Of a stretch of DNA of 64,000 nucleotides, positions 1 through 64,000 are shown piece after piece (within the stretch, counting starts at the first letter, position 1; the number at the start of each line of letters is the position of its first letter). Source of the DNA: Flavobacteriaceae bacterium (GTDB lineage: Bacteria > Bacteroidota > Bacteroidia > Flavobacteriales > Flavobacteriaceae). The notes beneath the pieces are model-generated. The model did not search any database and was not told the DNA's origin. It was given only the letters and a program-made list of their open reading frames with translations. The DNA lies in NCBI GenBank assembly GCA_029248885.1, contig JAQWIL010000017.1, positions 1 to 64,000 of the forward strand, read 5' to 3'. The position numbers and the translations under genes were made by a program.

Positions 1-134
1 ATGATAAGTTCTACAGTATCCAAAGAGTCTGCACCCAAATCGTTCGTAAAACTTGCTTCAGAAACGACTTCGTTTTCATCCACACCTAATTTATCTACGA
101 TTATGGCTTTTACACGTGATGCAATATCAGACAT
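1..134 (-). CDS. acpP: Acyl carrier protein, 3' part cut by window edge
   Basis: The first 44 codons of an acyl carrier protein read leftward off the window. ACP carries growing fatty-acyl chains in the cytosol on a 4'-phosphopantetheine arm. The protein starts [11 protein letters not shown] and contains the attachment motif [10 protein letters not shown], whose Ser receives the arm. The C-terminal helices lie outside the window. It is divergent from purN, with a Bacteroidota-type -7 box TATTTTTG about 28 bases upstream of its ATG. Assignment is secure from the DSL motif and the N-terminal pattern; only the length cannot be checked. Confidence 0.95.
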
Positions 135-161
135 ATAAGAAGTTTTAATGTTAGTTGGGGG

Positions 162-169
162 CAAAAATA
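162..169 (-). promoter_or_regulatory. Promoter -7 box for acpP
   Basis: TATTTTTG on the minus strand matches the Bacteroidota -7 consensus TAnnTTTG and points at acpP. The -33 element is not clear. Confidence 0.5.
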
Positions 170-264
170 AGAAAACTTTGGCTCTAACAGCTCAATCTGA
201 ATAAAATCTTAGCGCTCTTGTAAAATTACACCCAGTTCTATTCTTATACCCATTTGAGAATCCG

Positions 265-272
265 TAAGTTTG
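265..272 (+). promoter_or_regulatory. Promoter -7 box for purN-rnhA
   Basis: TAAGTTTG is an exact TAnnTTTG match, 17 bases before the ATG at 290. Its position makes the in-frame ATG at 254 untranscribed, which decides the purN start. Confidence 0.6.
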
Positions 273-289
273 CATTGCGATTCACAACG

Positions 290-1333
290 ATGGTCAAACA
301 TCATAAAATTTTGATTTTTGCCTCTGGATCGGGATCAAATGCCGAGCAAATTATTCGTCACTTTTTACCCCATTCCAGTGTAGAAGTCTTGGGGGTTTAT
401 TCCAACAACCCTTCGGCTTTTGTTTTAGAACGAGCCAAACAACTGGGCATTCCAACCCATGTTTTTAATCGCGAACAGTTTAACAATCCAGAAGATTTGT
501 TGAAAGACTTGCAAGCCCAACTACCAGACCTTATTGTCCTTGCTGGCTTTTTATGGAAAGTACCCTCTCATATTATTGACGCCTTTCCCAACAAGATCAT
601 CAATATTCACCCCGCTTTATTGCCCAAATATGGCGGCAAAGGGATGTATGGCCACCATGTTCATCAAGCGGTGATTGATGCAAAAGAAACGGAAAGCGGA
701 ATAAGTATTCACTATGTCAACAGTCAGTATGACAAAGGAGCGGTTATTTTTCAAGCCAAAACCTCGATTGACCCAGAAGAGACCCCGGATAGCCTAGCGC
801 AAAAAATTCATAAACTTGAACACAAACACTTCTCGGAAGAAATTGAAAAACTACTTCTTCCAGTGGGTAAACAAGTCAATCTGTACACTGATGGCGCAGC
901 AAGTGGGAATCCAGGGCCCGGGGGCTATGGCCTGATCTTAGAGTGGGAGGGGACACCTTATCAGAAGACTTATTCTCAAGGCTTTATTTACACAACCAAC
1001 AACAGAATGGAGCTAAGAGCCGTCATCAAAGGCCTACAACTACTTAAAAAAGCACCTCTTGACGTTGTTGTGTACACAGACTCGAAGTACATCAGTGAGG
1101 CGGTTGATAAAAAATGGGTTTTTGACTGGGAAAAAAAAGGGTTCAAAAACAAAAAAAACGCAGATCTTTGGATTGAATTTTTGGAAGTTTTTCGCAAACA
1201 CAACGTGAGAATGGAATGGATTAAGGGACACAACCACCACCCCCAAAACGAATACTGTGATAAGATGGCAGTAAAGGCATCTAAACAACCCGAGAGTCAC
1301 ATTGAAGATATCGGATACCAGAATAAAGATTAG
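290..1333 (+). CDS. purN: Phosphoribosylglycinamide formyltransferase fused in frame to ribonuclease HI
   Basis: One uninterrupted 347-codon frame encodes two enzymes. Residues 1-190 are PurN, which transfers a formyl group from 10-formyl-THF to GAR in purine synthesis: GSGSNAE phosphate loop, INIHPALLP with catalytic Asn and His, and YDKG with the catalytic Asp. From about residue 192 the protein is RNase HI, which cuts RNA in RNA-DNA hybrids: YTDGAASGNPG, NNRMELRAV, YTDSKY and the final Asp in NEYCDKMA, so all four acidic residues are present. The linker LLLPVGKQV is very short. Codon 192 is GTG (863-865), which could be a separate rnhA start inside the frame. The upstream ATG at 254 was rejected because the -7 box lies beyond it. 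PfkB follows three bases after the stop. Confidence 0.9.
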   Translation: MVKHHKILIFASGSGSNAEQIIRHFLPHSSVEVLGVYSNNPSAFVLERAKQLGIPTHVFNREQFNNPEDLLKDLQAQLPDLIVLAGFLWKVPSHIIDAFPNKIINIHPALLPKYGGKGMYGHHVHQAVIDAKETESGISIHYVNSQYDKGAVIFQAKTSIDPEETPDSLAQKIHKLEHKHFSEEIEKLLLPVGKQVNLYTDGAASGNPGPGGYGLILEWEGTPYQKTYSQGFIYTTNNRMELRAVIKGLQLLKKAPLDVVVYTDSKYISEAVDKKWVFDWEKKGFKNKKNADLWIEFLEVFRKHNVRMEWIKGHNHHPQNEYCDKMAVKASKQPESHIEDIGYQNKD

Positions 1334-1336
1334 AAA

Positions 1337-2263
1337 ATGGCAGAAAACAAAGTATTAATAGTAGGAACCATGGCTTTTGATGAAGTTGAAACCCCAACAG
1401 GATCAAGTGGAAAAATCATAGCTGGCTCTGCGACATACATTGCCCTAGCAACATCTTTTTTTGATGTGGAAAGCGCCATTGTTTCGATAGTAGGGCGAGA
1501 CTTTCCCCAAGACTATCTCAAAGAGCTAAGCAAAAGAAACATCAATTTGGAAGGGGTGGAGACTGACAACTCGGGGGACACTTTTTATTGGAAAGGGCGT
1601 TATCACAAAAACCTGAATCGACGCGACACCTTGGTTACGGACTTAAACACCCTTGCCAATTTCAATCCGATAGTGCCCGATGACTTTAAAGATGCGGAGG
1701 TTGCTTTGTTGGGCAATTTGCACCCAGGCATTCAACTGTCGGTTCTTGACCAAATCAACACCGATAAAACAACAATTATTCTCGATACCATGAACTACTG
1801 GATCGAGAGGACTTGGGACGAATTGGTACAGGTGGTCGCTAAGACAGACATCATTGCCATTAATGACGAGGAGGCATTTCAAATGACAAACGCAACCGAT
1901 ATATTGTCAGCAGCACAGAAAATCAGCGATATGGGCCCGAGCTATGTAATTATCAAAAAAGGAGAACACGGCGCATTGTTGTACCATAACAATCAAACGT
2001 TCTTAGCGCCTGCAGCAATCTTAGATAATGTTGTTGACCCAACAGGAGCAGGAGATTCTTTTGCTGGGGGTTTGGCGGGGTTTTTGGCCAGCCAGCCAAA
2101 GCTTGATTTTGAAACGATGAAAACGGCCATGGTATATGGCTCTTCTGTCGCTTCGTTTTGTGTAACAGACTTTGGGACAAAGTCGATTACAAACACAACC
2201 TTATCTCAAATCACAGAAAGAGTTGAGCAGCTAAAGGCACTCGTTCATTTTGAAACCCCTTGA
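1337..2263 (+). CDS. PfkB-family carbohydrate/nucleoside kinase
   Basis: A 308-residue cytosolic kinase of the ribokinase/PfkB family, which phosphorylates sugars or nucleosides with ATP. The signature DPTGAGDSFAGG near residue 235 carries the anion hole and the catalytic Asp, and the N-terminal substrate region has GSATYIAL. Substrate cannot be read from sequence. It lies three bases after the purN-rnhA stop and shortly before a PurF-like gene, so a link with nucleotide or PRPP metabolism is plausible but inferred. Length is normal for the family. Confidence 0.85.
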   Translation: MAENKVLIVGTMAFDEVETPTGSSGKIIAGSATYIALATSFFDVESAIVSIVGRDFPQDYLKELSKRNINLEGVETDNSGDTFYWKGRYHKNLNRRDTLVTDLNTLANFNPIVPDDFKDAEVALLGNLHPGIQLSVLDQINTDKTTIILDTMNYWIERTWDELVQVVAKTDIIAINDEEAFQMTNATDILSAAQKISDMGPSYVIIKKGEHGALLYHNNQTFLAPAAILDNVVDPTGAGDSFAGGLAGFLASQPKLDFETMKTAMVYGSSVASFCVTDFGTKSITNTTLSQITERVEQLKALVHFETP

Positions 2264-2307
2264 AATAAAAAACCAAAATGAAGACAAAACAAGGCAAACA
2301 AATTTTT

Positions 2308-2315
2308 TATTTTTA
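2308..2315 (+). promoter_or_regulatory. Promoter -7 box for the PurF-like gene
   Basis: TATTTTTA (TAnnTTTR) ends five bases before the ATG at 2321, so the transcript would start at or next to the start codon. Confidence 0.4.
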
Positions 2316-2320
2316 CCACA

Positions 2321-4216
2321 ATGAGCGATTCGATTAAACACGAATGTGGCATAGCACTTCTTCGGCTATTAAAACCACTGCAATATTATCAGGAAAAATA
2401 CGGCAGTTTATTTTTTGGGATTTACAAAATGTATTTAATGCTTGAGAAGCAGCACAATCGCGGGCAAGATGGTGCGGGCTTTGCGAGCATCAAATTCGAC
2501 ATGAACCCCGGAGACAGTTTTATGAGCCGTGTTCGGTCTTCTGAAAACCAACCCATTCAAGATATTTTTTCAACGATAAACAGTGAACTAAACGATGTTT
2601 TTCGAGAACTGGAAAAAAACAACTTGACCGACCTTGAAATCAAACAAGCATACCCTTATTTGGGGGAATTGATGATGGGCCATCTGCGATACGGTACATT
2701 TGGAAACAATGGAATTGGCAGTGTACACCCATTTTTGCGCCAAAACAATTGGATGCATCGAAACCTTGTGTTGGCGGGAAACTTCAATTTGACTAATGTC
2801 AACGAGCTCTTTGACAACTTGGTCACCCTTGGTCAGCACCCAAAGGTAAAAGCAGACACCGTCACGGTGATGGAAAAAATAGGGCACTTTTTAGATGACG
2901 AAGTCACCAAAGAATACAAAAAACTCAAAAAACAAGGATTTTCCAAGCAAGAAGCATCGCCAATCATTGCAGAAAACCTAAAGGTTGCAAAAATCCTGAA
3001 AAAAGCCACCAAAAATTTTGATGGGGGCTATGTGATTAGTGGGATGCTTGGGCATGGAGATGCATTTTTGATGCGTGATCCAAACGGGATCCGCCCGGCG
3101 TATTATTTTCAGAATGACGAATTTGTTGTTGCTGCATCCGAACGACCTGCGATTCAAACGGTTTTTAATGTGCCTTTTGAAGACATCAAAGAGGTTTTAC
3201 CCGGTCATTCTCTTATTATCAAAAAGAGTGGTAAAACTTCAATGAAAGAAATTTTACCACCTGGAGACCTAAAAGCATGCTCTTTTGAACGCATATATTT
3301 TTCGAGAGGAAATGATGCAGAGATTTATAATGAAAGAAAAGCATTGGGGAAATATCTTTTCCCAAAAGTGCGAAAGGCGATCGACGACGATTTTAAAAAC
3401 ACGGTGTTTTCGTACATTCCAAATACCGCAGAAACAGCTTTTTATGGACTTGTTGAGACGGTACAAGCTCATTTAAAAAAACAAGCACTAGACTCCTTAA
3501 AATTAAAAACCAACCCCACAGAGGCAGACCTAGAAAAGATACTAAACTGTAGCCCTCGAACGGAAAAAGTGATTCTGAAAGATGTAAAGCTTCGAACATT
3601 TATTACTGAGGACAGTAGCCGAGATGACTTGGTTGCCCATGTCTATGACGTTACTTATAAAACAGTAAAACCGACAGACAACCTGATTGTTATCGACGAC
3701 AGTATCGTTCGTGGGACAACACTAAAGAAAAGTATCTTAAAAATTCTCGACAGATTGTCTCCAAAAAAGATCGTGGTGGTTTCAAGCGCACCACAAATTC
3801 GATATCCAGATTGCTATGGAATCGATATGGCGCGACTCGAAGACCTCATCGCTTTTCAGGCCATGCTTGTCTTGGTGAAAGACAACGATAAAGAGGCGAT
3901 GTTGGAAACGGTCTATGAGGCGGCTAAAGCGGAAATGAAAAAACCAGACGCTGAGGCAACAAATGTTGTCAATGCATTATACGAAGCATTTTCGACAGAA
4001 CAGCTATCCAAAAAAATAGCGGAACTTGTTAAGGAAGATGGGATTCGGAGTGAAGTTGACGTGATTTTTCAAGATGTTGAGAAGCTGCACCAAGCGTGTC
4101 CTAAAAATTTGGGAGATTGGTATTTTACAGGGAATTACCCTACGCCAGGCGGCAATCGTGTTGCAAATCAGGCGTTTATCAATTTTATGGAAGGCAACAA
4201 GCAGCGTGCATATTAG
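2321..4216 (+). CDS. purF: Amidophosphoribosyltransferase family protein (PurF-like)
   Basis: A 631-residue protein with an N-terminal class II glutamine amidotransferase domain and a phosphoribosyltransferase domain. PurF makes phosphoribosylamine from PRPP and glutamine, the first purine step. Seen: Cys9 after a short propeptide (KHECGIAL), NRGQDGAGF, GHLRYGTFG, DPNGIRP and the PRPP loop VIDDSIVRGTT. It is longer than the usual 470-510 residues, with extra sequence in the PRT half and at the C terminus. Many flavobacteria carry this long form in addition to a shorter classical PurF, so it may be a paralogue with a modified role. It is followed by the duplicated repeat region. Confidence 0.8.
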   Translation: MSDSIKHECGIALLRLLKPLQYYQEKYGSLFFGIYKMYLMLEKQHNRGQDGAGFASIKFDMNPGDSFMSRVRSSENQPIQDIFSTINSELNDVFRELEKNNLTDLEIKQAYPYLGELMMGHLRYGTFGNNGIGSVHPFLRQNNWMHRNLVLAGNFNLTNVNELFDNLVTLGQHPKVKADTVTVMEKIGHFLDDEVTKEYKKLKKQGFSKQEASPIIAENLKVAKILKKATKNFDGGYVISGMLGHGDAFLMRDPNGIRPAYYFQNDEFVVAASERPAIQTVFNVPFEDIKEVLPGHSLIIKKSGKTSMKEILPPGDLKACSFERIYFSRGNDAEIYNERKALGKYLFPKVRKAIDDDFKNTVFSYIPNTAETAFYGLVETVQAHLKKQALDSLKLKTNPTEADLEKILNCSPRTEKVILKDVKLRTFITEDSSRDDLVAHVYDVTYKTVKPTDNLIVIDDSIVRGTTLKKSILKILDRLSPKKIVVVSSAPQIRYPDCYGIDMARLEDLIAFQAMLVLVKDNDKEAMLETVYEAAKAEMKKPDAEATNVVNALYEAFSTEQLSKKIAELVKEDGIRSEVDVIFQDVEKLHQACPKNLGDWYFTGNYPTPGGNRVANQAFINFMEGNKQRAY

Positions 4217-4274
4217 AAAAAAGAGAAAAAGATTTAAATTTTTTCTAGAAAAACGTTCAGGTTTCCAAAAAAGA

Positions 4275-4365
4275 TGTATTTTAGCAAAGCCATAACATAA
4301 GTAGGTTAAGTTCATGGTAAGATTTGGGGCAAAAAAGGAGGAGTCTTTCCTCCTTTTTTATTTTA
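4275..4365 (+). ncRNA. Candidate small RNA unit, copy 1 of a tandem duplication
   Basis: A 91-base unit identical to 4447-4537 apart from one base (4279/4451). It opens with a -7-like box TATTTTAG (4277-4284), continues with about 45 unstructured bases and ends in a strong hairpin (4331-4342 paired with 4348-4359, AAAAAAGGAGGA / TCCTCCTTTTTT) followed by a U-rich tail. A second hairpin with nine Ts follows at 4377-4398. The expected transcript is about 70 nt, starting near 4288. No convincing reading frame: ATG at 4314 runs straight through the terminator. The role is unknown; promoter and terminator are seen, transcription is inferred. Confidence 0.5.
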
Positions 4366-4376
4366 TATATATTTGG

Positions 4377-4398
4377 GAGCGTTTCGCTCTTTTTTTTT
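4377..4398 (+). terminator. Second intrinsic terminator after copy 1
   Basis: GAGCG-TTT-CGCTC followed by nine Ts, a rho-independent terminator reading rightward. Confidence 0.7.
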
Positions 4399-4446
4399 CG
4401 CCAACAATAAATTTTTTTCAAAAAACCTTTCGTTTAAAAAAAATAG

Positions 4447-4537
4447 TGTACTTTAGCAAAGCCATAACATAAGTAGGTTAAGTTCATGGTAAGATTTGGG
4501 GCAAAAAAGGAGGAGTCTTTCCTCCTTTTTTATTTTA
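4447..4537 (+). ncRNA. Candidate small RNA unit, copy 2 of a tandem duplication
   Basis: Second copy, 172 bases downstream of the first. The -7-like box is TACTTTAG (4449-4456). Bases 4452-4537 are identical to 4280-4365, including the GGAGGA/TCCTCC terminator hairpin at 4503-4531. The upstream 25 bases are also recognisably similar to those of copy 1 but have diverged, and the trailing second hairpin differs in sequence. Selection therefore seems to act on the 86-base core. The function is unknown. Confidence 0.5.
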
Positions 4538-4543
4538 CAAAAA

Positions 4544-4564
4544 AAAGGAGCGAAAAGCTCCTTT
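4544..4564. terminator. Bidirectional terminator between the repeat unit and sodA
   Basis: AAAGGAGC-GAAAA-GCTCCTTT with a long T run on the minus-strand side. It ends sodA from the right and also follows the second small-RNA unit. Confidence 0.75.
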
Positions 4565-4593
4565 GTTATTTTACCAACATCCGTTTGGATTAT

Positions 4594-5199
4594 TTACTTG
4601 GCTTCCTCAAAATGGTTTGCAACCACTTCCCAATCAATGACGTTAAAAAAAGCATCTATATAGTCGGGTCTGCGGTTTTGGTAGTTGAGGTAATAGGCGT
4701 GCTCCCAAACGTCAAGGCCTAGGATCGGCACCCCATCACACGCAACACCAGGCATAAGAGGGTTGTCCTGATTCGCGGTTGAGCAAACCTCTAAACGCCC
4801 ACCCTTATGAACACACAACCAAGCCCATCCGGAGCCAAATTGTGTTGCGGCAGCGGCACTAAAAGCAGTTTTAAACTCATCAAAGGAACCAAACGAATTG
4901 CGAATCGCGTCTGCTAAATCACCTGAAAGAGCCTTTGGGATGGGGCTCATCACGTTCCAAAACAGACAATGATTATAAAATCCACCACCATTGTTACGAA
5001 CAGCGCCATTGCTCATATCTAGGTTTTGAAGGATATCCTCAATAGACTGTCCTTCAAGGGGTGTGCCAGCAATAGCTGCATTGAGTTTGGCAGTATAGCC
5101 AGCGTGATGCTTGGTGTGGTGAATCTCCATGGTTCGCGCATCGATGTGCGGTTCCAAGGAGTCATACGAATATGAAAGTTGAGGAAGTTCGAAAGACAT
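4594..5199 (-). CDS. sodA: Superoxide dismutase, manganese type
   Basis: A 201-residue Fe/Mn superoxide dismutase that disproportionates superoxide to peroxide and oxygen in the cytosol. Metal-ligand regions are visible: HHTKHHAGY near residue 27, NHCLFW near 78, and LDVWEHAYY with the Asp and His ligands near 163-167. NNGGGFYNH together with STANQDNPL (Gln in the second-shell position used by Mn enzymes) points to the Mn rather than the Fe subtype; cambialistic activity is possible. There is no signal peptide. It is divergent from the AddA-like gene, with its own -7 box at 5223-5230. Confidence 0.93.
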
Positions 5200-5222
5200 A
5201 ATTTTTTATTTGTGATGAACGG

Positions 5223-5230
5223 CAAATTTA
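5223..5230 (-). promoter_or_regulatory. Promoter -7 box for sodA
   Basis: TAAATTTG on the minus strand with a TTG 19 bases upstream matches the Bacteroidota TTG-N19-TAnnTTTG pattern. The leader before the sodA ATG is about 20 bases. Confidence 0.6.
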
Positions 5231-5267
5231 TGTAATATTAAGCAATTGACAAGATGGCCAAAATCCG

Positions 5268-8200
5268 TTGAAACAAAAACCGAACTCATCCTTTCTTATC
5301 TACGACGCCTCTGCAGGCTCAGGAAAGACCTATGCCCTTGTGCGATATTATTTATTGACGGTTTTAAAGACAGACAATCCAGAAAAATACCAGTCAATTT
5401 TAGCCATAACATTCACAAACAAAGCGGCGAAAGAAATGAAGACGCGTGTTTTGACGCAGTTGGAAGAATTTTCGTCAGTACAGATTCTACTTGAGCCAAC
5501 AGAACTTTTTTTAGAAATTGTTGCGTTATGTGGGACAACAAAGCAAACAATACAACAACGCGCGACGAAAACCCTATCCCACCTTCTTCAGCATTACGGT
5601 CACTTTTCGATTACGACCATTGACAGTTTGACCCATCAAATCGTGCGCACATTTTCAAGAGACTTGGGGCTGAGCGCTACCTTTGAATTGATGCTGGAAA
5701 CAGACCAATTTCTAGAACAAGCCGTAGATTTTTTAATAGAACAAACAGGAGAAAATAAACAACAAACAAAAATCCTGACCGATTTTGTGATTCAAAAGGC
5801 CAAAGACAACCGATCGTGGGACATTGCTTATGATCTAAACAATATCGCATCGCTGGTTTATAATGAAAACCATTATGAGCAGCTTCGTAAAACGAGCAAC
5901 AAAACGTGGACAGACTTTCTGCAGTTACAAAAACAAATTCAAACCCATAAAGCAAATGCGATTGAAGCCATTAACAACCAATCAAAATCTTTATATGACA
6001 AGATCATCGGCTTAAACATTGATGGGGCATCGTTTTCCCACAGAGAACTTCTCAATCAATTGGAGAAAGGACAGTCTGAAAACCCAAACTCGATTCCAAG
6101 CAATCGATTGCTGAGTCAAAATGAAAACCAACAACTGTTAAAAAAATCTGCTAGTCAGCACGAACAAAACGCCCTGAGTCGTTTGCAAAGCGACATCGAT
6201 GAATGGATTGATAAGGTTGCTCATCAACAAAAGAAACAAACCCTTCTGAACCTTATCGAAAAACAGCGCGTTCCGTTTTCTACTCTTCATGCGATTTATC
6301 AAACCACACAAGAGCTACAAGAGAAGCAAGACAGAAGACTGCTAAGGGGTTTTAATCCCTTGATTTTTGAAACCATAAACGGGATGCCAACGCCATTTAT
6401 TTACGAACGCCTTGGTGTCAAGTACACAAACTTTTATATTGACGAGTTTCAGGACACTTCGGTTTTACAATGGAAAAATCTCATTCCACTATTGGAAAAT
6501 GCCACGGCAACTACAGACAGCACGATACTTTTGGTTGGGGATGCCAAACAATCGATATATCGTTGGCGCGGAGGTTACCCCGAGCAGTTTATGCAACTCA
6601 CCAAAGGAGATACGCCTTTTTCCATTTCTCCAGAAGTCATTAAATTACCGAGAAACTACAGAAGCCAAGATACAATTGTAACGACAAACAATGCTTTTTT
6701 CAAACAGGCAGCGACAAAATTAACAAGGCCAGACTATCAAAACTTATTTATAGAGGGAGCGAATCAGGAAACCAATGACAAACCAGGAGGGGCAGTGACT
6801 TTTACATTTATTGAGGGAAACACACTGGACGAGCGCGAACCAAATTATCTCGAAGCCCTACACCAACAAATTATCGATTGTGAAAGCCGTGACTACAAGC
6901 GCAACGAAATTTGCGTTTTGGTACGCACACGCAATCAAGGGGTTTTGGTTACCGAATATTTAGCTCAGCAAAAGATCGATGTGATCTCTGCAGAAACGCT
7001 ACTCCTTTCCCAAAGCACAACGGTCAATGTATTGTTGAGCTGGATCCAACTGCGATCCAATCCAACGGATGAAGTATCTCGGAAAGGGATTTTAGATTAT
7101 TTTCGGACTGACGAAAAAGACTCTTATGATTGGGATCGATCAGGACTAAAAAAACCGATCAATGATTTCGTCGATCAGATCAACAACGATAAACACGCGT
7201 TTTCTTTTGAACGATTCACTAAAGCGAATCTCTATGAAGCGGTAGAATACACAATCGACGCTTTTGGAATGACAGCAGACCTTTGCCCATACCTTTCAGG
7301 GTTTTTAGAGGAAATCACAGAATACACAAAGAGTAAAGCCAGTAGCGACAATGAGTTTTTATCACACTGGGAAGAAGTGAAAGGCCGTCGCTCGATCCGG
7401 TTAACTTCAAAAAACAACGCGGTTGAAGTGATGACTATTCACAAAGCCAAAGGCCTTGAGTTTCCAATAGTGATTTTTCCTTTTGCCGAAACAAAAATTT
7501 ACTCTGCCCAGCCTTCAACACATTGGCTCGATGTATCACAGAGTGAATTTGCAGGCTTTTCTTCTCTGCTCGTCGGATTGAACAAAGACTTTTCAGAAAC
7601 CAGTGATGAAAATCAAGCGATCTATGAGGCAGCTAGAGAAACCCAAGCGTTGGATGCGCTCAACACCCTTTATGTTGCCATGACTCGACCCGAAAAGGAG
7701 TTGCATATCGTTAGTTACGACCCGAAAAAATCATCGAATACGTATGCAGATTTATTTGTAGAGTTTGTCAACACAAACGATTTACCACAGTGGGGAGATC
7801 ATCAATACATAAGCGGTGACCTTTCCATAAACAAAGCCAGCTCACCCCCAGATCAACTTACAAAAACAGCAAAATGGATTGTAAACCCGAACGTTGATGC
7901 CACATTTCGAAAAAGCAATCCGTTTGGAAGCCAAGACAAAAACAACGCGGTTGATTTTGGCTATGTGTTCCATGAAATCATGGCTCGTATTTATGTAAAA
8001 ACAGATGTTGAAGAGGCGGTACAATTTGCTCATGGTCAAGGGCATATAGGAATAGACCAGCTCGATCAGCTTCAAAATGTAATTGACGAACTTGTTCACC
8101 ACACAGAAATGGAGAACTTTTTTAACCCCAATAACGCCCAATACAACGAAAGAACCCTTTTACGCCCTAACGGCTCGCCATTGCGACCAGATTGCTTTGT

Positions 8201-8375
8201 AGTGCTTCCAAATAAAGCGGTTGCTATCCTAGATTATAAGACGGGAAAGCCCAGACCAGAACACAAAGACCAACTCCTTGAATACTCTTCTTTTTTCGAG
8301 AAATTAGGGTATCAAATTACCCAAAAAACGATAGTTTATGTTGACCAAAAAGTCTCATTGCAACATATTTACTAA
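5268..8375 (+). CDS. AddA/RecB-like UvrD-family helicase-nuclease
   Basis: A 1035-residue double-strand-break processing enzyme. An SF1A helicase core carries Walker A ASAGSGKT (residues 14-21), Walker B YIDEFQDTS (about 389), motif III LLVGDAKQSIYRWRGG, motif IV LPRNYRSQ, motif V MTIHKAKGLEFP (about 722) and motif VI LYVAMTRPEKEL. A C-terminal PD-(D/E)XK nuclease signature AILDYKTGK lies near residue 985. With the AddB-like gene 1.5 kb downstream it should form an AddAB-type complex that resects DNA ends for RecA. The start is TTG, chosen because it puts the P-loop at the expected distance; no ATG is available in frame before the P-loop. Confidence 0.88.
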   Translation: MKQKPNSSFLIYDASAGSGKTYALVRYYLLTVLKTDNPEKYQSILAITFTNKAAKEMKTRVLTQLEEFSSVQILLEPTELFLEIVALCGTTKQTIQQRATKTLSHLLQHYGHFSITTIDSLTHQIVRTFSRDLGLSATFELMLETDQFLEQAVDFLIEQTGENKQQTKILTDFVIQKAKDNRSWDIAYDLNNIASLVYNENHYEQLRKTSNKTWTDFLQLQKQIQTHKANAIEAINNQSKSLYDKIIGLNIDGASFSHRELLNQLEKGQSENPNSIPSNRLLSQNENQQLLKKSASQHEQNALSRLQSDIDEWIDKVAHQQKKQTLLNLIEKQRVPFSTLHAIYQTTQELQEKQDRRLLRGFNPLIFETINGMPTPFIYERLGVKYTNFYIDEFQDTSVLQWKNLIPLLENATATTDSTILLVGDAKQSIYRWRGGYPEQFMQLTKGDTPFSISPEVIKLPRNYRSQDTIVTTNNAFFKQAATKLTRPDYQNLFIEGANQETNDKPGGAVTFTFIEGNTLDEREPNYLEALHQQIIDCESRDYKRNEICVLVRTRNQGVLVTEYLAQQKIDVISAETLLLSQSTTVNVLLSWIQLRSNPTDEVSRKGILDYFRTDEKDSYDWDRSGLKKPINDFVDQINNDKHAFSFERFTKANLYEAVEYTIDAFGMTADLCPYLSGFLEEITEYTKSKASSDNEFLSHWEEVKGRRSIRLTSKNNAVEVMTIHKAKGLEFPIVIFPFAETKIYSAQPSTHWLDVSQSEFAGFSSLLVGLNKDFSETSDENQAIYEAARETQALDALNTLYVAMTRPEKELHIVSYDPKKSSNTYADLFVEFVNTNDLPQWGDHQYISGDLSINKASSPPDQLTKTAKWIVNPNVDATFRKSNPFGSQDKNNAVDFGYVFHEIMARIYVKTDVEEAVQFAHGQGHIGIDQLDQLQNVIDELVHHTEMENFFNPNNAQYNERTLLRPNGSPLRPDCFVVLPNKAVAILDYKTGKPRPEHKDQLLEYSSFFEKLGYQITQKTIVYVDQKVSLQHIY

Positions 8376-8380
8376 TTTTG
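8373..8380 (+). promoter_or_regulatory. Promoter -7 box for the OmpA-family gene
   Basis: TAATTTTG overlaps the stop codon of the helicase gene and lies 24 bases before the ATG at 8405. Confidence 0.5.
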
Positions 8381-8404
8381 CAGCGAAACTAATCAAAGAA
8401 AAGA

Positions 8405-9766
8405 ATGAAAAAGCGCATATTATTTACTCTAATCTTGGGAGCTCAAGCCTTGATCTTGCAAGCACAAACAGCTGTTAACCCTTGGCAAATCACACTTGGG
8501 GCAAACGCAGTTGAGTTTTATGAAAGAGGCGGGATACAATACCAAACAGGTAATGACGGAATCCAACTTGACAATAAAATCAATTATTCAAAATACTTAT
8601 CCTACTTAGAGATATCTCGATATCTTGGAAAGGGAATTTCATTTCATGTTGGAGGCACTCTTAACCAAGTTGATCGAATTACATCAAACCCATCTGAGAA
8701 CCCAGACTTATATTTTAGTGTTGGTGGTGGGGTTACGCTTTCATCGACGTCCTTTTTGGACACAGGAAATTTAAACCCCACCCTAAGTCTAGGAGCGGGA
8801 TATACGAATACCAATGACTATGATTATATGACCACGAACTTAGGCGTTGGGCTGACTTATATGTTTGATCAAAGTTTTGGACTCACACTGAAAGCAAACC
8901 GAAAAGTGTTTTCACGGGAAGCCGGTGACTTGTTTGGCAAACTGGAATCCAGTGGCGATTATGTGAATCAATTTTTGTTTGGGTTTAGCTATGCATTTGG
9001 CAATGGAGATACAGATCGAGACGGCGTTAAAGATGACGTAGATGCATGTGTAAACACCCCCGGCCTACCAGAGCTCAACGGTTGTCCAGATGATGATGGA
9101 GATGGGGTTCGCAATAGCGAAGATGACTGTCCAGACGTTCCAGGCTTAGCAGCTTTGGCAGGTTGTCCAGACATGGATGGCGATACGGTTGCTGACAAAT
9201 ACGACTCATGTCCAGAAACGCCAGGAATACCAGCTTTGGATGGTTGTCCTGATGCAGATGAAGACGGCGTTGCTGATAATGATGATAACTGCCCAGAGGA
9301 ATTTGGTCCTGTCGAAAACAACGGTTGCCCATGGTCAGACCGAGATGGCGACGGGGTCTTTGACAAAGACGACAACTGTCCTGATGTTCCAGGTACCGCC
9401 ACAAACGCAGGTTGCCCAGAGTATCCAATTGAAGGTCTCGAGGAATTGTCCGTCAACTTTGGATCAGATTCATTTGAGATTGATGCCACTTTTGAAGAGC
9501 AACTAGCCGAAGCATTGCGTATAATTGAAGCGAACAGTACGGCAAAAATCATAATCGAGGGGCATGCGGACTCTACAGGAAGCGACCAGATTAATCTTCC
9601 ACTTTCAGAACTCAGAGCGAGTCAAGTTTTAGATTATCTTATTCAAGCGGGAATCAGCCCAGATCGGCTAAGCATTGTCGGTTACGGCTCGTCTCAACCA
9701 CTAGGGGACAACAACACAGCTGATGGACGTGCGCAAAACCGCCGAGTAGATTTTGCAGTGGAATAG
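8405..9766 (+). CDS. OmpA-family outer-membrane protein with thrombospondin type 3 repeats
   Basis: A 453-residue envelope protein. A signal peptide of about 21 residues ends ALILQAQ. Residues 22-198 look like an eight-stranded beta-barrel with alternating hydrophobic strands. Residues 200-335 are calcium-binding TSP3 repeats of the DxDxDGVxDxxDxCP type, and residues 345-453 form a peptidoglycan-binding OmpA C-terminal domain with GHADSTGS and NLPLSELRA. The protein should tether the outer membrane to peptidoglycan. It sits between the two subunit genes of the AddAB-like nuclease but has its own promoter and a strong terminator, so it is probably transcribed separately. Confidence 0.9.
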   Translation: MKKRILFTLILGAQALILQAQTAVNPWQITLGANAVEFYERGGIQYQTGNDGIQLDNKINYSKYLSYLEISRYLGKGISFHVGGTLNQVDRITSNPSENPDLYFSVGGGVTLSSTSFLDTGNLNPTLSLGAGYTNTNDYDYMTTNLGVGLTYMFDQSFGLTLKANRKVFSREAGDLFGKLESSGDYVNQFLFGFSYAFGNGDTDRDGVKDDVDACVNTPGLPELNGCPDDDGDGVRNSEDDCPDVPGLAALAGCPDMDGDTVADKYDSCPETPGIPALDGCPDADEDGVADNDDNCPEEFGPVENNGCPWSDRDGDGVFDKDDNCPDVPGTATNAGCPEYPIEGLEELSVNFGSDSFEIDATFEEQLAEALRIIEANSTAKIIIEGHADSTGSDQINLPLSELRASQVLDYLIQAGISPDRLSIVGYGSSQPLGDNNTADGRAQNRRVDFAVE

Positions 9767-9790
9767 TAGAAACTATAAACTAAACAACAT

Positions 9791-9823
9791 AAAAAACGCA
9801 GTGAAAACTCACTGCGTTTTTTT
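9791..9823. terminator. Terminator after the OmpA-family gene
   Basis: AAAAAACGCAGTGA-AAAC-TCACTGCGTTTTTTT: a 14-base stem with T-run, usable in both directions. Confidence 0.9.
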
Positions 9824-9837
9824 ATTTTTATGCTACC

Positions 9838-12555
9838 ATGAACAATAGCTTTCTTTATGAAGTAGTGAGTTCTCTTTCCAACCCCAACTGGGAGGAACTG
9901 TGCTTTATTGTGCCCAACAAGCGATCAGCCCTACATTTAACCCAAGCGATTAGCGCTCAGCTTGAGAGTCCAACGATTGCTCCTGAAATTATAGATGTTG
10001 ATTCATTCATTCGCAACCTCTCTAGACTTGAGTCCCCACCAAAAATGGAACAATTGTTTGTATTATATAACAGCTATTGTCAAGTTGTTGGCAGCGAAGA
10101 AAGGGATGACTTTATGACCTTTTTAGGATGGGGTGACACCTTGCTGGGCGACTTAGACGCAATAGACAGGAACCTTTTACAACGCAAAGAAGTGTTTGGC
10201 CTGCTAGCAGGAATGCAAGAGATTAAAGCATGGGGTTCAGATGATAACGCTTTTGTAAGACGTTATCTTGGCTTTTGGAAAGCATTGCCAAAAATGTATG
10301 ACTTCTTTTCCTCTGCTCTTTTAGAAAAAGGCCATGGAACAACAGGAATGCTTTGTCGTGAAGCGGTGCGCAATTTGGAGGTTTTTTTAGAAGCCCAGCC
10401 AAAGACCACCTTTATCATTTGTGGGTTTAATGCACTAACCGAAAGCGAGTCGACTTTATTTCAATCTATTTTGGCGCAAAATCGAGGAAAAATTTACTGG
10501 GACGCAGACACCTATTTTTTGCAAAACCCAAAAGAACAATCGGGGCAATACCTAAGCAGTTACAAAAATTGGCCTTACTATGAAAACCAACCCTTTTTGG
10601 GAATTCACAGCACGTTTTTAAACCAGAAAGAGATTGAGGTTATCGAAACCTCAGGGCGGATTGCACAAGCAAAACAGGTGGGGAGTATCCTTAAGGACCT
10701 TTCGACAACAAATCTTGGCTGGGAACGCGTAGCGGTTGTTTTGCCCGACGAATCCCTGCTCAATCCCATTCTTCACGCCCTACCACCCGAGGTAAACAAA
10801 CTCAACATCACCATGGGGCAGCCCTTGCAACAGCAACCCATTTCTGTTTTGATCGAGGCTCTATTTGACTTGCACATGAACCAAACCACAAAAGGATTTT
10901 ACTATAAATCAGTCGTGCAAATTTTGACCCATGAATCGGTTCGAACATACAGCGTAAAAAACGAACTTGATGACCCAAAAGAGTTTGCCCAATCAATAAT
11001 TTCTGGAAACCAACGGTTTTTGACTGCAAACTACCTGAAGAAAACAAACCTATTCAAAGACCTCGGCTTTCTGTTTTCCTCTTGGAACAATCCCATAGAG
11101 GCCGTTCAATCGACATGTACATTACTTCAATTGCTGCTAACGACAGCAGACCCGGATGACAACCAACAACTGGAGTCAATCCATTTGTATTTAGCGCTGT
11201 TTCATCAACTGGATATTCAGCTGCGGACACATCCTTTTATCAAACAAATCAGCGAATTGCGTGCGATATACAACTCACAAATCGGAACGCATAAATTGTC
11301 ATACTCAGGCGAGCCACTAGAAGGGTTACAAATTATGGGAATGCTCGAAACACGATTGTTGGACTTTGATACGGTGATTCTCACACAAGCCAATGAGGGG
11401 ATATTACCCGCAAAGTCTATCGATGACTCATGGATACCTTATGACATGAAAAAGCAGTTTGGGCTTCCAACCCGAGACGAGAAAAACGCCATTTTTTCAT
11501 ACCATTTTTATCGATTGATGTATCGCGCCAAAAAGGTTTATATACTGTATGATGGACAAGGCGATGGGCTTGGCGGAGGAGAGATGAGCCGTTTTGTTCG
11601 CCAATGGGCAACCTGGTTGCCAGAAAATCACAACATGCGATTTTTCAACCAAAACGCGACATTAAATACGGCGACCAGACAACGGCTTGAAATTCCCAAA
11701 ACCCCCAGTCTTCTCAAGCGCTTGGAGGAAATGGCTCAGAAGGGACTGTCCGCGACTGCATTATCGAACTATATTGCCGATCCAATCCGATTTTACAACA
11801 ACTATGTCCTTCGCATTTCGGAGACTGAAGAACTGGAGGAGTCGATTGCTTATCAGACTCTAGGAACGGTTATTCACAACACTCTGGAGGAGTTGTATAC
11901 ACCTTATGTTGCGAAACAACTGACCGTCCAGAACATTGAAAAGATGCAAAACACCCACAAGCAAACCCTTCAGAAACACTTTGAAGATGAGTTAGGTAAA
12001 TCGAGCCATAGAACAGGGAAAAACCTGTTGTTGTTTACGGCAGCAGCGCATAGTATTAAACGTGTTTTAGAAGCTGATAAAAAAGACATTTTGGCGGGAT
12101 CAAGCATTGAGTTGTTGGGTCTCGAAGAATACCGCAAAGTTACACGTACCTATGCAGGTTTCGAACACCCCATTATATTTCACGGCGTTATTGACCGCAT
12201 TGATCGCAAGGATGGGGTCTTGCGGATTTTGGATTATAAAACAGGCCAAACGAACACAAAAGAACTGCGTCCAAGTGAGGTGTCAGACTGCTTATCTGAC
12301 TCTGTTTATGGCAAGTCGTTTCAGGTGTTGTTTTACAGCATGCTTTGGGCAGAAGAAGACCCAAACAGTCCGTTTTATGCAGGGGTAATTTCTGTAAAAA
12401 ACATGAGTAGCGGAACGATGTTTCTTGAGTTGGGCACAGGCAGAACAAAACGCACCGAACTTGTAACAGAAGATCTTGAGAACTTTGAAAAAGAACTTGA
12501 AAAACTCGTGATCGAAATCTACACGCCAGGCATCGCTTTTACGGAGGCGAGCTAG
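9838..12555 (+). CDS. AddB-like PD-(D/E)XK nuclease
   Basis: A 905-residue partner of the AddA-like helicase. The N-terminal half resembles an inactivated helicase (PNKRSALHL near residue 27 in place of a canonical P-loop; ILTQANEGILP near 520). The C-terminal nuclease carries YIADPIRFYNNYVL, LGTVIHNTLEELY and the catalytic RILDYKTGQT near residue 796. The Cys ligands of an iron-sulphur cluster seen in Firmicutes AddB are not obvious. A -7-like TATTTTTA at 9823-9830 is just before the ATG. The stop codon overlaps the convergent membrane-protein gene through the shared bases CTAG. Confidence 0.82.
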   Translation: MNNSFLYEVVSSLSNPNWEELCFIVPNKRSALHLTQAISAQLESPTIAPEIIDVDSFIRNLSRLESPPKMEQLFVLYNSYCQVVGSEERDDFMTFLGWGDTLLGDLDAIDRNLLQRKEVFGLLAGMQEIKAWGSDDNAFVRRYLGFWKALPKMYDFFSSALLEKGHGTTGMLCREAVRNLEVFLEAQPKTTFIICGFNALTESESTLFQSILAQNRGKIYWDADTYFLQNPKEQSGQYLSSYKNWPYYENQPFLGIHSTFLNQKEIEVIETSGRIAQAKQVGSILKDLSTTNLGWERVAVVLPDESLLNPILHALPPEVNKLNITMGQPLQQQPISVLIEALFDLHMNQTTKGFYYKSVVQILTHESVRTYSVKNELDDPKEFAQSIISGNQRFLTANYLKKTNLFKDLGFLFSSWNNPIEAVQSTCTLLQLLLTTADPDDNQQLESIHLYLALFHQLDIQLRTHPFIKQISELRAIYNSQIGTHKLSYSGEPLEGLQIMGMLETRLLDFDTVILTQANEGILPAKSIDDSWIPYDMKKQFGLPTRDEKNAIFSYHFYRLMYRAKKVYILYDGQGDGLGGGEMSRFVRQWATWLPENHNMRFFNQNATLNTATRQRLEIPKTPSLLKRLEEMAQKGLSATALSNYIADPIRFYNNYVLRISETEELEESIAYQTLGTVIHNTLEELYTPYVAKQLTVQNIEKMQNTHKQTLQKHFEDELGKSSHRTGKNLLLFTAAAHSIKRVLEADKKDILAGSSIELLGLEEYRKVTRTYAGFEHPIIFHGVIDRIDRKDGVLRILDYKTGQTNTKELRPSEVSDCLSDSVYGKSFQVLFYSMLWAEEDPNSPFYAGVISVKNMSSGTMFLELGTGRTKRTELVTEDLENFEKELEKLVIEIYTPGIAFTEAS

Positions 12556-13022
12556 TTGGAAGTTTTTCGAATAACACCAATCCCATAATAGAGATACGAA
12601 AACGATTGAAGGCCTAAAAACAGCCAAAGCACTGGCAATAGAGATGGTAGATTGTCCATTACTTGATCAAGGGCTTTGAGCTCCTCCTCGTTCAGGTCGT
12701 TGATGGCAGGGTTATCCGCCAAAGCAGACTCAATGAGTGCGGGGTCAATACTCGCATACATCAACCAAAATACAAAAACCAACACAGCAATAAGCCCAGC
12801 AAAAGCAGCATAAACGACTACCACATAAGACAAGACCTGATCAAAACTTCCCATGTCTACATTTGCGAGTAGCTTTTTTCGGGTTGACCATAACCAAAAC
12901 GGCACCAGTCCAGCGAGAAGAGTTAAGAAAATCCCGCCGCTCATCAGATATTGGATCAGCTGAAAGGCCGATAGTGTTAAGGCAACGTAAAAGATAATGT
13001 TTTGTTTTTGACTAAATGACAT
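12552..13022 (-). CDS. Small integral membrane protein of unknown function
   Basis: A 156-residue protein with about four hydrophobic segments (near residues 10-25, 30-45, 65-90 and 128-150) and an acidic hydrophilic loop ALADNPAINDLNEEELKALD between the third and fourth. I do not recognise a named family with certainty. It is convergent with the AddB-like gene and shares a CTAG stop overlap with it. There is no evidence of a functional link to DNA repair. Confidence 0.65.
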   Translation of the reverse strand: MSFSQKQNIIFYVALTLSAFQLIQYLMSGGIFLTLLAGLVPFWLWSTRKKLLANVDMGSFDQVLSYVVVVYAAFAGLIAVLVFVFWLMYASIDPALIESALADNPAINDLNEEELKALDQVMDNLPSLLPVLWLFLGLQSFSYLYYGIGVIRKTSN

Positions 13023-13098
13023 AAAAACAATGTTTTAGAATCCTGTAAAAATAGAAAAAAGAGCTGGTTTTTGGTTGGAAACAAAACGCCAAATACAG

Positions 13099-13106
13099 TA
13101 TCTTTG
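13099..13106 (+). promoter_or_regulatory. Promoter -7 box for the 28-residue microprotein
   Basis: TATCTTTG is an exact TAnnTTTG match ending four bases before the ATG at 13111, placing the predicted transcript start on the start codon. Confidence 0.6.
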
Positions 13107-13110
13107 CCAT

Positions 13111-13197
13111 ATGGGAGTCGGAGGAGTCTTTTTAGCGAGTATTGCACTTTGTATCGGAGTGGCAATTGTAGCAGAAATTGTTGAGCGCATCAAATAA
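13111..13197 (+). CDS. 28-residue hydrophobic microprotein
   Basis: The short frame translates as MGVGGVFLASIALC then IGVAIVAEIVERIK: a single transmembrane helix ending in a charged tail. A perfect -7 box directly before the ATG argues that it is expressed, probably from a leaderless transcript. It is too short for routine gene callers. Its function is unknown; single-helix microproteins often stabilise larger membrane complexes, but no partner is evident here (neighbours are a membrane protein on the other strand and DoxX-like genes). Confidence 0.5.
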   Translation: MGVGGVFLASIALCIGVAIVAEIVERIK

Positions 13198-13373
13198 GTG
13201 TACCATTTATCTAGCGCAGACTGTCTTCACTTTAACAAGTGTTGGCAAAAAATGGATTTATCCACACACCGATTGACTCCATTAGAATTCACCACCAAAC
13301 CCCGACACATCCTTTTAAAAGCGCTGAAACATCATGTTGAGATGTTTTTGTAACTTTAAACAAATCAAAAGTT

Positions 13374-13718
13374 ATGGAACATATTTCACTATTCTTTCAA
13401 GTTGTTGTTGCGGTTTCTGTTCTGATTGTTTGGGTGTTTCGCTATCACAACGTGATTGCGGAGTTTGAGCAGTTTGGATTTTCGAATGTTTTTAGAAACT
13501 TTGTGGGCGCATCAAAAATTGCCATTTCAACGCTATTATTGACGGGGATTTGCTATGCGGACTTAACACCTTATGCAGCGATTGGCATGGCGGCATTTAT
13601 GTTGGCGGCACAACTGTCTCATCTACGAGCCAAAAATCCGTTTTTACAACGCCTACCTTCTTTGGTGTTTTTGCTGATGTCGGTTTTTGTTGCGTTATTC
13701 CATTTTGGGGTGATTTAG
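13374..13718 (+). CDS. DoxX-like membrane protein (first of a pair)
   Basis: A 114-residue protein with four predicted membrane helices and an FRYHNVIAEFEQFGF segment after helix 1, the pattern of the small DoxX-like family. Family members are often loosely linked with respiration or quinone chemistry; no specific reaction can be assigned. A -7-like TAACTTTA lies about 20 bases upstream. The next gene starts one base after this stop, has the same length and topology, and is probably co-transcribed. Confidence 0.7.
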   Translation: MEHISLFFQVVVAVSVLIVWVFRYHNVIAEFEQFGFSNVFRNFVGASKIAISTLLLTGICYADLTPYAAIGMAAFMLAAQLSHLRAKNPFLQRLPSLVFLLMSVFVALFHFGVI

Positions 13719-13719
13719 G

Positions 13720-14058
13720 ATGGATTATTTTTTAACCATTGTTCTGTTTACAAGCATTTCTTTTGTGGCATATGGAATAAACTCTTTTATTTCAAAGCGT
13801 ATGAAAAAAGAGTTTAAAAGGTGGGGCTTAGAGAACAAACAAAAAACTATTGCTTGCTGTCAGCTCGTTGGTGGAGCCGGCTTGTTTTTTGGTTTAGAGT
13901 GGAACTCAATCCTGATTCTCTCTTCATCTTTTTTGGGAGTGATGATGTTGGTGGCGATAGGAGTTCGAATCAAAGTAAAAGACGACATTTCAGACATTTT
14001 ACCTGCATTTGCTTATTTGGTACTTAGTGCGATGATACTTTATGAAGCGACCGGATAG
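13720..14058 (+). CDS. DoxX-like membrane protein (second of a pair)
   Basis: A 112-residue, four-helix membrane protein with a basic region SKRMKKEFKRWGLE after helix 1 in the place where the upstream gene has its FRYHN segment. The two are likely diverged tandem paralogues forming one unit. The function is unknown. A 22-codon basic open frame that follows around 14110-14170 has no support and was not called. Confidence 0.65.
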   Translation: MDYFLTIVLFTSISFVAYGINSFISKRMKKEFKRWGLENKQKTIACCQLVGGAGLFFGLEWNSILILSSSFLGVMMLVAIGVRIKVKDDISDILPAFAYLVLSAMILYEATG

Positions 14059-14172
14059 CCCCTAGACCCGATAAGTGTTGCAGGTACTCAAGGGCATTTC
14101 AGTTTATATGTATCGCGGACTATTTAAAAGGTTAAGAAGCGGTAGAACCAAAAGAAAAGAGATGTCTATAGT

Positions 14173-14727
14173 TTAGTTTGAGCACGCCCCTCTTGTAAAA
14201 GCACTTACACCACCATAATTCGTAGCCGTACAAGGATTTGAATATGTGAAACCATCACACCCACAAACAGGGTCATATTCTTTTGTGCAAGCAGTGTTTA
14301 CCTTTAAATTATCGGGATTAACGCAATTTCCTTTGGCATCGCCTTTTTTGAAATAGTAGGTGATTTCATCATCTGCAATTAAAGGGTCATCAATAAATGT
14401 TAGCGTAACTTCATCTTTATTAAAGTTGACCATATACTCTCTATTGGTCTGAGTTAAAGTTAACACGTCGTCAATTAAATAATATTCTGAGGGTTCATTT
14501 GGGCTTGATATGTAAACACCACTAGATTTATTCCCCTTACTAACTAAAAGATTTTTACTTGGGAAAAACCACAATTGATTAACACTAAAATCATAATCTT
14601 CGAAAAAGCAGTAACAGCTAACATTTTGAAGGATGTATTGACCACTTAACTCATCTGAACTCGTTGTAATGTTATCATCTTGACACATTTGTAAAAGAAA
14701 CAAAACGGAAAACAGAAAAACTTTCAT
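14173..14727 (-). CDS. Lipoprotein with C-terminal Kazal-type inhibitor domain
   Basis: A 184-residue secreted lipoprotein. The signal FLFSVLFLLQMC ends in a lipobox with Cys15. The middle (residues 25-125) is a beta-rich domain reminiscent of lipocalin-like folds. The C-terminal 40 residues form a Kazal module with the pattern CTKEYDPVCGCDGFTYSNPC followed by two further cysteines. Kazal domains bind and block serine proteases, usually in eukaryotes but also in some bacteria, so surface protection from proteases is a reasonable inference. No operon partner: the next gene on this strand is 70 bases upstream. Confidence 0.8.
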   Translation of the reverse strand: MKVFLFSVLFLLQMCQDDNITTSSDELSGQYILQNVSCYCFFEDYDFSVNQLWFFPSKNLLVSKGNKSSGVYISSPNEPSEYYLIDDVLTLTQTNREYMVNFNKDEVTLTFIDDPLIADDEITYYFKKGDAKGNCVNPDNLKVNTACTKEYDPVCGCDGFTYSNPCTATNYGGVSAFTRGACSN

Positions 14728-14797
14728 AACCCAAAACTAACAAAATCTATGCAAAAAGAGGGTTTAACAACTAAAGGCTTTTAGAAAGAAGAAATGT

Positions 14798-15130
14798 CTA
14801 TCTTTCAATTAGTTCGAAGTAAGTAACAACATACTTATCGTCAACGATTTGTCCTTGAATCTTAGCATCTCTGATCGCATTACAAAAACCATCATCCGAG
14901 TGTGCATCTCCGTAATGGTCGATATCAGTTCCATGAATATAATAGTTAACCCCGTCTATTTTAACAGCTAATTCGCATTTGAAACCATCCATATCAAACA
15001 TACATATACCACAAGATGCTTTTGCTTCGATTACTTGAATATTTGGGTCAAATGGCAATTCTTTTTTTGACGTGTCCTGACTGTATAATGAAAGAGGAAC
15101 TATAAATATTAGTAAAAGTAAATTCTTCAT
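14798..15130 (-). CDS. DUF6370-type small secreted protein
   Basis: A 110-residue protein with signal peptide MKNLLLLIFIVPLSLYSQ. The mature part has KASCGICMFDMDGFKC and ends with an HSDDGFCNAIRDAKIQG motif; four conserved cysteines suggest metal binding or disulphides. I recognise this as the DUF6370 pattern, whose function is not known. The longer in-frame start at 15163 was rejected because the ATG at 15130 leads directly into a signal peptide. Confidence 0.75.
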   Translation of the reverse strand: MKNLLLLIFIVPLSLYSQDTSKKELPFDPNIQVIEAKASCGICMFDMDGFKCELAVKIDGVNYYIHGTDIDHYGDAHSDDGFCNAIRDAKIQGQIVDDKYVVTYFELIER

Positions 15131-15209
15131 AACGCTAATATAAATAACCCAAAAAGCCCACACAATCTTTTGAATATACGCCTATGGTTTTATTTATTAA
15201 ATTAGTGTC

Positions 15210-15746
15210 ATGAAAAACAATACGACGATAAAACGATTACTATTGTTTATTATTGTTGGTTGCTCAACACCAACATCTACACCTACAGTTATCGGCTATG
15301 AAAATGATAACGGTACTACTTTAGAAATCACAAGCGGAAATGTAAGTTCAACAGAAGTTGTAAAAGCATACTTTGACGCATATAATGCTAAAGACTTACA
15401 AGCTGTATACAATTTAGAACACGACGATGTTGTTCTTTATGCACCAAGTGGAATGATGGTCGAAGGGCCCAAACAACATTTGGAGTTAGGGGAACAGTTT
15501 CTTGAAGCAAACCCGATTGCAAATTGGGAAATCGTTTGGTCTATGTCAGCGGATGTAAAGTATGACGATAAGCCAAGCGAAAACTGGGTTACTTCAGGTT
15601 TATTGGTTACATATGGAAAAGACGAAGAGTCAACATCATCAGTTAGTCGAGTAGTTGATCTAATGATTGCTGACGGAAAAGTTAAAAAAGGATATGTCTA
15701 TCAGCGAGAACTTTCAGACTCTGAAAAATCTACCACAGAGCAATAA
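15210..15746 (+). CDS. NTF2-like (SnoaL-type) lipoprotein
   Basis: A 178-residue protein with a lipoprotein signal ending IIVGC (Cys18). Residues 48-165 form an NTF2/SnoaL-like cone domain: VVKAYFDAYNAKDLQAVYNL, then VVLYAPSGMMVEG and a long beta sheet. Such domains bind small ligands or act as isomerases or hydrolases; catalytic residues cannot be assigned here. A 43-residue basic gene follows 28 bases later. Confidence 0.75.
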   Translation: MKNNTTIKRLLLFIIVGCSTPTSTPTVIGYENDNGTTLEITSGNVSSTEVVKAYFDAYNAKDLQAVYNLEHDDVVLYAPSGMMVEGPKQHLELGEQFLEANPIANWEIVWSMSADVKYDDKPSENWVTSGLLVTYGKDEESTSSVSRVVDLMIADGKVKKGYVYQRELSDSEKSTTEQ

Positions 15747-15773
15747 AATTAATGCCACTTAAAACAATAATAT

Positions 15774-15905
15774 ATGTCAAGCAAGTTTTTTGGAAATAGA
15801 TTACAAAAAAATTCACCTAATAAAAAAGGTGAGAAAAGTAAAATGACCAACAAAAACAATAAACAAAAATCTTCTGGAGTTCGAAAAGTAGGAAGGGGTA
15901 GCTAA
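15774..15905 (+). CDS. 43-residue basic protein
   Basis: A short frame MSSKFFGNRLQKNSPNKK continuing with Lys/Asn-rich sequence and ending SGVRKVGRGS. It is highly basic with no hydrophobic segment, so it is probably nucleic-acid or ribosome associated or disordered. Short proteins with a similar FGNR start and a VRKxGRG tail occur in flavobacteria, from memory, but no function is known to me. Below typical gene-calling length. Confidence 0.5.
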   Translation: MSSKFFGNRLQKNSPNKKGEKSKMTNKNNKQKSSGVRKVGRGS

Positions 15906-16021
15906 GCGTTATCTAACCTACAAATTTGATCAGGTTCTTAAAGTGTATGCTTACACAACATTCTAATATCATGTTGGGTTGAAAAAGTGTAATATATGTA
16001 CCATAGAACATCCCAAAAGAT

Positions 16022-16029
16022 TATTTTTG
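16022..16029 (+). promoter_or_regulatory. Promoter -7 box upstream of the tRNA
   Basis: TATTTTTG lies about 20 bases before the tRNA; a second candidate TACTTTAA is at 16037-16044. Confidence 0.4.
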
Positions 16030-16048
16030 TACCAATTACTTTAACTCA

Positions 16049-16125
16049 GGTCCTATAGCTCAGTTGGTTAGAGTAGCTGACTCATAATCAGTTGGTCCCT
16101 GGTTCGAGCCCAGGTGGGACCACCA
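16049..16125 (+). tRNA. tRNA with anticodon CAU, probably tRNA-Ile2
   Basis: A complete cloverleaf: acceptor GGTCCTA/TGGGACC, anticodon arm GCTGA-CTCATAA-TCAGT, T arm CCTGG-TTCGAGC-CCAGG, discriminator A and encoded CCA. The anticodon is CAU. C4-G69 and C5-G68 in the acceptor stem fit the TilS lysidine-synthetase substrate, so Ile2 (reading AUA) is favoured over elongator Met; initiator is excluded by the paired first base. A terminator follows. The 3' end serves as anchor for several downstream degenerate copies. Confidence 0.9.
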
Positions 16126-16130
16126 ACACT

Positions 16131-16173
16131 AACCCCAACTTGTTGATTTTCAATAAGTTGGGGTTCTTTTTTT
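16131..16173 (+). terminator. Terminator of the tRNA
   Basis: AACCCCAACTT paired with AAGTTGGGGTT, followed by CTTTTTTT. Confidence 0.9.
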
Positions 16174-16187
16174 CTTCTATTTGTATG

Positions 16188-16219
16188 TGGTGGGACAAAT
16201 GGTGGGTTAAGTTTGATGG
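16188..16219 (+). repeat. 32-bp word A (tandem 12-mer) after the tRNA terminator
   Basis: Contains GGTGGGACAAAT directly followed by GGTGGGTTAAGT. It aligns with 18509-18540 (23 of 32 bases identical). The differing triplets after each GGTG change together in both halves of each word, as expected for paired recombinase or regulator recognition sites. Both words follow a tRNA 3' end and its terminator. Confidence 0.5.
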
Positions 16220-16254
16220 TTTTAACTACATATTTACAGGGAAGGGATAAAATA

Positions 16255-16276
16255 GGTTCAAGTCCCTGAGGGACCA
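16255..16276 (+). repeat. tRNA 3'-end remnant upstream of the broken BspA-like gene
   Basis: GGTTCAAGTCCCTGAGGGACCA has T-loop and acceptor character and is followed by GAACCAAGTTCG. A near copy lies inverted at 20594-20615, at the same place relative to the other gene copy. No upstream half of a tRNA is present. Confidence 0.55.
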
Positions 16277-16346
16277 GAACCAAGTTCGTTTTAGGGGTTA
16301 ACTCAAATTCTCCTAAATTTGAATCATCAATTTTGAAATGAGAATT

Positions 16347-18269
16347 ATGAAGAGGATATTGATAATCTTAACAACGATATTTTTTATTGGGTGTGAAGAA
16401 GACCCTACTATGTACACTTTAACTGTTTCATCTAATCCAACTGAGGGTGGAACGATTAACCCATCAAGTGGTGAATACCAAGAAGGAACTGAAGTAACAC
16501 TTAGAGTAAACACTAACACCAATTATGAGTTTGATAAATGGAGTGGTAGTTGGAGTGGTTCAGAATCTCCACTAACAATTACTATGGATAGTGATAAAAA
16601 CATAGTTGGGAACTTCAAGTTGATGGATTCCGATGGAGATGGGGTAACTGATAGTCTTGACCAGTGTAATGACACTCCTAGTGGACAAACTGTTGATTCT
16701 AATGGATGTTCAGATTCCCAAAAAGATACTGATGGAGATGGAGTGAGTGATGATGTAGATACATGTCCAGACACTCCGAGTGGAGAAACAGTTGACTCTA
16801 ATGGGTGTTCAGATTCCCAAAAAGATACGGATGGTGATGGAGTTACTGATGATTTGGATACTTGTCCAGACACTCCTGAAGGAGAAAGTGTTGATGAAAC
16901 TGGGTGTATTCCAAATCCACTTTATTTAGACTCTAATGGTGTTACCATCAAATCTTATGAATGGGGGAAGGTTGGAGATAGTGGTAAGATAAATGGGGTT
17001 ACATATACAATTGTAAGTGAACAACAACTTAGGTCAATGATTAGTGAAGGAGAAGACATATCTACTGTTTGTACTTCAAAAATTAATAAAATGAATAATT
17101 TGTTTATAGATACAACTGACTACACAAATGTTTATGAAGTAAATGGAGATATTTCCTCATGGGATGTGAGTAATGTTACTTATATGAATAATATGTTTCT
17201 TTATTCTCAATTCAATGGAGATATTTCAAATTGGGATGTGAGTAGTGTTACTATTATGGGTGGGATGTTTAAAAATTCTAGATTCAATGGAGATATTTCA
17301 AATTGGGATGTGAGTAGTGTTACTGATATGTATAGTATGTTTGAAGGTTCTCAATTTAATGGAGATATTTCAAATTGGGATGTGAGTAGTGTTACTAATA
17401 TGAACATTATGTTTCGTTATTCTCAATTCAATGGAGATATTTAAAATTGGGATGTGAGTAGTGTTACTATTATGTTTGGGATGTTTCATAATTGTAGATT
17501 CAATGGAGATATTTCAAATTGGGATGTGAGTAGTGTTACTAGTATGAGTTTTATGTTTTATAAAACTCCATTCAACGGAAATATTTCAAATTGGGATGTG
17601 AGTAATGTTACTGATATGAATACGATGTTCTATGAATCTAAATTCAATGGAGATATTTCAAATTGGGATGTGAGTAATGTTACTGATATGAGTACGATGT
17701 TTTATAAAACTCCATTCAACGGAAATATTTCAAATTGGGATGTGAGTAATGTTACTGATATGAGTACGATGTTTTATGATTCTCAATTCAATGGAGATAT
17801 TTCAAATTGGGATGTGAGTAGTGTTACTAATATGAAATTTATGTTTAGAGGTTCCCAATTCAATGGAGATATCTCAAATTGGGATGTGAGTAGTGTTACT
17901 AATATGAAGGTAATGTTTTTTGGTTGTCCATTCAACGGAGATATCTCAAATTGGGATGTGAGTAATGTTACTGATATGACTTATATGTTTTCTGGTTCCC
18001 AATTCAATGGAGATATCTCAAATTGGGATGTGAGTAGTGTTACTGATATGATGGAGATGTTTAGAGATTCTGAATTTAACGGTGATATTTCTAATTGGGA
18101 TGTGAGTAATGTAGTTGATATGACTTATATGTTTAATGACAACCAAACTTTTAATCAAGATTTATCAAATTGGAATGTTTCAAATGTAACTTTATGTGAA
18201 AGTTTTAGTTTAAACACCCCACAATGGACACTTCCCAAACCAAACTTTACGAATTGTAACCCCAATTAA
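16347..18269 (+). pseudogene. BspA-like (DUF285) surface lipoprotein gene interrupted by one nonsense codon
   Basis: Same architecture as 18604-20520: lipoprotein signal ending FFIGC, one InlB-like beta repeat (EGGTINPSSGEYQEG), three TSP3-type Ca repeats and 15 consecutive 24-residue (72-bp) repeats of the type FNGDISNWDVSSVT. In repeat 5 the codon TCA (Ser) is TAA at 17442-17444, a single C-to-A change at 17443; the frame then continues unbroken to 18269, ending TPQWTLPKPNFTNCNPN exactly as in the sister gene. As written it makes a 366-residue truncated product. Near-identical repeats could restore it by recombination. The start is MKRI at 16347 by analogy with the sister; ATG at 16338 is an alternative. 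Confidence 0.88.
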
Positions 18270-18291
18270 AATCTGAATAACTAAAATAATC

Positions 18292-18325
18292 AAGGGTAAG
18301 TTCCATAAGGTTCTTACCCTTTTTT
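18292..18325 (+). terminator. Terminator of the broken BspA-like gene
   Basis: AAGGGTAAG paired with CTTACCCTT, then Ts. An inverted copy serves the sister gene at 18550-18582. Confidence 0.85.
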
Positions 18326-18337
18326 GTTTAAAGAAAC

Positions 18338-18380
18338 TTAACCCACCGGTGGGTCAAGTTGACCCATTTAGTGGGTTAAC
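18338..18380. repeat. Nested inverted repeats between the two BspA-like genes
   Basis: Perfect palindrome ACCCACCGGTGGGT (18341-18354) followed by a TCAAGTTGA palindrome and GTGGGTTAA, so that TTAACCCA and TGGGTTAA enclose the whole. It includes GGTGGGTCAAGT, one base from half of word A. It lies at the centre of the large inverted duplication. Confidence 0.6.
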
Positions 18381-18431
18381 GGGACAAAAACAATTTCTTT
18401 AAAACACTGACAACCAACAATTTAACAAAAT

Positions 18432-18455
18432 GGTTCAGGTCCAGGTGGGACCACC
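18432..18455 (+). repeat. tRNA 3'-end remnant between the BspA-like genes
   Basis: GGTTCAGGTCCAGGTGGGACC plus ACC keeps the T arm and acceptor strand of the CAU tRNA with small changes. It is followed by a CCCTC/GAGGG hairpin with T-run (18462-18497), the same trailer that follows 20776-20800. The gene-free stretch 18270-18603 holds this, the two terminators, the palindromes and word B. Confidence 0.65.
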
Positions 18456-18508
18456 CTTAAACCCTCTAAGTCCTTGACTATGAGGGTTTTATTTTTTACT
18501 GACCCCAT

Positions 18509-18540
18509 CGGTGTTCCAAATGGTGTTCCAAGTTTGAGGG
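18509..18540 (+). repeat. 32-bp word B (tandem 12-mer)
   Basis: GGTGTTCCAAAT followed by GGTGTTCCAAGT and TTGAGGG. Partner of word A at 16188-16219. A partial minus-strand copy is at 20685-20704. Confidence 0.5.
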
Positions 18541-18549
18541 ATTTTCAAC

Positions 18550-18582
18550 AAAAAAGGTAAGAACCTTATGGAACTTACCCTT
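18550..18582 (-). terminator. Terminator of the intact BspA-like gene
   Basis: The stem AAGGGTAAG/CTTACC with T-run on the minus strand is an inverted copy of 18292-18325. Confidence 0.8.
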
Positions 18583-18603
18583 AAACTTTGAGTTATTCAG
18601 ATT

Positions 18604-20520
18604 TTAATTGGGATTACAATTTGTAAAGTTTGGTTTGGGAAGTGTCCATTGTGGAGTGTTATCTGAGAAACCAACACAATTGGTTACATTAGAAACATTC
18701 CATGATGAAAGATTTTGATTGAAAACGGAATTTTCACTAAACATACCCCACATATATCTTACACTACTAACATCCCAATTCGAAATATCTCCATTGAATT
18801 GAGATTGTCTAAACATATGATTCGTAACAGTAACACTTGAAACATCCCAATTTGAAATATCTCCATTGAATTGAGAATTACGAAACATACTCTCCATAGT
18901 AGTAACGTTACTCACATCCCAATTAGAAATTTCTCCATTATATTGAGAACCATAAAACATATACCTCATACTAGTTACACTACTCACATCCCAATTTGAA
19001 ATATCTACATTGAATTGGTAACCATTAAACATACTCTCCATGAAAGTAACGTTACTCACATCCCAATTCGAAATATCACCATTGAATTGAGAATTACCAA
19101 ACATTCCACTCATATCAGTAACATTACTCACATTCCAATTCGAAATATCACCATTGAATTGTGAACGACTAAACATATACCTCATTCTAGTTACACTACC
19201 CACATCCCAATTTGAAATATCTCCATTGAACGGAGAACTACCAAACATTCCACTCATACTAGTTACACTACTAACATCCCAATTTGAAATATCTCCATTG
19301 AATTGAGAACCATAAAACATACTCTCCATGAAAGTAACGTTACTCACATCCCAATTCGAAATATCTCCATTGAATTGAGAATAATCAAACATTCCACTCA
19401 TACTAGTTACACTACTCACATTCCAATTCGAAATATCTCCATTAAATTCTGATTCACTAAACATATTCTTCATATCAGTAACATTGGAAACATCCCAATT
19501 TGAGATATCACCGTTAAAATGATTAATAAAAACATCACCATACCCACTAAACATATCACTCATGTCTTTAACATTACTAACATCCCAATTGGATATGTCA
19601 CCATTGAATTTTTCACTTTTGAACATTGTTGACATATCAGTTACATTACTCACATCCCAATTTGAAATATCTCCGTTGAATTGAGAATTAAAAAACATAC
19701 CCTCCATAGAATTAACGTTACTCACATCCCAAGTTGAAATATCACCATTGAATTGAGAATTACTGAATAGGTTGTTCATGTTACTAACTTTTGAGGTACA
19801 AACATTTGAAACATCCTCACCATCATAAATTTTTTGTCTAAATTCCTCTTCACTTACAATCAAATAAGTAGTTCCGTTAATTACTCCAGTGTCACCAATT
19901 TCACCCCAATCATAAGACTTGATGGTTACACCATTAGAGTCTAAATAAATTGGATTAGAACATCCATTTTCATCAACGATTCTTCCACTTGGAGTATCAG
20001 GACAAGTGTCTATATCATCCGTGACTCCATCTCCATCGGTATCTATTTGGGAATCTGAACACCCATTAGAATCCACCGTTTCTCCACTCGGAGTGTCTGG
20101 ACATGTATCTACATCATCATTAACCCCATCAACATCACTATCTTTCTGAGAATCAGAACAACCGTTAGAATCAACAGTTTGTCCACTTGGGGTATCATTA
20201 CATTGGTCAAGACTATCAGTTACACCATCCCCATCAGTATCAATCAATTTGAAGTTTCCAACTAAATTTTTATCACTATCCATAGTAAGGGTTAGTGGAG
20301 ACTCTGAACCACTCCAACTACCACTCCATTTATCAAACTCATAATTGGTGTTAGTGTTAACTCTAATTGTAACCTCAGTTCCTTCTTCGTATTCTCCACT
20401 TGTAGGATTAATTGTTCCACCTTCAGTTGGATTAGTTGTAACAGTTAAAGTGTATTTTGTAGGTTCTTCTTCACACCCAATTAAAAATATTGTTGTTAAG
20501 ATTATCAATATCCTCTTCAT
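18604..20520 (-). CDS. BspA-like (DUF285) repeat surface lipoprotein
   Basis: A 638-residue lipoprotein: MKRILIILTTIFLIGC signal with lipobox Cys16; residues 22-80 an InlB-type beta repeat (EGGTINPTSGEYEEG, then YEFDKWSGSWSGS); residues 88-175 TSP3 calcium repeats DTDGDGVTD; then 15 BspA/DUF285 repeats of 24 residues (FNGDISNWDVSNVTDMSxMFxxSQ), the third with a six-residue insertion; the end TPQWTLPKPNFTNCNPN is identical to its sister gene. BspA-like proteins are surface adhesins or immune and matrix interaction factors in other bacteria. No T9SS tail is present, so anchoring is by lipid. Clearly A+T-richer than flanking genes. The longer frame back to 20712 was rejected in favour of the lipoprotein start. 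Confidence 0.88.
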   Translation of the reverse strand: MKRILIILTTIFLIGCEEEPTKYTLTVTTNPTEGGTINPTSGEYEEGTEVTIRVNTNTNYEFDKWSGSWSGSESPLTLTMDSDKNLVGNFKLIDTDGDGVTDSLDQCNDTPSGQTVDSNGCSDSQKDSDVDGVNDDVDTCPDTPSGETVDSNGCSDSQIDTDGDGVTDDIDTCPDTPSGRIVDENGCSNPIYLDSNGVTIKSYDWGEIGDTGVINGTTYLIVSEEEFRQKIYDGEDVSNVCTSKVSNMNNLFSNSQFNGDISTWDVSNVNSMEGMFFNSQFNGDISNWDVSNVTDMSTMFKSEKFNGDISNWDVSNVKDMSDMFSGYGDVFINHFNGDISNWDVSNVTDMKNMFSESEFNGDISNWNVSSVTSMSGMFDYSQFNGDISNWDVSNVTFMESMFYGSQFNGDISNWDVSSVTSMSGMFGSSPFNGDISNWDVGSVTRMRYMFSRSQFNGDISNWNVSNVTDMSGMFGNSQFNGDISNWDVSNVTFMESMFNGYQFNVDISNWDVSSVTSMRYMFYGSQYNGEISNWDVSNVTTMESMFRNSQFNGDISNWDVSSVTVTNHMFRQSQFNGDISNWDVSSVRYMWGMFSENSVFNQNLSSWNVSNVTNCVGFSDNTPQWTLPKPNFTNCNPN

Positions 20521-20593
20521 AATTCTCACTTGAAAATTGATGTTATCAAATTTAAGAGAATTTAAGTTAAACACTTTAAAACGAACTTGGTTC

Positions 20594-20615
20594 TGGTCCC
20601 TCAGGTACTTGAACC
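20594..20615 (-). repeat. tRNA 3'-end remnant upstream of the intact BspA-like gene
   Basis: On the minus strand GGTTCAAGTACCTGAGGGAC is followed by CAGAACCAAGTTCG, matching 16255-16276 and its flank. It marks the outer boundary of the inverted duplication. The gene-free stretch 20521-20892 otherwise holds the partial word at 20685 and the remnant at 20776. Confidence 0.55.
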
Positions 20616-20684
20616 AAGTTATGTATGAAAATTCACCTAAAATTTGATGATTTTTAGGTTGGAACACTAAGTGTTCCATTTTAA

Positions 20685-20704
20685 CCTGAACTTGGAACAC
20701 TTGG
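20685..20704 (-). repeat. Partial copy of word B
   Basis: CCAAGTGTTCCAAGTTCAGG on the minus strand matches the second half of word B. Confidence 0.4.
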
Positions 20705-20775
20705 TAGTCCAAGTTAATTTTTTATATTTACACAAAACACTGATAATCAGCAAGATAAAAGGGTTTTGACAACTT

Positions 20776-20800
20776 GGTTCAAGCACAGGTGGGACCACCA
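20776..20800 (+). repeat. tRNA 3'-end remnant at the right side of the island
   Basis: GGTTCAAGCACAGG then TGGGACCACCA matches the end of the CAU tRNA including CCA and is followed by AACA as in the real tRNA, then by the CCCTC...GAGG trailer also found after 18432-18455. This is a good candidate for the right-hand attachment site of an element that entered at the tRNA at 16049. Confidence 0.65.
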
Positions 20801-20892
20801 ACAAGCCCTCTAAGTCCTTGACTATGAGGATTTTATTTTTTTGACTTTTGTGTCCGCACCTAAATCTGAACCAAAAACATTAACTTTATACG

Positions 20893-21441
20893 ATGTCATC
20901 ATCGTTTTTAAAATCGTCTTTATTACAGTTCAGGTATTACAAGGAGTTGGGTGAAAAAACAATTGAACAGGTCCCAGAAATTAAATTGTCATTTCAAATA
21001 AATATTGAGACAAATAGCATTAATACAATTGTAAAACATCTTAGTGGAAACATGGTCTCAAGATGGACAGATTTCTTAAATTCTGATGGAGAAAAAGAAT
21101 TTAGAAATAGAGAGGATGAATTCAATGACACAATCGAATCCAAAAAAGAGTTGATTGAAATTTGGGAACAAGGATGGAACATCTTGTCTGACACTCTTGA
21201 GGGGCTTAGTTTTCAAGATTTAGAAAAAATAAGTTACATAAGGAATGAAGGTCATACAGTAATCGAGTCTATTAATAGACAACTTTGTCATTATTCATAT
21301 CATGTAGGTCAGATAGTAATGATTGGTAAAATCATTTGTGGAGATAAATGGAGCTCTTTGTCTATTCCTAAAGGAGAAAGTCAATCCTTCAATTTAAAAA
21401 AGTTTTCAAAAGTGAAAGACAGAAGACATTTCCTAGAGTAA
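20893..21441 (+). CDS. DUF1572 / DinB-superfamily protein
   Basis: A 182-residue protein of the four-helix DinB fold. Seen: YYKELGEKTIEQVPE, NTIVKHLSGNMVSRWTDFL and HYSYHVGQIVMIGK; His48, His137 and His141 sit where the fold binds a divalent metal. DinB-like proteins include thiol-dependent S-transferases; the substrate here is unknown. It lies just outside the last tRNA remnant, so it may be ancestral rather than island cargo, though it too is A+T-rich. Confidence 0.8.
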   Translation: MSSSFLKSSLLQFRYYKELGEKTIEQVPEIKLSFQINIETNSINTIVKHLSGNMVSRWTDFLNSDGEKEFRNREDEFNDTIESKKELIEIWEQGWNILSDTLEGLSFQDLEKISYIRNEGHTVIESINRQLCHYSYHVGQIVMIGKIICGDKWSSLSIPKGESQSFNLKKFSKVKDRRHFLE

Positions 21442-21482
21442 GGTTTTTTAAAATTAACTGTATGTCTTCTATAGAAATAGTG

Positions 21483-21511
21483 TGGTCCTTTTGGGATTTG
21501 AACCAGGGCCC
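21483..21511 (-). repeat. Another tRNA 3'-end-like remnant, minus strand
   Basis: The minus strand reads CCTGGTTCAAATCCC then AAAAGGACCACA, again T arm plus acceptor with no 5' half. It is more divergent than the others. Confidence 0.4.
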
Positions 21512-21535
21512 TAGTTAAAACCCTTGATTTTTATA

Positions 21536-21556
21536 GTGGTTCGGATTCCGAACCAC
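21536..21556. repeat. 21-bp perfect palindrome
   Basis: GTGGTTCGGA-T-TCCGAACCAC, a ten-base perfect inverted repeat around one base. There is no T-run on either side, so an operator or recombination site is more likely than a terminator. Confidence 0.6.
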
Positions 21557-21665
21557 ACGTAGAGCCTATGTAGTGCAAACAGCTATAAAATGTATAGTTT
21601 TTGATTAAGAATTTAAATTTTAATTTATTGTTAGAACACTAATTTTAAATATTAATAAATTAAAA

Positions 21666-22142
21666 ATGAAAACAATCAATAAATTATTTGTAATTAGCTC
21701 CATATCATTATTAATTATGTCTTGTTCATCAGACGACGATGATACCGTCCAAGAAGCTCAAAACGTATTTGAAAAACTGCAAGGGAATACTTATAGACAA
21801 GTTGAAACACCAGATTCCTGTAATGATTGCGAGGATGAAATCAACTATTATTCATTTTCTGCTGACAACTTAACAATTACTGGTACAGAACTAGATGGTA
21901 CTTGCGAACAGTACGATGTGATTCAAATAGGCGATTGTAGTGGTTGTGCTACAATTCTTGAAAACAGCCCTGATAAGTTCGAAGTTACTTATCAGATGTT
22001 TATATTCACCTTAAAATACACAATTACATTTGTCTCTGACAACAAAGTTCAATTCGTTTTCGATTCGGGGTTATCTGAAGTAACTTGGACGTCAAACCTC
22101 TGGACAGACACTATTCCTGACTGTACTGACTACTCAGATTAG
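21666..22142 (+). CDS. Lipoprotein of unknown function
   Basis: A 158-residue lipoprotein: signal LLIMSC then SSDDDDT, the acidic post-Cys stretch frequent in surface-exposed Bacteroidota lipoproteins. The mature part has CNDCEDEIN and GDCSGC cysteine pairs and beta-rich sequence in the style of small lipocalin-like domains. It is preceded by an A+T-rich leader. Family not recognised. Confidence 0.7.
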   Translation: MKTINKLFVISSISLLIMSCSSDDDDTVQEAQNVFEKLQGNTYRQVETPDSCNDCEDEINYYSFSADNLTITGTELDGTCEQYDVIQIGDCSGCATILENSPDKFEVTYQMFIFTLKYTITFVSDNKVQFVFDSGLSEVTWTSNLWTDTIPDCTDYSD

Positions 22143-22178
22143 TACTATAGTTAATAATTTAGATTGGAGAATTCGTAA

Positions 22179-22733
22179 TTAATGAGTTCTCCAATCCCAA
22201 ATCACAACATGCCAATCGCTATTCCCATACTGGAGTGTGCTGACAACTTTAAAGCCAACTTTGAGGTGTGTGTTTAGAGAAGCCAAGTTAGAACGATCAA
22301 CATCAGTTGCCGTAAAAGAATAGCGCTCTTGATAAGTTGTTTTAAAATGAGCATAAAGTTTTTGTGCAAGACCCTGACCCCGAACCTCTTTTGCCACACA
22401 AAGTTGCCCCACAACCAAATAATCAAAATCACCAATTAACTTACCACCAAACGGAATTTTGTTGATTTGCGTGCCGAGATCGTTTAATAGTGGATGCTGT
22501 GTTAATAATGATTGATCGGTAGCCAAGGCATAGCCCACAACCACACCGTTTTGCTTGGCAATAATTGCTGGCGTTAAGTCATTCATTGCTTTTAAAAAAT
22601 CAAGCTCATATTTGGCTGTAAGAAAACCGTCAGATAAGCGGTTCTCTGAAGAAACGTTGTCTTTTAAGTTTATCTCCTGTAAGTCTCTGATTTCTTGAAT
22701 TTCTCGATCTGTGGTCGCTAGGCATATGGTCAT
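22179..22733 (-). CDS. GNAT-family N-acetyltransferase
   Basis: A 184-residue acetyltransferase that would transfer acetyl from acetyl-CoA to an amine. The acetyl-CoA binding motif VAKEVRGQGLAQKLY is at residues 114-128, preceded by the beta-4 strand VGQLCV and followed by TDVDRSNLASLNTHLKVGF, the usual C-terminal half. Substrate unknown. It lies 79 bases downstream of a methyltransferase on the same strand and may be co-transcribed with it. Confidence 0.85.
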   Translation of the reverse strand: MTICLATTDREIQEIRDLQEINLKDNVSSENRLSDGFLTAKYELDFLKAMNDLTPAIIAKQNGVVVGYALATDQSLLTQHPLLNDLGTQINKIPFGGKLIGDFDYLVVGQLCVAKEVRGQGLAQKLYAHFKTTYQERYSFTATDVDRSNLASLNTHLKVGFKVVSTLQYGNSDWHVVIWDWRTH

Positions 22734-22812
22734 TATGTTTGGATTTGGCGTATTTCACAAAGGACACTCGATATAAAAATACGATATCTAACACATCTTC
22801 AAAAGTGGGGTT

Positions 22813-23430
22813 TTATTTTTGACCTTTCAAAATAAGCGTACCCGACCAATTTTCTTTGATCCCAAACCGAGTTGACTCAACATCTTTAAATCCAGCTTTC
22901 CGAAATAGCTCAATCCAATATTTTTCAGAATAAAGATGCATAATAGAGACGCCACAGTCTTCGGGCCACGAATGGGAATCTGTGTTTTCTTTATAAAAGT
23001 CCAACCCCAAAATCAACACCCCTCCCTTGGATATCCAGTAGTTGCATACATTTTGCAGAAAAGCAAAAGGATCTTTGAGGTAGTAAACTACTTCCATGGA
23101 GTGAACGACATCTACACGAGAGTTTGGTCTCCAGACGTCGAGATCAGCGCAGGTGTAGTGATTTTTCGAATCGTTGGCTTTTGCCTTGTTAATCATTTGC
23201 TGTGCGCCATCTACGCCAGCCGCAGACACACATTGTGGGTGTTTGGAAACTTGCCTAACAACCCAGCCGTTGCCGCAGCCCGCATCCAGAAAGGAAAATG
23301 ATTTTCGGTTCTTTAAAGCCGAGCCAAGCATGTGGTCAACGGCTTGCTGATGGCCCTTTGCCATCCCTTCATCACGACCACGCTCTGCCCATTCCCCAAA
23401 AACAACCGTTGGTGTGCGTTTCTTCTCCAA
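22813..23430 (-). CDS. Class I SAM-dependent methyltransferase
   Basis: A 205-residue Rossmann methyltransferase with motif I LDAGCGNGWVV (residues 49-59), an acidic residue in AAGVDGAQ and motif II-like VDVVHSMEVVYYL. The start is TTG, chosen because it directly follows the zinc-ribbon gene (12 bases) and gives a standard N terminus before motif I. Substrate unknown; small molecule or protein targets are both possible. Confidence 0.82.
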   Translation of the reverse strand: MEKKRTPTVVFGEWAERGRDEGMAKGHQQAVDHMLGSALKNRKSFSFLDAGCGNGWVVRQVSKHPQCVSAAGVDGAQQMINKAKANDSKNHYTCADLDVWRPNSRVDVVHSMEVVYYLKDPFAFLQNVCNYWISKGGVLILGLDFYKENTDSHSWPEDCGVSIMHLYSEKYWIELFRKAGFKDVESTRFGIKENWSGTLILKGQK

Positions 23431-23442
23431 AGGATATCAAAC

Positions 23443-23634
23443 TTAGACTGTGCAACTCATATCTTCCCCACAGCACAAAGGAGACTTTATCATTCCTTTA
23501 CAACTTGGACATTGAGAGACTTGAACTTCTGCACCATCGTCGGTGGTGATGCTTCCGTTCTCAAGAGGGGTATCGCATTTTGCACAACTGGCATTAACCG
23601 CCATGTCGCATTGATTACAAGTATATGTTGCCAT
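23443..23634 (-). CDS. Small zinc-ribbon protein
   Basis: A 63-residue protein with CNQCDMAVNASCAKC, CPSC and a C-terminal LCCGEDMSC, enough cysteines for two zinc sites. Short zinc-ribbon proteins of this type are conserved in flavobacteria but unassigned. It is co-transcribed with the methyltransferase; its promoter -7 box TATCTTTA is at 23650-23657. Confidence 0.75.
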   Translation of the reverse strand: MATYTCNQCDMAVNASCAKCDTPLENGSITTDDGAEVQVSQCPSCKGMIKSPLCCGEDMSCTV

Positions 23635-23649
23635 AAAAATCTATTTCTG

Positions 23650-23657
23650 TAAAGATA
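23650..23657 (-). promoter_or_regulatory. Promoter -7 box for the zinc-ribbon/methyltransferase unit
   Basis: TATCTTTA on the minus strand, 15 bases before the ATG at 23634. Confidence 0.5.
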
Positions 23658-23663
23658 TTGTTT

Positions 23664-26600
23664 TTATCTCATCAAACTAAAGTGACCAGTATATACGCGC
23701 CCATCTTCAAGCTCCAGCCTAAACCAGTAGTCATCAGCTGGAAGGGGCTGCCCTTGGTAGGTTCCATCCCAAGCCTCATCAGGTCCAGAGATTTGAGCTA
23801 AGAATCGACCATACCGATCATAAATGTACACATTCGACAGGCTATTAAACGTTGTTTTCAGCCCGATAATTTGCCAAGTGTCATTTATACCATCGTAGTT
23901 GGGAGAAAAATATTTGTAATACCCCACGACTCCGACTTGCACTTGAGAAACGCCACAGCCTATTTTATCACGAACACTTATCGTTTGGATACCAGGTCTT
24001 ATTTGGGTAAAATAAGGCTCGTCCTGAAAATTGCGTTTTCCGACAGCGTACTCATAGTCCCCCACACCTAGATTATCGGTGAGAATCTCCACGGTATTTT
24101 CTGTACTCGAAAAACCACCGACGACTACATCTTTTTCGCTGAGTTTGGCCAATTCAGAGGTCAGCACTTCAACACTTTTCGAGGTTGTACAAGCTAGGGG
24201 CCCGAAACCAGTTGCGGTTAGGGTATACCTTCCTCCTTTGGAAACGCTTATAGACGGGGTTGTCCCTACCACAGTCACCATGTTATTCTCATCAATATGT
24301 TCCCACACAAAGGAATAGTCAGCGGCAGGGTTACGGATTCCAATATCAACGGCACCTTCATTTAAGCAGAGTACAGCTTGCGTTTCTAGATTAAAAGAAG
24401 GGTTTTTAATCACCTCGAAATCTACAAAACCCTCACTCACACAGCTATTGTTAATGGTGCTGATTAACTCAACTCGTATGGAGGTCGAGCTGGTTGTAAA
24501 AAGAGGAGGTAACGGACTAGGCAATGCGTTTCCGTTGGAATCATAATAGGCAAACACAATATCGGTTTGTCCATCTAAAATATCTGTTTCGACAGATTGC
24601 GTATCAAAAATCGCTTTATCATCTATAATACCATCAGAATCATCACAGAGCATCAGAGTAGGGATTGGATTAAAGTTGGGTGTGTCATCAACGATAAACT
24701 CAATCTCTGTTTCTTCATAGCAAGAAGGAGTATTGCTTGAGGGGTTGTTCTCAACACGAGCAATTATTGTTTGGTCTTTAGTGCCGTAAGGGTTCGGGAG
24801 TACACCAGTAGACAACAGGTTGTAATCTGTATCAAAATAGGAAACACGGATATTGGTTTGTCCTTGCGTTAGTTCTTGATATACTCTCGAAGTGTCAAAG
24901 GGATAAAACCCATCATCGTTATCATCGCATTCTCGAAAAGGAGCAACAGGATGAGCGGTGGGGAGTCGTTCAATATATAAATTAGCGACTTTTTTCAACC
25001 CAATACACGTAATGGTATTTAGCTCCACGACTTCAACATTCGCCCAAATTTCATCAACCCAACCTCCTCCACTAGCTATGGGATTTGGATTCTCATAAGC
25101 AGAAGTCTGATCGATTTGATTTGTTTTACGGGCAGCATCGTCCAGTGATGGATAGTATTGAATGACAACACCTGATATAGAAAATAAAAGGTGCTCACGG
25201 AGAAGCTCGCTTGTGAGGGTATCAAATATAGTCGGAGGGAACACGGTTTTACCGTCCTGTGTGATTGAGGGAGGAAGCTCACACGCATCAAAATTGAGCA
25301 TAAAGCTTTCTTTGATTTGACTCACAGCTACGCTGATATTTATTTCTGCATTGCGAACACAACTTCCGTTGGGCGCATAAACACCCTCAGGTAAAATACT
25401 GTTGACTTGTACAAAAATGGTGCTATTCATAATGGGGTTTCCACCAATGTCAGTATTGTAATATGTGGTCGGGTCACTAATTTTACTCTCGGCTGATCGT
25501 GTTGCGTCTGTGAAATAAGAAAATTCTTCATTGGTAAAATTTGCAGAGATTGTACTTTCAAAACTGCGAAGATTGGTCAAAACAATACCATCCGAATTAC
25601 CATCTGCTTCATCACATTGCTCAAAGGTAATGACGGGTTGTTCAATCAACGGTAAAGGGCTTAGCACCAAATCAAAACGGTTATTGGCACCCAAACAGGA
25701 CAGTGAAGTCAAGTTGTCGATTACACGCACATATATGGTTTTTTGGCCATTGTCTGTTGTGGGCATCATGTATGAGTCAATGCCATTTATAGATGGGTCT
25801 TCAGCATCAGATGGAGAGGTATGATAGCTGATTGTGTATTGTCCAGCAGCGCCACCAAGAAGTGCTTCAATTCGCGTATCGTTGAGTCGCAAATCGAAAG
25901 TGGTGATGTTATCTGTATCACTTCCGCTTGCTAGATCGTCACAAAAATAGTGAGGCTGAATGTCGATTATCGGCGGAATAGGTAACACTCGCACGGAAAA
26001 GGAGCCAGTTTGACCCGACACACAGCCAGTTGTTTTGTTTCGTATTCGATAGTAAATCGGATGAGGATTGATGCGATTGACAAATGCCTGAGTTTTGTCA
26101 ATGGGATTATCGTCTGTGTCAGTTTCATTTAAAAAGTATAAGACTTCGAGATTCGTATCACCATTGCGTATAGCGACTTCTTGGGCTTGCAAGTCAAATC
26201 CATTTACCAGACCATTGTATGCATCACCATCAAGGCTGTCATCACAGAGCTCCATATCATCAGCGGGGAGCATTTCAGGCAAAGGATGAACAACAATAGT
26301 CGTTTCAACTCGACAAGTCACCCCATTCGAGGTCACTTCATAAAAATAGGTTGTGGTTTCTGTCGGCAATCGAACAATCGAGCTCGTCTCAACATCATCA
26401 AAAACAACATCAAGACCAGTTTGAGGATCTATTTTGCCCCAAACCACGTCAGTAGTCCCTGTGAACTCAAAAATAGGCCAAGAATCTCCGTCACCCGAGG
26501 ATTCATTTGTCATATCATTCCAGGTGATTTGATTTGAATAATCGAATTGGCCATAGTCCTCCTCCCCATCTTCCTCATTGCTATTACAACAGTCATTTGG

Positions 26601-29600
26601 CTCCCCATTGGTCCAATTGGCCAAGTCGCTAGTTAGCATTCTTCCGTCAAGCCATTGCCAACCTTCATCCACAGCATTGTTCGGGTTTAGACTGGACTGC
26701 TGTCGTAAACCCAACCAAAAATGTATTGAACCAGATCCTGCTATCCCAAGCCCTTTAAGAGCATTGTAGACCGCATTTTCTTCTTCCTTGGAGTTGATTA
26801 CATACATCGAAGCACCAGCGCCTAGAGATTGAATAAGATCATAAGCATCTGTCCAAGACTCCGCTTCACGCCTCAAAAAGTAAGAGGAGCTGTTATATTT
26901 TAAAAACAGTTCAAAATCGGGATTCGCCAAAGCAAAATCTTGTGCAGTTGCAGGGACACCATTGACGCTTAAGGTGACCTCTTCGCCAATACAAATTTCG
27001 GATGCAGAGGAAAGCAGCTCGGGGTTGCTGATAAACACCTCTGTTTCTGCTCGTGTTAAGCTCTCACATCCAAAAGCCGTAAAAGACTCTACATAATAGG
27101 TTTGATCGTGAACCAAAGACGTATCATCAGGAAGTGAAACCCCGCCAGAGTCGGAGAGAAACACCTCAACAAACCCACTGATGTCGCCTTTCAAATCACC
27201 AACTGTTGGAGAGTCTTCAAAACAATAGGTATAAATGGGCTCTAGAACAGGCGCTTCTGGAATTAGATTAATGGTAAGAGAAACCCCAGTAACTGATTCA
27301 ACAGGGCATAAATAGGTTGGCCTGGACACCAAGACCTGTATTTCAGCTCCATCAAGCCATGTGTCTAAGGCTGCGGATTCCGTGTTAATGGAAAGGGTGT
27401 TTGTATTCACACCAATGAAGGTTTCGCTTTCAGTCTCGGCGACTCCATTGATTGTCCACTGAAAAATAGCATCAGGCGTGGGGGTATCCACATAGAAAGT
27501 AGCCATCTCTCCTTCACATACTTCAACGGATATCGGATCTCCATTTGGAGAAATCTCAGCAGGGCTTTGTGCTTCTTGGAAATCATTAACGGCATTATTG
27601 TCAATGTCGTTCGGCATATAATTGTAATCGTGTCCGATTACGAAACCACGATCAGAGACTGTAATATCATCGATGGTCAATGGTGCTTGATAAAGTCTTC
27701 CATCATTGTCAGGGTCTAAAAAACCAGCTTCAACCACATCAAAACAACCATCATCATCACTATCAAGATCAAATGCATCAGCAAGATTATCCACGTCTGA
27801 AAATGAATCGAGATTAAGAACCTTTATATGCCCTTCAAAAACAGAATCAACAGTTGAGTCATTGTGATGAGTAAACACCAAACCCGACGATTGGGAGGCA
27901 AAAAACTGAAAGCTTGTCGTTGCACCAACAGCGGCATTGCTAAACCGAAATGTAATTTTGGAGCTATTGTACTGCGTAAAACCCCCGACAAAGTCTCCAT
28001 CAACAAGGATTTCAATTTCACCATCAGGATCAAGTAATGTGATGCTCTCAGAGGGATCTATACTTTCGATATTATAATAGGTGTTTTCTTCTAGAGGCAC
28101 GGTTTGATTGTTGTCAAACCCAAATGAAAAGTGAAGAGAATTTGGAACGACAGGCCCCAATTCAAACCGGATAGCATCATCAATTGACTGCTTTGGCGGG
28201 AGAAAGGAAGTAAAGCGACCATCATTAAAAGGAGTAAAGCTTCCATTACTAACCGACAGAACCTGTGACAAGGCAGGAGTGGTGTATGGAAGTGTGCTAT
28301 CAACTACAAGTTCAGGGGGGGTTGCGGTAAGATCAACTTCAAAATCCCCTAAAGACTCTATTTTGTCATATATCCCATCGTTGTCATTGTCCAGGTCGAT
28401 ATTGTCAACCACACCGTCTTTATCCGAATCATTGGGACAAATGCTCACATTGACATTAGCGGAATACACAACATTGTTGGGAGATAAACAGTCAATAATC
28501 ACCTCGAGGCGATAGGAACCAAAATCATCTGGGACATATTCTGGATCGTCTGTGGAGCTCCCTGTAAAAATATAATCCCAGGATCCCCCACTATTTTCTT
28601 TTTGCCACTTTAAGGAGTCGTAATTTTCAGCATTTGGAAGTTGTAAGACAACATTTGCTTGCCCAGAGGAATCAACACAGTTACCTAGCGTGTTCAAACT
28701 CAAACTCGGATAAATTTTGGGCTCAAGATTAAATCCAGAATAAAATGCTCCAGAAGTTGCTGTGTTGTTTACATTGTAATAGGAAACATAAAGTTCATCT
28801 GAACCAATAATTGACACATCGCCAGAAAGCCCATTTATTCTATGAATTTGATATTCAGAAGAAGAGGTCTGGATAGGACCAGGCTCGTAGATTACATTTT
28901 GTAATGATGAAACAAGCTGTCCATTTAACTCAATAGAAGACCCGAAAGAACTAACAACAAATATAGAACCACTGAAGCTTGAAATTGCATCAACTTCATT
29001 GATTCGAGCAATACTCTCTACATCACCAACACTTGTGCAGCTAAGAGGCGGAACAAAAAACATCCCTTGATTCGCTCCGTAAAAATGCACTCTTTGTCCA
29101 CCTTGAGTTTCGCCTTCAGCCTCACCCTTTTTCCCAGTTCCTTGAAAAACATAAATGTTTTTGTTAGATGAGATTTGTAGAAAGTCAATGTTTGAATTCG
29201 GATTTTGAACAAACAGATTTCCCTCAATAAATATATGCTCCCCTGCATCGAGACTTATGAAAGAGTTCGAATCTCCATTGAGATAGATTTGGGTTCCATT
29301 TTCATTGGCAATGACAAGTGCGTTTTCGACACTGTTAAAATTATCGCCCTTTATAAGTAAATATTCTTTGGCATCTATATTAGCGTCTAAACTAATGAGT
29401 TGATCAAACCCAAAGTCACTCCCATTTAGATAACCATAATCTTCTTCTCCGTTAAAGAAATTTGGGGAGTCGATAATTTCGTTACTGAAACTCCCCAAAA
29501 TAGAACCAGTGTTTACAACAATGTCATTTTGCGATTGAATTCGAGTACCAATAAAACGGTCACAATTGACCCCATTAAACAGAGCAACATAGCTTTCGTT

Positions 29601-30212
29601 TCTGTTTAACACAATGCTCTGGGGAAGGGTGCCGTCCGTGTTTAAAGCAACAAGTTGGGGGTCAGCAGTAAACTCAACCAAAGTGTTATTTTGGGTGGCC
29701 ATGATAGAGAAAAAGGAAAAATCATCTTCTTCCTGTCTCTCCATACCGCCAACCAGAAAATCTTTTCCAAGCGCATCAATCCCCTTACTGACCAATGCAC
29801 CAGCATGATAATTGGCTTTAATACGAAGGGAAACATAAATTTCTCGATCCGCTACAATTTCAAACCCTTTGTCTATGAAAGTAAAATCGTTTTCAAAGCC
29901 ACTTGGATCAGCACCGAGTTCATCATTAGAAACTCGAATTCTATAGGAATCGGTGTTTGTGACCACGCCAGATATCCAATTATTTGCTGACTGCCCAATC
30001 GGCTTAATGGTAAAGCGAGTCTCTGCATAGGGGGTTGAGATATACAAAAAAGATGAATTATAAAACACTTCCCCCCGATAAAACTCCCCAGGGATAGGTG
30101 GGATATAATGTCTAGTGCTTAACTGTGCCAGCCCATGTAACGGAAGCAGAAAACAAAACCAAAAGAAGATTAAGTAGGTAATTAATGTTAAATGTTTATC
30201 TTTTATTTGCAC
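23664..30212 (-). CDS. 2182-residue surface protein with C-type lectin domain and T9SS type B tail
   Basis: A giant secreted protein. Signal peptide ends LLPLHGLAQ; the first 500 residues are beta-rich and resemble the IgGFc-binding-like N termini of gliding-associated proteins. A calcium TSP3 segment DSDKDGVVDNIDLDNDNDG lies near residue 600, a C-type lectin-like domain at about 1110-1250 (AESWTDAYDLIQSLGA, WLGLR, WTNGEPNDCC, WNDM), then many repeated beta domains containing CDD/CDE motifs. It ends in a gliding-motility-type C-terminal sorting domain (YFSPNYDGINDTW, VYIYDRYGR, WDGTYQGQPLPADDYWF), typical of T9SS type B cargo. It probably acts in adhesion. The start is GTG, only six bases from the divergent start of the SprF-like gene. 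Confidence 0.9.
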   Translation of the reverse strand: MQIKDKHLTLITYLIFFWFCFLLPLHGLAQLSTRHYIPPIPGEFYRGEVFYNSSFLYISTPYAETRFTIKPIGQSANNWISGVVTNTDSYRIRVSNDELGADPSGFENDFTFIDKGFEIVADREIYVSLRIKANYHAGALVSKGIDALGKDFLVGGMERQEEDDFSFFSIMATQNNTLVEFTADPQLVALNTDGTLPQSIVLNRNESYVALFNGVNCDRFIGTRIQSQNDIVVNTGSILGSFSNEIIDSPNFFNGEEDYGYLNGSDFGFDQLISLDANIDAKEYLLIKGDNFNSVENALVIANENGTQIYLNGDSNSFISLDAGEHIFIEGNLFVQNPNSNIDFLQISSNKNIYVFQGTGKKGEAEGETQGGQRVHFYGANQGMFFVPPLSCTSVGDVESIARINEVDAISSFSGSIFVVSSFGSSIELNGQLVSSLQNVIYEPGPIQTSSSEYQIHRINGLSGDVSIIGSDELYVSYYNVNNTATSGAFYSGFNLEPKIYPSLSLNTLGNCVDSSGQANVVLQLPNAENYDSLKWQKENSGGSWDYIFTGSSTDDPEYVPDDFGSYRLEVIIDCLSPNNVVYSANVNVSICPNDSDKDGVVDNIDLDNDNDGIYDKIESLGDFEVDLTATPPELVVDSTLPYTTPALSQVLSVSNGSFTPFNDGRFTSFLPPKQSIDDAIRFELGPVVPNSLHFSFGFDNNQTVPLEENTYYNIESIDPSESITLLDPDGEIEILVDGDFVGGFTQYNSSKITFRFSNAAVGATTSFQFFASQSSGLVFTHHNDSTVDSVFEGHIKVLNLDSFSDVDNLADAFDLDSDDDGCFDVVEAGFLDPDNDGRLYQAPLTIDDITVSDRGFVIGHDYNYMPNDIDNNAVNDFQEAQSPAEISPNGDPISVEVCEGEMATFYVDTPTPDAIFQWTINGVAETESETFIGVNTNTLSINTESAALDTWLDGAEIQVLVSRPTYLCPVESVTGVSLTINLIPEAPVLEPIYTYCFEDSPTVGDLKGDISGFVEVFLSDSGGVSLPDDTSLVHDQTYYVESFTAFGCESLTRAETEVFISNPELLSSASEICIGEEVTLSVNGVPATAQDFALANPDFELFLKYNSSSYFLRREAESWTDAYDLIQSLGAGASMYVINSKEEENAVYNALKGLGIAGSGSIHFWLGLRQQSSLNPNNAVDEGWQWLDGRMLTSDLANWTNGEPNDCCNSNEEDGEEDYGQFDYSNQITWNDMTNESSGDGDSWPIFEFTGTTDVVWGKIDPQTGLDVVFDDVETSSIVRLPTETTTYFYEVTSNGVTCRVETTIVVHPLPEMLPADDMELCDDSLDGDAYNGLVNGFDLQAQEVAIRNGDTNLEVLYFLNETDTDDNPIDKTQAFVNRINPHPIYYRIRNKTTGCVSGQTGSFSVRVLPIPPIIDIQPHYFCDDLASGSDTDNITTFDLRLNDTRIEALLGGAAGQYTISYHTSPSDAEDPSINGIDSYMMPTTDNGQKTIYVRVIDNLTSLSCLGANNRFDLVLSPLPLIEQPVITFEQCDEADGNSDGIVLTNLRSFESTISANFTNEEFSYFTDATRSAESKISDPTTYYNTDIGGNPIMNSTIFVQVNSILPEGVYAPNGSCVRNAEINISVAVSQIKESFMLNFDACELPPSITQDGKTVFPPTIFDTLTSELLREHLLFSISGVVIQYYPSLDDAARKTNQIDQTSAYENPNPIASGGGWVDEIWANVEVVELNTITCIGLKKVANLYIERLPTAHPVAPFRECDDNDDGFYPFDTSRVYQELTQGQTNIRVSYFDTDYNLLSTGVLPNPYGTKDQTIIARVENNPSSNTPSCYEETEIEFIVDDTPNFNPIPTLMLCDDSDGIIDDKAIFDTQSVETDILDGQTDIVFAYYDSNGNALPSPLPPLFTTSSTSIRVELISTINNSCVSEGFVDFEVIKNPSFNLETQAVLCLNEGAVDIGIRNPAADYSFVWEHIDENNMVTVVGTTPSISVSKGGRYTLTATGFGPLACTTSKSVEVLTSELAKLSEKDVVVGGFSSTENTVEILTDNLGVGDYEYAVGKRNFQDEPYFTQIRPGIQTISVRDKIGCGVSQVQVGVVGYYKYFSPNYDGINDTWQIIGLKTTFNSLSNVYIYDRYGRFLAQISGPDEAWDGTYQGQPLPADDYWFRLELEDGRVYTGHFSLMR

Positions 30213-30218
30213 TCCATA

Positions 30219-31247
30219 ATGATAATAAAAAAAACAGAAATCATAACGTCAAACGCTATTTATGCTAAATGGCTGCTGTTTTTTGCGCTGGCACAAACTT
30301 ACATCAGTTTCGGACAACTTCAGCTTCCCATTTATACGGACTACCTTACCGATAATTATTTTTTGGTTCACCCAGCAATGGCAGGAGCCCAGCTTGAAGG
30401 AGTTCAAGCTCGAATGACGCATCGATCACAGTGGCAAGGCGTGGCAAATGCACCAAGTTTACTAACCATCAACGCGCATGGGCGCATTGGTTTAAAATCT
30501 GGACTGGGAACCGTTTTATATACTGACAGAAATGGATTTCACAATCAAGTTGGCGCCTCAGTGACATATGCCCACCACATCAATTTTATTCTTGGAAACA
30601 GAGATATTCATCAACTTTCATTTGGTCTTTCAGCTGGAGTACTGAATAACACCCATGACCAAGCCCAATTTGCTCCAGACCTTGGGGATCCGCTTGTGGA
30701 AGGAAACCAAACAAAATCCAACGGCTTCCACATGGACTTGGGGCTCACCTACATCCGCTATCAATTCTACACACACTTCACAGTTAGAAACCTTATTTTT
30801 AAAGGACAGAACATCTCAGATAACATTAGTCTAGACAACGGCAAAAAGTGGATTGCTAATGCAGGCCATTTTTTTGAACTCAATGACAACACTTCTCTTG
30901 AACCCTCTGCGATGATTCAGTTGGTGGAGTATGCAGACCTTCCATCCTTTGATATGAATATAAAGTCACACCACTCTCTCAGCAATTTAATCCTCTCATT
31001 TGGGGCATCATATCGCTTTGGCACACAGCCAAATGCAAATCTTTTTGCTGGAGAGAATCTCAACCAAGATCACAAACAATTGACTCTATTGACAGGATTG
31101 AAATTTAGAGGGTTTTCATTTTTTTACACCTACTCCCATAGCTTTGAAGAGATTCAAATCGCGCCATTCAACAGCCATCAATTCACCTTAGGGTTTGATC
31201 TTTATTCAGACAAATTTCGATTTTTTCCAGTTCGAGGAATCTTTTAA
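30219..31247 (+). CDS. PorP/SprF-family type IX secretion membrane protein
   Basis: A 342-residue outer-membrane beta-barrel of the PorP/SprF family. Its signal sequence ends TYISFGQ and is followed by the family hallmark YFLVHPAMAGA and an RSQWQG motif; the rest alternates barrel strands. SprF-like proteins are needed for secretion or anchoring of T9SS type B proteins, and genes for the two are commonly adjacent, as here with the giant divergent adhesin. The start is ATG 30219 rather than 30192, because the upstream Met lies before the likely -7 box TATCTTTT (30197-30204). Confidence 0.88.
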   Translation: MIIKKTEIITSNAIYAKWLLFFALAQTYISFGQLQLPIYTDYLTDNYFLVHPAMAGAQLEGVQARMTHRSQWQGVANAPSLLTINAHGRIGLKSGLGTVLYTDRNGFHNQVGASVTYAHHINFILGNRDIHQLSFGLSAGVLNNTHDQAQFAPDLGDPLVEGNQTKSNGFHMDLGLTYIRYQFYTHFTVRNLIFKGQNISDNISLDNGKKWIANAGHFFELNDNTSLEPSAMIQLVEYADLPSFDMNIKSHHSLSNLILSFGASYRFGTQPNANLFAGENLNQDHKQLTLLTGLKFRGFSFFYTYSHSFEEIQIAPFNSHQFTLGFDLYSDKFRFFPVRGIF

Positions 31248-31263
31248 CTTTAGAACAATGTGT

Positions 31264-31271
31264 TATCTTTA
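31264..31271 (+). promoter_or_regulatory. Promoter -7 box for the CYTH gene
   Basis: TATCTTTA ends ten bases before the GTG start at 31282. Confidence 0.45.
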
Positions 31272-31281
31272 AAGAAAACAA

Positions 31282-31758
31282 GTGATCGAAATCGAACGTA
31301 AATTTTTAGTTTCTAATCTCAATGCGTGTTTGCAGCTCCATACCAACTCAAAAAGTATCGTTCAGGGCTACTTGTCCTTTGACCCAGCAAGAACAGTTCG
31401 CGTACGGAAAATAGACACAAAAGCGTTTTTGACGATTAAAGGCAAGTCCAATAAAACGGGAGATACTCGTTTTGAGTGGGAGAAAGAAATTCCAGAAAAT
31501 GAGGCAGCAGAACTTTTGAATTTATGTTTGGGGCAAATCATTCGAAAAACCCGGTATATAATTCCCCATCAATCCCATCTGTATGAAGTTGATGTTTTTT
31601 CAGGAAAACTGCAGGGTTTGGTTATCGCAGAAGTTGAATTATCCACAGCCGATGAACAGCTAGAACTTCCTACATGGATTGGAAAAGAGGTCACAGGTGA
31701 TTCACGGTACTACAACAGCGATTTGGCAAAAAAGGGATTAAAGCCCGAGATCGTTTAA
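31282..31758 (+). CDS. CYTH-domain protein (triphosphate tunnel metalloenzyme)
   Basis: A 158-residue CYTH protein with the signature IEIERKF at the N terminus, FLTIKGK, TRFEWEKEIP and EVDVF/EVELS, which line the triphosphate tunnel. Bacterial members mostly hydrolyse inorganic tripolyphosphate; some are adenylate cyclases. Start GTG. Its 3' end overlaps the convergent PBP1A gene by 21 bases. Confidence 0.85.
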   Translation: MIEIERKFLVSNLNACLQLHTNSKSIVQGYLSFDPARTVRVRKIDTKAFLTIKGKSNKTGDTRFEWEKEIPENEAAELLNLCLGQIIRKTRYIIPHQSHLYEVDVFSGKLQGLVIAEVELSTADEQLELPTWIGKEVTGDSRYYNSDLAKKGLKPEIV

Positions 31759-34047
31759 GTTGACCTCATCATTTGCGGTATTTTGTTTTCGGAGCTTTGC
31801 CAGCAATTCACAATCTAGGGGAATACTCACTTTTTTAGGGGCGGGGAAAGAATCTATCGAGATTTCCAACAGAGGGTCTTCATATAATTTTTTCATATAC
31901 AAAGCCCATATCGGAAGTGCCATCGTTGCGCCTTGGCCATAGGCAATGGAGTTAAAGTGCGTTGCCCGATCTTCTCCACCAACCCAAACCCCAGTCACGA
32001 GGTTTGGCACCATACCAATAAACCAGCCATCACTTTGATTTTGCGTTGTTCCGGTTTTACCTGCTATGGGATTTTGAAACTCATAGGGATATCCAGTTAC
32101 AACCGTTCCAAAATAGGGATTGTTTTCTTCTGCGCCTCGGTGTCTCAAACGAATTCCAGAACCAGATTCGGTGACCCCTTCAAGGAGTTTTACAGTAACA
32201 TAGGCCGATTCTGCACTCAGTACATCCCTTGTTTCTGGTGTTGCTTCAAACAAAACCGTTCCGTTTTTGTCTTCAATTCGAGTAACCATGACGGGTTTTA
32301 CATAAATCCCTTGGTTTGCAAAAGCACCATAAGCAGCAACCATTTCATATACACTCAAATCCGCAGTCCCCAACGCAATGGAAGGGACACTTGGGATTTT
32401 TGAGCTGATCCCCAAGTCTGCAGCAAGTTTACTAATGGGTCCAGGCCCGACTTTATCAATCAACCTTGCACTGATGGTGTTGACAGAGTTTGCCAGTGCA
32501 TTTTTTAAGGTTCGCATTCCGGTGTATCGATCGCCAGAATTTTTTGGGCACCAAGCTTCATGAGCACCAAATTTTCTCGCTTCAACACAATAAAACCCAT
32601 CTGGAAATGAATCACATGGAGAAAGCTTCAATTGATCAATCGCAGAGGCATACACAAAGGGTTTAAACGTTGACCCAATCTGACGCTTCCCCTGAGAGAC
32701 ATGGTCAAACTGAAAGTGCTTGTAATTAATCCCACCAACCCAAGCTTTTACATGACCGGTTTGCGGATCCATCGACATCATTCCCGTCCGTAAAAAATGC
32801 TTGTAGTGACGAATCGAGTCAATAGGGCGCATAACGGTATCGATTTCGCCTTTCCAACTAAAGATTTTCATTGCCGTTTCTTGTTCAAAAGACGCTTTGA
32901 TGTCGTCTTCCGTTTTGCCAGCAAGTTTCATTTTCCTCCATCGCTCCGATCGTCTCATGGCTTGATCCATCAGTCTCTCAACCTCTTTTTCGGTAAGGTC
33001 TAAAAAAGGTGCAGTTGGATTCCATTTGGATGTGTTTTGCTCAAAAAAAGCATCCTGTAGGTTTGACATATGCTCTTTCACAGCGTTTTCAGCATAGGTT
33101 TGCATCTTGGAGTCAAGCGTGGTGTAGATTCTCAAACCATCCAAATACAAGTTGTATTTTTCCCCATCTGGCTTGGGGTTATCTTGAATCCAATTCAGCA
33201 TAAATTGACGGAGGTAGGCCCGAAAATAGGTTGCAAGACCCTCTCGATGCGATTGCGGATTAAACTGAATCTGGAGAGGCAACTGCTGTAAAGAGTCAAC
33301 CTCTTTTTGGGTGAGCACCTCATTCCGAAGCATTTGTTGAAATACAATATTTCTCCTTGAAATCACGAGCTCAGGTCTCCGAATAGGGTTGTATAGAGAC
33401 GAGTTTTTAAGCATTCCAACCAGCATAGCAGACTCTTCCAACAGCAAGTCGGAGGGCTCTTTGGAAAAATAAATATTGGCAGCTGAGCGCAATCCGTCTG
33501 CATTGTAATTGAAGTCATACAAATTCAAATACATCGTTAAGATTTCTTTCTTGGCGTATCTCCGTTCGAGCTGTACAGCAATGACCCACTCTTTAATTTT
33601 TTGAATCACGGCATCAAGCGTATTTCTAGAGCGAACACCTGTAAAAAGCTGTCGCGCCAACTGTTGAGAAACCGTACTTGCCCCTCCTTTTTCACCCAGA
33701 TAAGCAACGGCTCTTAAAGTACTCCGCAAGTCAATCCCAGAGTGATCATAAAAGCGTTCGTCTTCTGTGGCAATCAAAGCGTCGATAAGATTCTTGGGAA
33801 TCTCTTCATAATACAGAGGAGTGCGATTGTCATTGTAATAAAACTTCCCAATGACCTTATTATCGAATGAATAGATCTGTGTAGCCAAGTTTGTTTTGGG
33901 GTTTTCCAACTGACGGAATTCAGGCATTTTACCAAGCAACCCAAACCCAGCGGCTAAAAAAATGCTCACAAAAGAGAAAACACCAATTGAAAACACGATC
34001 CAAAAGATCTTTACACTCCGCCGGTATGTTCCATTCTTTCCTTTCAT
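31738..34047 (-). CDS. Penicillin-binding protein 1A, bifunctional transglycosylase/transpeptidase
   Basis: A 769-residue class A PBP that polymerises and cross-links peptidoglycan in the periplasm. One N-terminal membrane anchor (residues 13-33), a GT51 transglycosylase domain with EDERFYDHSGID near residue 92, and a transpeptidase domain with SxxK as GSTFKPF, SxN as NSVNT, and KTG as AGKTGTTQNQSDGWF. All catalytic motifs are intact. gldH ends inside its first codons (ATGA overlap), so the two are translationally coupled. Confidence 0.92.
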   Translation of the reverse strand: MKGKNGTYRRSVKIFWIVFSIGVFSFVSIFLAAGFGLLGKMPEFRQLENPKTNLATQIYSFDNKVIGKFYYNDNRTPLYYEEIPKNLIDALIATEDERFYDHSGIDLRSTLRAVAYLGEKGGASTVSQQLARQLFTGVRSRNTLDAVIQKIKEWVIAVQLERRYAKKEILTMYLNLYDFNYNADGLRSAANIYFSKEPSDLLLEESAMLVGMLKNSSLYNPIRRPELVISRRNIVFQQMLRNEVLTQKEVDSLQQLPLQIQFNPQSHREGLATYFRAYLRQFMLNWIQDNPKPDGEKYNLYLDGLRIYTTLDSKMQTYAENAVKEHMSNLQDAFFEQNTSKWNPTAPFLDLTEKEVERLMDQAMRRSERWRKMKLAGKTEDDIKASFEQETAMKIFSWKGEIDTVMRPIDSIRHYKHFLRTGMMSMDPQTGHVKAWVGGINYKHFQFDHVSQGKRQIGSTFKPFVYASAIDQLKLSPCDSFPDGFYCVEARKFGAHEAWCPKNSGDRYTGMRTLKNALANSVNTISARLIDKVGPGPISKLAADLGISSKIPSVPSIALGTADLSVYEMVAAYGAFANQGIYVKPVMVTRIEDKNGTVLFEATPETRDVLSAESAYVTVKLLEGVTESGSGIRLRHRGAEENNPYFGTVVTGYPYEFQNPIAGKTGTTQNQSDGWFIGMVPNLVTGVWVGGEDRATHFNSIAYGQGATMALPIWALYMKKLYEDPLLEISIDSFPAPKKVSIPLDCELLAKLRKQNTANDEVNLNDLGL

Positions 34048-34550
34048 TGGTCTTCTTGAATTCGTTCTATACCAAGCCCCACTTCTGTAATCCCTTTCAG
34101 GACATCGATTGATTCCGCATGATCATTGTGCCGCATAGCGGGTTTGATTGTCAGCCGGTGCTCACCAACAACACGAAAATGGTAGGCCTCCTTAAACCAA
34201 AGCTTGCTTTCATGAACCAACAGGCCTTCTCCGAGCCACTCTCCCTCGGGTGTAGCCATGGTGTAAGAAAGCGTATCAACCAGTTTTTCTCCAATTGGAT
34301 TTTCGAGAGTGGTGATCAGGTGAATATTGGCAAATGGATAATCATCATTGTTTCGTAAGTACAAAAACAAGTTTGTTGGAGAATTGATTTTTTCGGGAGC
34401 AAAACGAAACTCTACGCCTTCATGTTGTGGCCACCCATTCGAAAACGACGAAAACTGCAATTTCTCATTTCCCAAAACACAACCTCCTATCAAAGCGACC
34501 AAACTGAGATATAAGGGTGATTTTCGTGAAATGAATATTCGATTCAGCAT
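34044..34550 (-). CDS. gldH: Gliding motility lipoprotein GldH
   Basis: A 168-residue lipoprotein with signal ending VALIGGC (Cys24). The mature protein shows the GldH pattern: EFRFAPE, LFLYLRNNDDYPFANI, PEGEWLGEG, LWFKEAYHF and a C-terminal GITEVGLGIE. GldH is required for gliding in Flavobacterium johnsoniae; it lies in the envelope with other Gld lipoproteins. The overlap with PBP1A and the upstream trhO suggest one operon. Confidence is high from motif order and context. Confidence 0.9.
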   Translation of the reverse strand: MLNRIFISRKSPLYLSLVALIGGCVLGNEKLQFSSFSNGWPQHEGVEFRFAPEKINSPTNLFLYLRNNDDYPFANIHLITTLENPIGEKLVDTLSYTMATPEGEWLGEGLLVHESKLWFKEAYHFRVVGEHRLTIKPAMRHNDHAESIDVLKGITEVGLGIERIQEDQ

Positions 34551-34562
34551 AGAGATTAGGTG

Positions 34563-35597
34563 CTATTTTTTCATAAAAGCAAGGGCTTCAGACCTTCCTT
34601 TTTTAAAGATTTTATTGCTGTTCTTTGTCCCTTTTCGCAGACGTTTCTGTTGGTTTTCGGGAAGTAGAACAATATCTGAACACGAATCAGAGCAACAGTT
34701 ATTGTGTGCCTCTGCACAAGTCGTACATTGAATAAACAGCAAATGACAAGCTTCATTAGCACAGTTGACATGGGTATCACACGGCGTGCCACACTGGTGA
34801 CAGACAGCAATAACCTCGTCAGAAATTTGCTCGGCCCTTCTCTGGTCAAACACAAAGTTTTTTCCACGAAATTTATTATCCAACCCCTGTGCTTTTACTT
34901 GTCGTGTATACTCAATGATACCGCCTTCTAATTGATATACATTTTCAAAGCCCCTGTATTTGAAGTAGGCACTTGCTTTTTCACAGCGAATACCACCAGT
35001 ACAATACATGACGATTTTTTTGTCTTTTTTATATGACTGCAAATCTTCTTCGATCAGTGGGAGAGAATCCCGAAAGGTATCAACATCGGGGGTAATGGCG
35101 CCTTCAAAATGCCCAATCTCACTTTCGTAATGATTCCGCATATCCACCAACAGGGTCTCTGGCTTTGAAATGAGCTCATTAAAGGATTGCGCATCAACGT
35201 GAACCCCGCATTGGGTAACATCAAACTCACTGTCCTCAAGACCATCTGCCACAATTTTATCCCGGACTTTGATTTTTAGTTTTAAAAAGGATTTGTTGTC
35301 CTGTTCAACAGCAATGTTCAAACGCACATTTTCTAAAAATGAAATATTATCTAGCATTGCTTTAAATTCCTCAAAACGGTTTGCTGGGACGGAAAGTTGT
35401 GCATTTATTCCCTCAGTTGCGACATAAATCCGACCCAAAACATTGAGCTTGTTACAGTGAATAAAAAGATAATCGCGGAACAACTTTGGGTTTTCAATTT
35501 GTGCGTATTTGTAGAACGACAGCGTAAGGCGGTCTTCGCCTGCTTGGTCAATGAGATTGGCGCGTTCTTTCGCACTTAATGTGTTGTACAGTTGCAT
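34563..35597 (-). CDS. trhO: tRNA uridine(34) hydroxylase TrhO (rhodanese family)
   Basis: A 344-residue protein that hydroxylates U34 of certain tRNAs to ho5U using oxygen. An N-terminal acylphosphatase-like domain (FYKYAQIENP, RIYVATEGINAQLS), a rhodanese domain with active-site Cys in VMYCTGGIRCEKA, and a Cys/His-rich C-terminal extension (CHQCGTPC, CANEACH, CTTC) as in this family. The ATG at 35597 is preferred to the TTG at 35624 because a perfect -7 box (35622-35629) overlaps the latter. Confidence 0.9.
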   Translation of the reverse strand: MQLYNTLSAKERANLIDQAGEDRLTLSFYKYAQIENPKLFRDYLFIHCNKLNVLGRIYVATEGINAQLSVPANRFEEFKAMLDNISFLENVRLNIAVEQDNKSFLKLKIKVRDKIVADGLEDSEFDVTQCGVHVDAQSFNELISKPETLLVDMRNHYESEIGHFEGAITPDVDTFRDSLPLIEEDLQSYKKDKKIVMYCTGGIRCEKASAYFKYRGFENVYQLEGGIIEYTRQVKAQGLDNKFRGKNFVFDQRRAEQISDEVIAVCHQCGTPCDTHVNCANEACHLLFIQCTTCAEAHNNCCSDSCSDIVLLPENQQKRLRKGTKNSNKIFKKGRSEALAFMKK

Positions 35598-35621
35598 GCT
35601 ATACGGATTAAGTTTGTCGGG

Positions 35622-35629
35622 CAAAGGTA
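35622..35629 (-). promoter_or_regulatory. Promoter -7 box for trhO
   Basis: TACCTTTG on the minus strand, 25 bases before the ATG at 35597. Confidence 0.6.
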
Positions 35630-35677
35630 CAAATTTAAAAAACGCATTTGGGGAGCTTGTTTTTGCGTCTAAAATTG

Positions 35678-35685
35678 TACTTTAG
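35678..35685 (+). promoter_or_regulatory. Promoter -7 box for recA
   Basis: TACTTTAG, 20 bases before the recA ATG, with TTG about 18 bases upstream. No LexA-like palindrome is apparent. Confidence 0.45.
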
Positions 35686-35705
35686 AGACTTCAAAAAACC
35701 ACAAT

Positions 35706-36710
35706 ATGGCAAATGAAAAAGAAGCGAAATTAAAAGCGTTACAACTTACCTTAGACAAGTTAGATAAAGCATACGGTAAAGGGACTGTGATGCGGATGAA
35801 CGATGAGGCTCTCGAAGAAGTAGAAGCCATTTCTTCCGGTTCCTTGAGTTTGGATGCAGCACTTGGCGTGGGCGGGTATCCAAGAGGAAGAGTTATTGAA
35901 ATTTATGGACCAGAGTCATCAGGAAAAACCACCCTTACACTACACGCCATAGCGGAATGTCAAAAAAGCGGCGGAATCGCAGCATTTATCGATGCCGAAC
36001 ATGCCTTTGATCGCCACTATGCGCAAAGCTTGGGCATCGATATCGACGAATTAATTGTTTCTCAACCAGATCACGGGGAACAAGCTCTTGAAATTGCGGA
36101 TAATTTAATTCGCTCAGGAGCAGTTGATATTGTTGTGATTGACTCAGTGGCTGCCCTGACGCCAAAGAGCGAAATTGAGGGGGAAATGGGAGACTCAAAA
36201 ATGGGTTTGCATGCACGTTTGATGTCGCAAGCACTACGAAAACTAACGGCTTCGATTAGCAAAACCCAATCTACCGTGATTTTTATCAATCAATTGCGTG
36301 AGAAAATCGGTGTGATGTTTGGCAATCCAGAAACGACTACGGGAGGGAATGCTTTGAAATTCTATGCCTCTGTGCGTTTAGACATCCGTCGATCGACCCA
36401 AATCAAAGACAGTCAAGGTGGTATCAACGGAAACCGTACGCGTGTCAAAGTGGTCAAAAACAAGGTCGCTCCTCCATTTAAGACTGTCGAATTCGACATC
36501 CTTTATGGAAAAGGAATTTCCAAAAATGGCGAATTATTGGACTTGGGCGTAGAGGAAGAAATCATTCAGAAAAGCGGGTCTTGGTTTAGTTATGGAGACA
36601 CCAAACTCGGACAAGGAAGAGATTCGGTCATTAAGTTGTTTGAGGATAATCTCGAACTTGCAGAAGAGATTGAAGACAAAATCAGAAACACCCAATCGGA
36701 GAAAGAATAA
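35706..36710 (+). CDS. recA: Recombinase RecA
   Basis: A 334-residue RecA, the strand-exchange protein of homologous recombination. Walker A GPESSGKT at residues 68-75, Walker [11 protein letters not shown], loop L2 region [21 protein letters not shown] and the KNKVAPPFK segment are all present. Length is standard with a short acidic tail. It would act on ends processed by the AddAB-like pair at 5.3-12.6 kb. Its stop is one base from the stop of the convergent acyltransferase gene. Confidence 0.97.
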
Positions 36711-36711
36711 C

Positions 36712-37470
36712 TTAAGAATAGCCCTCTTTTCGCAATTGCTCACGAAAAAATTGATAGGTCTTTTCTTTGAGTGCTGAAACGTCGTTTCTTGTCAATCCTG
36801 CGGTTTCAATAGGAGGGTGAACAGTTGCACGAACAACCCCAGGAGAACCCGACCAGTATTTGTGGCTAAACTGAAATGGAAAGCGTTTTTTACAGTCGGG
36901 TAGCGTGATGGGAATAATGGGCATTTGGTATTGAATAGCCAAGCTAAAAGCACCATTCTTAAAGGGCCCTAAATAGGTGTCAGGATGAGGAACAAGCCCC
37001 TCTGGATAAATACAGACACTGTATCCAAGTTCTAATTTTCTTTGTGCTCGGTGATATACATTTTTTCTACTTTTTGCACTTTCCCGGTCGACAAGAATAG
37101 CAGCGCGTCGATAGATATAGTTAAACAATGGAATTTTTTCAAGTTCGCGTTTGCCAACAAATACAAAAGGGTTTTTAACCACCATCAGAACGAGCATGAT
37201 ATCAATCATACTGAGGTGGTTGGCAACAAACATATAATTCTTCCCTTTTTCTAGGGTTTGAAATTGCCTAAAGCGCGGCCAAAACCCCATGCCATATAGA
37301 ATTATTGGCGACCAAACCCAGCGGGCTAGCCAAAAGACGTGTCGATACCATTGCTCTCTTTGAAGAAAAATGAGAAGCAAAGGAAAACACAAGACAACTC
37401 CTATTCCTGCAAGGGTATAAAACCAAACATTCCAAAGACCATAAATTATTTTCTTTATAAATAGTAGCAC
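36712..37470 (-). CDS. plsC: 1-acyl-sn-glycerol-3-phosphate acyltransferase
   Basis: A membrane acyltransferase of about 252 residues that makes phosphatidic acid. Catalytic NHLSMID (HX4D), substrate motif YPEG and a hydrophobic N terminus are seen. An ATG at 37531-37533 would lie under the trpS promoter and too far upstream; the GTG at 37470 is preferred because a -7-like box TACTTTTA (37476-37483, minus) ends five bases before it and a TTTG lies at the right distance. Start therefore inferred. Confidence 0.85.
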   Translation of the reverse strand: MLLFIKKIIYGLWNVWFYTLAGIGVVLCFPLLLIFLQREQWYRHVFWLARWVWSPIILYGMGFWPRFRQFQTLEKGKNYMFVANHLSMIDIMLVLMVVKNPFVFVGKRELEKIPLFNYIYRRAAILVDRESAKSRKNVYHRAQRKLELGYSVCIYPEGLVPHPDTYLGPFKNGAFSLAIQYQMPIIPITLPDCKKRFPFQFSHKYWSGSPGVVRATVHPPIETAGLTRNDVSALKEKTYQFFREQLRKEGYS

Positions 37471-37475
37471 GGGAG

Positions 37476-37483
37476 TAAAAGTA
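37476..37483 (-). promoter_or_regulatory. Promoter -7 box for plsC
   Basis: TACTTTTA on the minus strand with TTTG 17 bases upstream; places transcription start at or near the GTG start. Confidence 0.4.
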
Positions 37484-37509
37484 GTGATTTGAAGATAATC
37501 CAAAAGGCG

Positions 37510-37517
37510 TACCTTTG
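37510..37517 (+). promoter_or_regulatory. Promoter -7 box for trpS
   Basis: TACCTTTG with TTTG 18 bases upstream, 22 bases before the ATG at 37540. Excludes the upstream in-frame Met codons near 37489. Confidence 0.6.
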
Positions 37518-37539
37518 TAAAGGGATAAAACACGTATTA

Positions 37540-38520
37540 ATGGCTCGGATTTTAACAGGAATTCAAAGTACAGGAACCCCTCATTTGGGGAATCTTCTCG
37601 GGGCGATACTCCCTGCGATTGAAATGGCAAATCAAAGCAAGGACGACTCCTTTTTGTTTATCGCAGACCTTCATGCCCTTACCCAAATCAAAGATGCCAA
37701 CCAAACCAAAACAAACACCCACGCAACGGCCGCCGCTTGGCTCGCATGTGGCTTAGACCCAGAAAACACGGTATTTTATCGCCAGTCAGACGTGCCTCAA
37801 GTCACAGAATTAGCGTGGTATCTCAACTGCTTTTTTCCTTATAGTCGATTGAGTTTAGCCCATTCATTTAAAGACAAAGCCGATCGACTAGAGGATGTCA
37901 ACGCGGGGCTATTTACCTATCCAATGCTGATGGCTGCAGACATTTTGTTATATGACGCACATCAAGTTCCGGTGGGAAAGGATCAGCTACAACACCTTGA
38001 AATGACGCGAGACGTCGTCAATCGATTTCACACCCAATATGGAGAAACCTTTGTACTTCCTGAAGCGGTATTTAGAGAGTCGAATATGTATGTGCCTGGC
38101 ACGGATGGTAGCAAAATGAGTAAGTCAAAAAACAATATTATCGACGTTTTTTTACCTGAAAAACAACTTCGCAAGCAAGTCATGGGGATTGCCACTGACA
38201 GCACACCACTTGAGGATCCAAAAGATCCAGAAAGCTGCACTGTATTTTCGCTTTACCGCATGGTTGCTCAGCAGAGTGCCGTCAAACAAATGCACCAACA
38301 ATATGAATCAGGGGGATTTGGATATGGCCACGCCAAGCAAGCTCTATTTGAGACATTACTCGAAAAGTTTGCACCGGCAAGATCTCAGTTTGACAAGCTC
38401 ATGGACGAGCCCCAACAAATGGATTTGGTCTTGCAGCAAGGGGCACAAAAAGCACAAGAAATTGCAGAGGAAGTCCTCTCAAGGGTACGCTCTCGCTTGG
38501 GCTTTCTCACACAAGCTTAA
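37540..38520 (+). CDS. trpS: Tryptophan--tRNA ligase
   Basis: A 326-residue class I synthetase that charges tRNA-Trp. HIGH-type motif TGTPHLGNLLG at residues 9-19 and KMSKS at residues 192-196 are intact. The start MARILTGIQSTG is typical. The 3' end overlaps convergent dprA by 14 bases. Confidence 0.96.
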   Translation: MARILTGIQSTGTPHLGNLLGAILPAIEMANQSKDDSFLFIADLHALTQIKDANQTKTNTHATAAAWLACGLDPENTVFYRQSDVPQVTELAWYLNCFFPYSRLSLAHSFKDKADRLEDVNAGLFTYPMLMAADILLYDAHQVPVGKDQLQHLEMTRDVVNRFHTQYGETFVLPEAVFRESNMYVPGTDGSKMSKSKNNIIDVFLPEKQLRKQVMGIATDSTPLEDPKDPESCTVFSLYRMVAQQSAVKQMHQQYESGGFGYGHAKQALFETLLEKFAPARSQFDKLMDEPQQMDLVLQQGAQKAQEIAEEVLSRVRSRLGFLTQA

Positions 38521-39601
38521 ACTGCTTTCCTGCCACTGGCCGAACCAAACCCATCAACTCGAGCTCAAAAAGTAAAGATGCCGCCTCGCCGACAGGACAT
38601 TCCGCTTTCAAGGCAATCAGATCGAGATGTTTGGGTGTGGGGTCGAGATGTTTTAGCAAACTTTTTTGTTGATGACTGAGCTGCTGAAAGAGTTTAGACT
38701 GAGAGTTCTCTGCGACTGCTGTGGAGGCTTCCCAACCCATTGCAGTGAGAAAATCAGATGGCTTATCAAGGAGTTGAGCAATATTTTTTTTGATGAGTTG
38801 ATTGCACCCCAAATGTGTAGGGTAGTTCGGACTTCCTGGAACGGCAAACACCGCTCGATTATAATCAAAAGCCAAACGTCCAGTCACCATCGCTCCGCCT
38901 TTTGTTCGTGACGCAACGACAATCGTAGCATGTGAAAGACCTGCAATGATTCGATTGCGACGAAGAAAATAACCAGGATGTAAGGGCGAGTCAAGGGGAT
39001 ACTCTGTCAAACAACCACCTTGCGCTTCGATTTTGGCTTTTGTATTGTCGTGGAAAACGGGATAACATTGATTGACACCATGTGCCAAACAAGCATAGGT
39101 TTGTAAGCCAACATCAAGCGCCGCTTGATGCGCACCAACATCAATTCCTTCAGCGAGCCCAGAAACAATAATAGGATTTACATGTTTTATGCTTTCAACA
39201 ATGGTTTTGGTAAACACAAGCGCATCTTTGGTCGGTTTTCGAGTTCCGACAATGGAAACAATTTTATCCGTCCGAGGAAAGGGTTTTCCTCGAAAAAACA
39301 AAAGTAAGGGGCCATCGTGCGTATGATTGAGAAGTAAAGGGAAGTCATCTTGCCGGTAGTCAATAAACGACACGTTTTCCTTTTCGATTTTTGCCCATGC
39401 TTTCTCTGCTTTTTTTCGAATGTTTGGGGCCTTGAGTTTTTTCCACAGGGAATCCCGAACACCATCTGGAGGTTTAGTGGTTTTGTCTCTTTCTCGAAGC
39501 ACGGCTTCGGCACTTCCTAAATGCTGAATGAGTTGGCGAGCAACGGGAGTACTTACACCAGGGTATGAAAGCAAAGAAAACAAAGCAAAAGTATCGTTCA
39601 T
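38507..39601 (-). CDS. dprA: DNA-processing protein DprA
   Basis: A 364-residue protein that loads RecA on incoming single-stranded DNA during transformation. The Rossmann-like core has SIVGTRKPT, VSGLAEGIDVGAH, GGCLTEYP, FLRRNRIIAGLS and TKGGAMVTGRLA; the C-terminal winged-helix domain is present. A ComEC/ComM set is not in this window, so competence cannot be judged. Length normal. Confidence 0.93.
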   Translation of the reverse strand: MNDTFALFSLLSYPGVSTPVARQLIQHLGSAEAVLRERDKTTKPPDGVRDSLWKKLKAPNIRKKAEKAWAKIEKENVSFIDYRQDDFPLLLNHTHDGPLLLFFRGKPFPRTDKIVSIVGTRKPTKDALVFTKTIVESIKHVNPIIVSGLAEGIDVGAHQAALDVGLQTYACLAHGVNQCYPVFHDNTKAKIEAQGGCLTEYPLDSPLHPGYFLRRNRIIAGLSHATIVVASRTKGGAMVTGRLAFDYNRAVFAVPGSPNYPTHLGCNQLIKKNIAQLLDKPSDFLTAMGWEASTAVAENSQSKLFQQLSHQQKSLLKHLDPTPKHLDLIALKAECPVGEAASLLFELELMGLVRPVAGKQFKLV

Positions 39602-39679
39602 GAAATGGGGGGTTTTTTTGCTAAATTAACAATCCTAATGGATTTGGAAAGATCCATTAAAAAAACACAAAAAAATTAT

Positions 39680-39687
39680 TACTTTTG
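39680..39687 (+). promoter_or_regulatory. Promoter -7 box for the HU-like/SPOR gene
   Basis: TACTTTTG ends three bases before the ATG at 39691, predicting a leaderless mRNA. Confidence 0.6.
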
Positions 39688-39690
39688 AAC

Positions 39691-40623
39691 ATGCAATTAA
39701 CCAAACACATCAGCTACTTACTATATCGATATGACTGTGTAACCGTACCAGGGTTTGGTGCGTTTTTGGGAACCCCAGCCCCAGCCGAACTAGATACCGA
39801 TAACGAAACCATTTATCCCCCAACGAAACGAATTTCGTTTAACGCACAACTTCAATCCAACGATGGCCTATTGGCCAACACAATTGCAGTTGAGAAGCAA
39901 ACGAGCTATGAGCAAGCCGTACGCCTTGTTCACAAAGAGGTGGTGCGCTGGAAGGCGATGCTCCATGACGGAAAAACGATCGAACTAAATCGTATTGGAA
40001 AATTGCATTTCAATGAAGAACAAAATGTTGTTTTTGTTCCGACAAAAGGCCACAATCACCTCGCCGATTCTTTTGGGTTATATCCCGTTCAGGCACAAAA
40101 AATTGATCGAACCAAACTGCTAAAAAGCATCCCAAAGGTTATTGATTTTAACAATGAAAGAAGTCAAAATCAATCGGATTCACCAGGTACAAATAGCAAC
40201 CCATTGCGACATGTTGCCGCTGCCGCAGCAGCAGTTGTGATTGGGTATGCAGGTTTTATGGCTTATGACGATTACACCCAAGATCAACAGATTGCCCAAG
40301 AAATGCAGTTGCGCGACGAAGCCAAACAAGAGGTGCAACAAGCTGTTTTCGATTTGGGTGAGCTGCCAAAACTATCGATACAAACCATACCTCAAGAAGC
40401 ATATCACATCATTGGTGGTGCCTTTGCGGTGGAGTCAAATGCCGATCGTTACCTCAACGAGCTACAACGAAAAGGGTTTGTCACTGCCCAAAAGCTGGCA
40501 CCCAATTCATATGGCCTGCACATGGTTGCTTTGGGCAGTCGTGCCGACCGTACTGAAGCGATTGACTTTCTGCGTCTAGTACAGCGTACCGAAATTGCGG
40601 ATGCGTGGATGCTAAAGCGATAA
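39691..40623 (+). CDS. CCDC81-like HU domain and SPOR domain membrane protein
   Basis: A 310-residue protein found throughout Bacteroidota. Residues 1-60 and 65-115 form the two prokaryotic CCDC81-type HU-like domains (CVTVPGFGAFLG; IELNRIGKLHF). A single membrane helix AAAAAAVVIGYAGFMAY near residue 180 precedes a C-terminal SPOR domain (YHIIGGAFAVESNADRYL), which binds denuded peptidoglycan at division septa. It thus spans the inner membrane and may link nucleoid or cytosolic factors to septal wall. Its -7 box abuts the ATG. Confidence 0.88.
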   Translation: MQLTKHISYLLYRYDCVTVPGFGAFLGTPAPAELDTDNETIYPPTKRISFNAQLQSNDGLLANTIAVEKQTSYEQAVRLVHKEVVRWKAMLHDGKTIELNRIGKLHFNEEQNVVFVPTKGHNHLADSFGLYPVQAQKIDRTKLLKSIPKVIDFNNERSQNQSDSPGTNSNPLRHVAAAAAAVVIGYAGFMAYDDYTQDQQIAQEMQLRDEAKQEVQQAVFDLGELPKLSIQTIPQEAYHIIGGAFAVESNADRYLNELQRKGFVTAQKLAPNSYGLHMVALGSRADRTEAIDFLRLVQRTEIADAWMLKR

Positions 40624-40626
40624 TAG

Positions 40627-41142
40627 ATGAATCCTAAAACACCTGCTGCGTCCAAAACTGTTCTTACAGATTTGGTTCTTCCAAGTGACACCAATCCCTT
40701 GGGCAATCTCTTTGGAGGGGAGCTTTTGTCGCGAATGGATCGTGCAGCTTGCATTGCTGCCGAAAGACATGCGGGGAATGTTGTTGTGACGGCTTCAGTA
40801 AACCATGTTCATTTTAGCAAACCCGTTCCTTTGGGGAGTGTATTGACTTTAGAGGCCAAAGTGTCGCGTTCTTTTAGTACCTCAATAGAAGTCTTTATTG
40901 ATGTATGGATTGAGCCGAGAGGGTCATCAGAGTTGAGAGAAAAAGCCAATGAAGCGATCTATACTTTTGTAGCGGTTGATGGTAAAGGGAAGCCAACCGC
41001 GGTTCCGCCTGTTCAACCTGAAACGGATCTTGAAAAGGCGCGATACGATGCGGCTTTACGCCGTCGGCAACTCAGTTTGATTTTGGCAAAAAAACTATTG
41101 CCAGAGGATGCTACAGAACTCAGAGCACTTTTTGACCACTAG
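40627..41142 (+). CDS. Acyl-CoA thioesterase (hotdog fold)
   Basis: A 171-residue cytosolic thioesterase of the YciA/BFIT type. The catalytic segment NPLGNLFGGELLSRMDRAA carries the conserved Asn, Gly and Asp, followed by HVHFSKPVPLGSVLTLEAKV. It hydrolyses acyl-CoA; chain preference unknown. It starts three bases after the SPOR gene and overlaps the convergent nuclease-family gene by 23 bases. Confidence 0.9.
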   Translation: MNPKTPAASKTVLTDLVLPSDTNPLGNLFGGELLSRMDRAACIAAERHAGNVVVTASVNHVHFSKPVPLGSVLTLEAKVSRSFSTSIEVFIDVWIEPRGSSELREKANEAIYTFVAVDGKGKPTAVPPVQPETDLEKARYDAALRRRQLSLILAKKLLPEDATELRALFDH

Positions 41143-42181
41143 AACGTTCCCGCAATAGATAAAGACAAACCGGGAAATGATCGCTAAACCCTCCCGTAAA
41201 CCGCCCATTTGAAAAACTTCGAAACGGGGTTCCTTTATAGGGTCCTTTTGCATGGATCAACATGGGGGGACTAAAAATCTCAGCCTTCCAATATCGCCAA
41301 CGAAAAGGGACTATTTCAAGTAAATTGGGTGTAAAATATATTTGGTCGAGCATATGCCACCGGTTCCGATACGCACTCGTTCCCAACCCGTTTTGGTGCA
41401 TGACTTCCATGGGGTTATACAACCGCCGCTCTCTCAGCGCCATTTCTTTTTCCCCAGTGGTGTTTAGGATCGATTTAAAACTTTGATTCGTCGGGTCATC
41501 ATTAAAGTCTCCCATACTGATAATTTTCGCCTTGGGGGCGAGCTGTTGAATGGAGTCTATTATCCGCTGGTTTAATTGTGCGGCCCGCAACCGGTAGGGC
41601 TCACTTCGCGCTCGACCACCACTTCGAGAAGGCCAATGGTTGACAATCAAGGAAAGACGCTCACCACCCAAAAACCCACTGACGACCAACTGATCACGTG
41701 TAAAGTCTCTTTCTCCCTTTTTGTTAAACAGAACCAATCGGTGCGTTCTAAAATTCTGTGGGATAAATACGCTTTTTTTGTAGAGTAAAGCCACGTCAAT
41801 TCCGCGCTCATCCGGGGAGTCATAATGAATAACGCCATAATCGATTTGAGAAAGACTTTGGTGTCGAACTAAATCATCAATTACTTTTCGGTTTTCGACT
41901 TCACATAACCCAACAATCACAGGTGCTGTCGAAGACACGTTTCTCCCAATCTGCGAAATTACCAAAGCAAGGTTGTGTAACTTTTTTGCATAGACATCCG
42001 TCGTCCATCGATCTTTTCCTGTAGGGGTACGATCGTCGTCTAATGTATTGGGGTCATCAATAGTGTCAAAGGCATTTTCGACATTGTAAAAGGCAATCGT
42101 TGCCACCTCAAATTCGTTTTGGGAGAAAACAAGAGAACCACCTAAGATAATGGTCAAAAGATATGGGGCTAATTTTGACAT
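41120..42181 (-). CDS. Secreted endonuclease/exonuclease/phosphatase-family protein
   Basis: A 353-residue EEP-fold hydrolase with a signal peptide ending ILGGSLVFSQ. All family motifs are visible: FYNVENAFD, GLCEVENR, VNHWPSRSGG, MGDFNDDP and GFSDHFPV with the catalytic His. In Bacteroidota such proteins are secreted or periplasmic nucleases or phosphatases and often sit with a TonB receptor and DUF5689 protein, as here. The start at 42181 was chosen over 42235 because the -7 box lies between them. Confidence 0.87.
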   Translation of the reverse strand: MSKLAPYLLTIILGGSLVFSQNEFEVATIAFYNVENAFDTIDDPNTLDDDRTPTGKDRWTTDVYAKKLHNLALVISQIGRNVSSTAPVIVGLCEVENRKVIDDLVRHQSLSQIDYGVIHYDSPDERGIDVALLYKKSVFIPQNFRTHRLVLFNKKGERDFTRDQLVVSGFLGGERLSLIVNHWPSRSGGRARSEPYRLRAAQLNQRIIDSIQQLAPKAKIISMGDFNDDPTNQSFKSILNTTGEKEMALRERRLYNPMEVMHQNGLGTSAYRNRWHMLDQIYFTPNLLEIVPFRWRYWKAEIFSPPMLIHAKGPYKGTPFRSFSNGRFTGGFSDHFPVCLYLLRERSSGQKVL

Positions 42182-42197
42182 ATTGTAAATTGAAGGA

Positions 42198-42205
42198 TAA
42201 AGATA
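42198..42205 (-). promoter_or_regulatory. Promoter -7 box for the EEP-family gene
   Basis: TATCTTTA on the minus strand, 17 bases before the ATG at 42181. Confidence 0.45.
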
Positions 42206-42293
42206 TACAAATCTATATTTCAATTCTTTTTTCATGTAAAAACAATGAAATCCCGTAATTGTTGTTTCTTTGTAGAAGCCTTAACCCCAATCT

Positions 42294-43427
42294 ATGCGCC
42301 TACTGCTCTTACAAGCATGCTCTTTTTTGTTTTCTGCGTCAGTGTTGTCTCAGATTACCATCACAACCCACATCACTCAAACGCATTTAGGCGGCGCTTT
42401 TTTAATACACAACATAGACACAGACTCGAGTGGAGATGCGGACTTTATTTCTGTATCAAGATATGGAGCGGGAGAATTCCCATTCGATGAAAGCATACGA
42501 TCAGAGACGCTGAGGATCCCGACAGAGCATCTTTACGCATTACTAGCGGTTGATCTTGATGGAGATCAAGATTTGGACATAGTGACTGGAGAAAAACAAG
42601 CGGGAGCCATTCAATGGCACCAGAACGCCGAAGGGGAGTTCACAACTCACACGATTCAATCAGGACCTTTTCAAGCAGACTTGCTAACCAATATGGATGC
42701 GGATTCCGATGGGGATCAAGATATAATGGCCGTTTCCTTTGCGAGCAATCTAGTGACTTGGTTTGAAAATGATGGATCAGGGAACTTTGTGACAAACAAC
42801 CAGCACAGTATAAACACAGAGGATTGGAATAAAGACGGGACAACGGACGAAATCAATATGATCTATTTTGACATATCAGTGAGTTGGTTTCGGTCGGAGG
42901 AACAACTGTCTACATACGATGCCACTATATGGGAATTTGGAAATGAACGCTGGTTTTTGAGTAACAAACGTGACAAAAGCGCTCAAAACAACACCCATAT
43001 AACCTCCTATCAGACAAACGCCAAATTGTATTTCAAACAACAAGAGACTTTCCTCACTCACACCTTGAGAACGGAGGATAGTAAAATTACAATTAGCACA
43101 CTCGATGAGAATCTTGACGGACAAAAAGAAGCATTGACAGCATACTTCACAGACAATTTAAGTCGGACCTGGAACAACCTCCAAGGTTCAAAGCCAAAAG
43201 GACCAAGCTTTTACCCAAATCCACCTGAAGACTTTTTGTTTGTGCAACGCCAAAGAGAAGTTCAATCGCAATATATGATTTATGATATGCACGGGCGGCA
43301 AGTTGACCAGCAAATCAAAGCGGGAAGCTTACACACCCTAGATGTATCCAATTTGTCCTCAGGAATCTATTTTATAACAACGCAGGATAAGAATGAAACC
43401 ATTCTTTTTCGAATGATAAAAAAATAA
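42294..43427 (+). CDS. VCBS/FG-GAP-like protein with T9SS type A sorting tail
   Basis: A 377-residue secreted protein: signal peptide ending SASVLSQ, two or three FG-GAP/VCBS-type calcium repeats (DIDTDSSGDADFI, VDLDGDQDLDIVTG, DADSDGDQDIMAV), and a C-terminal type A T9SS domain (FYPNPPEDF, YMIYDMHGRQV, LSSGIYFI, then basic end RMIKK). The middle region 170-290 is poorly conserved and may be eroded. It is upstream of and in line with the TonB receptor gene, so it could be a surface component of that system. Confidence 0.8.
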   Translation: MRLLLLQACSFLFSASVLSQITITTHITQTHLGGAFLIHNIDTDSSGDADFISVSRYGAGEFPFDESIRSETLRIPTEHLYALLAVDLDGDQDLDIVTGEKQAGAIQWHQNAEGEFTTHTIQSGPFQADLLTNMDADSDGDQDIMAVSFASNLVTWFENDGSGNFVTNNQHSINTEDWNKDGTTDEINMIYFDISVSWFRSEEQLSTYDATIWEFGNERWFLSNKRDKSAQNNTHITSYQTNAKLYFKQQETFLTHTLRTEDSKITISTLDENLDGQKEALTAYFTDNLSRTWNNLQGSKPKGPSFYPNPPEDFLFVQRQREVQSQYMIYDMHGRQVDQQIKAGSLHTLDVSNLSSGIYFITTQDKNETILFRMIKK

Positions 43428-43467
43428 ATTGGCAATCTCAACATGCAGTTCAATGCCGAATAACAAA

Positions 43468-46218
43468 ATGAACATGACGAGAAGAGAGATCGTTTTATGT
43501 CTTCTATTTGCGCAACTTGTGTTTACGCAGACTGCAACAATTCAGTTTTACCCCATTGAAGCAGAGAGCTTTCGTTCGATTCAATCCCTTCAAGTCCAGT
43601 TGCCGGATACGATGATTACAACGCACGCCACCCAAAGTGGTCGTCACACCTTTGCGGTACCACTTGGCACGTACGACATTGGATTGCAAGCAGAAACACG
43701 ACGCAGACTAAACCTGTCACTGGTCGTGCAACAAGCTGGCGAAATCAAAGATCTCGGTCAAATTTTATTTTATAGACAGGTGGAAGAAGAAATGAGTTTG
43801 GGAGTTCTCAATTTAACGGAGGAAGAGCTCGACTCAGAAAGCGATGAATCACTGAGCGCATCGACTTATTTAAACACGGTTTCCGATGTGTTTTACCGCA
43901 CGATTGCCTTTCATTTTAGTGCTGCTTTTTTTAGACCCCGCGGATTGGACTCCTCTCACCGAAAGGTATTGATCAATGATATTGAAATGAACAAGTTAAA
44001 CACGGGTCGTCCACAGTGGTCAAATTGGGGAGGACTCAATGATGTGATGCGCAACCAAATATTTGCACAGGGGTCACAGGCTTTGCCTTCTCATTTCGGG
44101 GGGCTGATCGGAAGTACCAACATCAATACGAGCGCTTCACAATTCGGCAAGGGGAGCCGAGTGACATACTCTCACTCGAATCGCAGTTATCAGCATCGAC
44201 TGCTAGTCAGTCATCGCTCGGGTGTGCTCGACAATGGCTGGGGCTATGTTACCGCATTTGGCTTGCGCCGAGGACTTTCAGGGACTCAAGAGGGCACTTT
44301 TTACGATGCAACGTCTTCCTTACTGTCTATCGACAAAGTCATTTCCCCCCAACACCAGCTTAACCTCACCGCAATTCACACCCCTGTTCGGAGGGGAAAA
44401 GGATCATCCTACACCAAAGAGGTAGCGGAGATAAAAGGAACCAACTATAATAGCTATTGGGGGTGGCAAAACAACAGCCGACGAAATGCACGTGTCGCTC
44501 GGATCGCAGAACCCATATTGATGCTCTCACATCATTGGCAACCCAAGCCCGCAATGGCTTGGCGGACAACCATTGCCTATCAGTTTGGAGAAACAGGGAG
44601 TAGCCGTTCGGACTACCCTGGAGGTACCAACCCAGACCCGACCTATTACCAAAAACTCCCAAGCTATTTTTTATCCAATTCCAATGGCTCGGATTATGAA
44701 AAGGCATATATAGCAAAAACACGTTTTGAGAAAAATGGACAAATTGATTGGGAAGCCATGTATCAAGCCAACCAAACCAAAACAGCACTTGGCAAACCCG
44801 CTGCATACGCACTTTATGAAGACAGAGAAGACAATCGCTCTTTGGCAATATCGTCAACCTTAGAAACCCAACTCAACTCTAACCATCAACTCAGTTTGTC
44901 ATTGCGATACAGAAAAACGCAATCTGAGAATTTCGCAACACCCATCGATTTACTCGGAGGACTACCGCTCCAAAACGCCGATCCATACGATCATTATGCC
45001 TATGATCTCGACAACCCAACAACACACAGTGACTTGGGAAACCCATACCGATATCACTATCTTTTTGATGCAAACCGTTTGGGGCTTCACGCAAAGTTTG
45101 AAGTCAACAACGCAAGATGGCAAACCAGTATTGCCTCCAAGATGACACACACCACCTATCAACGCAATGGCTTTTTTCGACATGGGGCATATCCCAATTC
45201 ATCCAAAGGCAGTAGCAAACAACTTTCTTTTTTTGGATTTGGGGTAAAAGCAGGAGCAAAAATCAATCTCATGGGATGGCATTGGATTGACGGAAATCTG
45301 GCATATATCAAACAGCCCCCGACCTTGCAAAATAGTTTTTCGAACCCGCGAGAAAACAATCAGATCGTGGGAGGGTTTAGTAATAGCCCGTTGAAAACAG
45401 AAGCCATAGTATCCGCAGAGTTGAGCTATCTTTTCAGAAGTCCCACAACGGATATTCGTTTGACAGTTTATGGTGCGCAAGAAAGAGACATTACAGATGT
45501 GTCTTACTTTTTTGCGGATGGGATTGGTGGCGATACCGCCGCGTTTATTCAAGAGGTCGTATATGGGATTGCAAAAGACCATATTGGGCTAGAGTGGGGG
45601 ATGCAAATCGAGCTTCTTCCCGAGCTCACACTCAATAGTGTTGCCGCATTGGGATATCATGCACACGCCAAAAACCCATCTGTTTATGCGACTTCTCAAG
45701 ATTTTGAAAAGGGATCTATTGACTTTGGAGAATCCAAACTCAAGAATAACCGTCTGGCAATTGGGCCGCACAATGCCCTTTCACTAGGCATTGGCTATCA
45801 AGACCCAAACTTTTGGCGTTTGGGGATAACCTACTCCTACTATACCCATTCCTATTTGAGCATCAGCCCCATCCTTCGCACGCAGAATTTTATTCTCGAC
45901 GATGATGGCCTTCCTGTTGCCGATTTTGACCCAGCCAAAGCCAAGAATTTACTCGCTCCTGAACGCTTTGACGATTACGGGCTCTTAAACCTCACCGCTA
46001 GCAAGTCGTGGAAGATCAATCAAATGTATATCGGATGGTTTATGGGAATCAACAATGTGTTGGGGGCGTCATATATTTCTGGGGGATATGAACAATCACG
46101 CAGTGCAAATTATCGCAGCTTGAGCGAGGATATTGATGCTCCAGTACGACGATTTGGACCAAAATATTGGTATGGACGGAACACCACCTTTTTTATGAAC
46201 CTCAGTCTTCGATTGTAA
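43468..46218 (+). CDS. TonB-dependent outer-membrane receptor
   Basis: A roughly 916-residue receptor. After a signal peptide (VLCLLFAQLVFTQ) comes a carboxypeptidase-regulatory-like beta domain (residues 20-95), a plug (about 130-240, LINDIEMNKLNTGRPQW, SHFGGLIGSTNINT) and a 22-strand-type barrel ending in YGRNTTFFMNLSLRL with a terminal aromatic/Leu pattern. It imports substrates too large for porins with TonB energy. The substrate is not readable, but the neighbouring DUF5689 lipoprotein and EEP enzyme suggest nucleic acid or phosphate compounds. Start uncertain among ATGs at 43453, 43468 and 43474. Confidence 0.85.
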   Translation: MNMTRREIVLCLLFAQLVFTQTATIQFYPIEAESFRSIQSLQVQLPDTMITTHATQSGRHTFAVPLGTYDIGLQAETRRRLNLSLVVQQAGEIKDLGQILFYRQVEEEMSLGVLNLTEEELDSESDESLSASTYLNTVSDVFYRTIAFHFSAAFFRPRGLDSSHRKVLINDIEMNKLNTGRPQWSNWGGLNDVMRNQIFAQGSQALPSHFGGLIGSTNINTSASQFGKGSRVTYSHSNRSYQHRLLVSHRSGVLDNGWGYVTAFGLRRGLSGTQEGTFYDATSSLLSIDKVISPQHQLNLTAIHTPVRRGKGSSYTKEVAEIKGTNYNSYWGWQNNSRRNARVARIAEPILMLSHHWQPKPAMAWRTTIAYQFGETGSSRSDYPGGTNPDPTYYQKLPSYFLSNSNGSDYEKAYIAKTRFEKNGQIDWEAMYQANQTKTALGKPAAYALYEDREDNRSLAISSTLETQLNSNHQLSLSLRYRKTQSENFATPIDLLGGLPLQNADPYDHYAYDLDNPTTHSDLGNPYRYHYLFDANRLGLHAKFEVNNARWQTSIASKMTHTTYQRNGFFRHGAYPNSSKGSSKQLSFFGFGVKAGAKINLMGWHWIDGNLAYIKQPPTLQNSFSNPRENNQIVGGFSNSPLKTEAIVSAELSYLFRSPTTDIRLTVYGAQERDITDVSYFFADGIGGDTAAFIQEVVYGIAKDHIGLEWGMQIELLPELTLNSVAALGYHAHAKNPSVYATSQDFEKGSIDFGESKLKNNRLAIGPHNALSLGIGYQDPNFWRLGITYSYYTHSYLSISPILRTQNFILDDDGLPVADFDPAKAKNLLAPERFDDYGLLNLTASKSWKINQMYIGWFMGINNVLGASYISGGYEQSRSANYRSLSEDIDAPVRRFGPKYWYGRNTTFFMNLSLRL

Positions 46219-46228
46219 ACAACAAGCT

Positions 46229-47089
46229 ATGAAACAACTTTTCTTTTTCGGACTTTTATTTATGATATCCTGCACTCAGGAACGAGATTTTGACATACCC
46301 CAAAACTTGGGAACCGAGGAAAACGAGATGCTAAACAACCTACTTCAACAACTCGATAGCGGTGAGTTAACTAAGGTATCATTCGCTCAAGTTCGCCAAT
46401 TATACAACGGACGTCAAGCCACTCAAATCGATGGTAAATTGGCAATCAGTGGGGTTGTCGTTTCGTCCGACGAAAACGGAAACTTTTACAAAGAAATCTA
46501 TATCCAAGACCACCCAACAAACCCCACGGAGGGGATCAAAGTGATGATTGACAGAAGAGCTCTCCACAACAAGTACAACATCGGTCGTGAGGTTTATCTC
46601 AATATCTCTGGCTTGTTTGTTGGGGAGGCAAATCGCGGAGATGGGACGATTGCAATTGGAGGCGGAGAAGACAATGATGAGCTTGTTGCAATGTCAGAAC
46701 AGCAGTCTATAGAGAGGGTGTTACGCTCCAAAAACACCTCTGAAATTGGTGAAAAAACAATCGCACTTACTGAGTTGATGGAGACGCATATCGGTTTGTT
46801 TGTCACGCTGAAATCCGTTCACTTTCTGTCGGAGGAACACGGACAACCACTTGTCGCTGCCAAAGACTGGTATGATACACAACGAGAGATAACGCAATGT
46901 GTAGAAAACACAAAAACAAGTTTTTTGTTGGAAACAAGTCGTTTTGCTGATTTTTCAGATATGCCAATTCCTAGCGGAGCAGTTCGTGTTCGCGGTGTCA
47001 TTTCAAAAACCTATAATGGATCAGATTTGGTCATGGCGCTCAATGCCTATGAGGACATTGAACTCGATGACCCTTCTTGCAGCGAGTAA
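46229..47089 (+). CDS. DUF5689 surface lipoprotein
   Basis: A 286-residue lipoprotein with signal LLFMISC (Cys15). The DUF5689 region spans residues 60-280 with two OB-like beta modules (ISGVVVSSDENGNFYKEIYIQD; VRVRGVISKTYNG). OB-like folds often bind nucleic acids or oligosaccharides. It follows the TonB receptor by ten bases and is likely its surface partner, in the SusD position though not a SusD homologue. Direct function untested as far as I know. Confidence 0.82.
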   Translation: MKQLFFFGLLFMISCTQERDFDIPQNLGTEENEMLNNLLQQLDSGELTKVSFAQVRQLYNGRQATQIDGKLAISGVVVSSDENGNFYKEIYIQDHPTNPTEGIKVMIDRRALHNKYNIGREVYLNISGLFVGEANRGDGTIAIGGGEDNDELVAMSEQQSIERVLRSKNTSEIGEKTIALTELMETHIGLFVTLKSVHFLSEEHGQPLVAAKDWYDTQREITQCVENTKTSFLLETSRFADFSDMPIPSGAVRVRGVISKTYNGSDLVMALNAYEDIELDDPSCSE

Positions 47090-47120
47090 ATTCGATTGAG
47101 CTGAAAACATCTTGATTTTG

Positions 47121-47128
47121 TACCTTTG
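47121..47128 (+). promoter_or_regulatory. Promoter -7 box for yicC-gmk-nadD
   Basis: TACCTTTG, 14 bases before the ATG at 47143. Confidence 0.6.
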
Positions 47129-47142
47129 CCCAAAGTGGGACT

Positions 47143-48003
47143 ATGATACGCTCTATGACCGGATTTGCTCGGTCCTCATTCGAATCTCTAGACATCAGCA
47201 TGACCGTGGAGATTCGGGCACTGAATAGCAAAAACCTTGAACTCAACCTTCGACTGCCATACAGTTATCGATCTTGGGAGGATGAGTTGCGAACCGCCAT
47301 CAAACCTCAACTTTTACGCGGAAAAGTCGATCTCAATTTGAATGTAAAACAGCATGGTGCAGCGGCTGCCGCTGAACTCAATAAAGATGTTATTTCTGAC
47401 TATATCCAGCAGCTCGGTGAAATTGCTGACGCAACCCCTGCTGAATTGCTTCCCATTGCAACGCGTTTGCCAGACGCCCTCCAGTCGGCTGAGATTTTGC
47501 CAGACGATAACCAGAAAAAAGAAGTGTTTGGCTTGGTAAAGCAGGCAATAAAGCAGTTGATAGACTACCAAACGATAGAAGGACAAGCGATGACCAAAGA
47601 TCTCAATGTCCAAATCGAAAGCATCGAAAAAGGACTTGAGCTCGTCAATAATAATAAAGACCAACGAACCCAACAAATACGTTCTAAATTGCAAGAAAAC
47701 CTCAAAACGTTAGCCATTGAGGTCGACCAAAATCGGTTCGAGCAGGAGTTGATCTTTTATCTCGAAAAGTTCGACATCAATGAAGAAATCGTTCGTTTAC
47801 GGCAACACCTCCTTTATTTTTGTGAAGTGATGAACAACGAAATGGAAACAAAAGGAAAAAAACTCGGCTTTATCGCTCAGGAAATCGGAAGAGAAATCAA
47901 TACGATTGGCTCTAAAGCCAACGACGCTTCCCTACAAAAAGAAATCGTTCAAATGAAAGATGCCCTGGAACGCATCAAGGAACAACTGCTCAACATTCTC
48001 TAG
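47143..48003 (+). CDS. yicC: YicC-family endoribonuclease
   Basis: A 286-residue protein starting MIRSMTGFARS and ending with the conserved FIAQEIGREINTIGSKANDA region, both hallmarks of YicC. Recent work on E. coli YicC shows endoribonuclease activity on small RNAs. It begins a three-gene operon with gmk and nadD; gmk starts at the next base after its stop. Confidence 0.93.
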   Translation: MIRSMTGFARSSFESLDISMTVEIRALNSKNLELNLRLPYSYRSWEDELRTAIKPQLLRGKVDLNLNVKQHGAAAAAELNKDVISDYIQQLGEIADATPAELLPIATRLPDALQSAEILPDDNQKKEVFGLVKQAIKQLIDYQTIEGQAMTKDLNVQIESIEKGLELVNNNKDQRTQQIRSKLQENLKTLAIEVDQNRFEQELIFYLEKFDINEEIVRLRQHLLYFCEVMNNEMETKGKKLGFIAQEIGREINTIGSKANDASLQKEIVQMKDALERIKEQLLNIL

Positions 48004-48576
48004 ATGACAAAAGGGAAATGTATCGTCCTTTCAGCGCCTTCGGGAAGTGGAAAAACAACCTTGGCAAAACAATTACTACAAAACAAATCTCTACAATTAG
48101 CGTTTTCGATTTCGGCAACCTCTCGTGAACCCAGAGCAAATGAAAAACACGGCGTGGATTATTTTTTTATCAGCCCAGATCGTTTTCAAAAACAGATCGA
48201 TCAAGGGGATTTTATCGAGTATGAAGAGGTTTACCCAGGAGTTTTTTACGGCACCTTACGTGCAGAAGTGGAGAGATTATGGCACGAAGGTAAACACGTT
48301 ATTTTTGATATAGACGTTGAGGGGGGCTTACAAATCAAAAAACAATTTCCAGCCCAAACGATCACGATTTTTATAAAGCCACCGGGTTTGGCAACCCTCA
48401 AAGACCGATTGAAAAATCGGGAAACCGAATCGTCAGAGAGTTTAAAAATGCGACTTGACAAAGCTGAAAATGAATTGAAATCAGCACCAAAATTCGAATA
48501 CATCGTTCACAATAACATTCTCAGTGAAGCGGGGGCCGAACTAGAAGAACTGGTCACTCAATTTATTAAATTATGA
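48004..48576 (+). CDS. gmk: Guanylate kinase
   Basis: A 190-residue kinase converting GMP to GDP. P-loop APSGSGKTTL (residues 9-18), GMP-binding SREPRANEKHGVDYFF and the lid region RLKNRETES are present. It is flanked without spacing by yicC and nadD (ATGA overlap), a common flavobacterial order. Confidence 0.96.
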   Translation: MTKGKCIVLSAPSGSGKTTLAKQLLQNKSLQLAFSISATSREPRANEKHGVDYFFISPDRFQKQIDQGDFIEYEEVYPGVFYGTLRAEVERLWHEGKHVIFDIDVEGGLQIKKQFPAQTITIFIKPPGLATLKDRLKNRETESSESLKMRLDKAENELKSAPKFEYIVHNNILSEAGAELEELVTQFIKL

Positions 48577-49136
48577 AGCGATCCGCCTTATTTTTTGGAA
48601 GTTTTAATCCCATACATCATGGCCACCTCAACGTGGCTCGGGCAGCAATCGAAACAGGAAAAATCAAAGAAGTTATATTTATCGTCAGCCCACAAAACCC
48701 CTTTAAACGCGATGTCGATTTACTCCCAGAGCAACAACGCTTAGGCTTGGTTTCATCGGTTCTTTCCAGTGAAAAACAGATGACCTGCAGCGATGTGGAA
48801 TTTCAATTATCGCGCCCAAATTACACAATCAACACCCTGAGGCATTTGGATGTTTTTCCCGACTCAAACACCCATACCTTATTGATGGGAGCCGACATTT
48901 TTGTACAAATGAAAACCTGGCAAGGGGCAGCTGAAATGTTATCTCACGATTTGATGATTTATCCACGAGAGGGATGGCAGCTTCCTGAGGAGAGCGATAA
49001 TATCACATTGTTGGATAGTCCAATGATATCGATTTCGGCGACGATGATTCGACATAAAGTCGAACAACAAGAGGAGATCAATCACCTCGTACCCGAAGAA
49101 GTTGCGGCTTTTTTCTACGAAACACATCTCAAGTAA
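48573..49136 (+). CDS. nadD: Nicotinate-nucleotide adenylyltransferase
   Basis: A 187-residue enzyme joining NaMN and ATP to NaAD in NAD synthesis. GSFNPIHHGHLNVAR contains the nucleotidyltransferase HxGH motif and ISATMIR the second ATP-binding motif. It overlaps gmk by four bases. Confidence 0.95.
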   Translation: MKRSALFFGSFNPIHHGHLNVARAAIETGKIKEVIFIVSPQNPFKRDVDLLPEQQRLGLVSSVLSSEKQMTCSDVEFQLSRPNYTINTLRHLDVFPDSNTHTLLMGADIFVQMKTWQGAAEMLSHDLMIYPREGWQLPEESDNITLLDSPMISISATMIRHKVEQQEEINHLVPEEVAAFFYETHLK

Positions 49137-49151
49137 GCCCAACCATACCTA

Positions 49152-50288
49152 TCAATTGTACTTGATTTTTCGCAAAATCCGCATGGCATCCTTATGGTTT
49201 TGATAGGCTACACTACTGCAATCACGAAGTGGATTTTGAACGGAAAAAAGAAGTTCTTTGGCTTCTTGAAAGCCGTTGAGGTAGCACAGCATCAGGGTGG
49301 GAGAAAGGGTTTCAACTTCTTTTTTTTGGGCACTCGTCAGGGTCTTGTTTGTCAGTAATTTTTGAGCTATCGTTTTTTGGGCATTCATAATATGGTGCAG
49401 GAGTGTTTTTTCAAAAACAGGCGGTTCAAACAAAAACACGGAATTCATTTGATAGCTACCGTTGTTATCAAATTGCAAATCAATCTGCTCTAGGGGATAG
49501 TACTTATCGATATTATTCAGCCCGAGTTTGACATACTCAATCAATCGAAAATGATTGGGATCAAATTGGATTTCAACTTCGTCATAGGCCGAGTAAAATA
49601 ATTTCACATGTTCATTGACCAACTCGATGTCTACACGAGAATAGTAAATCCTGTCCTTTACCTTTTTTTCAACCCCTGCCCAGCATACCACAAAAGATTC
49701 TTTAAAGACTTTATACTGTGGATTGAGACCGTCGTGATGCCGTTGTACAAAATCAACCACACCAGCAAGAGTGAGTTCGATATTGTTGCGAGCATGTTTT
49801 TCAATCTCCATTACGACTTTAGAATTGATGTCTTTGATATCCACATCAAATGCTCTTGGCGCGGAGGTGCTTCCCTCTCTAAAAAAAACAGACCCGCCAT
49901 AGTATTTCCAAATGTTTTTTCGTAGCGTTGTTAGCGCTTCTGTAGGCTTGATGGTTACCAGGCCAACCACCTTTCCATCAGGCAAATGGGGAAAATGGAT
50001 GTTTTCATAAAGGACCAAGGGGGGATTGTCGAGATAGGCATTGACAAGGTTTTGCAGTTTGGCATCATCAAAAAAATCGACCCCTATGATATCATTGTCA
50101 TGATCCATAATACCGACTACGATATAGGAATTGTTTTTGGGGTTGGAGTTTGAAAGGGCACAGATGTGTTTGAGGAATTTTGCCTTTCCTTCTTTGTTGC
50201 CAAGGTTGAGCCGCAGCTTTTTGTCATAAAAGCTGTTTTCATCATTGTGCGCCAATAAGTTTTTTACCAAAAGGCGTTTGTTGATCAT
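49152..50288 (-). CDS. AlbA_2 (Schlafen-type) putative nucleic-acid/ATP-binding protein
   Basis: A 378-residue protein. Residues 15-150 match the AlbA_2 domain (KKLRLNLGNKEGKAKFLKHI, SYIVVGIMDHDNDIIGVD, GLVTIKP), related to Schlafen cores and often associated with regulation or defence. The C-terminal 200 residues are unassigned, predicted mixed alpha/beta. It stands alone between nadD (convergent) and moxR (divergent). No defence-island neighbours are seen, so a housekeeping role is as likely. Confidence 0.75.
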   Translation of the reverse strand: MINKRLLVKNLLAHNDENSFYDKKLRLNLGNKEGKAKFLKHICALSNSNPKNNSYIVVGIMDHDNDIIGVDFFDDAKLQNLVNAYLDNPPLVLYENIHFPHLPDGKVVGLVTIKPTEALTTLRKNIWKYYGGSVFFREGSTSAPRAFDVDIKDINSKVVMEIEKHARNNIELTLAGVVDFVQRHHDGLNPQYKVFKESFVVCWAGVEKKVKDRIYYSRVDIELVNEHVKLFYSAYDEVEIQFDPNHFRLIEYVKLGLNNIDKYYPLEQIDLQFDNNGSYQMNSVFLFEPPVFEKTLLHHIMNAQKTIAQKLLTNKTLTSAQKKEVETLSPTLMLCYLNGFQEAKELLFSVQNPLRDCSSVAYQNHKDAMRILRKIKYN

Positions 50289-50428
50289 TTAAGGGTTGAA
50301 TTCGTTTGCTCTGGTCTAAAATACAAAGATCATGTGGGTTAATAGGGCACAAATAAGAGGATTTTAACCAAATCTTAACAGATTTAAAAACATTTTTTGA
50401 TCAACTTGCAGCCCTTAAAAACAAGCAT

Positions 50429-50436
50429 TACTTTTA
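50429..50436 (+). promoter_or_regulatory. Promoter -7 box for the moxR-bat operon
   Basis: TACTTTTA with TTG 20 bases upstream, 18 bases before the moxR ATG. It is the only convincing promoter for the eight-gene operon. Confidence 0.5.
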
Positions 50437-50454
50437 AAGTCAAATTTTTATCAA

Positions 50455-51453
50455 ATGGACGATAAACAAGTGGATATTAAATCCCTAAACGAAAAGATTG
50501 AAAAAGAGAGCGCCTTTGTTGATTTACTTCAAATCGAACTCGGAAAGGTCATTGTGGGTCAGCAGCAGATGCTCGAGCGCCTGATGATTGGACTTTTGGG
50601 CGAAGGTCATATTCTTTTAGAGGGGGTTCCCGGGCTAGCCAAAACCCTTGCCATTACCTCCTTGAGCAAAGCGATTAAAGCTTCGTTCAGCCGGGTACAG
50701 TTTACCCCTGATTTACTCCCTGCAGATGTCATAGGAACGATGATTTATAACATCAAAGAAAATGACTTCAGTATCAAAAAAGGACCAGTTTTTGCCAATT
50801 TTGTTTTGGCGGATGAGATCAACCGCGCACCCGCTAAAGTACAATCTGCCCTACTTGAAGCCATGCAAGAACGACAAGTTACCATAGGCGATGAGAGTTT
50901 TGCCCTCAAGCCTCCTTTTTTGGTCATGGCGACCCAAAACCCTGTGGAGCAAGAAGGGACTTACCCCCTTCCCGAGGCGCAGGTCGATCGGTTTATGTTA
51001 AAGGTAATTATCGACTACCCCAATAAAACAGACGAGCAACAAATCGTTCGCGCACAAGTCAGTGGGGCAACCAATACGATCAAGCCTGTGGTCACCACAG
51101 CTCAAGTCATCAAAGCGCAAAAAGCGGCACGTGAGGTGTATATGGATGAGAAAATTGAAAAATATATTATCGATCTTATTTTTGCCACTCGCTATCCCGA
51201 GCAATATGGCTTAGAAGATTTCAAACCACTCATCAGTTTTGGCGCGTCTCCTCGAGGAAGTATCAATCTGACAACCGCTGCCAAATGCTATGCCTTTATC
51301 AAACGACGGGGTTATGTCGTTCCAGAAGATGTACGCGCAGTGATACACGACGTTCTTCGGCACAGAATCGGAATTACTTACGAAGCAGAAGCAGAAAACA
51401 TCACTTCGGAAGACATCATTAATCGGATTGTCAATGTTGTTGAGGTTCCCTAG
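50455..51453 (+). CDS. MoxR-family AAA+ ATPase
   Basis: A 332-residue chaperone-like ATPase. Walker A GVPGLAKT near residue 59, Walker B LADEINRAP, sensor 1 MATQNPVEQEGTYPLPEAQ and the sensor 2 region FGASPRGSINL. MoxR proteins work with VWA-domain proteins on maturation of periplasmic or metal-containing complexes, and here the VWA genes follow. First gene of the operon. Confidence 0.93.
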   Translation: MDDKQVDIKSLNEKIEKESAFVDLLQIELGKVIVGQQQMLERLMIGLLGEGHILLEGVPGLAKTLAITSLSKAIKASFSRVQFTPDLLPADVIGTMIYNIKENDFSIKKGPVFANFVLADEINRAPAKVQSALLEAMQERQVTIGDESFALKPPFLVMATQNPVEQEGTYPLPEAQVDRFMLKVIIDYPNKTDEQQIVRAQVSGATNTIKPVVTTAQVIKAQKAAREVYMDEKIEKYIIDLIFATRYPEQYGLEDFKPLISFGASPRGSINLTTAAKCYAFIKRRGYVVPEDVRAVIHDVLRHRIGITYEAEAENITSEDIINRIVNVVEVP

Positions 51454-51484
51454 CCGATCCCAACAAACGATAGAATAAAACGGT

Positions 51485-52351
51485 ATGGATACGAAGGCCC
51501 TTTTAAAAAAGGTTCGTAAAATCGAAATCAAGACTCGCCGCTTGAGTAATCACATTTTTGGCGGGGAGTATCACAGTACCTTCAAAGGTCGCGGCATGAC
51601 CTTTAGCGAAGTGCGCCCATATCAATTTGGGGATGATGTTCGTGCAATCGACTGGAATGTAACCGCACGTTACAATGAGCCATTTGTTAAAGTATTTGAA
51701 GAAGAGCGTGAACTGACATTGATGTTGCTTGTCGATGTCAGTCGATCTTCCCAGTACGGATCACATGAGCAGTTTAAAAAAGAAATCCTCACCGAAATTT
51801 CAGCAACCCTCGCCTTTTCGGCTCTTCAAAACAACGATAAGGTTGGCGTGATTTTATTCACAGACCAAATCGAGCTGTATATCCCACCCAAGAAAGGAAA
51901 ATCACACATCCTCCGAATTATTCGTGAGCTGATTGAATTTGAACCCCAAAGCCACCAAACCAATATCTCGGAGGCACTCAAGTTTATGGCTAACGTGCAA
52001 AAAAAGCGAGCGATTGCCTTTGTGCTGTCCGACTTTATGGATACCGAATATGCTACCAATCTTAAAATTGCCGCCAAAAAACACGATCTCACAGGAATAA
52101 GGATTTATGACAAACACGAAGTCGAGCTGCCCAATTTAGGTCTAGTGCCTATGGTCGATCAGGAAACGGGAAAGTACCAATTGGTTCACACGGGCTCCAA
52201 GAGACTTCAACGCAATCACCAAAAGCACATACATGATCGCGTATCGTATTTTGACGAATCTTTTCGAAAAAGCGGAGCAGGAACCATCTCTTGTCGAACC
52301 GATGAGAGTTATGTAAAAAAACTATTATCCTATTTTAAAAACCGTGGGTAG
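51485..52351 (+). CDS. DUF58 protein (MoxR-associated, VWA-like)
   Basis: A 288-residue cytosolic protein with the DUF58 core: GRGMTFSEVRPYQFGDD, IDWNVTAR, then a VWA-like fold with LVDVSRSSQYG (partial MIDAS DxSxS). Typically encoded directly after moxR. It overlaps the next gene by eight bases. Confidence 0.9.
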   Translation: MDTKALLKKVRKIEIKTRRLSNHIFGGEYHSTFKGRGMTFSEVRPYQFGDDVRAIDWNVTARYNEPFVKVFEEERELTLMLLVDVSRSSQYGSHEQFKKEILTEISATLAFSALQNNDKVGVILFTDQIELYIPPKKGKSHILRIIRELIEFEPQSHQTNISEALKFMANVQKKRAIAFVLSDFMDTEYATNLKIAAKKHDLTGIRIYDKHEVELPNLGLVPMVDQETGKYQLVHTGSKRLQRNHQKHIHDRVSYFDESFRKSGAGTISCRTDESYVKKLLSYFKNRG

Positions 52352-53927
52352 AATTTGTATTTTCTTCTTGTTCTTCATGCCAGCACTGGTGCTTGCTCAG
52401 CCCCGTATTGCGGCGAGTCTAGACACCATTGCGATGACCATTGGAGAAGATATCCAGTATCAAATTGAAGTCCAAACCGATTCGACAGCCCAAGTCATTT
52501 TCCCACAAGGCCAAAGCTTCTTACCCTTCGAAATTATCGACACCACCAAAGTGGACATCCAACAATTGGCAGACAAAGCACTTTGGAAACGCACATACAC
52601 CCTCATTCAATTTGACTCTGGAAGCTATCACATTCCCCGTCAGCGGATTTTTGTAGATGGAACCCCAATCCTCACAGACTCCCTTAAAATCGAAGTGTTT
52701 ACCGTTGAAGTCGATACCCTCAAACAGCCATTACATCCTATCAAACCCATCATTGAAATTGACAAAAACAACACGGGTTGGTGGCGCCCCTACGTTTGGA
52801 GTGTACTTGGGCTCATTGCCCTTATCGCCCTGTATATGGTTTATGGCCGTGCCAAAAAAAGAATTGAAGAGAGACGCAAAAGATTACCCCCTTTCGATCG
52901 TGCAATCCAAGAACTTCAAGCCCTCGAAGCAAGTAAGCTAAACGATCAGGAAGCGTACAAGCAATACTATTCGTCTCTTACAGCCATCGTTCGTAGCTAT
53001 CTGGAGGAAGAGGCAAACGTCAATGCCTTGGAAAGCACAACAACCGAGCTGATTCAAAAACTTGAACTCTTACGTAATGCAGGGTCTTTGGTTCTCCAAC
53101 CCGAAACCATATCCAACCTAAAAAAGGTCTTAGAAACCGCAGATCTCGTCAAATTTGCCAAAGCAGCTCCTGGCGTTGGCCTGGCCTCCTCGGACCGATC
53201 GGCGATTGAGTCTGTCGTTGTTCAAACCAATGAAGCAATCCCCGAACCCACGGAAGAGGAGCGCCTACAAAATGAGGCCTATCGACAAGAACTTCAAAAG
53301 CAACGTCGTCGCAAACAGTTTAAAGTAGCAGTGCTATCCGCACTTGGGATCCTTGTATTGGGATTAGGTATTTCTTCCTATGTATACGGATTCAATCAAG
53401 TCAAAGACCGCTTATTTGGGAACCCGACTTTACAATGGTTAGAATCTGAATGGATTACGAGCACCTATGGCGCCACGCCGATTCGAATGACGACACCTGA
53501 AGTACTGACCCGAATTCCCTCCGACAAACCCAACACCCAAACTTTCCGACTGGGAGTACTAAATGATCCGTTTTCGTTGACCCTGCGAGTCGAGCAAGTC
53601 ATGGGGGAAGGAGAAGTTGAAGTCGATTTGGCGGCACGTGCGGAGGGGCTTATTCAGGATTTAGAATCAAGAGGAGCAACAAACATTTTCCAAAAGCAGG
53701 ATGAATACCAAAGCCCAACAGGTGTCAAAGGGGTTGCCATCTCGGGTTCTTTTGACTGGGCGGCTGCGGAAAGCGATTCGACTCGTAAAGAATACACCGT
53801 TTATTTCTTTGCCGAGAATAGCGGGTTGCAGCAAATCGAAATCGTGAGCAATCGCGATGATCGTTACGCACAAGACATCATTGATCGATTGGTCAATTCG
53901 TTTACCTTTAACACGGATGTCCAATGA
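52344..53927 (+). CDS. BatD-like/DUF4381-type membrane protein with extra C-terminal domain
   Basis: A 527-residue protein with GTG start inside the DUF58 gene. Signal peptide MPALVLAQ; residues 20-130 a periplasmic BatD-like beta domain; a membrane helix near 150-168; a cytosolic helical region with LPPFDRAIQELQALE and SYLEEEANVNALE, as in DUF4381/BatD C termini; a second helix near 330-350; and a final 165-residue domain (LGVLNDPFSLTLRVEQVMG, KGVAISGSFDW) resembling PsbP/DUF1795-like folds. The last domain is not part of the standard Bat set and has no clear role. Confidence 0.7.
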   Translation: MGRICIFFLFFMPALVLAQPRIAASLDTIAMTIGEDIQYQIEVQTDSTAQVIFPQGQSFLPFEIIDTTKVDIQQLADKALWKRTYTLIQFDSGSYHIPRQRIFVDGTPILTDSLKIEVFTVEVDTLKQPLHPIKPIIEIDKNNTGWWRPYVWSVLGLIALIALYMVYGRAKKRIEERRKRLPPFDRAIQELQALEASKLNDQEAYKQYYSSLTAIVRSYLEEEANVNALESTTTELIQKLELLRNAGSLVLQPETISNLKKVLETADLVKFAKAAPGVGLASSDRSAIESVVVQTNEAIPEPTEEERLQNEAYRQELQKQRRRKQFKVAVLSALGILVLGLGISSYVYGFNQVKDRLFGNPTLQWLESEWITSTYGATPIRMTTPEVLTRIPSDKPNTQTFRLGVLNDPFSLTLRVEQVMGEGEVEVDLAARAEGLIQDLESRGATNIFQKQDEYQSPTGVKGVAISGSFDWAAAESDSTRKEYTVYFFAENSGLQQIEIVSNRDDRYAQDIIDRLVNSFTFNTDVQ

Positions 53928-54931
53928 TTTTCCAAGACTACAACTTTGCGAATGTATCTTTTCTGTGGGCATTGACCATTATTCCGTTTTTGGCAGCATG
54001 GTTGTTTTGGCGACCACAGCAAAAACAAAGTGTTTTGCGGATGTCATCCCTGAAAGGTTTGGAAAACCCAACGTTCTGGACACGGATTTATCCCTTGTTA
54101 TGGGCGTTTCGATTACTGGCCATCGCTCTGTTGATTGTCGCCCTTGCCCGTCCTCGAACAGCCAATGTATCTACCCGAACCAAAACGACAAAAGGGATTG
54201 ATATTGTCATGGCAATTGACATCTCATCGAGTATGTTGTCTCGCGACCTTAGGCCAAATCGCCTGGCGGCTTTAAAAGAGGTGGCGCAAACCTTTGTCTC
54301 CGATCGGATTAATGATCGAATTGGGCTGGTTGTTTATGCCGGGGAGTCGTATACCAAAACCCCAATTACAAGCGATAAGGCCGTTGTGACTGACGCCTTG
54401 TCAAACTTAAATTACGAACGAGGCGTGATTGATGATGGAACTGCGATTGGTATGGGATTGGCAACGGCTGTCAATCGACTTAAAGACTCCAAAGCACTCA
54501 GCAAAGTCATTATTCTATTGACGGACGGAGTGAATAATGCGGGCTTTGTTGACCCGACGACCGCAGCAGGGTTGGCGAGTTCCTACGGCATCAAAACCTA
54601 TACCATTGGTTTGGGAAGCAACGGCAATGCCATGGCACCCATTGCCATGAAGCGAGATGGGAGTTTCCGCTATGGGCTCACGCGAGTTGAAATCGACGAA
54701 GAACTCCTCAAAAGTATTGCCGAGCAAACAGGAGGGGTGTATTTTCGGGCAACAGACAACCAACGCTTGGCATCAATTTATGATGAAATCAACAAGCTGG
54801 AAAAGACCGAGGTGGAAGAATTTACCTATACCACTTTCGAAGAACACTTTCGTATTTTTATTTTACTCGGAATGGCATTGTTGTTGGTGGAATGGATTTT
54901 ACGAATCACCGTTTATAAAAGTATTGTGTAA
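53924..54931 (+). CDS. batA: VWA-domain protein BatA
   Basis: A 335-residue membrane protein: two N-terminal helices (residues 9-25 and 56-75), a VWA domain with complete MIDAS (MAIDISSSM, Thr in SDKAVVTD, LTDGVNNAG) and a C-terminal helix. Bat proteins in Bacteroides and Leptospira are linked to oxygen or stress tolerance, although the mechanism is unclear. ATGA overlap with the upstream gene and single-base overlap with batB. Confidence 0.9.
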   Translation: MIFQDYNFANVSFLWALTIIPFLAAWLFWRPQQKQSVLRMSSLKGLENPTFWTRIYPLLWAFRLLAIALLIVALARPRTANVSTRTKTTKGIDIVMAIDISSSMLSRDLRPNRLAALKEVAQTFVSDRINDRIGLVVYAGESYTKTPITSDKAVVTDALSNLNYERGVIDDGTAIGMGLATAVNRLKDSKALSKVIILLTDGVNNAGFVDPTTAAGLASSYGIKTYTIGLGSNGNAMAPIAMKRDGSFRYGLTRVEIDEELLKSIAEQTGGVYFRATDNQRLASIYDEINKLEKTEVEEFTYTTFEEHFRIFILLGMALLLVEWILRITVYKSIV

Positions 54932-55965
54932 TGTTTCAGTGGGACGCACCAGACTATTTTTACCTCTTCATCCTTCTTCCGATGATGGGGCTAGCTTATG
55001 GGCTTTTACAGTTGTGGAAGCATCGTGCGCGTAGCCGCTTTGGCTCATCTGACTTATTAGCAGCACTCGCACCAGACAGCTCGTTTTTTAAAAGCCACCT
55101 CAAATTTGTGGTCTTACTCTTTGGGTTTACAGCTTTGATTTTTGCATTGGTAAACCCCAAAATGGGCACAGAACTCGAAACGGTTAAGCGGGAGGGTGTG
55201 GATCTGGTCTTCGCGGTTGATGTCTCCAAAAGCATGTTGGCGGAAGACATTGCGCCCAACCGACTTGAAAAAGCCAAACGCTTGGTTTCGGAAACGATCA
55301 ACAAGCTGTCTGGAGATCGCGTTGGAATTATTGCCTATGCAGCAACCGCCATACCGCAACTGCCCATAACAACAGACTATGAGTCTGCAAAACTTTTTTT
55401 ACAAGCTCTCAATACGGACATGCTGTCTTCGCAAGGAACTGCCATTGCCGAAGCCATTGCCCTATCAAAAACCTATTTTGACGATGAGAACCAAACCAAT
55501 CGGGTGTTGGTGATTCTCAGTGATGGTGAGGATCATGAAGAAGGAGGACAAACGGCAGCAACCGCAGCAGCCACAGAGGGCATTACCATTTTTACAGTTG
55601 CCTTGGGAACCGAAAAAGGGGATGTGATTCCGCTCAAACAAAATGGGGTAACTTCTTCGTTTAAAAAAGATGCAGAGGGCGAAGTGGTCATCACCCGAAT
55701 GAACACAGACATTTTACAAACGGTAGCCAACAATACAGGGGGCTTGTTTTTGATTGGCGACAATACCAGTGAGGTTGTCAGTGCGATTACCGATCGCTTG
55801 GTCGCCATGGATAAAGCAGAGTTTGAAGCCAAACAATTTGTTCGCTTTAAGGATCAATACCAATGGTTGCTTGCCATCGGTTTGTTTTTCATTTGCTTTG
55901 ATTTATTTTTATTGAATCGTAAAACCAAATGGATCAAATCTCTAAACTTATTCAACGACAAATGA
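54931..55965 (+). CDS. batB: VWA-domain protein BatB
   Basis: A 344-residue paralogue of BatA: two N-terminal helices, VWA domain with MIDAS DVSKS in FAVDVSKSM and LSDGEDHEEGG, C-terminal helix near 308-325. Its start shares one base with the batA stop. Confidence 0.9.
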   Translation: MFQWDAPDYFYLFILLPMMGLAYGLLQLWKHRARSRFGSSDLLAALAPDSSFFKSHLKFVVLLFGFTALIFALVNPKMGTELETVKREGVDLVFAVDVSKSMLAEDIAPNRLEKAKRLVSETINKLSGDRVGIIAYAATAIPQLPITTDYESAKLFLQALNTDMLSSQGTAIAEAIALSKTYFDDENQTNRVLVILSDGEDHEEGGQTAATAAATEGITIFTVALGTEKGDVIPLKQNGVTSSFKKDAEGEVVITRMNTDILQTVANNTGGLFLIGDNTSEVVSAITDRLVAMDKAEFEAKQFVRFKDQYQWLLAIGLFFICFDLFLLNRKTKWIKSLNLFNDK

Positions 55966-56702
55966 AACAAAAGCTACTGATTGTCGGTTGCATGCTTGTC
56001 ACGCTTATGGGTTTGGCCCAAACAAGCGAAACAAAAGTGGAGGACAATTTGATTTATGATGGAAACGAACTCCACAAATCGAAGACCTATGCCCAGGCCG
56101 AGAAAAAATACCGCAAGGCCTTAGCCCACGCACCAAAAAACCCCATCGCCCAACACAATTTGGGCAACACGCTCTTTGACGAATCTTATTATGGAGAGGC
56201 CTTTAACGCCTATAAGTCTGCCACGATGAGCGCAAAAAGCAAAGCAGATAAGCACAGCGCGTTACACAATATGGGCAATGTGTTTATGAATCAAAAAGAC
56301 TATGCCAAAGCAGTAGAAACCTATAAAGAGGCTTTGCGAAACAACCCCAAAGACGACCAAACGCGGTACAATTATGCCCTGGCCAAAGAGTTGCTGGAAA
56401 ACGAAAACGAAAACCAAGATCAAGACAATAAAGACAGTGATGAGCAGTCTCCAAAAGACGACAGCAAAGACAACAAAGACCAAGACCAAGACGGGGAAAA
56501 CAAAGACCAACAAGATCAGTCTGACAAAGAGAAAGACCCCCAAAACCAACAACAAGACCCCAAAGCTCAACCCACAAAACTCTCCCCACAGCAGATTAAA
56601 AACCTGCTTGAGGCGATGAACAACGAGGAGAAAAAAGTACAAGACAAGGTGAATGCCATAAAGGCCAAACCCGTTAAACCAAAATCCAAAAAAGACTGGT
56701 AA
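55962..56702 (+). CDS. batC: TPR protein BatC
   Basis: A 246-residue protein with signal peptide ending MGLAQ, three TPR units (ELHKSKTYAQAEKKYRKAL, NLGNTLFDESYYGEAFNAYK, KDYAKAVETYKEAL) and a long charged low-complexity tract rich in Asp, Lys, Gln and Asn at residues 140-210. Start 55962 (ATGA overlap with batB) is preferred over 55929, since it leads into the signal peptide. Confidence 0.88.
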   Translation: MKQKLLIVGCMLVTLMGLAQTSETKVEDNLIYDGNELHKSKTYAQAEKKYRKALAHAPKNPIAQHNLGNTLFDESYYGEAFNAYKSATMSAKSKADKHSALHNMGNVFMNQKDYAKAVETYKEALRNNPKDDQTRYNYALAKELLENENENQDQDNKDSDEQSPKDDSKDNKDQDQDGENKDQQDQSDKEKDPQNQQQDPKAQPTKLSPQQIKNLLEAMNNEEKKVQDKVNAIKAKPVKPKSKKDW

Positions 56703-56703
56703 T

Positions 56704-58452
56704 ATGAACAGCAAGCACTTGCTTTTTGGATTGTTGTTGTTTTCGGTTTTTGGCTGGGGGCAGATCAACTTTGAGGTGTCTGTCAGCAAAAAGCAACTCG
56801 GACTGAACGAGCGCTTGCGCGTTGACTTCAAGATCGATAAGCCTGGAGATAATTTTAGACCGCCTAAATTTTCTTCTTTCCGGGTGATTTCAGGACCGAT
56901 GCAATCGGTGAGTAATGTCTTTGTCAATGGTAAACGAACCTATTCGATGACCTACACCTATTTTCTATCTCCTCTCCAACAAGGGGTGTATGACATCGAA
57001 CAAGCACAGATCGAATATAAAGGAAACACCTATAAAACCACACCAGTAACGATTAACGTCACCGAAGCGGTTGCCATTCCGAGAGACCCCAATGATCCCA
57101 AAAATATTGTGGATGAAAAGCTGCATTTGGTGGCTGAGGTTTCCAAACGAAATCCCTATGTCAATGAGCCGATTACGATTGTGTATAAACTGTATTTTGC
57201 CCAGAATGTAAACCCCACCGACGTGGATGTAGTGGATATGCCCAAATACAATGACTTTTGGTCCTACAATGTCGATATTCCCAATCGCGATGTGGCAACT
57301 TCAATTTATAAAGGCGAACGTTACAACTTGGTCGAATGGCGGAAGGTTGTCTTATACCCACAGCGTGCGGGCAAACTGTCAATCAAACCATTGAGCTTGG
57401 ACATTACGGTCAATGTGCCCACAGGCAAGCGCGACTTTTTTCAACGCGTGATCTATACACAAATACCCAAACTCATTTCGGCAGGAAACCTCAACATCAA
57501 TGTCAAGCCCCTACCGAGTGAGGGACAGCCCGATAATTTTAGCGGAGCAGTTGGGGATTTTTCCATCGACCTTTCCACCACAAAAAAACAGCTAAAGGCC
57601 AACGAATCCCTACAAGCAAAAGTCAAAATCTCTGGACGTGGCAATTTGCGATTGTTTAGTTTACCAAGCTTACAAACGCCAAGCGCCATTGAGCAATATG
57701 AACCCGAATCCAAAGAAAATATCCGCAGCAATCTCAGTGGGATGAGTGGCTCGGTAACGCAGAGCTACACGCTTGTACCACAGTATCAGGGCAAATACCC
57801 CATCCCAGCAGTTGAATTCTCCTTTTTCAACCCAAAAACAAAACGCTATGAAACGGTAAAGTCTTCCGAACAACTGGTGGATGTCACCGAAGGCCCGTCC
57901 GTCAACCGATCGGTAAACCCTTCCGCGCCATCAGCAACAGTTTCGATAGACACCCCCTTTAAATTCATTGCTCTTGACACCTCATTTGTCGCGATTAATC
58001 CATCGGTCTTTTTTGGCTCGGCTATGTTTTATGGGTTATGGATATCCCCCTTAGGATTGCTTCTGCTTTTTGCGATCTATGCCCGTCGCAAACGCAAACA
58101 CTTGGGCGATACAGAAGGGGTGCGGATGCGAACTGCCAATCGCATGGCTCGAAAATACCTGTCTGAAGCCAAACGAAACCTCAACAATTCTGAAGAATTT
58201 TATGTGGCTCTCGAACGTGCTTTGCACAACTACCTCAAAGCCAAACTCAAAATGGAAACGGCGGATTTTAGCAAAGAAAAAATCAAAAACATCCTGTCTC
58301 AAATCGGGGTGGAAGAACCCTTGGTAAATGACTTTGTATCGGTGCTCGAAAACTGTGAGTTTGCGCGCTATACCCCGTCTTCTGTCAAGGCGATGGAGCA
58401 AGACTATGCCAATACCGCTAAAATGATCACACAAATCGATAAACAATTGTAG
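56704..58452 (+). CDS. batD: Oxygen-tolerance protein BatD
   Basis: A 582-residue protein: signal peptide, about 430 residues of periplasmic Ig-like beta domains (GDNFRPPKFSSFRVISGP near the N terminus is typical of BatD), one membrane helix near 437-460 and a cytosolic helical domain with FYVALERALHNYLKAKL. It starts one base after the batC stop codon. BatD is thought to scaffold the BatAB complex. Confidence 0.9.
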   Translation: MNSKHLLFGLLLFSVFGWGQINFEVSVSKKQLGLNERLRVDFKIDKPGDNFRPPKFSSFRVISGPMQSVSNVFVNGKRTYSMTYTYFLSPLQQGVYDIEQAQIEYKGNTYKTTPVTINVTEAVAIPRDPNDPKNIVDEKLHLVAEVSKRNPYVNEPITIVYKLYFAQNVNPTDVDVVDMPKYNDFWSYNVDIPNRDVATSIYKGERYNLVEWRKVVLYPQRAGKLSIKPLSLDITVNVPTGKRDFFQRVIYTQIPKLISAGNLNINVKPLPSEGQPDNFSGAVGDFSIDLSTTKKQLKANESLQAKVKISGRGNLRLFSLPSLQTPSAIEQYEPESKENIRSNLSGMSGSVTQSYTLVPQYQGKYPIPAVEFSFFNPKTKRYETVKSSEQLVDVTEGPSVNRSVNPSAPSATVSIDTPFKFIALDTSFVAINPSVFFGSAMFYGLWISPLGLLLLFAIYARRKRKHLGDTEGVRMRTANRMARKYLSEAKRNLNNSEEFYVALERALHNYLKAKLKMETADFSKEKIKNILSQIGVEEPLVNDFVSVLENCEFARYTPSSVKAMEQDYANTAKMITQIDKQL

Positions 58453-58453
58453 G

Positions 58454-59209
58454 ATGCGAATGTCCATGATTTTTTTGTTCTTACTGGCGGTGCAATTGCA
58501 AGCACAAAACCCAGATTCTATATTTTCACGGGCCAACAAAAACTACAATCTCGGCAGCTATGAGCAGGCGCTAGCAAGCTATGATTCCATCGTTCAGCTT
58601 GGACTGCATTCTTCTGAATTGTATTTTAATATGGGCAACGCCCACTATAAGCTCAACCGCATTGCCCCGAGTATTCTCAACTATGAAAAGGCACACTTAC
58701 TCGACCCCACAAACGAGGACATCCAGCACAATTTGCGCTTTGCCCAAAACATGACCATAGACGTTATTGAAGAGTTGCCACCAAATGCCTTTGATGCGTT
58801 TATCAATCGTCTTTCAGGAGCGTTTTCCCTCCCATTGTGGAGTGGATTGGTGATTGGGTTATTGGCATTGGCGTGTTTGGCGTTTGCGGTGTACTTACAA
58901 AGCAGGCAGTCTTGGCAAAAACGTCAATTTTTTGTTCTTTTCCTATTGTTGGCGGTGGGGAGTGTGAGCAGTTTTGGTTTGGCGTTGGACAGGCAAACCC
59001 GAGACGCACAACAGTCCGAGGCGATTATTTTTGCGCAAACGACCGACTTCCGTTCCGAGCCCAACTTGCGTTCTGAGATTTTGGTGCAACTGCATGAAGG
59101 CACCAAGGTCAGGGTAGAAGACCAGGTTGAGCAATGGGTAAAGGTGCGATTGGCCAATGGTACGGTTGGCTGGCTTACCCAAAGCGATGTGCAACGCATC
59201 GTACTCTAG
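58454..59209 (+). CDS. batE: TPR and SH3 protein BatE
   Basis: A 251-residue protein with signal peptide, TPR repeats (residues 20-100, ANKNYNLGSYEQALASYDSI), two membrane helices (near 125-147 and 157-175) and a C-terminal bacterial SH3 domain (TTDFRSEPNLRSEIL, VKVRLANGTVGWL). Last gene of the operon. The stop overlaps cvpA through the shared CTAG. Confidence 0.87.
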   Translation: MRMSMIFLFLLAVQLQAQNPDSIFSRANKNYNLGSYEQALASYDSIVQLGLHSSELYFNMGNAHYKLNRIAPSILNYEKAHLLDPTNEDIQHNLRFAQNMTIDVIEELPPNAFDAFINRLSGAFSLPLWSGLVIGLLALACLAFAVYLQSRQSWQKRQFFVLFLLLAVGSVSSFGLALDRQTRDAQQSEAIIFAQTTDFRSEPNLRSEILVQLHEGTKVRVEDQVEQWVKVRLANGTVGWLTQSDVQRIVL

Positions 59210-59724
59210 CCCTCCAGTAGCCCATCGATTTGCGCCTTGCCTTCGGGTACATAATCAAAAATCCATTCCCCAAGACCAAGGAGGGAGTCACAAAGCAATG
59301 ACTGTTCGATGATTTCGGTGGGGATAAATCCAAATAGGGCATTGGCTTTCATCAAAAAAATCAGAATCACGCCCGAAAAGACAGCGAGTTTAAGTCCGCC
59401 AAACAGCAAGCCCAACATCCGATTGACCCCATTGAGTAGAATCAATTTGGCAAGGGATGTCAGCATTTTACCGAGTAAGGAAACCCCAAAAACAATTCCG
59501 ATCGAGGTCAGCCCAAAAGCGGCCAAGTCCACATAGCGTTTATCCCAATCGATATGGTTGGCGAGTTGTTCAGCCACATAGCCAGAGAAGTGGATGGCAC
59601 CATAGATCCCCAGCACCAAAGCAAGCAGAGAGGTCAGCTCCACAATGACTCCTTTACGAAAACCCTTAAAGCCCCCATAAACGATGAGCCCACCAAACAC
59701 CAAGTCCAAGATATTGACTTCCAC
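59206..59724 (-). CDS. CvpA-family membrane protein
   Basis: A 172-residue inner-membrane protein with four helices and the CvpA pattern (NILDLVFGGLIVYGGFKGFRKG, then LTSLLALVLGIYGA). CvpA is linked to colicin V production and envelope stress in E. coli. The GTG start at 59724 is preferred over a TTG at 59739 because the -7 box TACATTTG overlaps the latter. Confidence 0.85.
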   Translation of the reverse strand: MEVNILDLVFGGLIVYGGFKGFRKGVIVELTSLLALVLGIYGAIHFSGYVAEQLANHIDWDKRYVDLAAFGLTSIGIVFGVSLLGKMLTSLAKLILLNGVNRMLGLLFGGLKLAVFSGVILIFLMKANALFGFIPTEIIEQSLLCDSLLGLGEWIFDYVPEGKAQIDGLLEG

Positions 59725-59728
59725 AACA

Positions 59729-59736
59729 CAAATGTA
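59729..59736 (-). promoter_or_regulatory. Promoter -7 box for cvpA
   Basis: TACATTTG on the minus strand ends four bases before the GTG start, predicting a leaderless mRNA. Confidence 0.5.
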
Positions 59737-59802
59737 CAACGAAGATTTGCAATCTGTTTACACTTTTCGTCCTTGCGCTTAGATGGACTAAACCGAAAGC
59801 CT

Positions 59803-59810
59803 TATTTTTG
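59803..59810 (+). promoter_or_regulatory. Promoter -7 box for pheS
   Basis: TATTTTTG, eight bases before the ATG at 59819. Confidence 0.5.
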
Positions 59811-59818
59811 CACTGTAT

Positions 59819-60847
59819 ATGAAACAGTTGATCGATCAAATCCAAGCGCATCTCGCCGAAGTGGAGGCCTTTCAGTCGAATGACCCCACCGAGATCGAAA
59901 ATTTTCGGATCAAGTTTTTGGGAAAAAAGGGAATCCTAACAGGGCTTTTTGCTTCGTTTAAGGAGGTTCCCAATGATCAAAAAAAGGCCTTTGGGCAACA
60001 GCTAAACGCTCTCAAAATCGCAGCGACCAACAAGCTGGAAGAGAGCAAAAAATCGTCTGGAGCCAAGTCGAGCAATCCCCCATCTACAATCGATTTTTCA
60101 CGTCCAGGTCAGCCCATAGACGTCGGTTCACTCCACCCAATTTCGATTTTACGCAACCAAGTCATCGATATTTTTTCTCAGCTTGGCTTTTCCTTGTCAT
60201 CCGGACCAGAAATCGAGGATGACTGGCACAATTTTACCGCCCTCAACCTTCCCGAACACCATCCTGCTCGGGATATGCAAGACACCTTTTTTGTGCAAAC
60301 CAATCCCGATATGTTGTTGCGTACGCACACCTCATCGGTACAGGTAAGACACATGGAGGCCAACAGCCCCCCAATCCGCACCCTCTCTCCGGGACGGGTG
60401 TTTCGCAATGAAGACATCTCTGCCCGATCACACTGTGTGTTTCACCAAGTGGAGGGCTTATACATCGATAAAAACGTTTCTTTTGCCGACCTTAAACAAA
60501 CGCTTTTATACTTTACAAAAAGCTTGTTTGGCAAGTCCAAAATCCGTTTACGGCCTTCTTATTTTCCGTTTACTGAACCCAGTGCAGAGGTGGATATTTA
60601 TTGGGGCTTAGAGACCGAGGCAGACTATCGCATCACCAAAGGAACGGGCTGGTTGGAAATCATGGGATGTGGAATGGTTGACCCCAATGTACTGACCAAT
60701 TGCAAGATTGACCCAAAAATCTATTCTGGTTATGCCTTTGGGATGGGTCTTGAGCGCATGGCAATGTTGCTTTATGGCATTGAGGACATTCGGATGTTTT
60801 ATGAAAATGACATTCGCTTTTTACAGCAATTTTCTGCGATGGGCTAG
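59819..60847 (+). CDS. pheS: Phenylalanine--tRNA ligase alpha subunit
   Basis: A 342-residue class II synthetase subunit. The N-terminal coiled coil is followed by motif 1 around GFSLSSGPEIEDDWHNF, motif 2 (FRNEDISARSHCVFHQVEG) and motif 3 (GMGLERMAMLLYG). The pheT partner is not in the window, as is usual for Bacteroidota. Its stop overlaps convergent gpsA by CTAG. Confidence 0.96.
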   Translation: MKQLIDQIQAHLAEVEAFQSNDPTEIENFRIKFLGKKGILTGLFASFKEVPNDQKKAFGQQLNALKIAATNKLEESKKSSGAKSSNPPSTIDFSRPGQPIDVGSLHPISILRNQVIDIFSQLGFSLSSGPEIEDDWHNFTALNLPEHHPARDMQDTFFVQTNPDMLLRTHTSSVQVRHMEANSPPIRTLSPGRVFRNEDISARSHCVFHQVEGLYIDKNVSFADLKQTLLYFTKSLFGKSKIRLRPSYFPFTEPSAEVDIYWGLETEADYRITKGTGWLEIMGCGMVDPNVLTNCKIDPKIYSGYAFGMGLERMAMLLYGIEDIRMFYENDIRFLQQFSAMG

Positions 60848-61839
60848 TGCAGCCCTTCGGCCACTTGGGCCATGACTTTTTTGGCAGATTTTTTATCGTA
60901 TAGAATTTGGTAAACGGCCTCCATAATCGGAAAGGATTTATCGATTTCCTGAGTCAAAAGGTGTGCCGTATGTGAGGCGTAATAGCCTTCCGAAATCATG
61001 GTCATTTCATTCAAGGCGGATTTGACCGTATAGCCCTTCCCGATCATGGTTCCAAGCATGCGATTGCGGCTAAAGAGTGAATATCCAGTCACGAGCAAAT
61101 CCCCCAAATAGGCAGAGTGCGACATATCGCGTTTGGTCTTGTGAATTTGTTTGAGAAAACGTTTGAGCTCTCGAATGGAGTTGCTCATCAGCACACTTTG
61201 GAAGTTATCGCCATAGCCCAAGCCGTGAGCGATACCTACCGCAATCGCATAGATGTTTTTGAGGGTACCTGCATACTCTGCACCGATGATGTCGTCGCTG
61301 ATTTTGGTGCGGATATAGCTGCACGTCATTTGCTGGGCAAGGGAATTTGCGGTGTCTTGATTTTGACTGGCCAACGTCAGGTAGGATAGTTTTTCCAGTG
61401 CCACTTCTTCGGCATGACAGGGACCCATGATGACCCCGATTTGATCCTTGGGCACTCCAAAGGCATGGTGTAGATGTTTGCCAACCACATCTTTGCTTTC
61501 GGGGACGATCCCCTTTACGGCCGAAAACACAATCTTTGAAGGGAGAAGGTCTTTGACTTCCTGTAAACTTTGATGGAGAAAAGGCGAAGGAATGGCTAAA
61601 ATCAGAATGTCGGATTGCTTGACAATCTCACGCATATTGCTAGACAGCTTGAGCTGATTGGGGTTAAAGCTTACATTTTGTAAATAGCTTGGATTGCTTC
61701 CTTTTTGTTGAAGGTGTGCGATGGTGTTTTCGTTTCGCAAATACCAAAACAAAGGATCGTTTTGCTCACATAGGATTTTGGCTAGGGCTGTCGCCCAACT
61801 CCCACTGCCGAGGATTCCAAATGTCATTGTGTTATTCAT
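60844..61839 (-). CDS. gpsA: Glycerol-3-phosphate dehydrogenase [NAD(P)+]
   Basis: A 331-residue enzyme making sn-glycerol 3-phosphate from DHAP for phospholipid synthesis. The NAD loop GILGSGSWATAL, GPCHAEEVALEK, catalytic Lys in GTLKNIYAIAVG and LGDLLVTGYS are present. The start MNNTMTFG is the likeliest; Met5 is an alternative. The product is the substrate for the acylation steps that include plsC. Confidence 0.95.
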   Translation of the reverse strand: MNNTMTFGILGSGSWATALAKILCEQNDPLFWYLRNENTIAHLQQKGSNPSYLQNVSFNPNQLKLSSNMREIVKQSDILILAIPSPFLHQSLQEVKDLLPSKIVFSAVKGIVPESKDVVGKHLHHAFGVPKDQIGVIMGPCHAEEVALEKLSYLTLASQNQDTANSLAQQMTCSYIRTKISDDIIGAEYAGTLKNIYAIAVGIAHGLGYGDNFQSVLMSNSIRELKRFLKQIHKTKRDMSHSAYLGDLLVTGYSLFSRNRMLGTMIGKGYTVKSALNEMTMISEGYYASHTAHLLTQEIDKSFPIMEAVYQILYDKKSAKKVMAQVAEGLH

Positions 61840-61947
61840 CTAAGAAGTCAACAAAACTAGATAAAAAGGAATGGCGTGTATGGAAATGTAAAAAAACTTT
61901 AACAAATGTTTTTGATTTAAGCGTTTGTTTAGTCAGTACCTTGCCTT

Positions 61948-62040
61948 AGGCAAATACAAATTTTGCTTACTATTAGTTTTTCATAGTTAAATATGGTTGG
62001 TTGGTAGAGGAGTGCATCATTGCACTCCTTTACTTTTTTA
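61948..62040 (+). ncRNA. Candidate small RNA ending in an orphan terminator
   Basis: A strong rightward terminator (62009-62040) has no plus-strand gene before it: gpsA upstream and the next gene both read leftward. A -7-like TACCTTGC at 61937-61944 with TTTG about 22 bases before it could start a transcript near 61948, giving about 90 nt with a short 5' hairpin TTGCC/GGCAA. No reading frame of note. The terminator is seen; the transcript is inferred. Confidence 0.35.
62009..62040 (+). terminator. Orphan rho-independent terminator, rightward
   Basis: GGAGTGCA-TCAT-TGCACTCC followed by TTTACTTTTTT. There is no T-run on the minus strand, so it does not serve the convergent membrane-protein gene. 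Confidence 0.8.
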
Positions 62041-62469
62041 TGGCCATTCAGACCAAGGAATACGGCTGAGCAAGAGTACAAGCCCCAATAAATAAAATAA
62101 GCCAATCCGCATAAATCGCTTTCCACTTTCAGCTTGCCGTTTGTGCATCGACCAGCCCATGGTGATCAGAACCACAGCAAGGATATTGGTAATCGGGTGC
62201 TCTACCAAGTACAAACGTAGGGTACTATCGCCCATTACCGCACCCATGCCTTCCTGCCAAGCACTAAAGCGTGGAGATACAAAATAGAGGATCAATCCGA
62301 TAAGCAATTGAATATGGGTGACAATCAGCGCAAAGAGAGAAATGCGTAAGTCTTTGATCGTAAAGGGTTTGTTGGAAAATCGTCCAATAAAGGCATTTAA
62401 GATGGCAAAAACCAAGACGCCGAGAACGATATACGCCCAATAAGAATGGATACTTTGTAGGATACTCAT
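62038..62469 (-). CDS. Four-helix membrane protein (often labelled cytochrome b-like)
   Basis: A 143-residue protein with four hydrophobic helices (residues 10-30, 45-65, 88-108, 122-140) and His residues in or near helices (HSYW, THIQLL, EHPITNI, MHKRQ) that could bind haem. Similar flavobacterial proteins carry labels such as cytochrome B, which are weakly founded. Perfect -7 box upstream. Confidence 0.7.
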   Translation of the reverse strand: MSILQSIHSYWAYIVLGVLVFAILNAFIGRFSNKPFTIKDLRISLFALIVTHIQLLIGLILYFVSPRFSAWQEGMGAVMGDSTLRLYLVEHPITNILAVVLITMGWSMHKRQAESGKRFMRIGLFYLLGLVLLLSRIPWSEWP

Positions 62470-62485
62470 AACAGATGGTTTATCA

Positions 62486-62493
62486 CAAAGGTA
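62486..62493 (-). promoter_or_regulatory. Promoter -7 box for the four-helix membrane protein
   Basis: TACCTTTG on the minus strand with TTG 19 bases upstream. Confidence 0.6.
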
Positions 62494-62511
62494 AACAATT
62501 CAAAATAGTTA

Positions 62512-64000
62512 TCAATTTACGACGTTTTTTTGGGCTTGATGATCTCGGATTTGCTGATAAACGGCATCGGCCTCATCAAGATTCATGATGTTGCCATTTT
62601 GCAAATGCAGAATTCGATCAGACATATAGCGCACCACTTCAAGGTCGTGGGCAATAAATAAATAGGTAAATCCATAGGTTTCTTTGAGCTCGTTGAGCAA
62701 GTTGAGTACTTGCGCTTGAACCGAACGGTCGAGAGCCGAAACGGATTCATCGCACACAACGAGTTTTGGCTGAACTGCCAAGGCACGTGCAATCCCGATT
62801 CGTTGACGTTGTCCACCCGAAAACACATGGGGGTAGGCATGCATATGAGCAGCTTCCAAACCCACTTGTTCAAGAAGTTGAACGGCACGATCGATTCGTT
62901 CCGCTTTGTTGCCGCCAATGTTGTGTACCAGCATGGGTTCTGTCAGGATTTTCTCGACCTTTTGCTTGGGATTTAGTGAGGAAAACGGGTCTTGAAAAAT
63001 CAGTTGTACGTCTTTGCGATACTGCTTTAAAACTTCGCCTTTAAGCGTATCGATTTTGGTTCCGGAATAATAAATCTCACCCTGGTCGGGTTGGGTGAGC
63101 TTGAGCAGACAATTCCCCAAGGTCGATTTCCCACTTCCCGAGTTACCGACAAGGCCCAAGGTTTCGCCTGGATAGAGAGAAAAGTTGATTTCATGCAGCG
63201 CATGATGGGACTGTTTTCCTTGTCGAAATGTTTTTTCAAGCCCTTTCACTTCAAGGATTGGGGGCTGTTCATAGATTCGTTTGTGGCGTTTTTTTCGCGC
63301 TGCGATTGTTTCGTTGGCGGGCTTGGCACTCCCATTGATAAAATCTTGAACGGTTTGCAGGCGTTTTGGACGCTGATCGACTGGAGGAACGGCATTGATC
63401 AGCCCTTTGGTATAGGGCGATTGTGGGCGTTGAAAAAGTTGTTTGACAGTTCCCATTTCTTCACAGAATCCTTTGTTGAGCACCAGCACGCGATCGGTCC
63501 AGTGCTGTACCAAATTCAAGTCGTGAGAAATTAGTATAATACTCATTTTGCTTTGCGACTGAATCGATTTGAGCAAGGCCATAATTTCTTCTTGCACCTC
63601 GGGGTCGAGTGCTGTGGTGGGCTCATCTGCGATAAGAAGTTTGGGATTACAGGCGATTGCAATGGCAATCAACACTCGTTGTTGTTGTCCACCACTGAGT
63701 TGGTGGGGGTATCGATTGGCAATGGACTTGGGATCGGGAAGCCTGACCTTGTCCAAAAGAGAAAGCATAAACGCTTGTTGGTCTTTTTTGGGGAGGGGAC
63801 TGTGCAAGGCAATCATTTCCAAAATTTGCTTCCCACAGCGCATACTTGGATTGAGTGCGCTCATCGGGTCTTGAAAAATCATGCCCATTTGTTTTCCACG
63901 AAGTGCTTGAAACTGCTTTTCGTCGAATGGAATCAGGGTTTGATCCGCAAAATCCATACGGGAAGCGTGTAAACTTTCACCCTGATTGGGGAGCAAGCCC
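62512..64000 (-). CDS. Oligopeptide-type ABC transporter ATPase with two ABC domains, 5' part cut by window edge
   Basis: At least 496 residues, reading in from the right edge. The first ABC domain lacks only its Walker A (outside the window): Q-loop MGMIFQDPMSALNP, signature LSGGQQQR, Walker B LLIADEPTTALDP. The second is complete: VGNSGSGKST, Q-loop LIFQDPFSSLNPK, FSGGQRQRIGIARAL, VVCDESVSALD. The fused DppD-DppF arrangement matches YejF-type importers of peptides or microcin C-like compounds. Cytosolic face of the inner membrane; permease genes are not in the window. Confidence 0.9.
   Translation of the reverse strand, partial: GLLPNQGESLHASRMDFADQTLIPFDEKQFQALRGKQMGMIFQDPMSALNPSMRCGKQILEMIALHSPLPKKDQQAFMLSLLDKVRLPDPKSIANRYPHQLSGGQQQRVLIAIAIACNPKLLIADEPTTALDPEVQEEIMALLKSIQSQSKMSIILISHDLNLVQHWTDRVLVLNKGFCEEMGTVKQLFQRPQSPYTKGLINAVPPVDQRPKRLQTVQDFINGSAKPANETIAARKKRHKRIYEQPPILEVKGLEKTFRQGKQSHHALHEINFSLYPGETLGLVGNSGSGKSTLGNCLLKLTQPDQGEIYYSGTKIDTLKGEVLKQYRKDVQLIFQDPFSSLNPKQKVEKILTEPMLVHNIGGNKAERIDRAVQLLEQVGLEAAHMHAYPHVFSGGQRQRIGIARALAVQPKLVVCDESVSALDRSVQAQVLNLLNELKETYGFTYLFIAHDLEVVRYMSDRILHLQNGNIMNLDEADAVYQQIRDHQAQKNVVN

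Follow-up and report, generated by a model that had tools for sequence, protein, structure and literature searches.

A multicopy small-RNA gene candidate between purF-like and sodA genes of Flavobacteriaceae, with predicted pairing to the translation start of a small protein in relatives

Twin units between a purF-like gene and sodA

The window, that is, the entire stretch of 64,000 nucleotides of flavobacteriacean DNA analysed here, carries two tandem copies of a short unit between the gene for a PurF-like glutamine amidotransferase and the convergent superoxide dismutase gene sodA (Table 1). The PurF-like protein scores 121.6 bits against the NCBIfam purF model, which is under the cut-off of 350. 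A 129-nt stretch is present twice, at 4237-4365 and 4409-4537, with 88% identity and a start-to-start distance of 172 nt. Within it lies a block of 86 nt that is exactly identical in the two copies (4280-4365 = 4452-4537), in agreement with the tandem duplication reported in the preliminary description of this DNA. The 23-nt core CATAAGTAGGTTAAGTTCATGGT of the block is found in the window only at 4296 and 4468 when up to 3 mismatches are allowed, and at the same tolerance there were no matches in 100 dinucleotide shuffles. A BLAST search of the organism's own genome (38 contigs, 78% complete) did not find a third copy.

Table 1. Features of the twin units and of the flanking genes
Feature	Position	Strand	Basis
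PurF-like glutamine amidotransferase, 631 aa, upstream neighbour	2321..4216	+	Pfam GATase_7
-7 promoter box, copy 1: TATTTTAG, TAnnTTTG type	4277..4284	+	sequence
Small RNA, copy 1, ~74 nt	4289..4362	+	predicted start at purine 4289, where the conserved block starts
5' hairpin, copy 1 (GCCAUAAC ... GUUCAUGGU), carrying the core CATAAGTAGGTTAAGTTCATGGT at 4296-4318	4289..4318	+	fold, conservation
Single-stranded stretch AAGATTTGGGGC, within the pairing region	4319..4330	+	unpaired in fold, conserved
Intrinsic terminator, copy 1	4331..4362	+	12-pair inverted repeat and T run
-7 promoter box, copy 2: TACTTTAG	4449..4456	+	sequence
Small RNA, copy 2, ~74 nt, identical to copy 1	4461..4534	+	repeat comparison, fold
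Intrinsic terminator, copy 2	4503..4534	+	12-pair inverted repeat and T run
Fe/Mn superoxide dismutase sodA, downstream neighbour	4594..5199	-	Pfam Sod_Fe_N, Sod_Fe_C

The main promoter box of Flavobacterium psychrophilum is given as TAnnTTTG at -12 to -5 in the part of PMC9723704 available to us. The identical core had been said to begin with a -7-like box; such a box is indeed present at both copies, but it straddles the start of the 86-nt block, with its first three bases lying outside and differing by one letter between the copies. Neither copy was assigned a promoter by a generic sigma-70 scan, in which promoters of the Bacteroidota type are not represented. As the box spacing of F. psychrophilum was applied, transcription is predicted to start at 4289 and 4461, at a purine before CCATARC. 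The resulting 74-nt RNA folds with a z-score of -3.1 against shuffles, and the single strand between its 5' hairpin and the terminator may also be written AAGAUUUGGGG or AAGAUUUGGGGC. A strong terminator closes each core, and the trailing hairpins of copy 1 (4375-4391) and copy 2 (4544-4564) are not alike; both points had been noted before. The hairpin at 4544-4564 has T runs on both strands and is probably a two-way terminator shared with sodA.

No named family could be assigned earlier, and this holds: when the whole window was searched with the Rfam 15 covariance models, 6S and Flavo-1 included, only a tRNA at 16049-16122 reached its cut-off, and a relaxed search of 4150-4650 gave sub-threshold matches only, the top one being sraA at 31 versus 56 bits. 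Flavo-1 (RF01705) was considered as an identity for the RNA and rejected, being a different RNA that the search detects with 75.9 bits at L282:3193-3277 (-). L282 belongs to a genome of the genus g147 that has a five-copy array of the present RNA, with Flavo-1 lying beyond sodA.

Conservation and genomic address of the RNA in the family

The exact 23-mer is present in 294 of 397 genomes of Flavobacteriaceae, with 1-7 copies per genome, and in 263 of the 329 family genomes that are at least 90% complete, so that the conservation in relatives on which the preliminary description had staked its proposal is borne out. The reversed 23-mer pattern, used as a control, has no match in the 397 genomes. 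By sampled genera the count is 183 of 237, an exact conservation over 23 nt that in our judgement is unusual for a bacterial small RNA. In other families of the order the core was absent at up to 3 mismatches from all 127 genomes (the reversed control at this tolerance gave six chance matches in the 148 genomes of the order sample), and viral contigs gave no match to the core. In a BLAST search of 60 relatives, most genomes of the window's own genus had homologues, as did many further genera of the family, and these frequently formed arrays. Among the matches listed were six copies in Zobellia uliginosa, five in Maribacter vaceletii and four each in Maribacter sedimenticola and Eudoraea adriatica, and the core was also among the matches listed in Winogradskyella, Aquimarina, Flavobacterium swingsii and F. 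aciduliphilum.

The genomic address is likewise kept, and the copies lie mostly in tandem arrays at the purF-like/sodA place, where the preliminary description had suggested looking for them in relatives. Among 109 loci, which include some genomes counted twice, a purF-like homologue lies upstream in 86 and a sodA homologue downstream in 82; at least one of them is present in 101, and both are present in 67 of the 90 loci with both flanks covered. Locus L042 (G017:C13) has two extra copies of the RNA 8.6 kb apart, away from the purF-like and sodA genes. In arrays of at least three copies (L028, L029, L030, L127 and similar ones) the last copy often differs: it is preceded by sequence similar to TTTCCCACAATACCAG and has U at the core's variable site, with GGGACGAAAAGGG after it.

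Individual elements of the unit are conserved to different degrees. Counts over the 296 copies gathered by an exact 22-mer of the core cannot speak to those letters, which are invariant there by construction; unbiased evidence for conservation comes from 57 copies found by similarity, from the count over 397 genomes and from the order-wide mismatch search. In the 57 copies, gathered without the core pattern, the core is common to all and the terminators differ. Outside the window's genus, the same holds between adjacent copies within an array, whose terminators differ beside a constant core; within that genus the terminators, too, are almost identical. The predicted start is a purine in 292 of the 296 collected copies, and the place of the box is occupied by TAnnTTnG in 219 of 294, the strict TAnnTTTG accounting for 91. 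In each of the 213 distinct copies the 5' end forms a hairpin with 8 or more pairs and a second hairpin follows the core, with a T-rich end in 116 of the 213 by the rule of this analysis; these second hairpins comprise 208 different sequences. The alignment of the copies mis-registers the terminators. For the 5' hairpin RNAalifold gave 9 pairs, none of them changed on both sides, and the lack of visible covariation follows from a sequence that hardly varies.

These patterns bear on two simpler readings of the locus. The element lies between convergent genes and has strong terminators at its ends, and it could accordingly be a mere termination arrangement duplicated by chance. We give this very little credence and rejected it: conservation resides in the 42 nt that precede the terminator, the terminator itself varies freely, the copies have promoter boxes of their own, and in 8 of the 109 loci neither neighbour is found in the covered flanks, some of which are short. 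Alternatively the unit might encode a small peptide, for which open reading frames are available at 4314-4472 and 4486-4722, starting from the ATG at 4314 or 4486 and reading MVRFGAKKEESF.... Many copies are one A short within this frame (GGTAGATT versus GGTAAGATT), and 103 of 296 continue with TAGATTTGGGGCAA. As the missing A shifts the frame and leaves the letters around it intact, and what remains of the frame is the variable terminator, a coding function is hardly credible and was discarded on strong evidence.

The repeated stretch is thus very probably a real small-RNA gene, each copy having a promoter box and an intrinsic terminator of its own as judged by sequence features, from which we infer its transcription. 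The twin small RNA proposed at the outset stands to that extent, its box, predicted start, 5' hairpin and terminator hairpin all being kept. Selection or gene conversion had been offered as the cause of the identical core. The conservation pattern fits selection on the core and not recent duplication alone, and gene conversion alone is the less good explanation because the core is kept while the terminators differ.

P40, its promoter and a complementary RNA

Weak core-like BLAST matches in four genera pointed to a region beside scoB, a gene for CoA-transferase B (Pfam CoA_trans); an ABC-transporter ATPase gene also adjoins this region in three of the four. In 19 of 30 scoB loci a unit with a small ORF, termed P40 here, lies downstream of scoB. 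In the units examined by eye, the ORF is accompanied by a leader, a -7-like box (CATATTAGC for example) and a direct repeat. The repeats beside scoB had been entertained as an RNA sponge made from the strand complementary to the small RNA; this was set aside in view of the promoter, leader and conserved small ORF found there instead. P40, noted downstream of scoB in loci L166-L170, L176-L218 and L230-L255, is a protein of about 40 residues (29-43 in 38 loci) with the typical end LTKKxFML, and three P40 proteins matched no Pfam or NCBIfam family at E <= 1. Its variation by codon position (0.21, 0.11 and 0.32 over the last 28 codons of 33 sequences) is as expected of a coding gene, and P40 looks coding. 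A shorter N-terminus (MEAQ...) is seen in a clade that includes Zobellia.

The leader of P40 carries the reverse complement of the RNA core. In L183, for example, the paired run begins at -34 and extends as far as the start codon (-48.7 kcal/mol). All 19 scoB loci with the ORF pair at the P40 start more strongly than their shuffles, with z from -3.5 to -12.3; the other 11 of the 30 have no ORF by the filter used and lie outside this comparison. A protein-profile search found P40 without use of the pairing, although several of its genomes overlap the scoB set, and pairing with the RNA is predicted in all 38 of the resulting loci, with energies between -25.3 and -49.0 kcal/mol; a 39th, L215, was left out as having no ORF by the filter. 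In 29 of the 38 the most stable duplex covers the start codon; it lies within the first codons in 8 and in the leader in 1. By the same scoring, 373 start regions of other genes in 57 families have a mean of -19.8, a standard deviation of 3.5 and a minimum of -32.1 kcal/mol; these control genes are neighbours of the arrays, many of them orthologous to each other, and like P40 they were scored with the better of two RNA variants (with one variant the minimum was -29.8). Below every control start lie 36 of the 38 P40 loci, and the other two (-25.3 and -29.9) are within the control range. Complementarity to the translation start of an mRNA is therefore conserved across species, the window's genus excepted, and its occurrence at the start of P40 in relatives is new here. 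The N-terminal codons of P40 (NLPxQPT) look constrained by the RNA pairing.

The two genes also tend to occur together. The profile search (E <= 0.001) detects P40 in 100 of 199 family genomes, namely in 98 of the 151 with the exact core and 2 of the 48 without it (Fisher p 5e-15, a value that ignores kinship beyond the choice of about one genome per genus). "Without the core" here means without the exact 23-mer, and G162, for instance, has a copy with one mismatch. The two P40 genomes lacking the exact core are both incomplete (G027, 84%; G086, 88%). Since 53 of the 151 core genomes have no P40 match, P40 is not the sole role of the RNA, although some P40 genes may have been missed with so short a profile. 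Taken together, the complementarity and the co-occurrence suggest that the RNA switches off P40 in many genomes of the family.

A divergent unit resembling the small RNA occurs in G027 at L169, oriented 1452-1535 (G027:C72), with the same stem and AGATTTGGGGC and a different, longer loop. When it was compared with the P40 of that incomplete genome, the canonical core paired better (-35.4 versus -30.0 kcal/mol), so that the divergent unit gives no compensatory evidence. The genus g147 (L280-L288) keeps the array between the purF-like gene and sodA with slightly changed cores, CATTAGTAGG... and TTTTAGTAGG..., and with upstream repeats that look like those of other genera. No convincing P40 was found in g147, and the changed cores consequently provide no compensatory test.

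A motif for the promoters of the RNA was learnt by expectation maximization (EM) on 80 of 265 promoters, the window's genus being excluded. It reads.catTT.a.C.aatatat..g...TTt.tC. and is self-similar at lag 20. It scores above 95% of mononucleotide shuffles in 233 of the 265 RNA promoters; the P40 promoters provide an independent test, and 36 of 38 exceed the same level. Conversely, the P40-derived motif, which reads aatatGcATTTcATCGAtTTtttaTGttTTT, is above 95% of shuffles in 194 of the 265 RNA promoters. A similar direct repeat in both sets of promoters suggests that one regulator probably drives both. Within the P40 motif, GcATTTcATCGA resembles the half-site of the LytTR regulator YpdB of Escherichia coli, whose site is a direct repeat of GGCATTTCAT (PMC4847170, as far as available to us). 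LytTR sites are described in the accessible part of the same paper as two repeats of 9-11 nt, 11-13 apart; this definition implies a period of 20-24, and the direct repeat found here, like YpdB's in being direct, has a period of about 20. LytTR control of both promoter sets is a good guess from this resemblance of motifs. LytTR domains number 5-16 in nine of ten other family genomes searched, and three of four core-negative family genomes in this search have LytTR proteins. In the short-P40 clade, L214 and L217 have two TTCACAAC-type boxes 21 bp apart upstream of P40.

P40 is small and basic with a hydrophobic C-terminus, which makes it a candidate toxin only. The RNA and P40 might accordingly form a trans-encoded type I toxin-antitoxin system, a special case of the repression proposed here, in which P40 would be a toxic peptide acting on membranes, with the RNA array as its antitoxin. 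The near-absence of P40 from genomes without the exact core is what is expected of an antitoxin accompanying its toxin; the long complementarity across the P40 start codon and the last 18 residues of P40, which are hydrophobic with a mean net charge of +3.4, point the same way. We nevertheless regard this special case as unlikely. The RNA is wider in distribution than P40 and is unchanged in the window's genus, where P40 was not found; the hydrophobic moment of the P40 C-terminus is unexceptional, being reached by 0.07-0.25 of shuffles (six shown); and an upstream motif common to P40 and the array is unexpected for a simple toxin-antitoxin design.

A seed scan uncovered a site complementary to the core in a short RNA-like unit of two genera. 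This decoy-like family was then sought with 126 nt in 249 genomes, giving 25 copies in 22 genomes (L303, L306 and L307-L330), four of them in tandem in G164 (L316). Long matches in G138, G211 and G265 are outside this set, and the remaining matches cover the terminator end only. The aligned units share a conserved, promoter-like CTTGACAACT, a box, AGTCCCAAATCTTACCAAACTAAACCTAC and a terminator. The copies pair with the RNA (U-type) at -29.0 to -52.4 kcal/mol (z -4.3 to -10.6), while the aligned row L328 has no complementary site. As the query held the complementary stretch, the pairing is no independent test except for the first two copies, and it is the better conservation of this stretch than of its flanks, not its presence, that counts as functional evidence; it is the best-kept part of the unit. 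All 22 genomes carry at least three exact copies of the RNA, which shared ancestry may explain. This separate complementary RNA probably acts as a decoy in one clade. Its promoter has TTGACAAC, similar to the TTCACAAC-type boxes.

Another reading takes pairing to be secondary and the RNA to titrate an RNA-binding protein, in the manner of CsrB and RsmZ or by serving as ligand for an RRM protein (RbpB, for example). The core is conserved more strongly than pairing to one mRNA needs, there are several copies, and the conservation persists in genomes with no P40 match. Against this, pairing with the P40 mRNA and the decoy-like RNA involves the very letters that are conserved, and the decoy-like RNA is itself best kept in its complementary stretch; nor was a repeated motif seen within one copy of the RNA. 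We hold titration to be quite improbable.

The window's genus departs from the relatives in its predicted target. P40 was found in none of its 13 genomes (58-86% complete), while the core is unchanged there. In the organism of the window itself, where the RNA gene is well supported, scoB was not found in the genome, and at E <= 10 the core had no antisense match among those listed by BLAST. Apart from the RNA's own antisense, no exceptional pairing was seen at any of the window's 66 ORF starts, the next best reaching -27.4 kcal/mol. The promoter repeat is mostly missing too, the RNA-derived motif being present in 2 of 16 copies and the P40-derived motif in 5 of 16. LytTR domains number at most one per genome in this genus, 9 of the 13 genomes having one, and two of these nine matches contain stops. 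With P40 not found and the promoter repeat mostly missing, the RNA should act on another target in the window's genus; a second partner is also indicated by its survival in small genomes without P40. One genome of the genus, G003 (L292, ~1221), has a complementary site of 13 nt (-29.0 kcal/mol) that stops 4 nt short of the start codon of a predicted secreted protein; this lone site could by itself be chance. Seed scans of 18 and 14 genomes for further targets gave few sites outside the arrays and P40, and of 16 sites inspected most were inside or antisense to coding regions and chance-like.

Further complementary sites were noted in passing. One, in G025 (L299, ~1196), is just upstream of the start codon of a small protein that contains cysteine. 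In G019, which has the RNA and no P40 match, L301 and L302 (G019:C5 and C24) have a near-complement of the core in common, with a shared hairpin-like sequence behind it, and are perhaps a repeat element.

Comparable systems and a proposed circuit

Qrr small RNAs of Vibrio, several near-identical copies with an invariant core under one response regulator, resemble the RNA in copy number and core, its own LytTR driver being putative. They differ in being dispersed and dependent on Hfq and sigma-54, whereas the copies described here are mostly in tandem, and we know of no sequence relation between the two. The siblings NgncR_162 and NgncR_163 of Neisseria gonorrhoeae are reportedly arranged in tandem. 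They are a sibling pair like the twin copies, in an unrelated lineage, with a role in metabolism (PMC9973317, consulted in part). In titles and abstract openings of open-licence literature, no small RNA between purF and sodA was described in Flavobacteriaceae among the matches listed.

The nearest parallel found, in mode of action and not in layout, would be the multicopy FopS/GibS RNAs of Bacteroides, from the same phylum, which have in common with the present RNA a shared conserved segment and an intrinsic terminator. According to the part of PMC11697453 available to us, FopS is deposited in Rfam, has 14 members at multiple loci in B. thetaiotaomicron, targets PUL/SusC mRNAs and was shown experimentally to repress translation by pairing near the start codon, as is predicted here. 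As far as that description goes, FopS has a single-stranded 5' R1 seed before the terminator, its copies are at multiple loci and its targets are PUL/SusC mRNAs, whereas the present RNA has a 5' hairpin in all 213 distinct copies, lies mostly in tandem at a fixed place and pairs with the mRNA of an unnamed small protein; the copy layout sets the two apart by description. In the same family of bacteria, the conserved small RNA Rfp18 of F. psychrophilum, the deletion of which lowered two metalloprotease mRNAs, pairs via a third stem-loop (PMC9723704, in the part available to us). The RNA here has two predicted hairpins including the terminator, and thus differs from Rfp18 in described structure; it may yet be identical with one of the 89 listed Rfp RNAs.

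The explanation that we consider likely as a whole is a multicopy, trans-acting base-pairing RNA that in relatives blocks the translation of P40. Each copy would be an independently promoted RNA of ~74 nt, consisting of the 5' hairpin, the single strand and the terminator, and would act in trans by base pairing. Its main recognisable partner in relatives would be the P40 mRNA, with pairing across the start codon or the first codons blocking translation; the negative sign of this regulation we infer from the position of the duplex. A single regulator of the LytTR type may drive both the RNA array and P40, a separate complementary RNA would serve as decoy in one clade, and in the window's genus the RNA would act on some other target.

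More tentatively, and with rather less confidence than an even chance would warrant, these elements might be joined into a three-part circuit. In it, a LytTR regulator would drive both the small-RNA array and P40 as a membrane-active micro-protein; the small RNA, dosed by copy number, would block P40 through a duplex over its start codon and first codons; the dedicated antisense decoy of one clade would release it; and the NLPxQPT codons would be fixed by the pairing.

Flavobacteriaceae are major degraders of polymers in the sea and in fresh water, and to our knowledge little is known of RNA regulation in them. The RNA described here would be a family-wide small RNA that has a customary place in the genome, a single conserved target and possibly an antagonist RNA, all as predicted from sequence.
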